Assembly: GCA_001775475.1 (NCBI GenBank)
Contig: MEWW01000003.1
Location: 1 to 42,048, forward strand
Reading direction: 5' to 3'
Source of the DNA: Candidatus Adlerbacteria bacterium RIFCSPHIGHO2_12_FULL_53_18
GTDB lineage: Bacteria > Patescibacteriota > Minisyncoccia > Phycocordibacterales > SBAW01
DNA: 42,048 nucleotides
Shown here: positions 1 to 42,048 of the stretch, one piece after another
How the letters are laid out: every line of letters starts with the position of its first letter
Numbering within the stretch: position 1 is the first letter of the stretch
The notes under the pieces: model-generated
Database searches by the model: none
Told to the model about the DNA's origin: nothing
Seen by the model: only the letters and a program-made list of their open reading frames with translations
Position numbers and translations under genes: made by a program

Positions 1-420
1 CCTCACAAACGACAAAAAGAAACTGTAGTTAATACAAAGACTCGCCTTGTTCGGCAAGGCCTCCTTACGCGTGAGGATGGGTTGTTATGCTTGACCCCAA
101 AAGGGGAGAGGGTGCTAAGAAGACTCGAACTAAAAGACTATGCATTACAAAAACCAAGGCGTTGGGACGGCAAGTGGCGTATGCTTATCTTTGATATTCC
201 GGAACGCAGAAAAAAGTCACGTGAGCAGGTCCGCAAAACACTCGCAACTATAGGATTTGTGCGTCTTCAGGATAGTGTCTGGCTTTACCCGTATGATTGC
301 GAGGATTTAATTACACTGTTAAAAGCGGATTTTCATATCGGGAAGGATCTTCTGTATCTGATTGTTGATTCGCTAGAAGGAGATACTCGCCTCAAACATC
401 ACTTTGGTCTTATACATTAA
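1..420 (+). CDS. PaaX-like regulator C-terminal / Cas2-like fold protein, 5' truncated by window edge
   Basis: Frame is open from base 1 (PHKRQKETVVNTKTRLVRQGLLTREDG...), so the ORF-track TTG start at 82 is probably internal. RWDGKWRMLIFDIPERRKKSREQVRKTLATIGF is typical of PaaX C-terminal/Cas2-like proteins common in CPR. Confidence 0.65.
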   Translation, partial: PHKRQKETVVNTKTRLVRQGLLTREDGLLCLTPKGERVLRRLELKDYALQKPRRWDGKWRMLIFDIPERRKKSREQVRKTLATIGFVRLQDSVWLYPYDCEDLITLLKADFHIGKDLLYLIVDSLEGDTRLKHHFGLIH

Positions 421-493
421 AAATATGCTATAGCTTTAAAATAATGTATTGAGATTTTTGGTAATAATTGTTCGGCAAATTGGGGAGTAAAGA

Positions 494-523
494 AAAAGGC
501 CCGCTGTTGGCGGGCCTTTTTAA
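494..523. terminator. bidirectional rho-independent terminator
   Basis: AAAAAGGCCCGC TGTT GGCGGGCCTTTTT. Confidence 0.8.
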
Positions 524-547
524 CCAAGTGGCCGGTGCCTCTTAGTG

Positions 548-1024
548 TCAGTATATTCGTAAACCAGAAGCCCTGATGACCTTTGCAACTTCTTCAGCTG
601 TCTTCTTGCCGATGTTAACAATCTTCGCCATCGCTACTTCGCTCGGAAAATCGGTTAGCAGACTTGACATAGTAGGATACGGAATACTCGGAAACATAAT
701 ATTTTTCCGGACCTCGTTGTTTTTGAACACGTTCACAATACGAGTGACCATTGGTGGTGACAGCTCGTGCTTGAAAAGGCGCTTGTGCGTGAAGAACTCG
801 TTTGGCGCAAGATCATAGGGATGCTTGTCGTTCACGGGTGCAGTAATGGGGTATGTCTTGATTCGCAACGAGAACTCAATTCGTTCTCCCAACTTCAAGC
901 CCAGCACCTCACGACCCCATGTCTCAAGCTCGGTGCGGATCTCACGCCTCTTCGCTTCCACCGCCATTTTTCTGTTGATCATTTTGAACCTCTTTTTCAA
1001 ATAACGCCGTCGCGACAATAACAC
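548..1024 (-). CDS. hypothetical protein (158 aa; alternative ATG start at 982)
   Basis: Long ORF opposite convergent terminator. GAGG Shine-Dalgarno-like motif precedes the ATG at 982. C-terminus MAKIVNIGKKTAEEVAKVIRASG resembles a helix-hairpin-helix. Confidence 0.6.
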   Translation of the reverse strand: MLLSRRRYLKKRFKMINRKMAVEAKRREIRTELETWGREVLGLKLGERIEFSLRIKTYPITAPVNDKHPYDLAPNEFFTHKRLFKHELSPPMVTRIVNVFKNNEVRKNIMFPSIPYPTMSSLLTDFPSEVAMAKIVNIGKKTAEEVAKVIRASGLRIY

Positions 1025-1026
1025 AA

Positions 1027-1194
1027 ATGTGTGGCATAATCCAGCGACATGGCACTAAGTATCGGTACCGCGCAGGCGTAGCCCAACATATTTTCTCTCC
1101 TCACATAAAGCGCATCCCGTTTCAGTTCATCATCAAACTACCCATGCCTCTCAAGACTGGCGTTGACTATGGCTTCTTGCCCCGTGCCTCTTAG
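1027..1194 (+). CDS. possible small ORF (55 aa) divergent from the 548-1024 gene
   Basis: ATG-TAG reading MCGIIQRHGTKYRYRAGVAQHIFSPHIKRIPFQFIIKLPMPLKTGVDYGFLPRAS; below the ORF-track cutoff. No family recognised. Confidence 0.25.
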   Translation: MCGIIQRHGTKYRYRAGVAQHIFSPHIKRIPFQFIIKLPMPLKTGVDYGFLPRAS

Positions 1195-2094
1195 TACTCT
1201 AGTAGGCTAAGCACAGACAGTTCTTAAAGCTCAGTGTTATTCACAACTCTGCCTTACCGCCCCATGTAGAGCGCTAGGTAGACAACATAAGTGGTGGAGT
1301 CTCTGGGGAGATAAAGCCACAGGAGAACATAACACACATGGTCCTCGTCCGTTGGAAACTTAAAAGGAAGACCTGACGAGGTTAATCTAAATGAGTGCAC
1401 TCTCGGTGTCTCAGTCGGCATACCAAGACATCCTCAGCCTTTGGGGGGAGTGCATAAAGAGAAGGGATACTGTCCCGCTCAATTCAACCGTATGTTGGCA
1501 GTAACGCCAGTCTAATGAGGGTGCGTCTGGAAACGCCATAGAAAGCCCTCGCCTCCGTGCGCCACACTGGATGCTCACGTAAACCAAATCCAGGAAACGT
1601 TATGTTTTTAGACAACGGATAATCTGCTTATTCACCCTCTCTTCTATCTTTTTTGAGGAAAGGTTTAAAAAATGAACAGGCAGACGCCCCCGGGGTCTTC
1701 CTTTTTCATGCTTGTGAATACAATACATAACCCGGTAAGCAGGTAACCCAGATATCCTGATTACCCGGATACCCAACCACAATTTTTAGAAGGAAATTGG
1801 GGAAACCAGGTAAACCAATGAGTAGATACTGCCGGGTATTTTTGGCCACTCCTGTCTCTTAAGGTAAATAGTCGCTGTTTTCTGACAGTACAGCGAACTT
1901 TAAAATAACTAACAGTAAACAAATATCCCGCAACTCTCGCGGCTCTGAGCGGGAGGGCTAATAAGGTTCCCCGCAATATCGTTACCACCCATAGCGAAGA
2001 ACTCCCCCCAGGGGGCCCCACACAGTAGTACTTAGGCAGTGAAAGGCTTTATTTACTATGCACCGCGAGCTTTTACGCGCCACAGTCAGGGTGC

Positions 2095-2676
2095 GTGTGT
2101 CTTTACCAACTAATTATGAAAACCGCTTACTACAGACCTCGTTCTACATATCCCTCCCAACAAGCGCACAAGAGTACCCCTGCCGCACGTTCGGAAAAGT
2201 ACCCAGCGCGTGAGGAGATAGAGAAGTGCTTGGGGAGCCATCCGCTTACCGCTGTTGTTGAGGAAGATATCCAAACTCTCACAGCCATGAAGCACGTGGA
2301 GGGCATCGTCGCTTTCCTAGTTACCCTCACCAAAGAGGGGCGTGTCATATCGCAAGGACGTGGCTCTGCTGTCCTCAACCCAATGAATCGCTTTATTGGT
2401 CGTACTGTTGCGTGTGCGTTTAACTCTGCACTCGCTGATGCGGCAATACGAGCGACAAAAGTCTTGGACACTTTCCGCACTAAACCGGAGGTCGAGGCAC
2501 TTGGGGAGGACGATAAACCCAATGCCTCTAACCCAGCGACCGACAAACAGCTCGGCTATCTCCGCCAACTGATACAAATCAACTGCGAAGAAGACGAGCG
2601 CGAACGTTGGGAGTCCCAGATGGGGGAACTAACGAAGCAGGAGGCTTCAAAGCTCATTGAGTCGTTCAAAAGATAA
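2095..2676 (+). CDS. hypothetical phage/plasmid-like protein, possible ssDNA-annealing (Rad52/ERF-like) function
   Basis: 193 aa. Conserved-looking GRGSAVLNP.NRFIGRTVACAFNSALADAAIRA core and C-terminal ATDKQLGYLRQLIQ...LTKQEASKLIESF motif seen at the end of many phage recombination/DNA-binding proteins. Alternative ATG at 2116. Confidence 0.55.
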   Translation: MCLYQLIMKTAYYRPRSTYPSQQAHKSTPAARSEKYPAREEIEKCLGSHPLTAVVEEDIQTLTAMKHVEGIVAFLVTLTKEGRVISQGRGSAVLNPMNRFIGRTVACAFNSALADAAIRATKVLDTFRTKPEVEALGEDDKPNASNPATDKQLGYLRQLIQINCEEDERERWESQMGELTKQEASKLIESFKR

Positions 2677-2680
2677 CGTG

Positions 2681-2708
2681 TTGAAAAACCCGCCCAGGGG
2701 TCTATACT
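2681..2708 (+). promoter_or_regulatory. sigma70-like promoter
   Basis: TTGAAA (2681-2686), 16-bp spacer, TATACT (2703-2708). Confidence 0.6.
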
Positions 2709-2713
2709 AGGTG

Positions 2714-2920
2714 GGTACAACTGAATAGCCCGTAAGGGCAACAACCTAACCCGTCAGTAATGGTGGCATGGTTGCGGAGCCAGGTAATGCGTGAAGAACC
2801 CGTCATGGGGTCGCATTACCTGCCGTATTGGGAAACTGATACGTACGCGCAAGCGTAGCTCTGTGACGGGCTCTTTGCGTTCGGGAAAGCGTAAGAACCT
2901 ATATCGCATTATTAGGTTAC
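2714..2920 (+). ncRNA. highly structured RNA: 5' leader or independent ncRNA
   Basis: Perfect 11-bp stem CAGGTAATGCG (2781-2791)/CGCATTACCTG (2812-2822). GCCC-GTAA-GGGC (2728-2739). CGTAT/ATACG (2824-2828/2839-2843). TACGC-GCAA-GCGTA (2844-2857). AACCTA/TAGGTT (2896-2901/2913-2918). Two AACCCGTCA copies compete for TGACGGG at 2864-2870. Confidence 0.65.
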
Positions 2921-2930
2921 TAGACGCATT

Positions 2931-3731
2931 ATGAAAAAATTGTTTACATTGTTTGCACTCCTTGTCGCTGTTCTTGTTCCTTTCAACACAGCGTTTGCTA
3001 TCAGAGAATGGTGGGACCCCATCTACTTTCAAGAGGTTAAACCCTACAGTCCAACCCAGTACGACGTTGATGTACGCGAGCAAATGTTTGGTACCAAAGC
3101 AGAAAGGGCTGCCCATGAAGCACAGCAGCGTCTTATTGACTCCATCAACCAGACAAATGAGCTTTTGCGCAGACAGCAGTTACGGCAGATGCTCAGACCC
3201 CAACCTGTCTACCCAGTGGTCATGCCGGTGTATCAGCCCACATTAACCATTGACCAGCGATGCAAGGATGCTTATGGCTTCAACTCATACGGAAGTGGGG
3301 ATACTTGCTACTGCTCATCCGGATATCAATGGGCATCTGATATGAAATCTTGTATTCCGGTACCTCTTCCTCCTTCAGATGCTGAGCAAGTTGCCGGGGC
3401 AATCATATCGAGTGCTAGGCGTGCTCCTGTTACAAACCCTGCTCCAACCCAAGAGAATAGTGGAGACGACTGCTCTATCCGTGAAGGACGCACGCAGAAC
3501 GGCTACTGTGTTTCGCACCAAGCCTCATGTGTTGAAGCTTTAGGTAACAACGCTGTGTGGACGGGAGAGGTAGACAATGCGGGCTACCCAACATGCGCAT
3601 GCCGGACATCGTGGAAAATATCCGCTGACGGAGGGTCGTGCGTATCAAAAGGTAGCCAGACCGCAGCAGTGGCGAGCGACTCATCCAACTGGCTCCAGAG
3701 GTTCTTAGTATGGCTCGGTATAGGGCTTTAG
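2931..3731 (+). CDS. secreted cysteine-rich protein
   Basis: Signal peptide MKKLFTLFALLVAVLVPFNTAFA; C-x-C rich segments (CKDAYGFNSYGSGDTCYCSSGYQW...); hydrophobic C-terminus NWLQRFLVWLGIGL. Confidence 0.7.
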   Translation: MKKLFTLFALLVAVLVPFNTAFAIREWWDPIYFQEVKPYSPTQYDVDVREQMFGTKAERAAHEAQQRLIDSINQTNELLRRQQLRQMLRPQPVYPVVMPVYQPTLTIDQRCKDAYGFNSYGSGDTCYCSSGYQWASDMKSCIPVPLPPSDAEQVAGAIISSARRAPVTNPAPTQENSGDDCSIREGRTQNGYCVSHQASCVEALGNNAVWTGEVDNAGYPTCACRTSWKISADGGSCVSKGSQTAAVASDSSNWLQRFLVWLGIGL

Positions 3732-3742
3732 TGGGTGGACGA

Positions 3743-3771
3743 TTGACCTAGTACACAAAATGACTTATACC
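3743..3771 (+). promoter_or_regulatory. sigma70-like promoter of the two-gene ATPase operon
   Basis: TTGACC (3743-3748), 17-bp spacer, TATACC (3766-3771). Confidence 0.55.
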
Positions 3772-3790
3772 AAAGCCCACTACTTCAGTT

Positions 3791-3985
3791 ATGGCAAAAT
3801 CTCCCTTGAAGCCTATGTCAGCAAACGAATCGGTCTCCGACCGTATTTTTAGTGCTTTTATCGACGAACTCGCACACGAAAAAGATTTTGATGCTGTAGC
3901 AGCGCGTCTTAAGGGGACTATACTCGAGCAGCGTACTTTGACTGAGCCTGCCTTAAGGAAGGCTCTGTTTGGGGAAGATGCATGA
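3791..3985 (+). CDS. small (64 aa) helical partner protein of the downstream ATPase
   Basis: MAKSPLKPMSANESVSDRIFSAFIDELAHEKDFDAVAARLKGTILEQRTLTEPALRKALFGEDA; 4-nt overlap (ATGA) with the downstream gene implies translational coupling. Confidence 0.65.
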   Translation: MAKSPLKPMSANESVSDRIFSAFIDELAHEKDFDAVAARLKGTILEQRTLTEPALRKALFGEDA

Positions 3986-6435
3986 TTAAAGTCGAAAAAA
4001 TAACTATAGAGGAGTTCCGGGGTATCCGGTCGCTGCAACTGGAACTAAACAACGAAAGTTACGCTATATGTGGCCCAAACGGAACTGGCAAGAGTGGCGT
4101 TGTTGATGCTGTTGAGTTTGCTTTGACAGGTAGCATCTCACGCCTTACAGGGAAAGGCCGGGGGGCGCTTTCTGTGCTTAAACATGGTCCACATGTCGAC
4201 AGTCGAAAGGCTCCGGAGAAAGCGTGCGTAACTCTTGAGGTTTCAATCGCTACGTTAGGTGGTAAGAAAGCTACTATTACGCGTGACGTCAAGAGCGCGG
4301 ATATCCCCATTATTACACCGGACGAACCTGCCGTGAGGGCGGCGGTAGAGCAGTTTGAGAAGCACCCAGAATTCGTTTTATCGAGACGAGAAATCATAAA
4401 ATATGTGCTTGCAGAACCAGGCGAACGGGCACAAGAGGTCCAAGCCGTCTTACAGCTCGACGAGCTTGAAAAAGCCCGCGTCCTTTTGCAGAAGATTTCA
4501 AATGCATGCACTAGAGAAACTGCCCCACTTATGCAAGACGAACAATCTGCTCGTGAGGCACTTATAAGCGCGATGGATATCGCCGAGTTAACGCCTGACA
4601 GTATACTGGCTGCTGCAAACGAAAAAAGGAAGGTTTTAGGCCTTCCTCCTTTAGCCAGACTAGAGACGACCACTTCCTTAAAAGATGGCTTAGAAAGCCT
4701 AGCTGCTACCGCTGCAAGTCGAGTACCAAAAGAAGCTGCACGGGCAGATATAGCCAAAGCAATTGAGGCAACGCGGGCACTTGCAGGCGCAGATATAGAA
4801 AAAGAGATACAGGCAGCGACAGAGGCCATTACTAAATTAAAAGAAAACGAAGCTAGTCTCGAGAACGTCACGCGAGAATCAATGCTGCGTCACGCCATTG
4901 ACCTATTTGATGAGCACGTTTGTCCTGTCTGTGCTACTGAGTGGAACCCTGAGCATTTCCGCAGCATAGTACGGACTCAGATGGAGCGGCTAGAGGCTGC
5001 CGTCAAAGAAAGAGCAGCCGCAGAAAAATTACTGGCACCAATTATAAAGAAACTAGAGACGATACAAACCAACATAAAGTCTGCGGCCAGTTATGGGCCT
5101 CTTTTTGTTCCGCCTATCGAGACCGCGACACTCAACGAATACGGCGTACACTTGGCAGAGAAAGCAAGTACACTAAGGAAGTTTCTTCCGCTCACAGGTG
5201 TGCTGGCAGCCTTAACTCCTGAAGTTGAGGGCACCGCGAAAGCTCTTGAAGCTCTTGAAGAAATGGGTCGCGCAGTCGAAGCAATACCAGACCCTAACGC
5301 CCGAGATGGCGCCCGAGATTTCCTTGTCACAGCTGACGAAAGGCTACGCGCATACCGCATTGCTGCGGCAAAATATAACGCTGCAAAGAAAAAGTCTGCC
5401 ACTGCAAAACACACTTTTGAAATCTTTGGAGTTGCAACCAACAAAGCTCTTGAGGATATCTACAAGCAGGTTGAAGAACAGTTTCGTGCATTTTATCGTT
5501 CTCTCAACCAAGACGAGAGCGCGTTTGAAGCAACTCTAACTCCTCTAATAGGCAAGTTAGATTTCGATGTGGGCTTCTTTGGCCGCGGCTCTTTTCCACC
5601 AGGAGCGTATCATAGTGAAGGCCACCAGGACGCAATGGGTTTATGCCTTTATCTTGCGCTAATGAAACATATTCTTGGGGAGGGGTTCACTCTTGCCGTT
5701 TTAGATGACGTGCTTATGTCAGTAGACAGAGCTCATCGGCGCGAGGTTTGCCATCTTCTCACTAAACAATTTCCCCAAGTGCAATTTGTGCTCACCACTC
5801 ACGACCCGGTATGGTTGCGTCATATGAAGACAGCGGGTCTTATTCGAGGCAAGGCTGGGGTGGAGTTTCAAAGCTGGGACGTTGACCGGGGACCGACACA
5901 ATGGAAAGACGTTGACGTTTGGGCAGAAATCGACTCCCACCTAAGCAAAAACAACGTGCGGGAGGCGGCGGGCTTGTTACGTCACCATATGGAGTACTTG
6001 GCTGCAGAATACTGTAGCGAGTTGGGGGGTAAAGTAGAGTACAAAGGTGATAACCACTACGACCTTGGTGAACTGTTACCAGGAGCCGTCTCAGCAATGC
6101 GCGACTTACTTAAAAAAGCAAAGTCTGCAGCCAATAGTTGGGATAATAAAGACTTAGCAAAAGTAATAGATGAGCGAGACAAAGCCTTTAACGCCGCATG
6201 TGAAGCAGCGTTTGGTGACCAGTGGCAAGTTAACGTTGTAATTCACCACAATGAGTGGGCAGACCTACAGAAGGAAGATTTTAAACCAGTCGCTGAGGCT
6301 TTTAAAGCTCTTGCTGCTCGATTTGAGTGCAAAAAGTGTAAGGACTTACTGTACGTAACCCGCAGTGGATACAAGAAAGACTGTTTACGATGCTCTTGTG
6401 CAACTCTCAGTTTCAGCCTCGTAGAAAAAGTCTAA
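3982..6435 (+). CDS. RecF/SMC-like AAA ATPase with zinc hook and C-terminal zinc ribbon
   Basis: Walker A GPNGTGKSG, N-terminal EEFRGIRSLQLEL, mid-coil CPVC, Walker B LAVLDDVLMSVD, H-loop TTHDPVW, C-terminal CKKC..CLRC. Confidence 0.85.
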   Translation: MIKVEKITIEEFRGIRSLQLELNNESYAICGPNGTGKSGVVDAVEFALTGSISRLTGKGRGALSVLKHGPHVDSRKAPEKACVTLEVSIATLGGKKATITRDVKSADIPIITPDEPAVRAAVEQFEKHPEFVLSRREIIKYVLAEPGERAQEVQAVLQLDELEKARVLLQKISNACTRETAPLMQDEQSAREALISAMDIAELTPDSILAAANEKRKVLGLPPLARLETTTSLKDGLESLAATAASRVPKEAARADIAKAIEATRALAGADIEKEIQAATEAITKLKENEASLENVTRESMLRHAIDLFDEHVCPVCATEWNPEHFRSIVRTQMERLEAAVKERAAAEKLLAPIIKKLETIQTNIKSAASYGPLFVPPIETATLNEYGVHLAEKASTLRKFLPLTGVLAALTPEVEGTAKALEALEEMGRAVEAIPDPNARDGARDFLVTADERLRAYRIAAAKYNAAKKKSATAKHTFEIFGVATNKALEDIYKQVEEQFRAFYRSLNQDESAFEATLTPLIGKLDFDVGFFGRGSFPPGAYHSEGHQDAMGLCLYLALMKHILGEGFTLAVLDDVLMSVDRAHRREVCHLLTKQFPQVQFVLTTHDPVWLRHMKTAGLIRGKAGVEFQSWDVDRGPTQWKDVDVWAEIDSHLSKNNVREAAGLLRHHMEYLAAEYCSELGGKVEYKGDNHYDLGELLPGAVSAMRDLLKKAKSAANSWDNKDLAKVIDERDKAFNAACEAAFGDQWQVNVVIHHNEWADLQKEDFKPVAEAFKALAARFECKKCKDLLYVTRSGYKKDCLRCSCATLSFSLVEKV

Positions 6436-6503
6436 TAAAAACTCCCAATAACCGGAGTGATTCTGGTCTTCAATAAACCCTTATTTCACAGGCTCTTGAC
6501 GCC

Positions 6504-6532
6504 TTGACTTTTGTGTTGTTTTAGGATATAAT
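6504..6532 (+). promoter_or_regulatory. strong sigma70-like promoter
   Basis: TTGACT (6504-6509), 17-bp spacer, TATAAT (6527-6532); GGAGGG ribosome-binding site just before the ATG at 6591. Confidence 0.75.
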
Positions 6533-6590
6533 TGAGAGTAGCGGTCAAACGCACATTTCCAACTAGTTTCAACCAGCCATGGAGGGCTAA

Positions 6591-7529
6591 ATGACGAGAC
6601 CAGTCGCAACTATCAACGGTGTCAACATCTTCTCCGACAAGCAAGTGACTGGGGTACGGAATACCCGCGTCACGTTCGCCGACGGCAGCTGGTGCGATGT
6701 TGCGACCGGTCAGGTCGACAACAAAGGCCCCGGCTTCATCAACATCGGCGGCAGCGCCGGACAAAAGGACGACGAACAGGCCACGGTCGGCCCGAAGTCC
6801 TTCCAGACCTCGACTCTCGAGGTGCGCGATATCGAAGCCGACGTCGATATCAAACCCAACCAAGGGCAGGCGATGGTCGTGACCATCTCCGGCAAGAAGT
6901 CCGGTGTCGACAGCGTTCTTACCACCAAGGTGGGCGATTGCCTGGTGGTGTCGGGCAAGAGCGGTGGCCGTAAGGCAAGCGGCACCAGCGTTGTCATCGA
7001 CAACGGCAACATCTCCATCGGCAGTGGCAACTTCTCGCGCGGCTCGATGAGGGTCAACGTGGGTTCCGTTTCCATTGGCGGTGGCGGCGACGTGGAGGCT
7101 GATGTCAAAGTCACCATCACAGTCCCCGTACGGAGCGGCATCAAGGTCGCTGGCGTGCAGGGCAGCGTGAAGGTCGGCGACATTGACGGTCCATTCACTG
7201 GCCACCTGTTCGGCGACTCCAGCATGTCCGTCGGCAAGGTGCGTGATGCGCAGCTCTCCCTTCAAGGAAGCGGCGACATCGAAGTCCTCGAAGTCAACGA
7301 CAAGTTGTCGATGCGCATCCAGGGTTCCGGCGACATCAACGTCTTCAACGGCAACGTGCAGACGCTCAACGTGGACATCATGGGTTCTGGCGATGCCGTG
7401 TTCAATGGCACCGCCGCCGACGCCAGTCTGTCGGTCATGGGCTCTGGTGACATCAAGGTCGGCCACGTGAAGAACAAGCCGAATCTCAGCCAGATGGGCA
7501 GCGGCAAAATCAAAGTCGCCAACTGGTAA
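6591..7529 (+). CDS. DUF2807-like (head GIN / autotransporter-like) beta-repeat protein
   Basis: Repeated QGSGDIEV / QGSGDINV / MGSGDAVF / MGSGDIKV / MGSGKIKV; locally high GC; no obvious signal peptide. Confidence 0.7.
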   Translation: MTRPVATINGVNIFSDKQVTGVRNTRVTFADGSWCDVATGQVDNKGPGFINIGGSAGQKDDEQATVGPKSFQTSTLEVRDIEADVDIKPNQGQAMVVTISGKKSGVDSVLTTKVGDCLVVSGKSGGRKASGTSVVIDNGNISIGSGNFSRGSMRVNVGSVSIGGGGDVEADVKVTITVPVRSGIKVAGVQGSVKVGDIDGPFTGHLFGDSSMSVGKVRDAQLSLQGSGDIEVLEVNDKLSMRIQGSGDINVFNGNVQTLNVDIMGSGDAVFNGTAADASLSVMGSGDIKVGHVKNKPNLSQMGSGKIKVANW

Positions 7530-7550
7530 AGCTCAACAAGTACGCGTTCA

Positions 7551-7584
7551 GGCCCGCTCCTCTTTTGGGGCGGGCCTTTGTTTT
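7551..7584 (+). terminator. rho-independent terminator
   Basis: GGCCCGCtcctcttttgggGCGGGCC followed by TTTGTTTT. Confidence 0.8.
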
Positions 7585-7663
7585 ATCTCAAATTTCCCTT
7601 CTTATACTTAAACACCGTCTGCTTGCTCTTAAGGTGCATTTATCCACAATTTCCCGAAAGGTG

Positions 7664-7688
7664 TATAATAGCAGTAGAGGGCTATTAT
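7664..7688 (+). promoter_or_regulatory. -10 box with overlapping operator-like inverted repeat
   Basis: TATAAT (7664-7669) overlapped by perfect 8-bp inverted repeat ATAATAGC-agtagagg-GCTATTAT (7665-7688); -35 is weak. Confidence 0.5.
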
Positions 7689-7972
7689 CAGGCCGTACTT
7701 TGAGTTTAAACACCTGCTTATAAAGCAAGGGGAGGACCAACGCCTACGGGCGCCTCGCGTTTGTGGACGTAAACCACACGTGTTGCAGACGATAACTGCA
7801 CGTGGCACAAACCACGTATGTCGCTCCGGTATTTCAAGGCGTATTTGATGCCAGCGACCCGTTACCATTTGTGCTCTGGTAGACGCAAGATGTTCAGGAA
7901 CGCCTTCAGGTTAGACGAAATTAACCACTGACTACTCGGTGAGTGATTTCTTCGAAGCTGAGGCGTTTTTTA
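7673..7972 (+). ncRNA. putative ~300-nt structured ncRNA with 3' terminator-like stem
   Basis: No credible ORF. Nested stems: AACGC/GCGTT, GTGG/CCAC, CACGT-GCAG/CTGC-ACGTG, ACGTGG/CCACGT, GTCGCT/AGCGAC enclosing GGCGT/ATGCC. Final stem AACGCCT(T)CAG (7899-7909)/CTGAGGCGTT followed by a T-run near 7966-7971. Confidence 0.55.
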
Positions 7973-8007
7973 AAGACGTCTAGTTATCTACTTAAAGTGC
8001 AGTGTAA

Positions 8008-8045
8008 GCGCGATGGGCTCGAAACCCATATACCCTTTGTCGCGC
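8008..8045. repeat. double-stem palindrome just upstream of the resolvase gene
   Basis: GCGCGA-[ATGGG-CTCGAAA-CCCAT]-TCGCGC, 14 bp before the ATG of the recombinase at 8059. Confidence 0.5.
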
Positions 8046-8058
8046 ACGGTTAATTGTT

Positions 8059-8550
8059 ATGAAGAAGCAAAGTAAGAGAGAAGAGGTTACCGTCGGTATT
8101 ATCTATGTACGCACCAGTGCAGATGAAGACGGATTATTAGACCTTGAAGAGCAGGAACGTATATGTAGAGAGTATTGTGAAAAAAAAGACATCAAGGTGG
8201 CGCGTGTCTTTCGAGATGAAAATGCGTCGGCAAACAATATTTATCGTCCGGGTCTCATAGAGGCGGTGACCTATTGCGACAATCATTATGTCGATTTGTT
8301 GATTACCTCTCACCCTGACCGCTTTGCACGAAACGCTACAGCTTGTGAGTTACTGGAGCTAGCTTTGGGGCGAACTGGTGTCTTTGTACTCTACGCGATA
8401 GACGACAAAGTAGAGGAGACTGCAGACGGTTGGCTCTCTACTGCAATGAAAGCAATGTTCGCAGAATACTCTTCCAGAATACAAAGCGAGAGAATAAGGC
8501 AAGCAATACCACTTAGGAGATGGCCTAAAGAAAAGGGCACAGACGCTTAA
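8059..8550 (+). CDS. small serine recombinase (resolvase/invertase catalytic domain)
   Basis: GIIYVRTSADE (catalytic Ser), YRPGLIEAV, DRFARN, AMKAMFAEYSSRIQSERI. Confidence 0.85.
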   Translation: MKKQSKREEVTVGIIYVRTSADEDGLLDLEEQERICREYCEKKDIKVARVFRDENASANNIYRPGLIEAVTYCDNHYVDLLITSHPDRFARNATACELLELALGRTGVFVLYAIDDKVEETADGWLSTAMKAMFAEYSSRIQSERIRQAIPLRRWPKEKGTDA

Positions 8551-8553
8551 CCT

Positions 8554-8727
8554 ATGCCCGCTAACTCAAAGCTCATCCTTACGTTTATCCAGCAACAGAT
8601 GGTCACCCTCTTTAGCGGGGGTGACGGTCTGTGCGTTGATTACTGCTTTATAGACTCGCCAGAGGGCCAGGAACGCCTAAATAGAGCGTTTGACCGCCTG
8701 TTTAACGAGCTTACAAGACGTAGCTAG
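8554..8727 (+). CDS. 57-aa protein between the two recombinases
   Basis: ATG 3 nt after the resolvase stop: MPANSKLILTFIQQQMVTLFSGGDGLCVDYCFIDSPEGQERLNRAFDRLFNELTRRS*; below the ORF-track cutoff. Confidence 0.5.
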   Translation: MPANSKLILTFIQQQMVTLFSGGDGLCVDYCFIDSPEGQERLNRAFDRLFNELTRRS

Positions 8728-8774
8728 CTCAGAGATGGTAAGTGACTTATTAACGCATAGTAAAATAAAAACAT

Positions 8775-10520
8775 ATGACCACTCCTACAGGAATTACAGC
8801 AGGGCCCCGCTTAATTGCTTACTACGGGCGCGTCTCAACTTCACTTCAGGAGGACCAAAAGACTATAGATAACCAATGGATGGAGCTCAATGAACTTGCA
8901 GAAAAACTCTACGGAAAAGACGGCTACATAGTTGTGCGTAAGTATGCAGATGAGGGATGGTCCGGCGATATATTGGCCCGACCGTACTTAGACCAGTTGC
9001 GACAAGATGCAAGAGCGGGACTTTGGGACATCGTGTTCATCTATGACCCCGACCGGCTCGCCCGTCGATACTCATACCAAGAACTCGTACTGGACGAGCT
9101 ACGAGAGGCAGGCAAAGAGGTTCACTTCAAGACAAGGCAAGCTCCTAAGGACCCTATGGAGAAAATCCTCTACGGCGTACATGGCCTTTTTTCGGAGTAT
9201 GAGCGAATGAAGATAGCGGAGCGTTTCCGCATCGGTAAACTTCGCAAGGCCCGGAGCGGCCATATAGTCTTGAGTGATGCGTTGTATGGCTACACACTCG
9301 TACGCAAACAAGGTAAGCCTGCGGACGCCGACTTTATAGAGACGCATTACATTATAAATGAGGTGGAGGCCCGTGTCGTAAGAATGATTTTCGACTGGGT
9401 CGGCAATCACAAGCTGTCTCTGCGTAAGATTGTGCGGCGTTTGCAGGAACTCGGTATACGTCCCCGCAAGAGCAAAAGGGGAGTGTGGAACACCTCTACC
9501 CTCTCCTCGATGCTGAGGAATGAGACACATATAGGCAAAGGTCACTACGGAGCGTCATATGCAACAGTACCCAAGAAGCCGTTCAAAAAAGAAAGGTACC
9601 AAAAGGTAAGGAAGACAAGCCGGCAGATGAAGCCCAAAGAGGAGTGGATTATCATACCAACCCCCGCCCTTCTTGAAGGCGAGGAAGGTAAGGCATTGTT
9701 TGAGCGCGTACAACGTCAGCTTAGAGACAACTACGAGACCTCTAAACGCAACAAAAAGAACCACTACCTCCTTGCCGAAAGGCTACGTTGTTCTTGTGGT
9801 TGCACTCGCACAGGCGAAGGACCACAAAAAGGTAAATACCTCTATTATAGGTGTTCAAATCGTGTTAAAAACCACCCTCTACCACCCACATGCTTTGAGA
9901 AAGGCATTAGTGTACCCATTGCAGACGAGAAGATTTGGGGAAAACTTACACAACTCATGAGCTCAAAGGAGTTAATCTTGCAGCAAGTAGAACGTTGGGC
10001 GACACAAAATAAAAATGAAGCCAAAACCTCGCTTGTTAATACAGACACGTTAAGGAAGGAAATCTCCAAGCTTAAGAAGCAGGAAACTCGTTACGATGAA
10101 GCATACGGTAAGGGGGTGTTCACTCTCGCCAAACTGCAGGAGTTAGTTAAGCCGGTAAAGGATAAGGTTGCCGAGCTTGAGAGCCAGATTGTTCAAGACC
10201 GAAGCGCGGATAAGGGGCAAGGAGACAACTCAACTTTACTCCCCAGCGAGGTAGAGATGCTCAAACCGTCGAACCCTAGGCTCCTCAACGACTTGAGTTT
10301 TGAACAAAAACGCGAGATAGTGCTGGATGTCATAGACGGAATAGTAGGAGTGCCTGGAAAGCTCACGGTTAGTGGCTTTATACCGGTAATGCTGGTGTCT
10401 CCTTACCAATATGACTTCTCTTTCAGACATGAAGGCTCGTCAATAACAACTTATGTCAAGCTCAAAACTAGCGATAGGTATTGTAGGACTCCCGAACGTA
10501 GGAAAGTCCACCCTTTTTAA
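8775..10520 (+). CDS. large serine recombinase / integrase
   Basis: AYYGRVSTSLQEDQKTIDNQ, DPDRLARRYSYQ, recombinase domain, zinc ribbon CSCG...YRCSN...C, C-terminal coiled coil; ORF ends 68 nt inside ychF. Confidence 0.93.
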   Translation: MTTPTGITAGPRLIAYYGRVSTSLQEDQKTIDNQWMELNELAEKLYGKDGYIVVRKYADEGWSGDILARPYLDQLRQDARAGLWDIVFIYDPDRLARRYSYQELVLDELREAGKEVHFKTRQAPKDPMEKILYGVHGLFSEYERMKIAERFRIGKLRKARSGHIVLSDALYGYTLVRKQGKPADADFIETHYIINEVEARVVRMIFDWVGNHKLSLRKIVRRLQELGIRPRKSKRGVWNTSTLSSMLRNETHIGKGHYGASYATVPKKPFKKERYQKVRKTSRQMKPKEEWIIIPTPALLEGEEGKALFERVQRQLRDNYETSKRNKKNHYLLAERLRCSCGCTRTGEGPQKGKYLYYRCSNRVKNHPLPPTCFEKGISVPIADEKIWGKLTQLMSSKELILQQVERWATQNKNEAKTSLVNTDTLRKEISKLKKQETRYDEAYGKGVFTLAKLQELVKPVKDKVAELESQIVQDRSADKGQGDNSTLLPSEVEMLKPSNPRLLNDLSFEQKREIVLDVIDGIVGVPGKLTVSGFIPVMLVSPYQYDFSFRHEGSSITTYVKLKTSDRYCRTPERRKVHPF

Positions 10521-11397
10521 CGCGCTCACGAAAAAAAGCGTGCTGGTGGCAAACTACCCGTTTGCCACCATCGACCCCTCGGTCGGGGTGGTGGCAGTGC
10601 CGGATGAACGTAGAGAAAAACTTGCACAATTTTCTAACTCTAAAAAAGACATCCCTGCGGCGGTGGAGTTTGTTGATATTGCAGGATTAGTGAGGGGTGC
10701 GAGCGAGGGCGAGGGTTTGGGCAACCAGTTTTTGCAACATATCCGCGAGGTGGATGCTATCGCGCACGTGGTGCGTGTGTTTGACAACCCGAACATCTCT
10801 TCGGTACACACCCAGATTGACCCTCTGCATGATATAGAGCTTATTAACACGGAGTTACAGCTTGCTGATATAGAAAAGACAGAAAATCTTATCAGCAAAA
10901 AACCCGTGCTCTATGTCTTAAACAAAGAGGCGGGCGGCCACAACCTAGACGAGCTAAACGACGGCCGCTGGGAGCGGCTCATGGAATATTTGAAAGATAA
11001 AAAGTGGGTGATTGTTGATGCCCACGTAGAGAGCGAACTGCGGGAGCTTCATACCGACGACAAGCAACAGTTTAGGCAGGAGTATGGCGTGTTTGATGAC
11101 GGTATCAATGCGCTCATACGCAAAGGCTATGAACTTTTGGGATTAATCAGCTTTTTTACGACCGGCGAAGACGAAACTCGCGCATGGACGATAGTTAACG
11201 GCTCAATGGCGCCAAAAGCAGGCGCCGCCATCCACACCGACTTTGAAACAAAGTTTATCCGCGCCGAGGTTATTGAATGGCAAAAACTTTTAGAGGCCGG
11301 CTCGCGCGCCGCTGCACGGGAGAAAGGGTGGATCAGGACAGAAGGAAAGGAATACATTATAAAGGATGGAGATGTCATAGAATTTCTCCACGGGTAA
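10453..11397 (+). CDS. ychF: redox/ribosome-associated GTPase YchF (Obg family), short form
   Basis: GIVGLPNVGKSTLFNALTK, ANYPFATIDPSVG, FVDIAGLVRGASEGEGLGNQFL, C-terminal TGS domain HTDFETKFIRAEVI...KEYIIKDGDVIEFLHG. Confidence 0.95.
   Translation: MSSSKLAIGIVGLPNVGKSTLFNALTKKSVLVANYPFATIDPSVGVVAVPDERREKLAQFSNSKKDIPAAVEFVDIAGLVRGASEGEGLGNQFLQHIREVDAIAHVVRVFDNPNISSVHTQIDPLHDIELINTELQLADIEKTENLISKKPVLYVLNKEAGGHNLDELNDGRWERLMEYLKDKKWVIVDAHVESELRELHTDDKQQFRQEYGVFDDGINALIRKGYELLGLISFFTTGEDETRAWTIVNGSMAPKAGAAIHTDFETKFIRAEVIEWQKLLEAGSRAAAREKGWIRTEGKEYIIKDGDVIEFLHG
10544..10570. repeat. perfect 11-bp hairpin inside ychF
   Basis: TGGTGGCAAAC-TACCC-GTTTGCCACCA. Confidence 0.7.
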
Positions 11398-11445
11398 AAA
11401 GATTGCGGGCGGCGCGAGATACGCGCCACCCATTATTGAATGTGG

Positions 11446-11616
11446 TCATTGCCGCTGAGGTCGCCTCCGTTCGAGAAGGTTCATCTTCACGCCGGCGATC
11501 AGCATCGGTAGCAGGAAGAGAAACCCGATCCAGCTGCCGATTCGGTAAAGAAGAGTGATGTGCTCTTCGTGCTCATAGTCGCTGTGCCCGTCCGGGCCCA
11601 TTTTCATCTCGTGCAT
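11446..11616 (-). CDS. small single-TM membrane protein
   Basis: GGAGGATAATCTC-ATG start; MHEMKMGPDGHSDYEHEEHITLLYRIGSWIGFLFLLPMLIAGVKMNLLERRRPQRQ. The longer ORF to 11697 is less likely. Confidence 0.6.
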   Translation of the reverse strand: MHEMKMGPDGHSDYEHEEHITLLYRIGSWIGFLFLLPMLIAGVKMNLLERRRPQRQ

Positions 11617-11666
11617 GAGATTATCCTCCCACGTGACTTTCCACCATGATACTAACATGAAGCTGG

Positions 11667-11707
11667 AAAAAGCGAACGCCCTGGGTGCGAGTTGCATCCA
11701 GGGCGTT
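11667..11707 (-). terminator. rho-independent terminator
   Basis: AACGCCCTGG...CCAGGGCGTT perfect 10-bp stem; T-run follows on the minus strand. Confidence 0.75.
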
Positions 11708-11729
11708 AGAGGGCGGCAGGGAGAGCTGG

Positions 11730-11969
11730 CTAGCTCAAGCCCCGCGCGAGGAAGTGGAACGCACTCTCGATGAGAATGCGCTGCGCTTCCTCTGAATCAA
11801 TATGCTGCGACCCATGTGTGCGGCCCACCGGACCGACGACGATGGGCTCCTCGATGAACACGTAGGAACCGCGCGGCGGCAGGGCGTTCTTCGGTGGCAA
11901 ACTTGCGTTCGCCACCGTGATTGCCCCGAAAAGAGCGACCGCACCGGCCATGGTCAGTAATCTAAGCAC
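11730..11969 (-). CDS. small secreted protein
   Basis: Signal peptide MLRLLTMAGAVALFGAITVANA; terminator downstream. Confidence 0.6.
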   Translation of the reverse strand: MLRLLTMAGAVALFGAITVANASLPPKNALPPRGSYVFIEEPIVVGPVGRTHGSQHIDSEEAQRILIESAFHFLARGLS

Positions 11970-12223
11970 GGCGCTTCTCCTTCTTTGAACAGAGGATGGG
12001 GCTTCTTTGCCTCCTCCCTCGTGGCGTGGTTTTCAACGATCTCTGTGGCAAGCTCGCGTGCGCTTGTCGGGTGAATATTGTAGTGGACAAGCGAACACGC
12101 GAGAAGTTCGGGAATTTGATCGCGCGGCAGGGTAGTGTTCTGAGCAAATTCTACCGCACGATCATAGGCTTGAAATATAGAACGCATGGGGGTCTCCCGA
12201 GTGACCCCCGTCCCGTTTTTCAT
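11954..12223 (-). CDS. hypothetical protein (89 aa)
   Basis: Overlaps the downstream secreted-protein ORF by 16 nt; coherent helical sequence. Confidence 0.5.
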   Translation of the reverse strand: MKNGTGVTRETPMRSIFQAYDRAVEFAQNTTLPRDQIPELLACSLVHYNIHPTSARELATEIVENHATREEAKKPHPLFKEGEAPCLDY

Positions 12224-12315
12224 AATAGCATATTAGAGTATAAATGTCAATCTCTATCGCACAGGCCGAAATGTTGTACTATTTGTCTTGTATTCATTAA
12301 CTTTTCTCATTATCT

Positions 12316-13251
12316 ATGGACCGGCCAAAGACAACTCCGAAAGACTTCTTTTTGTGGGCAGGGGCGATGGTGACGCTCTACGTAGGTGTCGTATCACTCA
12401 TTACACTCCTCTTTAACTACATCAACTACACATTCCCCGACCCACTGCAGTACTACAGCGACCCATACTCGAGCGGCATCCCGTATGCGATGGCGTCACT
12501 TATCATCTTGACGCCCGTATTCATGGCGTTGATGCGCATCATCCGCCGCAACATTGCAAGAGATTCATCACGCGGCGAAATTTGGGTGCGGCGTTGGGCG
12601 CTGTTTTTAACCGTGTTTGTCGCGGGTACCACCATCGTTGTGGACCTCATTGTGCTTTTGACAACATTTCTCTCCGGCGAGTCTCTGACAACCGCCTTCT
12701 TGCTGAAAGTGTTGGTGGTGCTGCTTGTCGCGGGCGCGGGCTTTATGCATTTTCTTGCGGACATCTGGGGTTTTTGGACACGCAACCCAAGCCAGGCGCG
12801 TATGGTCAACTGGGGCGTCGGGGTTCTGGTACTCGCAACTATCGCGGCCGGCTTCTTTATTGTCGGTACACCGCAGGAGGCTCGCCTCTACCGCGTAGAT
12901 CAGCAGAAAGTCTATGACCTGCAAAATATCCAGAGCCAAATCGTAACGTATTGGCAGTATAAACAGATGCTGCCCTCGACGCTCGAGGAGCTCAACGACC
13001 CGCTCTACGGCACCACCGTGCCTCAAGACCCACAAACTGGCGAGTCCTACGGATACGAAAGGACCTCGCAAAGCTCATTCAAACTTTGCGCAGACTTCAA
13101 CAAGGAGTCTCGAGGCATCGGCACGAGTTATGCCGCACCTCTTGAACGCTACTCTGGCGAACAAAGCTGGGAGCATGTAACAGGGGAAGTATGTTTTGAC
13201 CGTACGATAGACCCAGAGCGTTACCCTCCTGTCACAAAGCCGATATTCTAG
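12316..13251 (+). CDS. DUF5671-type multi-pass membrane protein
   Basis: Multiple TM helices in N-terminal ~200 aa; conserved-type C-terminal soluble domain (DLQNIQSQIVTYWQYKQMLPSTLEEL). Confidence 0.75.
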   Translation: MDRPKTTPKDFFLWAGAMVTLYVGVVSLITLLFNYINYTFPDPLQYYSDPYSSGIPYAMASLIILTPVFMALMRIIRRNIARDSSRGEIWVRRWALFLTVFVAGTTIVVDLIVLLTTFLSGESLTTAFLLKVLVVLLVAGAGFMHFLADIWGFWTRNPSQARMVNWGVGVLVLATIAAGFFIVGTPQEARLYRVDQQKVYDLQNIQSQIVTYWQYKQMLPSTLEELNDPLYGTTVPQDPQTGESYGYERTSQSSFKLCADFNKESRGIGTSYAAPLERYSGEQSWEHVTGEVCFDRTIDPERYPPVTKPIF

Positions 13252-13255
13252 CTGA

Positions 13256-15577
13256 ATGGCCGCTTACGATCATAAAAAGGTAGAGCAGAAGTGGCAAAAG
13301 CGATGGGAGGATTCGCAGGCGTTTAGAGTATCGGACTCTCCAAAAAAGAAGCTCTATGTGCTCGACATGTTTCCGTACCCCAGTGGCTCTGGCCTGCATG
13401 TAGGGCACGTCGAGGGCTACACAGCAACCGATATTTATAGCCGCTACAAGCGCATGCAGGGCTTTGATGTACTGCACCCGATGGGCTGGGACGCCTTCGG
13501 CCTGCCGGCGGAGAACTATGCCGTTAAGACCGGTGTCCCGCCTGCCAAAACTACCAACGACGCCATCAACACATTCCGCGCACAGATAAAACGCCTCGGC
13601 CTTTCCTACGACTGGTCGCGGGAAATAGGCACGCACACACCCGAGTATTACAAATGGACTCAGTGGCTCTTTGTAAAGTTTTTTAACGAGGGGTTAGTGT
13701 ACAAAAAGAAGGCGCTGGTCAACTGGGACCCGGTAGACCAAACCGTACTTGCCAACGAGCAGGTATTGCCCGACGGCACGGCAGAGCGCAGTGGCGCTAA
13801 AGTGGTGCAAAAAGAACTTGAGCAGTGGTTTTTTAAGATAACCGATTTTGCCGACGCATTGGTTGATGACTTAGACGAAGTAGACTGGCCGGAGTCCACA
13901 AAAATAAACCAAAGGAATTGGATTGGGCGGAGCGAGGGTGCTGAAATCGAGTTTGATATATCAAACTCGAAAGAGAAAATAAAAGTGTTTACTACACGCC
14001 CCGACACTATTTTTGGCGCAACCTACATGGTGTTAGCGCCCGAGCACGCGCTTGTTGAGGGGTTTGCTGAGCGTTCGGAAAACAAGTCTGAAATTCTTTC
14101 ATATGTTGAGGCCGCGAGGAATAAAACTGATCTTGAGCGTCAGGAAGGGCAGAAGGACAAGACCGGCGTTGAAATACAAGGTGTTAAAGCTATAAATCCT
14201 GCAAGCAAGGAAGAAATCCCGATTTATATTGCTGACTATGTACTCGGCCACTACGGCACCGGCGCCATTATGGCTGTGCCTGCGCACGACGAGCGCGACC
14301 ACGAGTTTGCAGAGAAGTTCAATATTCTCATTAAAGAGATTGAACTTAAGGACCCGAAAGAGATGACCAAAAAAGTCGGCGGTACGTGGGTAAAGAATTA
14401 CCGCCTCCGTGATTGGTTGATATCTCGCCAACGGTACTGGGGGGCGCCGATACCGATTGTGTATGACAGGGAAGGCAAGGCGCATGCGATACCCGAAGAG
14501 CAGCTTCCGTGGATGCTGCCCACAGACGTCGAGTTTAAGCCAACCGGCACTTCGCCCTTGGGGCAGAGCAAAGAGCTGCTTGAACGTACGGAAAAAATCT
14601 TCGGCAAAGGATGGAAGCCCGAAATAGATACACTAGACACGTTTATGTGCTCCTCGTGGTACTTCTTTCGTTTTGCAGACCCGCACAACGAGCGTGAGTT
14701 CGCAAGCAAAGAGGCGATGCAGAAATGGCTTCCCGTTGATCTCTATGTCGGCGGGGCGGAACACACGGTGTTGCACCTGATGTATGCGCGCTTCTTTACG
14801 AAGGCACTCAAAAAGTTCGGCATCATAACCTTTAACGAGCCGTTTTTAAAGCTCCGCCATCAGGGGACTATATTGGCCGAGGACGGTACCAAAATGTCGA
14901 AGTCGAAGGGCAATGTCATCAACCCCGACGAGGTGGTGGAGCGCTACGGGGCCGATAGCCTGCGCCTCTATGAAATGTTTATGGGCCCTTTTGAGGCAAT
15001 GAAGCCCTGGAATACCCAGAACATTTTGGGTGTACGGCGCTTTCTGGAGCGGGTGTGGACTATCTTTGAGAATGAACAAGGTTTTATGCAGGACTCCCCA
15101 AGCGTTGAGAAGAGTCAGGAGACTGCATTACACCAGACAATAAAAAAGGTTGGTGAAGATATAGAAAACTTGAAATTGAATACGGTCGTAAGTGAGCTGA
15201 TGAAATTTATTAGCCACAATGGTTTACAACGAGCAAATGTTGAGGATACTCGCAGAGTTAGAGAAATATTTTTGGCTCTGCTTTTCCCGTTAGCTCCCCA
15301 TATAGCCTCCGAGCTTGCTGAAATCTACAATTATAAAATTGCGCATTGGCCTGCTTATGACAACTCAAGACTTACTTCAGCGACCGTGCCGGTCGCCGTG
15401 CAGGTTAACGGCAAGCTGCGTGCGACCATTGAGCTTGCAGCAGATGTGGGGGAAGGGGAGGCACTCCAAGCCGCCCGCACCGATGCAAATGTGGCCAAAT
15501 GGCTTGCCCTTGGCAAAGAGGTAAGGGCGGTGTATGTTCCTGGCAAGGTCATAAATTTCGTTATAGGGCAAAGTTGA
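13256..15577 (+). CDS. leuS: leucyl-tRNA synthetase
   Basis: FPYPSGSGLHVGHVEGYTATD (HIGH region), YRLRDWLISRQRYWGAPIP, KMSKSKGNVINPDEVVERYGAD. Confidence 0.97.
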   Translation: MAAYDHKKVEQKWQKRWEDSQAFRVSDSPKKKLYVLDMFPYPSGSGLHVGHVEGYTATDIYSRYKRMQGFDVLHPMGWDAFGLPAENYAVKTGVPPAKTTNDAINTFRAQIKRLGLSYDWSREIGTHTPEYYKWTQWLFVKFFNEGLVYKKKALVNWDPVDQTVLANEQVLPDGTAERSGAKVVQKELEQWFFKITDFADALVDDLDEVDWPESTKINQRNWIGRSEGAEIEFDISNSKEKIKVFTTRPDTIFGATYMVLAPEHALVEGFAERSENKSEILSYVEAARNKTDLERQEGQKDKTGVEIQGVKAINPASKEEIPIYIADYVLGHYGTGAIMAVPAHDERDHEFAEKFNILIKEIELKDPKEMTKKVGGTWVKNYRLRDWLISRQRYWGAPIPIVYDREGKAHAIPEEQLPWMLPTDVEFKPTGTSPLGQSKELLERTEKIFGKGWKPEIDTLDTFMCSSWYFFRFADPHNEREFASKEAMQKWLPVDLYVGGAEHTVLHLMYARFFTKALKKFGIITFNEPFLKLRHQGTILAEDGTKMSKSKGNVINPDEVVERYGADSLRLYEMFMGPFEAMKPWNTQNILGVRRFLERVWTIFENEQGFMQDSPSVEKSQETALHQTIKKVGEDIENLKLNTVVSELMKFISHNGLQRANVEDTRRVREIFLALLFPLAPHIASELAEIYNYKIAHWPAYDNSRLTSATVPVAVQVNGKLRATIELAADVGEGEALQAARTDANVAKWLALGKEVRAVYVPGKVINFVIGQS
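13947..13970. repeat. perfect 24-bp palindrome inside leuS
   Basis: TCGAGTTTGATA|TATCAAACTCGA. Confidence 0.95.
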
Positions 15578-15617
15578 CAGGAGGTTACAGTGTGATATAT
15601 TAGAACACACAAATCAT

Positions 15618-16661
15618 ATGCCACAGACGGCGGACAAAACGGGCTTTAAACCCAAAGCGATAGTCAAAAAGCTTCTTTCTTCTCTCCCTGAGCGCTCCCG
15701 TACGGTGCTTGAGGCTCGTTTCGGCCTCGGGACATCAGCCGAGCGCGTAACCTTAGAGTCTATAGGCAAGCGCTGGGGTATCACCCGCGAGCGCGTCCGC
15801 CAGATAGAAAACCATGCCCTCGCGGCGCTGAAAAAGTCGCCAGTATTTGCCGAAGCAGACTCGGCGTTCCACGAGCTTGAGCGCATCGTCGACTCACTTG
15901 GCGGCATCGTATGCGAAAGCGATCTTCTGAACTTTATAACCCGCGACAAGGCGATGCAGAATCATATCTACTTCCTCCTTGTTCTTGGCGATCCATTTAA
16001 GTATCGCAAAGAGGATGACGAAGCGGAGCGCTGCTGGTACGTCGACCCCAAGCTTGCCGAACAGGTTGAGCGCGCGCTTAAAAGCCTTTACGAGAGCATT
16101 TCCGACGAGGATCTTATCCCTGAAGGCGAGATGATAGACCGTTTTCTTAAGGAGCTTCAGGATATAAACGACAAGCACCGCAACGATGAGGTGTTAAAGC
16201 GCTGGCTCTCTATATCTAAAAAAATAGGCAAAAATCCGCTCGGCGAGTGGGGCCACACCTCTTCGCCTAATGTTAAGACCAAGGGCATACGCGATTACGC
16301 CTACTTGGCCGTTAAAAAGCACGGCAGCCCGCTGCATTTCCGCGAAGTTGCTAAACTCATTGAGAAAATGTTCAACCGTGCGGCGCATGTTGCAACCACC
16401 CACAACGAACTTATTAAAGACGACCGCTTTGTGCTGGTGGGCCGCGGCATGTACGCGCTTAAAGAGTGGGGCTACGCCTCAGGTGTCGTGCGCGACGTTA
16501 TCCGCAACATCCTCCGCGAGCAGGGGCCTCTGACCAAGGAGCAAATAATCGAAAAGGTCCTTAAGGAGAGACATGTTAAACCGGGTACGGTCGTGGTCAA
16601 CCTCCAAAATCAGAAATACTTTAAACGCGGCAAAGACGGGAAGTTTGTATTGGTGAAGTAG
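15618..16661 (+). CDS. sigma-70 region 4 / HARE-HTH domain protein
   Basis: TLESIGKRWGITRERVRQIENHALAALKK (region 4) and C-terminal HARE-HTH (HFREVAKLIEKMF...). Confidence 0.8.
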   Translation: MPQTADKTGFKPKAIVKKLLSSLPERSRTVLEARFGLGTSAERVTLESIGKRWGITRERVRQIENHALAALKKSPVFAEADSAFHELERIVDSLGGIVCESDLLNFITRDKAMQNHIYFLLVLGDPFKYRKEDDEAERCWYVDPKLAEQVERALKSLYESISDEDLIPEGEMIDRFLKELQDINDKHRNDEVLKRWLSISKKIGKNPLGEWGHTSSPNVKTKGIRDYAYLAVKKHGSPLHFREVAKLIEKMFNRAAHVATTHNELIKDDRFVLVGRGMYALKEWGYASGVVRDVIRNILREQGPLTKEQIIEKVLKERHVKPGTVVVNLQNQKYFKRGKDGKFVLVK

Positions 16662-16662
16662 C

Positions 16663-17028
16663 TCAGGCCTCTCCCGCGAGACCGCGCTTTTTTAAAAAGT
16701 GCACAAGCCACACGCCAACCATAAGCAGGATAAACAGGATTACCGCCAGCCCTATGCCGGAGGGAGTTTCTCCCCCCGTTAACACCGCCCCCACCCATCG
16801 CAGCGCCTGCCAGATACAGAAAAAAAGCACTAGCAACAAAAACCCCCACATAACGCGGATGCGTGCTAGTTTTCCTAATTCATCGTTGCCGTTGAGAGTA
16901 AAAAGGTAACCTGTTCCCGATAAAAAACCGCGCAAGAAAACCAAGAACGCAAATGCGGCAAGCACAGAAAGCAGGATCCCTAACGGGAGCAGGGGATTGT
17001 AAAAAAAATTGATCCACACAGCGTCCAT
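16663..17028 (-). CDS. three-TM membrane protein
   Basis: Three hydrophobic segments; convergent with the preceding gene. Confidence 0.6.
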   Translation of the reverse strand: MDAVWINFFYNPLLPLGILLSVLAAFAFLVFLRGFLSGTGYLFTLNGNDELGKLARIRVMWGFLLLVLFFCIWQALRWVGAVLTGGETPSGIGLAVILFILLMVGVWLVHFLKKRGLAGEA

Positions 17029-17067
17029 ATGGCCTTGAGTTTCGTGTATACTATATCATACTGAACT

Positions 17068-18450
17068 ATGCTTCTTTATGAGACGGCGCGGGTTCTGGAG
17101 GACAAGCTGTGGAAGATGTCCTTCAACTCTATTTGGCTGTCCTTTTTACTTTTTCCGCTCCTCGGACTCTTTGTATGGGCGGTTGACCCCAGCGCATTTT
17201 ATGCTTTTTTTACGGCACTTGCGGTGTTTTCACCCCTGTGGCTTCCGGTCTTCATCTTTTCGTACCTCTGGACCTCCTGGATACATTACGTGCGCCACGT
17301 ATACTGGTTTAATACCGAATGGGTACTACTTGAAATACAACTCCCACCCGAGGTGGAGAAGTCGCCGTTGGCGATTGAGCTATTTTTGAACTCGCTCTTT
17401 CACACGGGGTCGGAGACGACTTTTCTTCACCGCGTCTGGCAAGGCCGTTTCCGCAACACATGGTCCTTGGAGATTGCTTCCTTAGAAGGCCGCATCGGCT
17501 TTTACGTCTACGGGCGCAAGGCATGGCAGAGCGCCATGGAGGGGCGCATCTACGGGCAGTTTCCCGAGGCGAAGATCGCGGAAGTTGAAGACTATGTTTC
17601 GAAAATCCCCTACAATAACGAAGAGTACGATATGTGGTGCGGCGAGTACGGCAAGCAAGAACCGCAGGCCGCGCCTATAAAGATATGGGAAGAGTTTGGG
17701 CTTGGCGAAGACCTCGATGAGCCCAAGAGCCGCACCGACCCCCTGACCAACATGCTCGAGGTCTTCAGTAACATGGGGAAGGACGAGTACGTCTGGATGC
17801 AGATTATTATGCGCGCCCATGCCAAGGAAGACTGGTTCGGACTCTATCGATTTGGAGATTCGTTAAAAAAGAATGCGAAGGAACATATAAACGGTATTGT
17901 TACCGAGGCCGCAGAGCGGGCTAAGCATATTGCTGAGCACGAGCTCAAGGTCGAGGATAAGGGGCAGGTGGCCCAAATAGTGGGCCGCGGCATGACCATG
18001 CTCACCGAGGAGGAAAAAGAAAAGATAAAGGCGATTGAGCGCAACCTGGGGAAGTTTGTGTACGAGTGCGGTGTCAGAGTAGTCTACGTCGCCAAAAAGG
18101 AGGTGTATAAGGGCATCACGGGCGCGTTTCTGTTCAGGGCGTTTGATGCGTACAAGGGGCCGTTTAACCAGCTCAAAGGGATACCAGGCCGCGGCATGAT
18201 AGGCTTTGACTATCCATGGGAAGACCCACTCGGCTTCCGGCGACCGCGGCTCAAAAATCTCTTTTACTTCCACTCCAAGCATCGGGCTTACTTTTACGTG
18301 CCGTACGACCAGGTGCCGGTCTTTCTCTCCGTGGAAGAGCTTGCGACTATCTGGCATTTTCCTTCGACGGGTGTTGATACTCCGGGGCTTAACCGCGTTG
18401 CCGCAAAGGTCTCTGAGGGTCCTGCAAATCTCCCTGGCCTCCCTCACTAG
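17068..18450 (+). CDS. conserved CPR-type membrane-anchored hypothetical protein
   Basis: Two N-terminal TM helices, long soluble domain, 460 aa. Confidence 0.7.
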   Translation: MLLYETARVLEDKLWKMSFNSIWLSFLLFPLLGLFVWAVDPSAFYAFFTALAVFSPLWLPVFIFSYLWTSWIHYVRHVYWFNTEWVLLEIQLPPEVEKSPLAIELFLNSLFHTGSETTFLHRVWQGRFRNTWSLEIASLEGRIGFYVYGRKAWQSAMEGRIYGQFPEAKIAEVEDYVSKIPYNNEEYDMWCGEYGKQEPQAAPIKIWEEFGLGEDLDEPKSRTDPLTNMLEVFSNMGKDEYVWMQIIMRAHAKEDWFGLYRFGDSLKKNAKEHINGIVTEAAERAKHIAEHELKVEDKGQVAQIVGRGMTMLTEEEKEKIKAIERNLGKFVYECGVRVVYVAKKEVYKGITGAFLFRAFDAYKGPFNQLKGIPGRGMIGFDYPWEDPLGFRRPRLKNLFYFHSKHRAYFYVPYDQVPVFLSVEELATIWHFPSTGVDTPGLNRVAAKVSEGPANLPGLPH

Positions 18451-18456
18451 AGCTCT

Positions 18457-19443
18457 ATGATACGCAGATTATTCAGACGCATAAAAAACACGTTACGCAG
18501 AAAACGCACGACGGGCTGGGCGTTGGCCGCTCTACTTCCCTGTATGCTTCTTTATGGGGTGTTTTTTGCTCCGCCGTTCTCGTTTCCGATAGACTCTTAT
18601 GTACGCCTGACACAGGGGAGTGCGGCTAAAGACGTCGCGGAACATCTCAAGGACAGAAACATCATACGTTCTACATTTATGTTTGAAGCGGCCCTTCGTT
18701 GGTACGGCGACACCAGCATCATTGCGGGCGAGTACTACTTAACCGGAAGGCAAGGGGTGTTTACGATTGCGCGGCGCATCACTAGCGGCGACTTTGACGT
18801 CGAGCCCATAAAAATAACCGTTCCTGAAGGTACCTCGGTGCGGGGTATCACGGCACTTCTCTCTGCAGTGCCCGACTTCGACTCGGAAGCTTTTTACGAG
18901 ATTGCGAAGGACAAAGAGGGAAGACTTTTTCCCGACACGTACTTTATCCTTCCTGGCGAGGACCCGACGCTGGTGCTGAAGCGGTTTGAAGACAATTTTG
19001 CAAAACAAACTTCCCAGGCACAGGTGGCGCTGGCCGTCTCCGCGTTCGGAAGGCCAATGGAGGAGGTCATAGTTATGGCTTCGTTGCTTGAAAAAGAGGC
19101 GAACAACTCGCATGACCGGCGACTTATCGCGGGGATACTTTGGAGCCGCATCGAACTCAGCATCCCCTTGCAAGTGGATGCGGTATTTCCTTACCTCATA
19201 GGCAAGGGGTCGCGTAACTTAACTAAGGCAGACCTCCAGACCGACTCGCCCTACAACACCTATGTCAACAAAGGTTTGCCGCCGGGCCCTATCACCAACC
19301 CAGGGCTCAGTGCTATACTAGATGCTGTAACTCCGACAGAGACCGACTATCTGTTTTACCTCGCTGACCGAGGCGGCACGACCTACTACAGCGTTACCTA
19401 CGAACAGCATCTGCGCAACCGCGCAAAGCATCTGGGCAGTTAA
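18457..19443 (+). CDS. mltG: endolytic murein transglycosylase
   Basis: ITVPEGTSVRGITALL, LFPDTYFI, VIVMASLLEKEANNSHDRRLIAGILWSRI, SPYNTYVNKGLPPGPITNPG. Confidence 0.93.
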   Translation: MIRRLFRRIKNTLRRKRTTGWALAALLPCMLLYGVFFAPPFSFPIDSYVRLTQGSAAKDVAEHLKDRNIIRSTFMFEAALRWYGDTSIIAGEYYLTGRQGVFTIARRITSGDFDVEPIKITVPEGTSVRGITALLSAVPDFDSEAFYEIAKDKEGRLFPDTYFILPGEDPTLVLKRFEDNFAKQTSQAQVALAVSAFGRPMEEVIVMASLLEKEANNSHDRRLIAGILWSRIELSIPLQVDAVFPYLIGKGSRNLTKADLQTDSPYNTYVNKGLPPGPITNPGLSAILDAVTPTETDYLFYLADRGGTTYYSVTYEQHLRNRAKHLGS

Positions 19444-19461
19444 TGGTATACTTGTAACTCT

Positions 19462-20079
19462 ATGGTCAATCCTCAACTTTTGCAGTACGTACGCGCGCAG
19501 CGCGCGGCAGGCGTTTCAAAAGAAGATGTTATCAAGGCACTCGGCGGCGGCGGCTGGAGTGCCACAGACGCGCAGGAAGCCTTTGCCGCTATCGAGGCAC
19601 CTCCTCCGCCCCCTGCAGCTCCTCGTCCGGCACCGCTTCCCCCCGTTACTCCCGCTCCGATACAGCCGCGTCCAGCGCCGATTGCCACCGCTGTTCCACA
19701 GCCGGCCGCTATGACCATGCGGCCCCAACCAACGGCAGTAGTTCAACCCCGACCTTCCTATGCGCCGCAGCCGCGCCGACGTTCAAGATGGCCGTGGGTG
19801 CTTCTTTTCCTTATTATCTTTTTTGTCCTTGGCATGAGTGCAGGCGCGTATGCTGCGGTTACCAATGAATGGTTTAACTCGCTTGTTGCGGGTATGGCAG
19901 GCGTTGAACCTATACAGGATGCCGCGGAGTCTATGATGCAGGTAGCAAATGAGGGAGATACAGGCGGATTTCTTGAAGTAAGTACGGACCCGTTTGACAC
20001 AACGCCCTCTGGGGAAGAAAATAGCACCTCAACCGCCACCACCACAGCAACTACTACATCCACTACGGGAGCGGAGTAA
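19462..20079 (+). CDS. proline-rich single-TM protein
   Basis: N-terminal helical domain, Pro-rich linker, TM WPWVLLFLIIFFVLGMSAGAYA, Thr/Ser-rich C-terminus. Confidence 0.65.
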   Translation: MVNPQLLQYVRAQRAAGVSKEDVIKALGGGGWSATDAQEAFAAIEAPPPPPAAPRPAPLPPVTPAPIQPRPAPIATAVPQPAAMTMRPQPTAVVQPRPSYAPQPRRRSRWPWVLLFLIIFFVLGMSAGAYAAVTNEWFNSLVAGMAGVEPIQDAAESMMQVANEGDTGGFLEVSTDPFDTTPSGEENSTSTATTTATTTSTTGAE

Positions 20080-20085
20080 ACGTCC

Positions 20086-21126
20086 ATGAAGAACAGAAAA
20101 GTTTTTGTAGGCCTCTCCGGAGGCGTTGATTCCGCCGTGTCTGCGGCTTTGTTGAAGCACGAAGGTTACGATGTAACCGGCGTATTTATAACTATTGCAC
20201 TGCCGGGCTACCCGTGTCCGGCCGCGGAAGACCGGGTTGAGGCGATGCGAGTGGCGGCACACCTCGACATTCCTTTTTTGGAGGTTAACTTGTCGAAAGA
20301 GTACGAGCAGGAAGTGTTTAGACCGTCGATAGAGGAGTGGCAGCGGGGCAGAACACCAAACCCCGATACACTCTGCAATGAAAAGATTAAGTTCGGTATC
20401 TTTTTTGATTGGTGTGTGGAAAAGGGTGCCGACTTTGTTGCAACCGGCCATTATGCCAGGTTTTCATATCATCTTAAGACAGCAGTAGACTCAGAAAAAG
20501 ACCAAACGTATTTTCTCTGGGCGGTGTCGGAAAAAAAACTGCAAAAGACGCTATTTCCTGTCGGAGGTATGCAAAAAAGCGAGGTACGGGCGCTTGCAAA
20601 AAAGTTCGGCCTACCCGTAGCCCTGCGCAAGGACAGCCAGGGCCTTTGCTTTTTGGGCCCCATTAGCCTTGAAGATATGATTGAGCACGAGGTCCCTCAA
20701 ACACGAGGCGACGTGCTCAGCAAGAGCGGCGAGGTTATAGGTACGCACAAGGGCGTGGCACACTATACGCTTGGCCAGCGGCACGGGTTTGATTTGCAGT
20801 CGACAAAAGCGCACACCTCGCCGCATTTTGTAATTGCAAAAGATATACAGGCAAACACTATCACTGTTTCGACGAGCCGTGTGCCACGAGGTAAGACAAA
20901 CACTATCGTTACGCTTAAAGAAATTAATTTTATTGGCGAAGTATCAGATGGACTATGTATGGCTCGCTATCGCTATCGCCAAACGCTTATCCCAGCAATG
21001 CTCATGAATGGAACGAAGGTGGTGCTCGACGAGCCTCACTTCGTGCCGGAGGGACAGTCACTGGTGCTATATCGGGGCGACCGGTGTCTTGGCGGCGGGG
21101 TAGTAGAAAGTGCTACACTAACGTAA
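20086..21126 (+). CDS. mnmA: tRNA-specific 2-thiouridylase MnmA
   Basis: VFVGLSGGVDSAVSAALLK, TPNPDTLCNEKIKFG, ATGHYAR, DSQGLCF. Confidence 0.95.
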   Translation: MKNRKVFVGLSGGVDSAVSAALLKHEGYDVTGVFITIALPGYPCPAAEDRVEAMRVAAHLDIPFLEVNLSKEYEQEVFRPSIEEWQRGRTPNPDTLCNEKIKFGIFFDWCVEKGADFVATGHYARFSYHLKTAVDSEKDQTYFLWAVSEKKLQKTLFPVGGMQKSEVRALAKKFGLPVALRKDSQGLCFLGPISLEDMIEHEVPQTRGDVLSKSGEVIGTHKGVAHYTLGQRHGFDLQSTKAHTSPHFVIAKDIQANTITVSTSRVPRGKTNTIVTLKEINFIGEVSDGLCMARYRYRQTLIPAMLMNGTKVVLDEPHFVPEGQSLVLYRGDRCLGGGVVESATLT

Positions 21127-21929
21127 TGCTGATAGCCAAAGCCGACGGCACGACGGAGGAATTTGAGCCGGAAAAGCTCATATCGTCGCTCCGGCGTGCC
21201 GGCGCCAAGGACCTGGTTGCCAGACAGATTACTGAGGATATCGAGCGGGAGCTGTGGGACGGTATGTCGACCGAAGAAATTTACGCGCGGGCATTTGAGC
21301 GACTGCGCGAAGGTCGGCACGACATTGCGGCGCGCTACTCACTCAAACGCGCAGTACTCGACTTCGGGCCGTCCGGATTTCCGTTTGAAGACTATATAAG
21401 CGAACTTTTTCGTGCCGAAGGGCATGAGGTCGCGGTCAGAAAAATAATTAAAGGTAAGTGCGTTGAACATGAGGTAGACGTGGTTGTAAACGATCCTGAA
21501 GGCACGCTCTACGTTGAAGCAAAATTTCATAACGCTGCGGGGTTTAAAAGCGACCTAAAAATCGTACTGTACGTGCAGGCGCGCATCGACGACATCGGTA
21601 CCGGCCGCGGGATGGTCGTTACAAACACGAAGTTTACGGACAAGGCCGTAGAATATTCCTCATGCAAGGGCCTTGAGCTCCTCGGCTGGGATTATCCCCA
21701 GGGTGCTACGCTCCACGACCGGATAGACAAGGCGAGGCTCTACCCCGTAACCGCGCTCACCATGCTCTCACGTAGCGAAAAAACGGCTCTGCTCAGCCAG
21801 CAAATGGTCCTCTGTAACGCACTGCCGGGGAAACCAAGCGCACTAACCCGCGCTGGCATCACCGGCAAAAAAGCCGATCGCGTGCTTGAAGAAGTGGGGG
21901 CGTTGTGCGTGCCGGGTAAGGGGGTATGA
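21126..21929 (+). CDS. ATP-cone plus Mrr-like restriction endonuclease domain protein
   Basis: MLIAKADGTTEEFEPEKLISSLRRAGA (ATP-cone) plus HEVDVVV..LYVEAKFHN (PD-ExK); start overlaps mnmA stop (TAATG). Confidence 0.8.
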   Translation: MLIAKADGTTEEFEPEKLISSLRRAGAKDLVARQITEDIERELWDGMSTEEIYARAFERLREGRHDIAARYSLKRAVLDFGPSGFPFEDYISELFRAEGHEVAVRKIIKGKCVEHEVDVVVNDPEGTLYVEAKFHNAAGFKSDLKIVLYVQARIDDIGTGRGMVVTNTKFTDKAVEYSSCKGLELLGWDYPQGATLHDRIDKARLYPVTALTMLSRSEKTALLSQQMVLCNALPGKPSALTRAGITGKKADRVLEEVGALCVPGKGV

Positions 21930-21971
21930 TGTACTCAGGTCTAATTATTTACCTTTTTATGAGAGACAGAT

Positions 21972-22694
21972 ATGGCGGAAAACAACTCGGGACAGTCAGG
22001 GACTCAGGGCAGCAGTCAGAATAATAGTTCAAGACAGTCAGGACTTTCGTGGTCTCAGCCAAGCAGTGTTGCAAAGCCGGTTCAGACAGGAACGTCAGGA
22101 ACAGCAAGTGCGCCAAAAATTACTCCGACATTGAAGCCTGCTGCATCTGCAGCAGCCACTGGGCAAGGAAGCAGCCGCAGAACGTTTTTGCTTTTTGTAG
22201 GCGGTGTGGTGGTAGGCGGACTCTTGGCGTGGAGCTGGTTTTCTCTAACGCCAGCGGAGACGGGGAGTGAAGAGGACGTTACCCCCGCGGCTGGAGAAGG
22301 GGCGGAAAATGCGGGCTCACAAAACTCGGGCACCAATACCGGCAGTCCTAGTGCGCTTCCCGGTTCAACTATCGGTAACGAAGCGCTAGTGATTCCTTCG
22401 CCGCAGGATGCGGGCCTCTCAGTCATGGTAACAAGTGCAAGCGTCACCTCGCCCACGTGGGTTGTGGTGTATGAGTCGCAAAATGGGATCAGAGGCAATG
22501 CACTCGGTGCCGCACTTTTCTTTCCCGGCGGCGGCGCCAAAACGATTAACCTCTTGCGCACTACCACACCGGCAAGAACGTACTTTGTGGGCAGACATGT
22601 CGACAACGGCGACAAGCAGTTCTCTCTTACGAACGATAAAGCAGTTGTGAATGCAGCCGGCAACCCTGTGTACGTCGAGTTTAAGACGCGTTAA
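21972..22694 (+). CDS. membrane-anchored protein with DUF7282-like domain
   Basis: S/Q/N-rich N-terminus, TM TFLLFVGGVVVGGLLAWSWF, C-terminal beta domain. Confidence 0.55.
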   Translation: MAENNSGQSGTQGSSQNNSSRQSGLSWSQPSSVAKPVQTGTSGTASAPKITPTLKPAASAAATGQGSSRRTFLLFVGGVVVGGLLAWSWFSLTPAETGSEEDVTPAAGEGAENAGSQNSGTNTGSPSALPGSTIGNEALVIPSPQDAGLSVMVTSASVTSPTWVVVYESQNGIRGNALGAALFFPGGGAKTINLLRTTTPARTYFVGRHVDNGDKQFSLTNDKAVVNAAGNPVYVEFKTR

Positions 22695-22729
22695 TCGCTT
22701 CGAAAAAATAAAAATGGTAGGATAGGCAG

Positions 22730-23587
22730 GTGAGTCAGTATTACCGCCCAAATCGCAACCCCGACCGCAACTACGGCGGCTCAAAATGGCGTCTCTCGAG
22801 GTCTAAAATCGCGCTGTTTTTAGAGTGTCCGCGCTGTTTTTACGTCGACAACAAACTCGGGGTCGCACGGCCGCCCGGGTTTCCGTTCAACCTCAACAGC
22901 GCAGTTGATGCACTGCTTAAAAAAGAGTTTGACGTGCATCGTACGAACGGCTCCGCGCACCCTCTGATGCAGGCTTATGGCGTTGACGCTAAACCCTTTG
23001 CGCACAAAGACCTTAATGTATGGCGCGAAAACTTCAAAGGAGTTGAGTGCAAGCACAAGGAAACCGAATTTACCGTCTCGGGTGCGGTTGACGATGTGTG
23101 GGTCAATAAACGGGGCGAGCTGATGGTTGTTGACTACAAATCCACCAGCAAAAGCGAAAAGATAGAGGCACTTGATCAAGACTGGCACGACAGCTACAAG
23201 CGCCAGATGGAAGTCTATCAGTGGCTCTTGCGACAGGTCGGGCACGACGTATCTGACACAGGTTACTTTGTGTATGCTAATGCCTCAAAAGACCGCGAGG
23301 CGTTTGACGGTAAGCTTGATTTTGAGGTAACACTCATTGCCTACACCGGCAACGCCGGCTGGGTAGAGCCTACGCTGCGCCAAATCAAAGCATGTTTGGA
23401 GAGTGGCGAGGTGCCCGCAAAGTCGGAAACGTGCGACTACTGCAACTATCGCGAAGCGGCAGGGAAAGAATTGTCGCGCTTTGCTTCTCCCGCTCGTGCG
23501 CTCCGGGGCGCTCGCCCAAGTCTTACACTCGCTTCGAGAAGCAAAGCGCTCAAAAAAGATGAAAAAGAACAAACGAGACTTTTCTGA
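22730..23587 (+). CDS. PD-(D/E)XK nuclease superfamily protein
   Basis: SKIALFLECPRCFYVDNKLG, VSGAVDDVW..GELMVVDYKST, QMEVYQWLL, C-terminal CDYCNY. Confidence 0.8.
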   Translation: MSQYYRPNRNPDRNYGGSKWRLSRSKIALFLECPRCFYVDNKLGVARPPGFPFNLNSAVDALLKKEFDVHRTNGSAHPLMQAYGVDAKPFAHKDLNVWRENFKGVECKHKETEFTVSGAVDDVWVNKRGELMVVDYKSTSKSEKIEALDQDWHDSYKRQMEVYQWLLRQVGHDVSDTGYFVYANASKDREAFDGKLDFEVTLIAYTGNAGWVEPTLRQIKACLESGEVPAKSETCDYCNYREAAGKELSRFASPARALRGARPSLTLASRSKALKKDEKEQTRLF

Positions 23588-23825
23588 CCGCGTATATTCG
23601 GTGGTGCGCAAGATACCGCGCGGCAAGGTCATGACCTATGCGGAGGTTGCCAAAGCGGCCGGTAAGCCGCACGCCTCGAGAGCCGTAGGTTATTGGATGT
23701 CTAAAAACTACAACCCGAAGATCCCGTGTCACCGAGTTATCAGGAGCGACGGCACTATTGGCGACTACAATCGCGGCGGCCCCAGCCGCAAGGCAGAGTT
23801 GTTGCTTATGGAGAGGAAAAGGTGA
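23559..23825 (+). CDS. MGMT/Ada-type O6-methylguanine-DNA methyltransferase domain protein
   Basis: VYSVVRKIPRGKVMTYAEVAKAAGKPHASRAVGYWM...IPCHRVIRSDG; ATG at 23559 overlaps the upstream gene. Confidence 0.85.
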   Translation: MKKNKRDFSDRVYSVVRKIPRGKVMTYAEVAKAAGKPHASRAVGYWMSKNYNPKIPCHRVIRSDGTIGDYNRGGPSRKAELLLMERKR

Positions 23826-23865
23826 TACGGTCTTCTTAGTCGTCCAAGCACGGAAGGACAGTCCG

Positions 23866-24321
23866 ATGGAAAACTTGGCCTTCTATGCGGTCAGGATCGT
23901 TGCGACACCACCCTACTTCTTGCTTTTCAAACCCTTGTGGTGGCTAAGCACCCCGGTCCGTCGGTATTTAAGATGGTTAGATACCATCATAATCTGGCGA
24001 GCACGGAGAGACATCACTCGCCGGCAATTTGTCCACAAGTTTGGACAGTGGTGGCTTGTGGGTGCACTTGTAGAACGTACAACTCGTACTTTCTACTACT
24101 GGTGGACGGGGCAAATCACTCTCAAAGACCTCTTGACCATAGATGTTTACGATCTGTGGAACTTAGTGGATGAGGAAATGATTGGCTTTATGATGTTTCT
24201 CCCTGGGGCGCTTCTCATAACCTCCTTCTTACGGTGGTGTTACCAGAGGGACGTACTTCTCAAATCCGCTATGAAAAGAATCGAAAATGTTCCAAAACCC
24301 AAGGATAAACAGAAAGGATAG
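23866..24321 (+). CDS. membrane-associated hypothetical protein
   Basis: MENLAFYAVRIVATPPYFLLFKPLWWL..; the longer upstream ORF extension overlaps the MGMT gene and is unlikely. Confidence 0.5.
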   Translation: MENLAFYAVRIVATPPYFLLFKPLWWLSTPVRRYLRWLDTIIIWRARRDITRRQFVHKFGQWWLVGALVERTTRTFYYWWTGQITLKDLLTIDVYDLWNLVDEEMIGFMMFLPGALLITSFLRWCYQRDVLLKSAMKRIENVPKPKDKQKG

Positions 24322-24370
24322 GCCGTCGCGGGAAACTGCGGCGGCCTAGATTCTTATATATACTTGCGGT

Positions 24371-25108
24371 ATGAACCCCGTTAGAGACTCAGATCCACAA
24401 GGAGACTTATTTAAAGAGCCGAAACCGGCCTCTAACGGGGTGAACGTTAAAATCCACCCTTCGTGGCACGAACATTTGAAGGAGGAGTTTGAAAAGCCCT
24501 ATTTTGAAGAGCTCGCCCAGTTTGTAAAAAAAGAATACGTAGATGAGGTGGTGTACCCACCACCTAAAGCGATTTTTAGAGCGTTTGACCTTGCGCCGTT
24601 TGACGAAGTAAAGGTCGTGATTTTGGGGCAGGACCCGTACCACGGCCCGCGCCAGGCCAACGGGCTTTGTTTTGCGGTTGAGGAGGGGGTGAGAGTGCCG
24701 CCCAGCCTTCAAAATATTTTTAAAGAGATAGAGGCAGAGTTTGGCCAGCCGCTTAAAAATAGGAGCGGTGACCTAACCCGCTGGGCTCAGCAGGGCGTGT
24801 TACTCCTTAATGCGACGCTTACGGTACGTGCGAGTCTTGCCGGCTCGCACCAACACAAGGGTTGGGAGGAGTTTACCGACGCAGCGATCGCGGCTCTTTC
24901 ACGCGAGCGCGAGAGCTTGGTCTTTATGCTGTGGGGCAACTATGCCAAGCAAAAGGGCGCGCATATCGACCGCTCCAAACATTTAGTATTGGAGTCTGCC
25001 CATCCGTCGCCCTTTGCGGCGCATAGTGGCTTTTTTGGCAACAATCACTTTAAAAAAGCAAACGAGTACTTAGTAGAGCACACCAAAGAGCCGATTGATT
25101 GGCTATAG
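24371..25108 (+). CDS. ung: uracil-DNA glycosylase
   Basis: VVILGQDPYHGPRQANGLCFAV, WAQQGVLLLNATLTV, SAHPSPFAAHSGFFG. Confidence 0.96.
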   Translation: MNPVRDSDPQGDLFKEPKPASNGVNVKIHPSWHEHLKEEFEKPYFEELAQFVKKEYVDEVVYPPPKAIFRAFDLAPFDEVKVVILGQDPYHGPRQANGLCFAVEEGVRVPPSLQNIFKEIEAEFGQPLKNRSGDLTRWAQQGVLLLNATLTVRASLAGSHQHKGWEEFTDAAIAALSRERESLVFMLWGNYAKQKGAHIDRSKHLVLESAHPSPFAAHSGFFGNNHFKKANEYLVEHTKEPIDWL

Positions 25109-25180
25109 GAACTTCACAAAACTCTTAGCTCCGGAGAGATGTACACGAGCCCTACTCCTCCGCCAAAAGTTTTGTTTCGT

Positions 25181-27148
25181 TTACCAGATATGCGCGCGGT
25201 TTTTTGGATCACGGTAGAGCTTATCTTTCTTGCTAACGCTATACGTCTCATAAAACGGCGTAAAGTGCGCGAGCGGCCCGTTGATGCGGCACTCAGGCGG
25301 AGAGTGCGGATCAGTTAAGGTGCGAGTCTTTATGCCCTCAGGCCTGTTTAACTCTCGTTCGGCTTGGGCAAAGCCTAGGAAGTAGCGTTGCTCAGGCGTA
25401 AGACCTCCAATCATTCTTCTTCCACTGTGCTGGAGATGCCGCTGGTATGCCTCATAACCAATCACGAGTCCGCCTAAGTCCGCAATATTTTCTCCTAAGG
25501 TAAGTTCGCCGTTTACGTGAACACCATCTGCAACCGTAAAGTCGTTATACTGTTTAACTAGCATCTTGCCCTTGGCTTCGAATTTCTTTTTGTCGGCTGC
25601 CGACCACCACGTTTTCATGTTGCCTTTGCCATCGAATTTTGCCCCCTGGTCGTCAAAGCCGTGCGTCATTTCGTGGCCGATGACTGCGCCGATGCCGCCG
25701 TAGTTAAACGCATCATCAGCAGAGAAGTTGAAAAACGGGGGCTGGAGGATTGCCGCAGGAAAGACGATCTCATTCATATTAAAGTTGCAGTAAGCATTTA
25801 CTGTCTGGGGGTACATGTGCCATTCTTCACGATCGATAGTCTTGCGCTTGAGCTTGCGCATTTCGCGGCGTCGTTCAAGCCCCGTGATACGCACGAGATT
25901 TCCAAAGTAATCCTCCGGCTTCACCGCGAGGCCTTTATAGCTCTTCCACTTGCGCGGATAGCCGATCTTGCGGTTCATCTTGCGCAGTTTTGCTACCGCC
26001 TTGCGCTTGGTGGCCGGGCTCATCCAGTCGAGGTTCTTAATACGCTCCTCGTACACCGCAAATAGGTCGCTCACCAGGGTATCCATTTTATGCTTCTTTG
26101 CTTGGTCGAAATATTTTTTTACGTAGATTTTACCAAGCGGCTCGCCAAGGGCGCCGTTTACCACCGCTAGCGTACGGCGCCACAGCCGCTTTATTTTTTT
26201 ACTTCCCGTAAGCACCTGAGAGAATTTGAAGTTGGCTTTAACGAAAGCTTCGGAGAGGAAGTTCGACGCATCATCGGCAAGATGCCACTCGAGATACACT
26301 TTCCAATCTTCTAGCGGGAGCTTGTGCAGCAACGAACCAACCACTTTAAGAAACTCTGGTTGGGCGGTGATTACATAAGGTACTTTCGGGATGCCGGCGC
26401 CCGTAAAATATGCTCGCCACTCTACCGTGGGTACATATTTTTGAAGCTGTGCCAGACTTTTTTTGTGATAGGTTTTTTCGGCATCGCGCGCATCAACTTT
26501 ATCCATCGAAGCTTCTGCCAGGAGAGTCTCAATGTTCATTACCTTCTCGGCCTTGGCGATCGCTTCTTTGGCGCTGTAACCAAGCAGGTCAAAGATCCGT
26601 ATCAGGTGGTCTACATACGCTTTGCGCACGCGCACAAACTCCGGCGCGTCTTTTAGGTAGTAGTCGCGGTCGGGGAGGCCAAGACCGCTTTGGTAGAGGT
26701 GAAGCACGTATTTTTTGCTGTTCTTGGCATCCTGGTCAACTGCCGCGCCCCATGGGACAGAGATACCCAGGCGGTGGAAGTATGCTATTGCAGCAAGCAG
26801 CTCTTTAGTATTGGAGATTCTGCTGACTTTCGCCCGCAACACATCGAGCGGCTTAGTGCCCAGCTTGTTACGCGCCTTCATATCCATGCCGGAACGATAG
26901 AAGTCGCCAACGAGCTGTTCCGGTGAGCCTTTTTTCGGGCTTCTATATGTTAAGAGCCCGTCTACAATCTTCTTGAGATTATTTTCCGCCTCGACACGCA
27001 AGATGACAAAGCTACCCCAGCGACTCTCGTCTGCAGGGATCTTATTTTTCTTGAGCCAGTCACCGTTCGCGTAGCGGTAAAAGTCATCCTGCGGCCGCAC
27101 CCGCTTGTTCATTGTTTTTAGGTCAAATCCACGTAATTTCTCTGCCAC
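25181..27148 (-). CDS. M13 family metallopeptidase (neprilysin/PepO-like)
   Basis: VIGHEMTHGFDDQGAKFDGKGN (HExxH), ENIADLGG, C-terminal NGPLAHFTPFYETYSV. Confidence 0.93.
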   Translation of the reverse strand: MAEKLRGFDLKTMNKRVRPQDDFYRYANGDWLKKNKIPADESRWGSFVILRVEAENNLKKIVDGLLTYRSPKKGSPEQLVGDFYRSGMDMKARNKLGTKPLDVLRAKVSRISNTKELLAAIAYFHRLGISVPWGAAVDQDAKNSKKYVLHLYQSGLGLPDRDYYLKDAPEFVRVRKAYVDHLIRIFDLLGYSAKEAIAKAEKVMNIETLLAEASMDKVDARDAEKTYHKKSLAQLQKYVPTVEWRAYFTGAGIPKVPYVITAQPEFLKVVGSLLHKLPLEDWKVYLEWHLADDASNFLSEAFVKANFKFSQVLTGSKKIKRLWRRTLAVVNGALGEPLGKIYVKKYFDQAKKHKMDTLVSDLFAVYEERIKNLDWMSPATKRKAVAKLRKMNRKIGYPRKWKSYKGLAVKPEDYFGNLVRITGLERRREMRKLKRKTIDREEWHMYPQTVNAYCNFNMNEIVFPAAILQPPFFNFSADDAFNYGGIGAVIGHEMTHGFDDQGAKFDGKGNMKTWWSAADKKKFEAKGKMLVKQYNDFTVADGVHVNGELTLGENIADLGGLVIGYEAYQRHLQHSGRRMIGGLTPEQRYFLGFAQAERELNRPEGIKTRTLTDPHSPPECRINGPLAHFTPFYETYSVSKKDKLYRDPKNRAHIW

Positions 27149-27194
27149 AGTTTCTATACCGTACAGGATTTTTGCACAGAAGGCTAACTATTAT

Positions 27195-27222
27195 TTGACA
27201 TATTACAATTATATACTATTAT
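27195..27222 (+). promoter_or_regulatory. sigma70-like promoter
   Basis: TTGACA (27195-27200), 16-bp spacer, TATTAT (27217-27222). Confidence 0.55.
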
Positions 27223-27264
27223 GTATACAGCTAGGTCGTCACATCTTGGAGCGGGAGGCCCCCC

Positions 27265-27939
27265 ATGGCTGATTCGGTAAAGGACATCCGTGTCGAGGTG
27301 AAGGTACGTAATAACCTCATCCTCGCCAAAATGGAGGAGAGGGGAATAAACTCGGTCGCCGAGCTCTGCCGTCTTATGAGGATGTACAACAAACAGGGCA
27401 AGGTGGGTGAGCTCATCAACATGAAGCGTGCCGCGCGCAACGAGGGTGGTGAATGGATTCCGATGACGCTGGTATTGGCTGAGTTCTTTCAATGCCTTCC
27501 TGAGGATCTCTTCAGTGAGCTTCAGCAGGAAGTTGCGCTCGAAAAGAACCGCAGCCACGCCGAGCTGGCTTTCACGGAGATTTCCCAGCTCTCCGCCCGA
27601 AATCATGGGCAGGTCACACCCGAGATCACACTCCAGGCTTCACAACTGCGAGCGACCATTACTCAGGCGTTGAGTGGGCTGAAACCGCGAGAAGAGAGAA
27701 TCCTTCGCATGCGCTTCGGGTTCGACGATGGGGTCGAAAAGACCTTAGAGGAGATCAGTGTACAACTCGGCGTTTCGAGAGACCGTATCCGGCAAATCGA
27801 GGTGCTTGCACTTCGGAAGCTTAAACATCCAGCTCGTAGTAGACGCATTCTTGCAGCAACAGGATCGCATCGAGAGTCGAGATCGTGGGGTGACACGGAA
27901 GTCGCGGACTTTGACCCTGACCCGCTCGACGCGTTGTGA
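27265..27939 (+). CDS. sigma-70 region 4 HTH protein with XRE-like N-terminal segment
   Basis: LKPREERILRMRFGFDDGVEKTLEEISVQLGVSRDRIRQIEVLALRKLKHPARSR. Confidence 0.75.
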   Translation: MADSVKDIRVEVKVRNNLILAKMEERGINSVAELCRLMRMYNKQGKVGELINMKRAARNEGGEWIPMTLVLAEFFQCLPEDLFSELQQEVALEKNRSHAELAFTEISQLSARNHGQVTPEITLQASQLRATITQALSGLKPREERILRMRFGFDDGVEKTLEEISVQLGVSRDRIRQIEVLALRKLKHPARSRRILAATGSHRESRSWGDTEVADFDPDPLDAL

Positions 27940-28021
27940 AAGTTTCGTAGGCAAGTGTGGGGACCGCGTGCGCGCGATCCCTTTTTCTTTTATATATTCC
28001 ATTGTATTCTCATCTCTATAC

Positions 28022-29866
28022 ATGAGCCCGAACGAAATACGCGCTAAATACCTCAAGTTTTTTGAAGAGCGGGGACACACGGTTATCCCAAGTGCTTCGC
28101 TGGTGCCCGAAAATGACCCGACAACCCTCTTTACCGGCTCCGGCATGCAGCCCCTGGTACCATACTTGCTTGGCAAAGATCACCCTATGGGCAAGCGCCT
28201 GGTAGACAGCCAAAAAAGCTTTCGCGCTGGCGACATAGAAGAAGTCGGCGACAACCGCCACACCACCTTTTTTGAGATGCTTGGCAACTGGTCCCTGGGC
28301 GATTACTTTAAAAAAGAGCAGCTTGGGTGGTACTTTGAATTTCTTACTGCGGAGCTTGGCATCCCCAAAGAACGACTTTGGGTAACTTGTTTTGAGGGGG
28401 AGGAGAAATTCGATATTCCTAAAGACACCGAATCTGCAGAAATTTGGAAGAGTTTAGGCATTGGAGAAGAGCGGATTCGCTACTACGGCTCAAATAAAAA
28501 CTGGTGGTCTCGTGCCGGAGCGCCCGAAGAGATGCCCGCAGGCGAGCCTGGTGGACCAGACTCGGAAACTTTTTATGAATTTGAAGAAGTGGAACATGAT
28601 CCGAAGTATGGCGCGGCATGCCATCCAAACTGCGATTGTGGACGGTTTATGGAGATCGGCAACTCGGTCTTTATGCAGTACATCAAACAGCAAGACGGCA
28701 GCTTTGCGCTCCTCCCTAAACAAAATGTGGACTTTGGCGGCGGGCTTGAACGAATTACTGCAGCGGCAAACAATGCATCAGATGTATTTCCTGTAGCTCA
28801 TGCCCCGATAATTTCTTATCTCGAAAAAGTGAGCGGCAAGAAGTATCTAGAGGTGTCACCTCTAGATATTCGGGCATTTAGGATTATTGCCGACCACATG
28901 AAGGCCGCGGTCTTTTTGATCGGCGATGGGGTGCGGCCCAGCAACACCGAGCGCGGCTACTTTGTCCGCCGGCTTATCCGCCGCGGCGTGCTTTACGCCG
29001 ACCGACTTGGCATAACTGAAAACACCTTCTCAGGCATCGTTGGCGCTGTCGCCGACATGTATAAAGAGCAGTATCCGGAGCTTACAGCGCAGGGGGTTGA
29101 GATTGCTCAGGTTATTGCACAGGAAGAAGAACGGTTTAGGAAAACGCTCGAGCGGGGCGTTAAAGAACTCGCACGCTTTGCGGGTGGGGGAGAGCTTAGT
29201 GCCCAGGACGCCTTTCAGCTCTTTACGACTTACGGCTTTCCTCTTGAGCTTATTATCGAGGAGGCGGGAGCACGAGGTATAAAACAGGTAGATGTCGAAG
29301 GCTTTAAAGAGCTGCTCAAACAACATCAAAATCTCTCGCGCGCGGGGAGCGAACAGAAGTTTAAAGGCGGCTTGGCGGATACTTCAGAAAAGACAACACG
29401 CCTCCACACTGCGCACCACTTGCTCCTTAAAGCGCTTCAGTTTGTACTTGGGGCGCATGTTAAACAGCGTGGCTCGAATATTACGCAGGAGCGCTTACGC
29501 ATCGACTTTAGCCATGGGGAGAAGATGACCAAGGAGCAGATCGAACTTGTCGAGCACATTGTCAACGAGAAGATACATGAGAACTTGCCGGTTATCCGTA
29601 CTGAAATCGCGAGGGAAGATGCGGAAAAGCTCGGTGCTGAGCACGAATTTGGCGCCAAATACCCAGACAAGGTGAGTGTGTATTCTATCGGCCCTGAGGG
29701 CGCAGACATTGCCGCACCTGAGTTTGAGAAGGCATATTCAATAGAGTTCTGCGGCGGACCGCATGTCACCAACACCGGCGAGCTTGCCAAGTCGGGTGTC
29801 TTTAAAATACAAAAAGAAGAAGCGGTTTCCGCAGGGGTGCGCAGGATAAAAGCCGTATTGCAGTAA
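28022..29866 (+). CDS. alaS: alanyl-tRNA synthetase (short form without C-Ala domain)
   Basis: MSPNEIRAKYLKFFEERGHTVIPSASLVP, FTGSGMQPLVPYL, RHTTFFEMLGNWSLGDYFK, editing HTAHH and CGGPHV; the ORF-track start at 27758 overlaps the sigma-like gene. Confidence 0.95.
   Translation: MSPNEIRAKYLKFFEERGHTVIPSASLVPENDPTTLFTGSGMQPLVPYLLGKDHPMGKRLVDSQKSFRAGDIEEVGDNRHTTFFEMLGNWSLGDYFKKEQLGWYFEFLTAELGIPKERLWVTCFEGEEKFDIPKDTESAEIWKSLGIGEERIRYYGSNKNWWSRAGAPEEMPAGEPGGPDSETFYEFEEVEHDPKYGAACHPNCDCGRFMEIGNSVFMQYIKQQDGSFALLPKQNVDFGGGLERITAAANNASDVFPVAHAPIISYLEKVSGKKYLEVSPLDIRAFRIIADHMKAAVFLIGDGVRPSNTERGYFVRRLIRRGVLYADRLGITENTFSGIVGAVADMYKEQYPELTAQGVEIAQVIAQEEERFRKTLERGVKELARFAGGGELSAQDAFQLFTTYGFPLELIIEEAGARGIKQVDVEGFKELLKQHQNLSRAGSEQKFKGGLADTSEKTTRLHTAHHLLLKALQFVLGAHVKQRGSNITQERLRIDFSHGEKMTKEQIELVEHIVNEKIHENLPVIRTEIAREDAEKLGAEHEFGAKYPDKVSVYSIGPEGADIAAPEFEKAYSIEFCGGPHVTNTGELAKSGVFKIQKEEAVSAGVRRIKAVLQ
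28844..28868. repeat. perfect 12-bp inverted repeat (25-bp palindrome) inside alaS
   Basis: TATCTAGAGGTG-T-CACCTCTAGATA. Confidence 0.95.
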
Positions 29867-29889
29867 AATTTTGCGCTATACTTAGTGCC

Positions 29890-30897
29890 ATGTCCCCGCT
29901 CTTTGGGCGCCAACGCGAGGAAGGTAAGACCGTGCTTATTCTTGATGTCGAGAGCGGCGGTGTTGGCGCGTGCTTGGCGCGGCTTTCACCACACGAGCCG
30001 CCGAAAATATTTGGTGAAGTACGCAAACACCTACCGCTCCAGGCCACTCACGACACCGACGCACTTACAAAGCTCATATTACAAGCCGCAGAAGGAGCAC
30101 TCGCCCATACGGCGCATGTGGCCGCCCGGGTACGCGGACATCACGCGCTTGCTTCTGCCGGTATTATCGACAGCGCCGCGGTATTTTTTTCACCGCCCTG
30201 GGGAGCTCTGTCTATAACTGGTCGAGAACTTGAGCCACACCCGTTTACGCGGCGCATTGAGAGTAGTGTAGAAAGTTATTTCGGGCCGCTTACTGTAACT
30301 GTTGAGCCTTTTGGGCTTATGGCAGCGCACACAACGCCCATCCTCCTCCCGAGCGAAGACCACTATCTACTCTCAGTTGTAAGCGGTGAAGTAACCGAGC
30401 TTATTTTGCTTGAAAATGTAGGATCGCACTTGCATATTGCAGGCCACGCCACACTGCCTATGGGCCGGCATTATCCGCTGCGTACGCTTATTTCGCACGG
30501 AGGGCTCTCCGAAACAGAGGCACGCTCGGTGCTAGGCCTGTATGCGCGCGGACACGAGCCGCCGCACGCGCTTGAGGCCATGCATGCAGCAAGCATCCAC
30601 CTAGCGAGCGAGTTCGGGAGCCTCGCAGGCGAACTTTTTAAGTTTGTACCCGCACGTAGGGTCGTGGTTGTCTCGCAAGAACCTGCGGGAGAGTGGTTTG
30701 CACGCTCGCTTGCAAAAAGTCCCGAGCTAGAGCATCTATTTCCGGAGGCGGGAGAGGTACGGGCCGTGCGGGCAAGCCACGCTCTGCCCTTTGTCGGCAT
30801 GCACTCCAGCCGCCCAGACTTGCCGCTCCTTTTGGAGGTTCTGTTTGTCAACACCCGCCTGCCAAAAGGTCAGGCTCGATTTATGAGCTCTGTGTGA
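29890..30897 (+). CDS. CPR hypothetical protein, possible PilM/FtsA-like actin fold
   Basis: TVLILDVESGGVGACLARL...; no diagnostic motif complete. Confidence 0.5.
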   Translation: MSPLFGRQREEGKTVLILDVESGGVGACLARLSPHEPPKIFGEVRKHLPLQATHDTDALTKLILQAAEGALAHTAHVAARVRGHHALASAGIIDSAAVFFSPPWGALSITGRELEPHPFTRRIESSVESYFGPLTVTVEPFGLMAAHTTPILLPSEDHYLLSVVSGEVTELILLENVGSHLHIAGHATLPMGRHYPLRTLISHGGLSETEARSVLGLYARGHEPPHALEAMHAASIHLASEFGSLAGELFKFVPARRVVVVSQEPAGEWFARSLAKSPELEHLFPEAGEVRAVRASHALPFVGMHSSRPDLPLLLEVLFVNTRLPKGQARFMSSV

Positions 30898-30912
30898 TAT
30901 ATAATCCTATAC

Positions 30913-32178
30913 ATGCGTGATATGGGTCCAAGAGACCGCTCCATCCGGAACATTCCCGTCCCCAAAAGCCACCGGCGGCCGGCTACTTATGAAGTAGACC
31001 ATGATGATAGAGAGGAGGTTTATGAACCGCGTCCGGCACAGTGGCGCGGGAGAAAAACGTTTTGGATAATCGCCAGCATAGTGGTGGTGATCTGTGCTGC
31101 GGCGGGCCTTCTGCTCTCAACCCTATTTGCCGGTGCCACGGTTGTGGTGTTTGAGCGGCGCGAAAGTGTGGAAGGGCCTATCACGTTGGGGGCCACGCTC
31201 AACCCCCCTACGGGGTCGCTCGGGTACGGCATCATGAGCGGCACGCGTTCCGCCACCACAACCGTACCCGCTTCCGGCACCAAAGACGTCTCGCGTGCAG
31301 CTTCCGGAGTCATCACGATTTACAACGGCTACTCCACAGAGAGCCAGCGGCTCATCGCACGCACGCGCTTCGAGGCACAGAGCGGCAACATTTACCGGAT
31401 ACAAGAGTCGGTCGACATCCCCGGCGCCACTGAGGAAGAGGATGGGAGTCTTACACCAGGCAGGGAGACGGTTACCGTATATGCAGACGCTCCCGGCGCC
31501 TCGTACAACAGCAGCGGCGCCACGAGCTACACGCTGCCGGCGCTCAAAGGCGATCCGCGCTACGAGACGATGTATGCGGAAGGGGAGGCTATGACAGGAG
31601 GCTTTGAAGGACCCGAGCCCGCCATCGCAGAGGAGGATCTTGCACGTGCGCAAACTTCTCTCCAGCAGGGGCTGGCACAAGCCGCGCAGTCGGCGCTCGC
31701 TTCGCAAATCCCGGCAGGGTACCTCGCGGTGCCCGGCTCGCTCGAGATAGTTTACAGCGATATCGCACAGGCGGCGGGCGAGAACAATACCGCGACGCTT
31801 TCGCAAACGGCGACAATGCAAGCCGCGATCGTGAAGATAGATGACCTTGCAAACGCCGTGGCTAAAGAAAAGGTCAGCGGCTACCAGGGAGAGGCGGTGA
31901 CCTTTGTCGATCCTGCACAAGTGATTACATCACAAAGCCCGGGCCAGTCGGAAGGCAGTTTGACGCTCAGCCTTTCCGGCAACCTTGAACTTCTGTGGCG
32001 CTACGACCCCGGCGCGCTTAAGTCAGCCCTCGTAGGCAAGAAAAAGGACGATTTTGAACGTATTATTCAAGCGTTTGCGCCAGCTATAAGCCGTGCTGAG
32101 GCACGTATCCAGCCGTTCTGGGACGGCAGTTTCCCCGACGACCCTGAAAAAATTGAGGTTGTGGCCGGGGTGCAATGA
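30913..32178 (+). CDS. membrane-anchored extracellular protein, possible baseplate J-like domain
   Basis: TM TFWIIASIVVVICAAAGLLLSTLFAGATVVVF; repeated beta-domain ITIYNGYSTESQRLIARTRFEAQSGNIYRIQE. Confidence 0.55.
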   Translation: MRDMGPRDRSIRNIPVPKSHRRPATYEVDHDDREEVYEPRPAQWRGRKTFWIIASIVVVICAAAGLLLSTLFAGATVVVFERRESVEGPITLGATLNPPTGSLGYGIMSGTRSATTTVPASGTKDVSRAASGVITIYNGYSTESQRLIARTRFEAQSGNIYRIQESVDIPGATEEEDGSLTPGRETVTVYADAPGASYNSSGATSYTLPALKGDPRYETMYAEGEAMTGGFEGPEPAIAEEDLARAQTSLQQGLAQAAQSALASQIPAGYLAVPGSLEIVYSDIAQAAGENNTATLSQTATMQAAIVKIDDLANAVAKEKVSGYQGEAVTFVDPAQVITSQSPGQSEGSLTLSLSGNLELLWRYDPGALKSALVGKKKDDFERIIQAFAPAISRAEARIQPFWDGSFPDDPEKIEVVAGVQ

Positions 32179-32233
32179 GCGGGGCCGTTGACCCTTTTTC
32201 AATAGTTTGTTACTATAAGGCACGTCTCCCGTA

Positions 32234-32443
32234 ATGGATACAGAAGCGCAAGAAGTACAGGGAGTCGTTGACGAAGCGCTCCCGAACACGCTCTTTAAGG
32301 TTACCCTTCAAGGGGGAGATTCGGTGCTAGCGTATCTCGCTGGCAAAATGCGTTTGCACAGGATAAAAGTGCTGGTAGGAGACAAGGTGCTCCTCAAGCT
32401 CGACCCATACGGCGGCAAGGCGCGCATTACCAGGCGCCTCTAA
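32234..32443 (+). CDS. infA: translation initiation factor IF-1
   Basis: [50 protein letters not shown]. Confidence 0.93.
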
Positions 32444-32451
32444 AAAATAAG

Positions 32452-32565
32452 GTGAAAGTTAAAGCTTCTATAAAAAAGCGATGTGCGGCCTGCAAACTCG
32501 TCCGGCGTAAAGGCCGGGTCTATGTTGTCTGCAGTAACCCGCGCCACAAGCAGCGCCAAGGATAA
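32452..32565 (+). CDS. rpmJ: 50S ribosomal protein L36
   Basis: GTG start; [37 protein letters not shown]; below the ORF-track cutoff. Confidence 0.95.
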
Positions 32566-32572
32566 CTATTTT

Positions 32573-32950
32573 ATGCGCATTTCAGGCATCACCATCCCCA
32601 ACAAACGGCTCGTCTTTGCACTAACGACGCTCTACGGCATAGGGCAGTCGCGCGCGCAGATCATTTGTATTGAAGCAGGCGTAGATTCTATGAAGAAAAC
32701 AGATAAGCTTTCTTCGGAAGAGGAGAATAAGATCCGCGGCATTATCGAAACATTTAAAATAGAGGGTGACCTCAAGCGCGAGATCTCGCAAAACGTCAAG
32801 CGGCTTAAAGACATCGGCACGTATCGCGGGCTCCGCCATGGCAAGCGCCTGCCGGTGCGCGGCCAGCGCACCAAGACCAACTCCCGCACGGTCCGCGGCA
32901 ATGTCCGCAAGACCATGGGCTCAGGCCGCCGTAAGGTTGAAAAAACCTAA
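32573..32950 (+). CDS. rpsM: 30S ribosomal protein S13
   Basis: MRISGITIPNKRLVFALTTLYGIG...GTYRGLRHGKRLPVRGQRTKTNSRT. Confidence 0.96.
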   Translation: MRISGITIPNKRLVFALTTLYGIGQSRAQIICIEAGVDSMKKTDKLSSEEENKIRGIIETFKIEGDLKREISQNVKRLKDIGTYRGLRHGKRLPVRGQRTKTNSRTVRGNVRKTMGSGRRKVEKT

Positions 32951-32979
32951 AAAGTATTGTAATCTGCTGGCTTATACCT

Positions 32980-33411
32980 ATGGGTAAGAAACGAATAGTC
33001 AAAAAGGGAGGGGATACGGAGGGTGCGGGAAGCCGCGCTTCTTCTGGCCGCACCAGCCGCCGCAAGATGGAGGGCGGGGTGGTATATGTTGAGGCAACCT
33101 ACAACAACACCAAGGTTTCTCTTGCAGACACTGCTGGCAATGTCGTCGCGTGGTCTTCGAGCGGCAGCTTAGGTTTTGCGGGGGCCAAAAAAGGTACGCC
33201 TTTTGCCGCTGCCAAAGTGGGCGAGCTTATAGGCGACAAGGCAACGCAGATGGGCGTTAAGGAGGTGAATGTCGTCGTTGCGGGCGTTGGCGCAGGCAGG
33301 GAGTCGTCTATCCGCGCCTTCGCGACCAAGGGCATCCACATCAACTCGATAAAAGACACGACGCCCGTGCCACACAATGGCCCGCGCGCTAAAAAGCCCC
33401 GTCGCGTGTAA
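32980..33411 (+). CDS. rpsK: 30S ribosomal protein S11
   Basis: ATYNNTKVSLADTAGNVVAWSSSGSLGFAGAKKGTPFAA...PVPHNGPRAKKPRRV. Confidence 0.96.
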   Translation: MGKKRIVKKGGDTEGAGSRASSGRTSRRKMEGGVVYVEATYNNTKVSLADTAGNVVAWSSSGSLGFAGAKKGTPFAAAKVGELIGDKATQMGVKEVNVVVAGVGAGRESSIRAFATKGIHINSIKDTTPVPHNGPRAKKPRRV

Positions 33412-33422
33412 CCAACATTTTT

Positions 33423-34037
33423 ATGCGTATTGGACCCAAATATAAAATCTGCAAACGTCTCGGTGCCTCGGTATTTGAAAAATGCCAGACACAGAAGTTT
33501 CAGCTTGCCGAAGCGCGCGCGCCCCGGAAAATTTCCCGCGGCAAGCGCGGCGGCGGTACCGACTTCGGCATCCAACTCTTGGAAAAACAGAAGGCGCGCT
33601 TTACCTATGGCCTCTCCGAAACTCAATTTGCCCGCTACGTCGGTGAAGCGATGGAGAAGCGCGGCGCGGACTCCGTGCAAGGCCTCATGTCGCGGCTCGA
33701 GTCGCGGCTCGACAACGTGGTTTTTCGCGCAGGCTTTGTTAAAACCCGCCGCGCTGCGCGCCAGCTTGTCTCTCACGGTCACGTGCAAGTCAACGGCCGC
33801 CGCGTCACCATACCCTCATATCAGGTAAGCGTTAATGACAAAGTGGCGCTGCGCGAGGGAAGCCGAGTGAGCCCGCTTTTCGCCACTCGCAGTGAAGTTG
33901 CGGCAGAGACAAAACTTCCGGAGTGGCTTTCGATGGGCGGAGATCACTTTGCGGTAGAGGTAGCCAAGGCGCCGGTAGTTGCCGATACGGAACTGCCGTT
34001 CAATGCAGGTGTCGTTATCCAATTTTATAGCCGTTAA
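33423..34037 (+). CDS. rpsD: 30S ribosomal protein S4
   Basis: S4 domain SRLESRLDNVVFRAGFVKTRRAARQLVSHGHVQVNGRRVTIPSY. Confidence 0.96.
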   Translation: MRIGPKYKICKRLGASVFEKCQTQKFQLAEARAPRKISRGKRGGGTDFGIQLLEKQKARFTYGLSETQFARYVGEAMEKRGADSVQGLMSRLESRLDNVVFRAGFVKTRRAARQLVSHGHVQVNGRRVTIPSYQVSVNDKVALREGSRVSPLFATRSEVAAETKLPEWLSMGGDHFAVEVAKAPVVADTELPFNAGVVIQFYSR

Positions 34038-34068
34038 TTTTTATAAATGTAACTGGGAAAGAACGTTT

Positions 34069-35028
34069 ATGATGGAGTATTCAATTACATTACCAAGCAA
34101 GCCTAGAATAGTCTCCGAAGGAGAGGCCGAGGGCGTGTATGAAATAGACGGGCTCTACCCCGGCTACGGCCATACGCTCGGCAACAGCCTGCGCCGCATC
34201 GTCCTCTCCTCGCTCCCCGGCAACGCGGTAACAAGCGTTAAGATCGAGGGCATTGAGCATGAGTTTTCAACCATGAATGGCGTCCGCGAGGACGTGGTTA
34301 CTATCCTCCTAAACCTCAAAAAGCTTCGCTTCGAGCTTATCGGCGGCGAGGCTCAAACAGTAACACTCTCGATCAAGGGTCCTAAAAAAATTACCGGTGC
34401 AGACTTGACGCTCCCCGGCCAAGTGCGTCTCTTAAACCCCGGCTCTTATATCTGCGAGGCCACCTCCAAGGACTCCGTTATCGAGGCAGAGTTTCGGGTG
34501 GAGCGGGGCTTGGGGTATGTCTCCCGTGAGCAGCTTAAAAAAGACCGGGTCGAGATAGGCGAGATATCCGTTGATGCGATTTTTAGCCCTATCCGCCGCG
34601 TAAACTACGAAGTGGAGAACATGCGCGTGGGCGACCGTACCGACTTTAACCGCTTGCGCATCTCCATCGAGACCGACGGCACGGTGGGGCCTAGAGTGGC
34701 GCTTGAAAGCGCAATCGAGATCATGATCACCCAGCTTAAGTCTATTGTGGGCTTCCGCGAAGAAGAGCTCGCTCCGCCTGTAGAGGCAGCGGCTGCCTCA
34801 GCCGAAGCTCCGGCACCAGAGAGTAATGCGGAGGTGATGAAAACTCGTATTGAAGACCTTGAGCTCTCGAGCCGCACGGTTTCTTCTCTTGAAAAAGAGG
34901 GTATCCGCACCGTGGGCGGGCTTGCGCGCAAAAAGGAGTCGGACCTGCTTGAAATTGAAGGCATGGGCCCCAAGTCGATACAGGAGGTCAAGCGCGCGCT
35001 TGCAAACTTCGGCATCATCCTGAAATAG
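34069..35028 (+). CDS. rpoA: RNA polymerase alpha subunit
   Basis: GYGHTLGNSLRRIVLSSLPG...; C-terminal alpha-CTD; start at MMEYSITL rather than 33979. Confidence 0.97.
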   Translation: MMEYSITLPSKPRIVSEGEAEGVYEIDGLYPGYGHTLGNSLRRIVLSSLPGNAVTSVKIEGIEHEFSTMNGVREDVVTILLNLKKLRFELIGGEAQTVTLSIKGPKKITGADLTLPGQVRLLNPGSYICEATSKDSVIEAEFRVERGLGYVSREQLKKDRVEIGEISVDAIFSPIRRVNYEVENMRVGDRTDFNRLRISIETDGTVGPRVALESAIEIMITQLKSIVGFREEELAPPVEAAAASAEAPAPESNAEVMKTRIEDLELSSRTVSSLEKEGIRTVGGLARKKESDLLEIEGMGPKSIQEVKRALANFGIILK

Positions 35029-35055
35029 TTCAACAAGTTCACTACAAGTAATCTT

Positions 35056-35403
35056 ATGCGACACCACAATGCAAACAGAAAACTAGGGAGGAAGAAGAAC
35101 CAGCGCGTGGCTCTTAAGCGCTCGCTCCTGCGCTCTTTGGCACTCCGGGGCCGCATACAAACCACCGAGGCTCGCGCCAAGGAAATCCGCCCGCTGATGG
35201 AGAAGCTTGTAACAAGGGGGAAGAATCCGACGCTTGCCAACCGTCGCATGCTTATCTCCGCGGTCGGTGATGCCGGTGCAGTAAACAAAATCATCGCTGC
35301 AGCCGACACGCATAAAGAGCGCGCCGGAGGATATCTCCGCATCACCAAGCTCGTGCAGCGCCGCGGCGATGCAGCCAAAATGGCGCTTATTGAATTCGTC
35401 TAA
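35056..35403 (+). CDS. rplQ: 50S ribosomal protein L17
   Basis: RHHNANRKLGRKKNQRVALKRSLLRSLALRGRIQTTEARAKEIRP. Confidence 0.95.
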   Translation: MRHHNANRKLGRKKNQRVALKRSLLRSLALRGRIQTTEARAKEIRPLMEKLVTRGKNPTLANRRMLISAVGDAGAVNKIIAAADTHKERAGGYLRITKLVQRRGDAAKMALIEFV

Positions 35404-35409
35404 AACGGT

Positions 35410-35751
35410 ATGATCACTATCGACGCACAAGACAAAACATTGGGACGGGTCGCATCGGAGGCGGCCAAGGTGCTCATCGGCAAACACAAGGCAACCTTTG
35501 TGAAGAACGCCGTCGTGGGCGAGGAAGTTACCATAATCAACGCTTCCAAAGTGCGCATCTCGGGCGACAAGGCGCGCGCCAAGACCTACGTGCGCTACTC
35601 GGGCTACCCCGGAGGGCAGAAGATCGAGACCTATGCTATGCTCACAGCGCGCCGCGGCGAGGCAGAGGCAATCCGCCGTGCGGTACTGGGCATGCTTCCT
35701 AAAAACAAACTCCAGACCAAGCGCATTAAGCTCCTGACGATAAAGAAGTAA
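35410..35751 (+). CDS. rplM: 50S ribosomal protein L13
   Basis: DAQDKTLGRVASEAAKVLIGKHKATF...RYSGYPGG...AVLGMLPKNKL. Confidence 0.94.
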   Translation: MITIDAQDKTLGRVASEAAKVLIGKHKATFVKNAVVGEEVTIINASKVRISGDKARAKTYVRYSGYPGGQKIETYAMLTARRGEAEAIRRAVLGMLPKNKLQTKRIKLLTIKK

Positions 35752-35757
35752 AACCCC

Positions 35758-36168
35758 ATGGCAACCAAAGCTAAAGAAGAGCGCTACATCGAGACAGTCG
35801 GCCGCCGCAAGACGGCTGTTGCCCGTGCGCGTCTGACGCCCTCCCCCCGCACTATCGTTTTTATAAACAAAAAGGACGTTAACGACTATTTTCCAACCGA
35901 GCTTCTGCGCGTTACGGCTTTGGACCCGTTTCTTAAAGTAGGTTTGCCTACGCAATTTTCAGTCAATGTGGTCGTGCGCGGGGGCGGCATCGCGGGGCAG
36001 GCGGTTGCCGTGCGCCACGCAATTTCGCGCGCCCTGGTTGAGTATCAGGCCGACCTCCGCACCACGCTCAAAAAAGAAGGATTTTTGAAGCGCGACCCTC
36101 GCGCCAAAGAGCGCCGCAAATTCGGCCTCAAAAAAGCCCGCAAACGCGCACAGTGGAGTAAGCGATAG
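35758..36168 (+). CDS. rpsI: 30S ribosomal protein S9
   Basis: YIETVGRRKTAVARARLTP...GGGIAGQAVAVRHAISRAL...KKARKRAQWSKR. Confidence 0.96.
   Translation: MATKAKEERYIETVGRRKTAVARARLTPSPRTIVFINKKDVNDYFPTELLRVTALDPFLKVGLPTQFSVNVVVRGGGIAGQAVAVRHAISRALVEYQADLRTTLKKEGFLKRDPRAKERRKFGLKKARKRAQWSKR
36134..36156 (+). repeat. 23-bp direct repeat, copy 1 (3' end of rpsI)
   Basis: AAGCCCGCAAACGCGCACAGTGG. Confidence 0.97.
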
Positions 36169-36190
36169 ACCCTTGTGCTATACTACCAGT

Positions 36191-36475
36191 ATGGCAAAAC
36201 TCTCTTATAATCTACCGGTCGTTGTCATGAAGCAGGGTAAGCACTTTGTGGCGTATTCTCCTGTGCTCGACCTATCTACTGTTGGTAAGTCTGAAAAGGA
36301 TGCTCAACGAATGTTTACAGAGGCCGCTAATATTTTTTTTGAGGAGATTATTCGAAAAGGAACCACGGATGAGGTGCTTTCTGATCTCGGATGGGAAAGG
36401 GTGCAGAAAAAATGGAATCCGCCACAAGTAGTTTCCTCCGAATCTATAGGGATACGAGTCCCGGCGTTTGCATAG
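36191..36475 (+). CDS. hicB: HicB-family antitoxin
   Basis: MAKLSYNLPVVVMKQGKHFVAYSPVLDLSTVGKSEKDAQRMFTEAANIFFEEI. Confidence 0.85.
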   Translation: MAKLSYNLPVVVMKQGKHFVAYSPVLDLSTVGKSEKDAQRMFTEAANIFFEEIIRKGTTDEVLSDLGWERVQKKWNPPQVVSSESIGIRVPAFA

Positions 36476-36481
36476 ACTTTC

Positions 36482-36712
36482 ATGCCGCGCATCGGCGCCA
36501 TTCATTGGAAAAAGTTTGAGAAATTTCTGCTTGCGGTCGGATGCACATTTGACCACGAGAAAGGCGACCACCGGATTTATTGGAAAGAGAGTATCAAACG
36601 CCCAATTGTCCTGCCTCGCTATGAGCAACTCCCTGATTTTATTATCCTCAACAACCTAAAGATACTAGGAATTAACCGAAAGAAATATCTAGAAATTGTC
36701 AGTAAACTGTAA
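36482..36712 (+). CDS. hicA: HicA-family toxin (mRNA interferase)
   Basis: HWKKFEKFLLAVGCTFDHEKGDHRIYWKESIKRPIVLPRY; adjacent to hicB. Confidence 0.85.
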   Translation: MPRIGAIHWKKFEKFLLAVGCTFDHEKGDHRIYWKESIKRPIVLPRYEQLPDFIILNNLKILGINRKKYLEIVSKL

Positions 36713-36744
36713 GCCCGCAAACGCGCACAGTGGTCGAAGCGTTA
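36711..36744 (+). repeat. 23-bp direct repeat, copy 2 (36711-36733), plus continuation to a second rpsI-like stop
   Basis: AAGCCCGCAAACGCGCACAGTGG then TCGAAGCGTTAA; same frame encodes ARKRAQWSKR*, as at the end of rpsI. Confidence 0.95.
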
Positions 36745-36768
36745 ATTCTCTGGTATTGTATGTATAGC

Positions 36769-36797
36769 AAAAGATCTTCCATTAGGAAGATCTTTTT
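36769..36797 (+). terminator. rho-independent terminator (end of ribosomal operon / hicBA)
   Basis: AAAAGATCTTCC-ATTA-GGAAGATCTTTTT. Confidence 0.85.
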
Positions 36798-36826
36798 CGT
36801 TCCTAAGAGATTGTAGGAGGTAGAAC

Positions 36827-37492
36827 ATGGCCGACAAGTGGAAGTCGGAACGAGAAGTGTGGGATTTTTTTCACTCCGAAGAAGGGAAGGGGGCGGCGGA
36901 AAGCAATCAGCACTTCTTCCGTAAACTCTTTCCGGCTGGACATCGGCAGTCTATTCGACCGGATATTGCCTTAGTGGGGAAGATGACCAATAAGGAAAGA
37001 TGGGGGTACATCGCTGAGCACAAACCTTTTCTCAATTGGTTCAGGGAGATACATCCTCACGCTTTTGCATTCCTGGTTCGATACGGCAAGAACTATGCGC
37101 CCATTATTATGGGCGCACCCCCTAGTTGGGGGGAGCCGGGATGGGCAACGTGTTACTACAACTCGCTGCTCCTTATGACAGCCGTCAACAAGAAGCGGCG
37201 CCGTAGGCCCCTCGTGTACGTAGAGGGGATTGTTATGGGGGCCTTGGCACACCCAATGTTGCATGCCTGGAATGCGTATAGTCTCGAAGGTCGGCAGGCA
37301 CTCGACTGGACCCACTACTTTGGAAGCCGATGGAGCCGCTACCTCGGCATCCCCTTTACCGAAGGGGAGTATGAGAGGCTCCGTAAAGACATAGCTCCCA
37401 AAAAGAAGGACCTGGTTCTAAGTCTCTATAGCAAGAAAAACTTTCCTAAGGTCGAGGAGATGTTACTCAACATCCTCGAGACCAGAGAGTGA
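36827..37492 (+). CDS. hypothetical protein (221 aa)
   Basis: GGAGG ribosome-binding site upstream; terminator downstream; no family recognised. Confidence 0.65.
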   Translation: MADKWKSEREVWDFFHSEEGKGAAESNQHFFRKLFPAGHRQSIRPDIALVGKMTNKERWGYIAEHKPFLNWFREIHPHAFAFLVRYGKNYAPIIMGAPPSWGEPGWATCYYNSLLLMTAVNKKRRRRPLVYVEGIVMGALAHPMLHAWNAYSLEGRQALDWTHYFGSRWSRYLGIPFTEGEYERLRKDIAPKKKDLVLSLYSKKNFPKVEEMLLNILETRE

Positions 37493-37496
37493 CTCG

Positions 37497-37522
37497 GGCC
37501 GCTTTTATGCGGCCTTTCCTCT
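37497..37522 (+). terminator. rho-independent terminator
   Basis: GGCCGC-TTTTAT-GCGGCC-TTTCCTCTT. Confidence 0.65.
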
Positions 37523-37556
37523 TGATTTTAAGTGAAAATTTGCTATAATCGCGCCC

Positions 37557-38093
37557 ATGTCGGGCGACAATCTGGAAAGTGAATTTGTACCAGAAGAAGA
37601 GGCGGAGCAAGGCCCGGCACTGATTCGGAAGCTGCGGGAAAAGCTTAAAAAGGCCGTTGAAGAAAAGCAGAAAAACCTCGACGGCTGGCAGAGAGCGCAG
37701 GCCGACTTTGTTAACTACAAACGCGAGGAAGCAAACCTGGCTAGCGAGCGCGAGGTGCGCACCAAAGCCGAGCTTGTTGAGGCCCTCTTACCTGCACTCG
37801 ACTCCTTTGAGCTTGCGCTCAAGCATGCCCAGACCAAAGAGATGAACCTGGTCCACAAGCAGCTGCTAGACGCCCTGCGCAGGCTTGGGGTCGAGTTTTA
37901 CGGCAAGCCGGGCGACACCTTTGACCCCCGCCGCTACGAAGCACTTCGACAAACTGACACCACTATTGCAGAAGAAGATAATACAGTTGAAACGGTGGAG
38001 CGGAGCGGCTATGCTATAAAATTACCCGGGCAAAGCAGTGGAGAAAAAATTATAAGACCTGCACAAGTAACTATAAAAAACTACCATGGCTAA
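37557..38093 (+). CDS. grpE: nucleotide exchange factor GrpE
   Basis: [53 protein letters not shown]. Confidence 0.93.
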
Positions 38094-39999
38094 AATTTTA
38101 GGCATTGACCTGGGCACCACAAACAGCGCCATGGCGGTTATGCGCGGCGGCGAGCCGCAAATCCTCGAGAACTCCGAAGGCGCACGTACGACCCCTTCGG
38201 TTGTTGCTACATCCAAAACAGGCGAACGCTTAGTAGGTTTGATTGCCCGTCGCCAGGCCGTCACTAACCCCAAAAACACCGTCTACCAGATCAAGCGCTT
38301 TATTGGTCATACGTTTGAGGAGCCGAATGTCCAAAAAGACAAAGCGGCCGTACCATTTGAGCTGCGCAAGGCGCAAAATGGCGGGATTGAGGTCATGATG
38401 GGTACCAAGCCCGGGTCAGAACAAGGTGCGTGGTATCGGCCGGAAGAGATTTCTGCGATGATCCTACAGAAGCTCAAAGCAGACGCCGAAAAGCGTCTGG
38501 GCGAGCCCGTAACCGAAGCGGTTATTACCGTACCGGCGTACTTTAACGACGCACAGCGCGCCGCAACGCGCGACGCGGGCAAAATCGCGGGCCTCGAGGT
38601 TAAGCGCATCATCAACGAGCCTACGGCCGCGGCGCTTGCCTACGGATTTAATAAAAAGAAGGATGAAAAGGTTGTGGTCTTCGACTTTGGCGGCGGCACC
38701 TTTGACATCTCGGTTTTAGAGGTCGTGATGGCCAGTGGGGAAGAGGGTTCGATTGAAGTCCGCTCAACCGACGGCGACGCACACCTGGGCGGCAAAGACA
38801 TCGACCAAAAAATTATTGATTGGCTTGCGACCGAATTTCAGAAGGAGTCGGGAATAGACGTTCGTACCGACCCCTTGGCGCGTCAGCGCTTAGACGAGGC
38901 GGCAGAGAAGGCCAAGATAGAACTCTCCACGGCGGTTGAAACCGAAGTAAACATCCCTTTTTTAACCTCCGACGCCTCTGGACCGCGGCACCTTCTTATT
39001 AAGATGAGCCGCGCCAAGCTTGAGGAGCTTTCGGCAGAGTTTATAGACCGCGCATTGGCAATCACCAAGCGCGCGATGGAAGCAAGCCCGTTTAAAGTTG
39101 GTGACATCAACGAAGTGATCTTGGTTGGCGGCCAAACCCGCATGCCGGCACTCCAGAGTGCGGTAGAGAAATTTTTCGGCAAAAAGGCCAACATGACGGT
39201 AAATCCCGACGAGGTGGTGGCTATCGGTGCTGCAATCCAGGGCGGGATCTTGGGCGGCGAGGTGCGCGACGTGCTCTTGCTTGACGTCATTCCACTCTCG
39301 CTTGGGATTGAGACCATGGGGGGTGTGGCAACAAAACTCATCGAACGCAACACGACCATCCCCACCAGCCGCTCACAGGTGTTCTCTACCGCGGCCGACA
39401 ATCAAACAAGCGTGGAGATTCATATCACCCAGGGCGAGCGCGCGATGGCGAGCGACAACAAATCTTTGGGCCGGTTTGTCTTGGACGGCATACCGCCGGC
39501 GCCGCGCGGCCTTCCACAAGTAGAGGTAACCTTTGATGTTGACGCTAACGGCATACTCACGGTTAAAGCCAAGGACAAAGCGACCAACAAAGAGCAAAGT
39601 ATCCGCATTGAAGGCTCTTCGGGTCTTTCAGAGGCCGATATCGAACGCATGCGCAAAGACGCCGAGCAGAACGCCGCTACCGACAAGCAAAAGGTGGAGC
39701 TCGCCGAGGTGCGCAACCTAGCCGAACAGGTGGTCTACAGCGCACGCAAAGCTCTTGCTGACAACAAGGACAAAATCCCCGCTGATCTCGGCACCTCAAT
39801 CAGCGAAAAAATTTCTGCGCTGGAGGCGGTTAAGAACGGCGACGATGCGACCAAGACAAAAACCGCTACTGAAGAGCTTTCTAAAGAGCTCTCCAAAGTG
39901 TACGAAGCAATCCAAAAAGCCGCTTCGCAAGAACCGCCTCCAGGCTCTCAAAAAGCACCGGAAGATGATAAAAAGCCGGGAGATAATACACAACAGTAG
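38086..39999 (+). CDS. dnaK: molecular chaperone DnaK
   Basis: [44 protein letters not shown]. Confidence 0.98.
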
Positions 40000-40039
40000 A
40001 CTTGTTGTGTAAAGCCTAGGCGTGATATGATGGGTTTTC

Positions 40040-41841
40040 ATGTTCAATTCTCTAGATGGTAGGACGGGTATCCTGGCGGTTTTCTGCCTTTTTTGGAGCT
40101 ACTTAAAAAGACACCGCCTTCTCCTTACTACTCATCTAGTCGGTATCTTTTTAATCCAAATTGCCACACTTGCTACGCCTTGGTTTTTGCGTCAACTTAT
40201 TAACATACTGGCCACTGCAAGGCCCTCCCCTGAAACTCTCGAGCAATTATTTTCTCTCATTGGGTATATAGGCGGTGCATGGTTTTTTGGTTGGCTTGCG
40301 TTCAGGCTCGATTACTTATCTGCCATGTACTTTCAAACTCGCATCATGGCAGACTTGATGGGTGACTCTTTTAACTACATTCTGCGACATTCGTACAATT
40401 TTTTTGTATCGCATTTTGCAGGTTCCATTACCCACCGCATAAGCCGGCTAGGGAGAAGTTTTGAAATTTTTGTTGATACTCTTCTGCTCGAGTTTTTTGC
40501 CACACTTTTATTTATTGCCGGTGAGATAACAGTTCTTTCACTTCAACACCCTGTGTTGGGGATTGTTCTCACTGTGTGATGTATGTGTTACATCATATTT
40601 CAACTCTATATTTCCAACCTTCGCCAACCAAGCCGGGTGAGACGCGCACAGCTTGATACAAAATTAACCGCCACTGTTGCTGACGCTATTTCAAACCAAT
40701 CCACGATCTCGCTTTTTTCCGGCACTAAACATGAGTCTAACCTACTAACACAGGTGTTGGAGCTCTGGGTTAGAGCTATGAGAAAAACCTGGCCTTATAG
40801 ACCATCATATTTGGGCAGGTATAGGTTTGTTTGTCATCATCATTCAGATTGTGCTTTTGTTCGTAGCAGTACATCTGTGGAACAACGGGCTACTTACCGT
40901 AGGCGACTTTATACTCATCCAAGCCTACCTGCTGGTAATATTTGAACGTCTGGTCAGTATTAACCGGGCATTGCGACGTTTTAACGATGCGATTGCCGAC
41001 GCTACAGAATCAGTTGAGTTATTGCAGATGCCCCATGAAGTTGCAGATGTGCCACATGCCAAACCTCTTGTTACAGCTGCAAGCCACATAGAGTTTAAGC
41101 AAGTAAACTTCAACTTTAAAAAAGAGGTTGCGGTTTTGAAAGATTTCTCAGTGAACATTATCAGTGGAGAGAAAGTTGCACTAGTAGGCCCCTCTGGTGC
41201 GGGCAAAACCACGATTACAAAGCTTTTGTTGAGGCTCTACGATATTCAGGGCGGTTCAATTGAAATCGATGGGCAGAATATCGCCCACGTAACGCAAGAC
41301 TCCTTGCGTGAGCAAATAGCTTTTGTCCCACAAGAGCCTATCCTCTTTCACCGGACGCTTATGGAAAACATACGCTACGGTAGACGCGATACCACCGACA
41401 AAGAGGTTATGGAGGCCGCAAAAAAAGCCCATTGCCATGAGTTTATTACTAGCCTTCCAGAGAGGTATAACACGTATGTGGGCGAACGAGGAGTAAAACT
41501 TTCCGGTGGCGAGCGCCAACGGGTGGCTATCGCACGTGCAATATTAAAAAACTCGCCTATTTTAATATTGGACGAAGCTACATCGAGTCTTGACTCGCAA
41601 TCCGAGGCGCTTATTCAAGACGCACTTGCAACACTTTATGGAGGGAAAGACTGTAGTTGTTATCGCCCACCGGCTCTCAACTATTATGAAAATGGATAGG
41701 ATTGTAGTTTTGGACCAAGGCAGGGTAGCGGCTGAAGGAACACATGCTGAACTACTGAGGCAGGGTGGCTTATATCAAAAACTGTGGAGCATCCAAGCAG
41801 GCGGGTTTATCGGTGAAGATGTTGCTGATGGCGAAGAGTAG
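40040..41841 (+). pseudogene. ABC transporter ATP-binding/permease protein, disrupted (one in-frame stop, two frameshifts)
   Basis: Three consecutive ORFs cover one ABC exporter: TM domain 40040-40579, TGA at 40577, frameshift near 40793, NBD (GPSGAGKTT, LSGGERQR, ILDEATSSLD), second frameshift near 41640 before EGKTVVVIAHRLSTI. Confidence 0.85.
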
Positions 41842-41882
41842 GTTTACTTTACTCATATTTCTGGTACACTGTTGATAATCAT

Positions 41883-42048
41883 ATGGCTACCAAGAAAGAC
41901 TACTACGAAGTGCTCGGGGTTGATAAAAAAGCCACAAAAGAAGACATTAAAAAAGCATTCCACAAGCTTGCCCACAAGTTCCACCCCGACAAGGGCGGCG
42001 GCGACGTCGATAAATTTAAAGAGGTTTCTGAAGCGTATTCAATCTTGA
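41883..42048 (+). CDS. dnaJ: chaperone DnaJ, N-terminal J domain (3' truncated by window edge)
   Basis: [50 protein letters not shown]; the final bases ttga are not an in-frame stop. Confidence 0.93.

Follow-up and report, generated by a model that had tools for sequence, protein, structure and literature searches.

Within the window (the whole 42,048-nt stretch of DNA that was analysed, and the entire contig C3 of a 540-kb genome) lies a full-length LOOT RNA, and we found that LOOT RNAs share a conserved long helix which extends beyond the Rfam model and claims a strand of one of the stems known before. On the basis of sequence comparison, we think it probable, though well short of certain, that this LOOT is a bistable cis-regulatory 5' leader of a cargo gene on the serine-recombinase element of a Patescibacterium. 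More tentatively, and with slightly less than even confidence, we propose that LOOT represents a novel class of leaders with two states, which Patescibacteria mobile elements set before arbitrary cargo genes and which combine a conserved core, a P3 address strand matching a copy at the start codon, and a co-evolving long helix as toggle.

The first-pass annotation of this DNA, which was made from the letters alone, had recognised no known Rfam class in the leader. The cmscan search against Rfam 15 that it proposed overturned this claim, with positions 2743-2857 (+) matching LOOT RNA (RF03000) at full length (E = 7e-12; 72.5 bits, gathering cut-off 46.4; model positions 1-121 complete) as the sole match above the gathering score across the 42-kb window. 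The hallmarks of the family, namely stems P1-P5, the conserved CCUAA...GGCAUGG segments, and capped P4 and P5, were found in the cmscan alignment, in a sequence-only MAFFT alignment (A1) and in the helix counts. LOOT is an orphan family of Rfam type 'Gene; sRNA' to which no function is assigned. It was derived from metagenomes and came into Rfam 14 from the ZWD collection (PMC7779021). In a covariation study it comes up solely because its cross-covariations are unusual in number (PMC7657543), while two covarying pairs added for it are reported with Rfam 15 (PMC11701678); no functional study of LOOT was found in the literature searched. New with respect to the Rfam model are the 5' end with its promoter, the 3' strand of the long helix, the leader position, and the copy of a P3 strand at the start codon.

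All elements that had been listed for the leader were recovered in the sequence, displaced by a base or two at most (Table 1). The claim that the region is strongly structured also held in a comparison with shuffled controls, as 2700-2935 folded with z = -3.67 and 1 of 200 shuffles was as good. For the probable transcript, 2717-2881, z was -3.72 and none of 200 shuffles was as good, while the minus strand reached only -1.94.

Table 1. Features of the LOOT leader and of its presumed host element in the window
Feature	Position	Strand	Basis or remark
Sigma-70-like promoter TTGAAA-16-TATACT	2681-2708	+	sequence; -10 offset 14
ACAACTGAATA, conserved, probable transcript 5' end	2717-2727	+	consensus in 50/87 loci; outside Rfam model
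Optional 5' hairpin GCCC-GUAA-GGGC	2728-2739	+	sequence; subset of loci; predicted folds
LOOT RNA as in Rfam, stems P1-P5	2743-2857	+	cmscan
P1 (2743-2746/2770-2773) around P2 (2751-2756/2761-2766)	2743-2773	+	cmscan alignment; covariation, helices 1 and 2
P3, 11-bp stem (2781-2791/2812-2822)	2781-2822	+	covariation, helix 3; predicted fold
Small apical hairpin of P3	2798-2801/2808-2811	+	predicted fold
P4, 8-bp stem, GAAA loop; includes CGTAT/ATACG	2824-2843	+	cmscan; helix 5, 96% of cells paired
P5, 5-bp stem, GCAA loop	2844-2857	+	cmscan; predicted fold
Alternative long helix, 5' strand; overlaps end of P3 5' strand and entire apical region	2789-2811	+	
Alternative long helix, 3' strand; beyond Rfam model; weak U-run CUCUUUG	2858-2880	+	
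AACCTA/TAGGTT hairpin ahead of start codon	2896-2901/2913-2918	+	sequence only
AACCCGTCA, two copies	2748-2756, 2797-2805	+	sequence
TGACGGG, single	2864-2870	+	sequence
Cargo gene, 266-aa secreted Cys-rich protein	2931-3731	+	no Pfam family above cut-off
Large serine recombinase (Resolvase + Recombinase + zinc ribbon), presumed host element	8775-10520	+	full-length

In order to compare the leader with its homologs, we took 60 LOOT loci from related genomes (59 relatives and the window), with about 10 kb on each side of the relatives' LOOTs, contig permitting, read in register with the window. A second, independent set, with 27 loci, came from other genomes and families of the phylum, with three further misoriented loci excluded. 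In 60/60 loci, the strand at the tip of P3 was complementary over about 15-22 bp to the roughly 20 nt that follow P5. In the window, this helix comprises 2789-2797/2872-2880 and 2799-2811/2858-2870, which is 22 bp with one A-C mismatch. The duplex energy averaged -26.3 kcal/mol for strands of the same locus, against -14.9 kcal/mol for strands of different loci. In alignment A1, 14 of the 18 pairs were changed on both sides, and double-change cells numbered 170 versus 48.2±8.1 in shuffled alignments. Like all counts of loci given here, these are somewhat inflated by the separate counting of related loci. Since shuffles alone ignore relatedness, a control with slid partners matters here; the covariation score of the helix was 0.489, compared with 0.180 when shuffled and at most 0.176 with slid partners. 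This control lessens the worry about inflation, as does the independent set, where the same helix was present in 27/27 loci at about -19.9 kcal/mol or better. Thus the covariation among homologs that the first-pass annotation had suggested looking for is there, in the long helix.

These data also decide between the pairings proposed for TGACGGG. It had been suggested that either copy of AACCCGTCA could pair with it, so that two loop copies would compete for one partner. The second copy with TGACGGG is the core of the long helix, which is found in all loci and covaries. The first copy falls in the P1/P2 region, inside stem P2, and its pairing with TGACGGG was rejected, as covariation was 0.154 versus 0.137 shuffled and there was no advantage over slid partners (60.1% versus 60.7%). 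In the relatives, therefore, only the apical copy of the 11-bp stem pairs with TGACGGG, and the likeness of the first copy to the second is a coincidence of the window sequence. The real competition is for the apical strand, between the local stem (P3 with its apical hairpin) and the distal strand.

Both states of this strand were supported by prediction. For RNA 2717-2860, the predicted fold was that of LOOT P1-P5; with 21 nt more (2717-2881), the predicted minimum moved to the long helix and P3 was lost. The two window folds have energies of -67.3 (long helix) and -65.9 kcal/mol (P3). Over 59 loci, the long-helix fold minus the P3 fold came to +0.6±4.9 kcal/mol of about -65. The apical hairpin of P3 averaged -5.4 kcal/mol as against -1.8 kcal/mol in shuffled sequence, and was better in 58/60 loci. 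Judged from geometry, P3 and the long helix would be unable to form both in full, because only 0-1 nt lies between them on either side. Hence, of the original idea of a structured leader with exclusive or pseudoknotted folds, the folds are borne out by covariation among the 60 related loci and by near-equal energies, and the two competing loop copies are not.

The -10 element and the 5' end are conserved as well. ACAACTGAATA or a close variant stands shortly before LOOT in 50/87 loci, and in 40 of these 50 a -10-like hexamer starts 12-14 nt ahead of it. In the window, the first base of TATACT is exactly 14 nt upstream of 2717, and TTGAAA follows after a further 16 nt. Given this spacing, transcription probably starts at about 2717. 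About 60-100 nt before LOOT, many loci (L039, L044, L055, L057, L070, L071, L075, L084 and others) share a stretch resembling GTTGGTAACC-CTTCGCAAGCC...CTAAGCTA.GGTG, which in some loci adjoins TTATCCACA, a DnaA-box-like sequence.

LOOT lies in front of genes. In 79/87 loci, an ORF of 60 aa or more on the same strand begins 14-110 nt behind it (median 56 nt; 76 with ATG), and by the same rule divergent ATG ORFs upstream of LOOT were counted in 21/87. The proteins behind LOOT are unrelated to one another; they include DNA methylases, zinc-ribbon and superinfection-immunity-like proteins, a host-cell-surface lipoprotein, FemAB and a protease, and many match no family. One shared leader before unrelated genes favours a cis element and disfavours a metabolite riboswitch of one pathway. 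Like riboswitches and attenuators, LOOT combines a 5'-leader position with two alternative predicted folds that are near-isoenergetic, and in some members the expression platform touches the start region. Unlike them, it has downstream genes that do not belong to one pathway across the loci, and each LOOT has its own P3 and long-helix sequence, with no conserved binding pocket.

The strongest functional clue is given by the start codons. An ATG was assigned in 80 loci, and 20 of these carry a second copy of 8 nt or more of the P3 5' strand no more than 6 nt upstream of the ATG. Only copies of a locus's own P3 were counted, where 0.47 would be expected from the P3 of other loci, and they span many different P3 sequences (for example AAACTCGCTACAA in L057, AAGCCGTTCAGAGTA in L088 and AAACCAGTCACGGT in L110). 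With the 5' strand copied before the ATG, the P3 3' strand, once freed, would be antisense to the initiation region. Such a leader-stem strand complementary to pre-ATG bases recalls start-region sequestration by anti-Shine-Dalgarno stems or by plasmid and phage antisense RNAs; in LOOT, however, the strand that would sequester is normally held in an 11-bp stem belonging to a conserved RNA, and it would pair with a copy of a stem strand and not with a Shine-Dalgarno sequence. In the window, no copy of the P3 5' strand precedes the ATG, and start-region sequestration of this kind was not found there. All that its pre-start region offers is ACGCATTA at 2924-2931, which is weakly complementary to the P3 5' strand.

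Other roles of these sequences were considered and set aside. A general role for a pre-start complement like ACGCATTA was rejected, as it occurs at chance level family-wide (2/60 loci). P3 sequences do recur in unlike LOOTs, with 16 pairs versus 0.34 in column-shuffled data, which partly reflects common descent of subtypes; a guide-like P3 was not retained, and no targets of P3 other than the start-codon copy were found. Most loci carry a U-run, GGGCUUUUUGU, in the 3' foot of the long helix, and it is strong in many. It is weak in the window (CUCUUUG) and missing in at least 8/60 loci, for example L044 (GGGGUUCAGUGU), so that termination is not the general output and a constitutive terminator was dismissed as the general role of LOOT.

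The surroundings of LOOT point to mobile elements. A large serine recombinase family was found in the examined flanks of 46/60 loci. The recombinase was within 5 kb of LOOT in 33/60 loci, where the genomic density of PF07508 would lead one to expect 1.4. Per genome, the counts of LOOT and PF07508 were correlated (rank correlation rho 0.52, p = 5e-8), and PF07508 was present in 30/32 genomes with LOOT as against 36/67 without. The flanks also carry restriction-modification genes and, in L057, a CBASS-type nucleotidyltransferase. The element of the window is read as inserted at ychF, because the frame of its recombinase overlaps the 5' end of ychF (10453-11397) and the ychF relatives have other sequence upstream. 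In the window, its left end was not found and an empty site was not shown, and the contig starts inside or near the element. In G042, a relative from another family, a recombinase match was likewise seen on the strand of ychF, about 0.7 kb upstream of the gene. Immediately upstream of the full-length recombinase of the window, a resolvase-domain ORF of 163 aa (8059-8550) is possibly a truncated second recombinase.

The distribution of LOOT is patchy. Among 99 related genomes it was present in 32, with up to seven copies per genome, and most sister species were without it; of 384 genomes taken from the phylum, 84 had it. Most of the genomes compared were metagenome bins. A 20-base conserved LOOT pattern was matched in 36 stretches of named genomes, mostly Patescibacteria (Adlerbacteria, Nomurabacteria, Zambryskibacteria, Staskawiczbacteria and others). 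A few were labelled as uncultured bacterium, Clostridia, Bacteroidetes, Bacteroidales or Pacearchaeota bins; we read these labels as probable binning errors. In viral contigs, there was no exact match to the same pattern. Among the relatives, LOOT occupies unrelated loci. Several LOOTs may lie on one contig, as in L053 (230-351 and 1227-1344), G211:C3 (8772, 17612 and 17988) and L059 (3956 and 8305), with no more than hundreds of bases between some of these copies. The two L059 copies are each followed by a gene of their own, which looks like a repeating cassette of LOOT plus gene. In L080, L081 and L083 (G015, G027), the flanks are homologous, with the upstream leader and the same downstream gene family, and the LOOT sequences are clearly different, which suggests that the variable stems of LOOT change faster than similar loci do, or swap between them.

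For the bistable leader, we propose the following course of events. A transcript from about 2717 would fold into P1-P5 once P5 has been made. About 20 nt later, the apical strand of P3 could re-pair with 2858-2880, and the longer helix would dismantle P3. With nearly equal predicted energies, the two folds may form a two-state switch of the gene behind LOOT. In roughly one family member out of four, the P3 3' strand would, when freed, cover the bases before the start codon, and translation would be blocked in the alternative fold. Members lacking the start-codon copy, the window among them, would have another output, such as premature termination at the U-run of the long helix where one is present. 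We infer this other output, as well as the switching in cis. The switch could be triggered by a ligand, by an element-encoded or host protein, or by an RNA.

A discrete sRNA acting in trans is the alternative to which we give most weight, although we regard it as unlikely. The long helix with its U-run would then be an intrinsic terminator, and the exposed P3 strand would regulate mRNAs in trans, that of the neighbour included. The Rfam type and the U-run of most loci agree with such an RNA, and a P3 3' strand antisense to start regions in 20/80 loci would be usable by it, too. However, an ORF that begins 14-110 nt downstream in 79/87 loci leaves a further promoter little space, it is pairing and not U content that the covarying pairs of the helix foot (columns 99-102/202-205) preserve, and at least 8/60 loci have no U-run. 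LOOT might also be a static leader in which P3 and a shortened long helix form a pseudoknot, and no switching would then be needed; its fixed structure would serve mRNA protection, insulation of the gene from its insertion site or protein binding. That P3 and the long helix both covary is as this reading would have it, and a short loop-distal helix of 6-8 bp could coexist with P3. We nevertheless consider it improbable, given that the 0-1 nt between P3 and a helix of 15-21 bp speaks geometrically against both in full, that the apical strand has two conserved partners (the local hairpin in 58/60 loci), and that the energies of the two folds are nearly equal.

Two further explanations fare worse. 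In an antitermination leader of the phage put/nut type, the RNA would modify RNA polymerase so that the cargo genes are read through terminators. A strongly structured RNA at the start of mobile-element cargo transcripts, with unrelated genes behind it, resembles put/nut or EAR RNAs in this respect; but the window has no Rfam sequence or structure match to these, nor to any family but LOOT, and the start-codon copy of P3 and the conserved alternative helix would be left unexplained, so that we hold this reading to be very improbable. Still harder to credit is a feature of the DNA itself, either a recombination site or a protein operator, whose inverted repeats merely resemble RNA structure. 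The close association with serine recombinases and the inverted repeats at fixed spacing would suit it, whereas the upstream promoter and start site are fixed, orientation relative to the gene is fixed, the loops are of GNRA type, and G-U pairs are tolerated in P2 and P4.

Returning to the bistable leader, the window RNA shares with RF03000 the stems P1-P5, the CCUAA and GGCAUGG segments, the GAAA-type P4 loop and a Patescibacteria host; it departs from it in that Rfam files the family as sRNA, while the genomic position of the LOOT loci speaks for a cis leader. The hosts of this orphan RNA family are bacteria that are very difficult to grow, and with the extra helix, the 5' end, the leader position and the start-codon copies an 'unknown sRNA' becomes a concrete testable hypothesis. 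If it is true, mobile elements of the candidate phyla radiation control their accessory genes, among which are DNA methylases and superinfection-immunity-like genes, through one reusable RNA scaffold, and each element carries a private, gene-specific switch on the common scaffold.

Two other non-coding regions of the window were observed. Between a DUF2807 protein and the resolvase, about 400 nt without a gene (7660-8058) folded at -139.9 kcal/mol, better than every shuffle (z = -4.38). Close to its end, this region has a T-arm-like hairpin, AUGGG-CUCGAAA-CCCAU. It had no Rfam match above threshold (a weak tRNA-like match scored 19.9 bits), and similar DNA was absent from the 59 relatives. Upstream of the gene that precedes LOOT, about 1 kb (1025-2094) is almost free of ORFs, with one 86-aa ORF on the minus strand.
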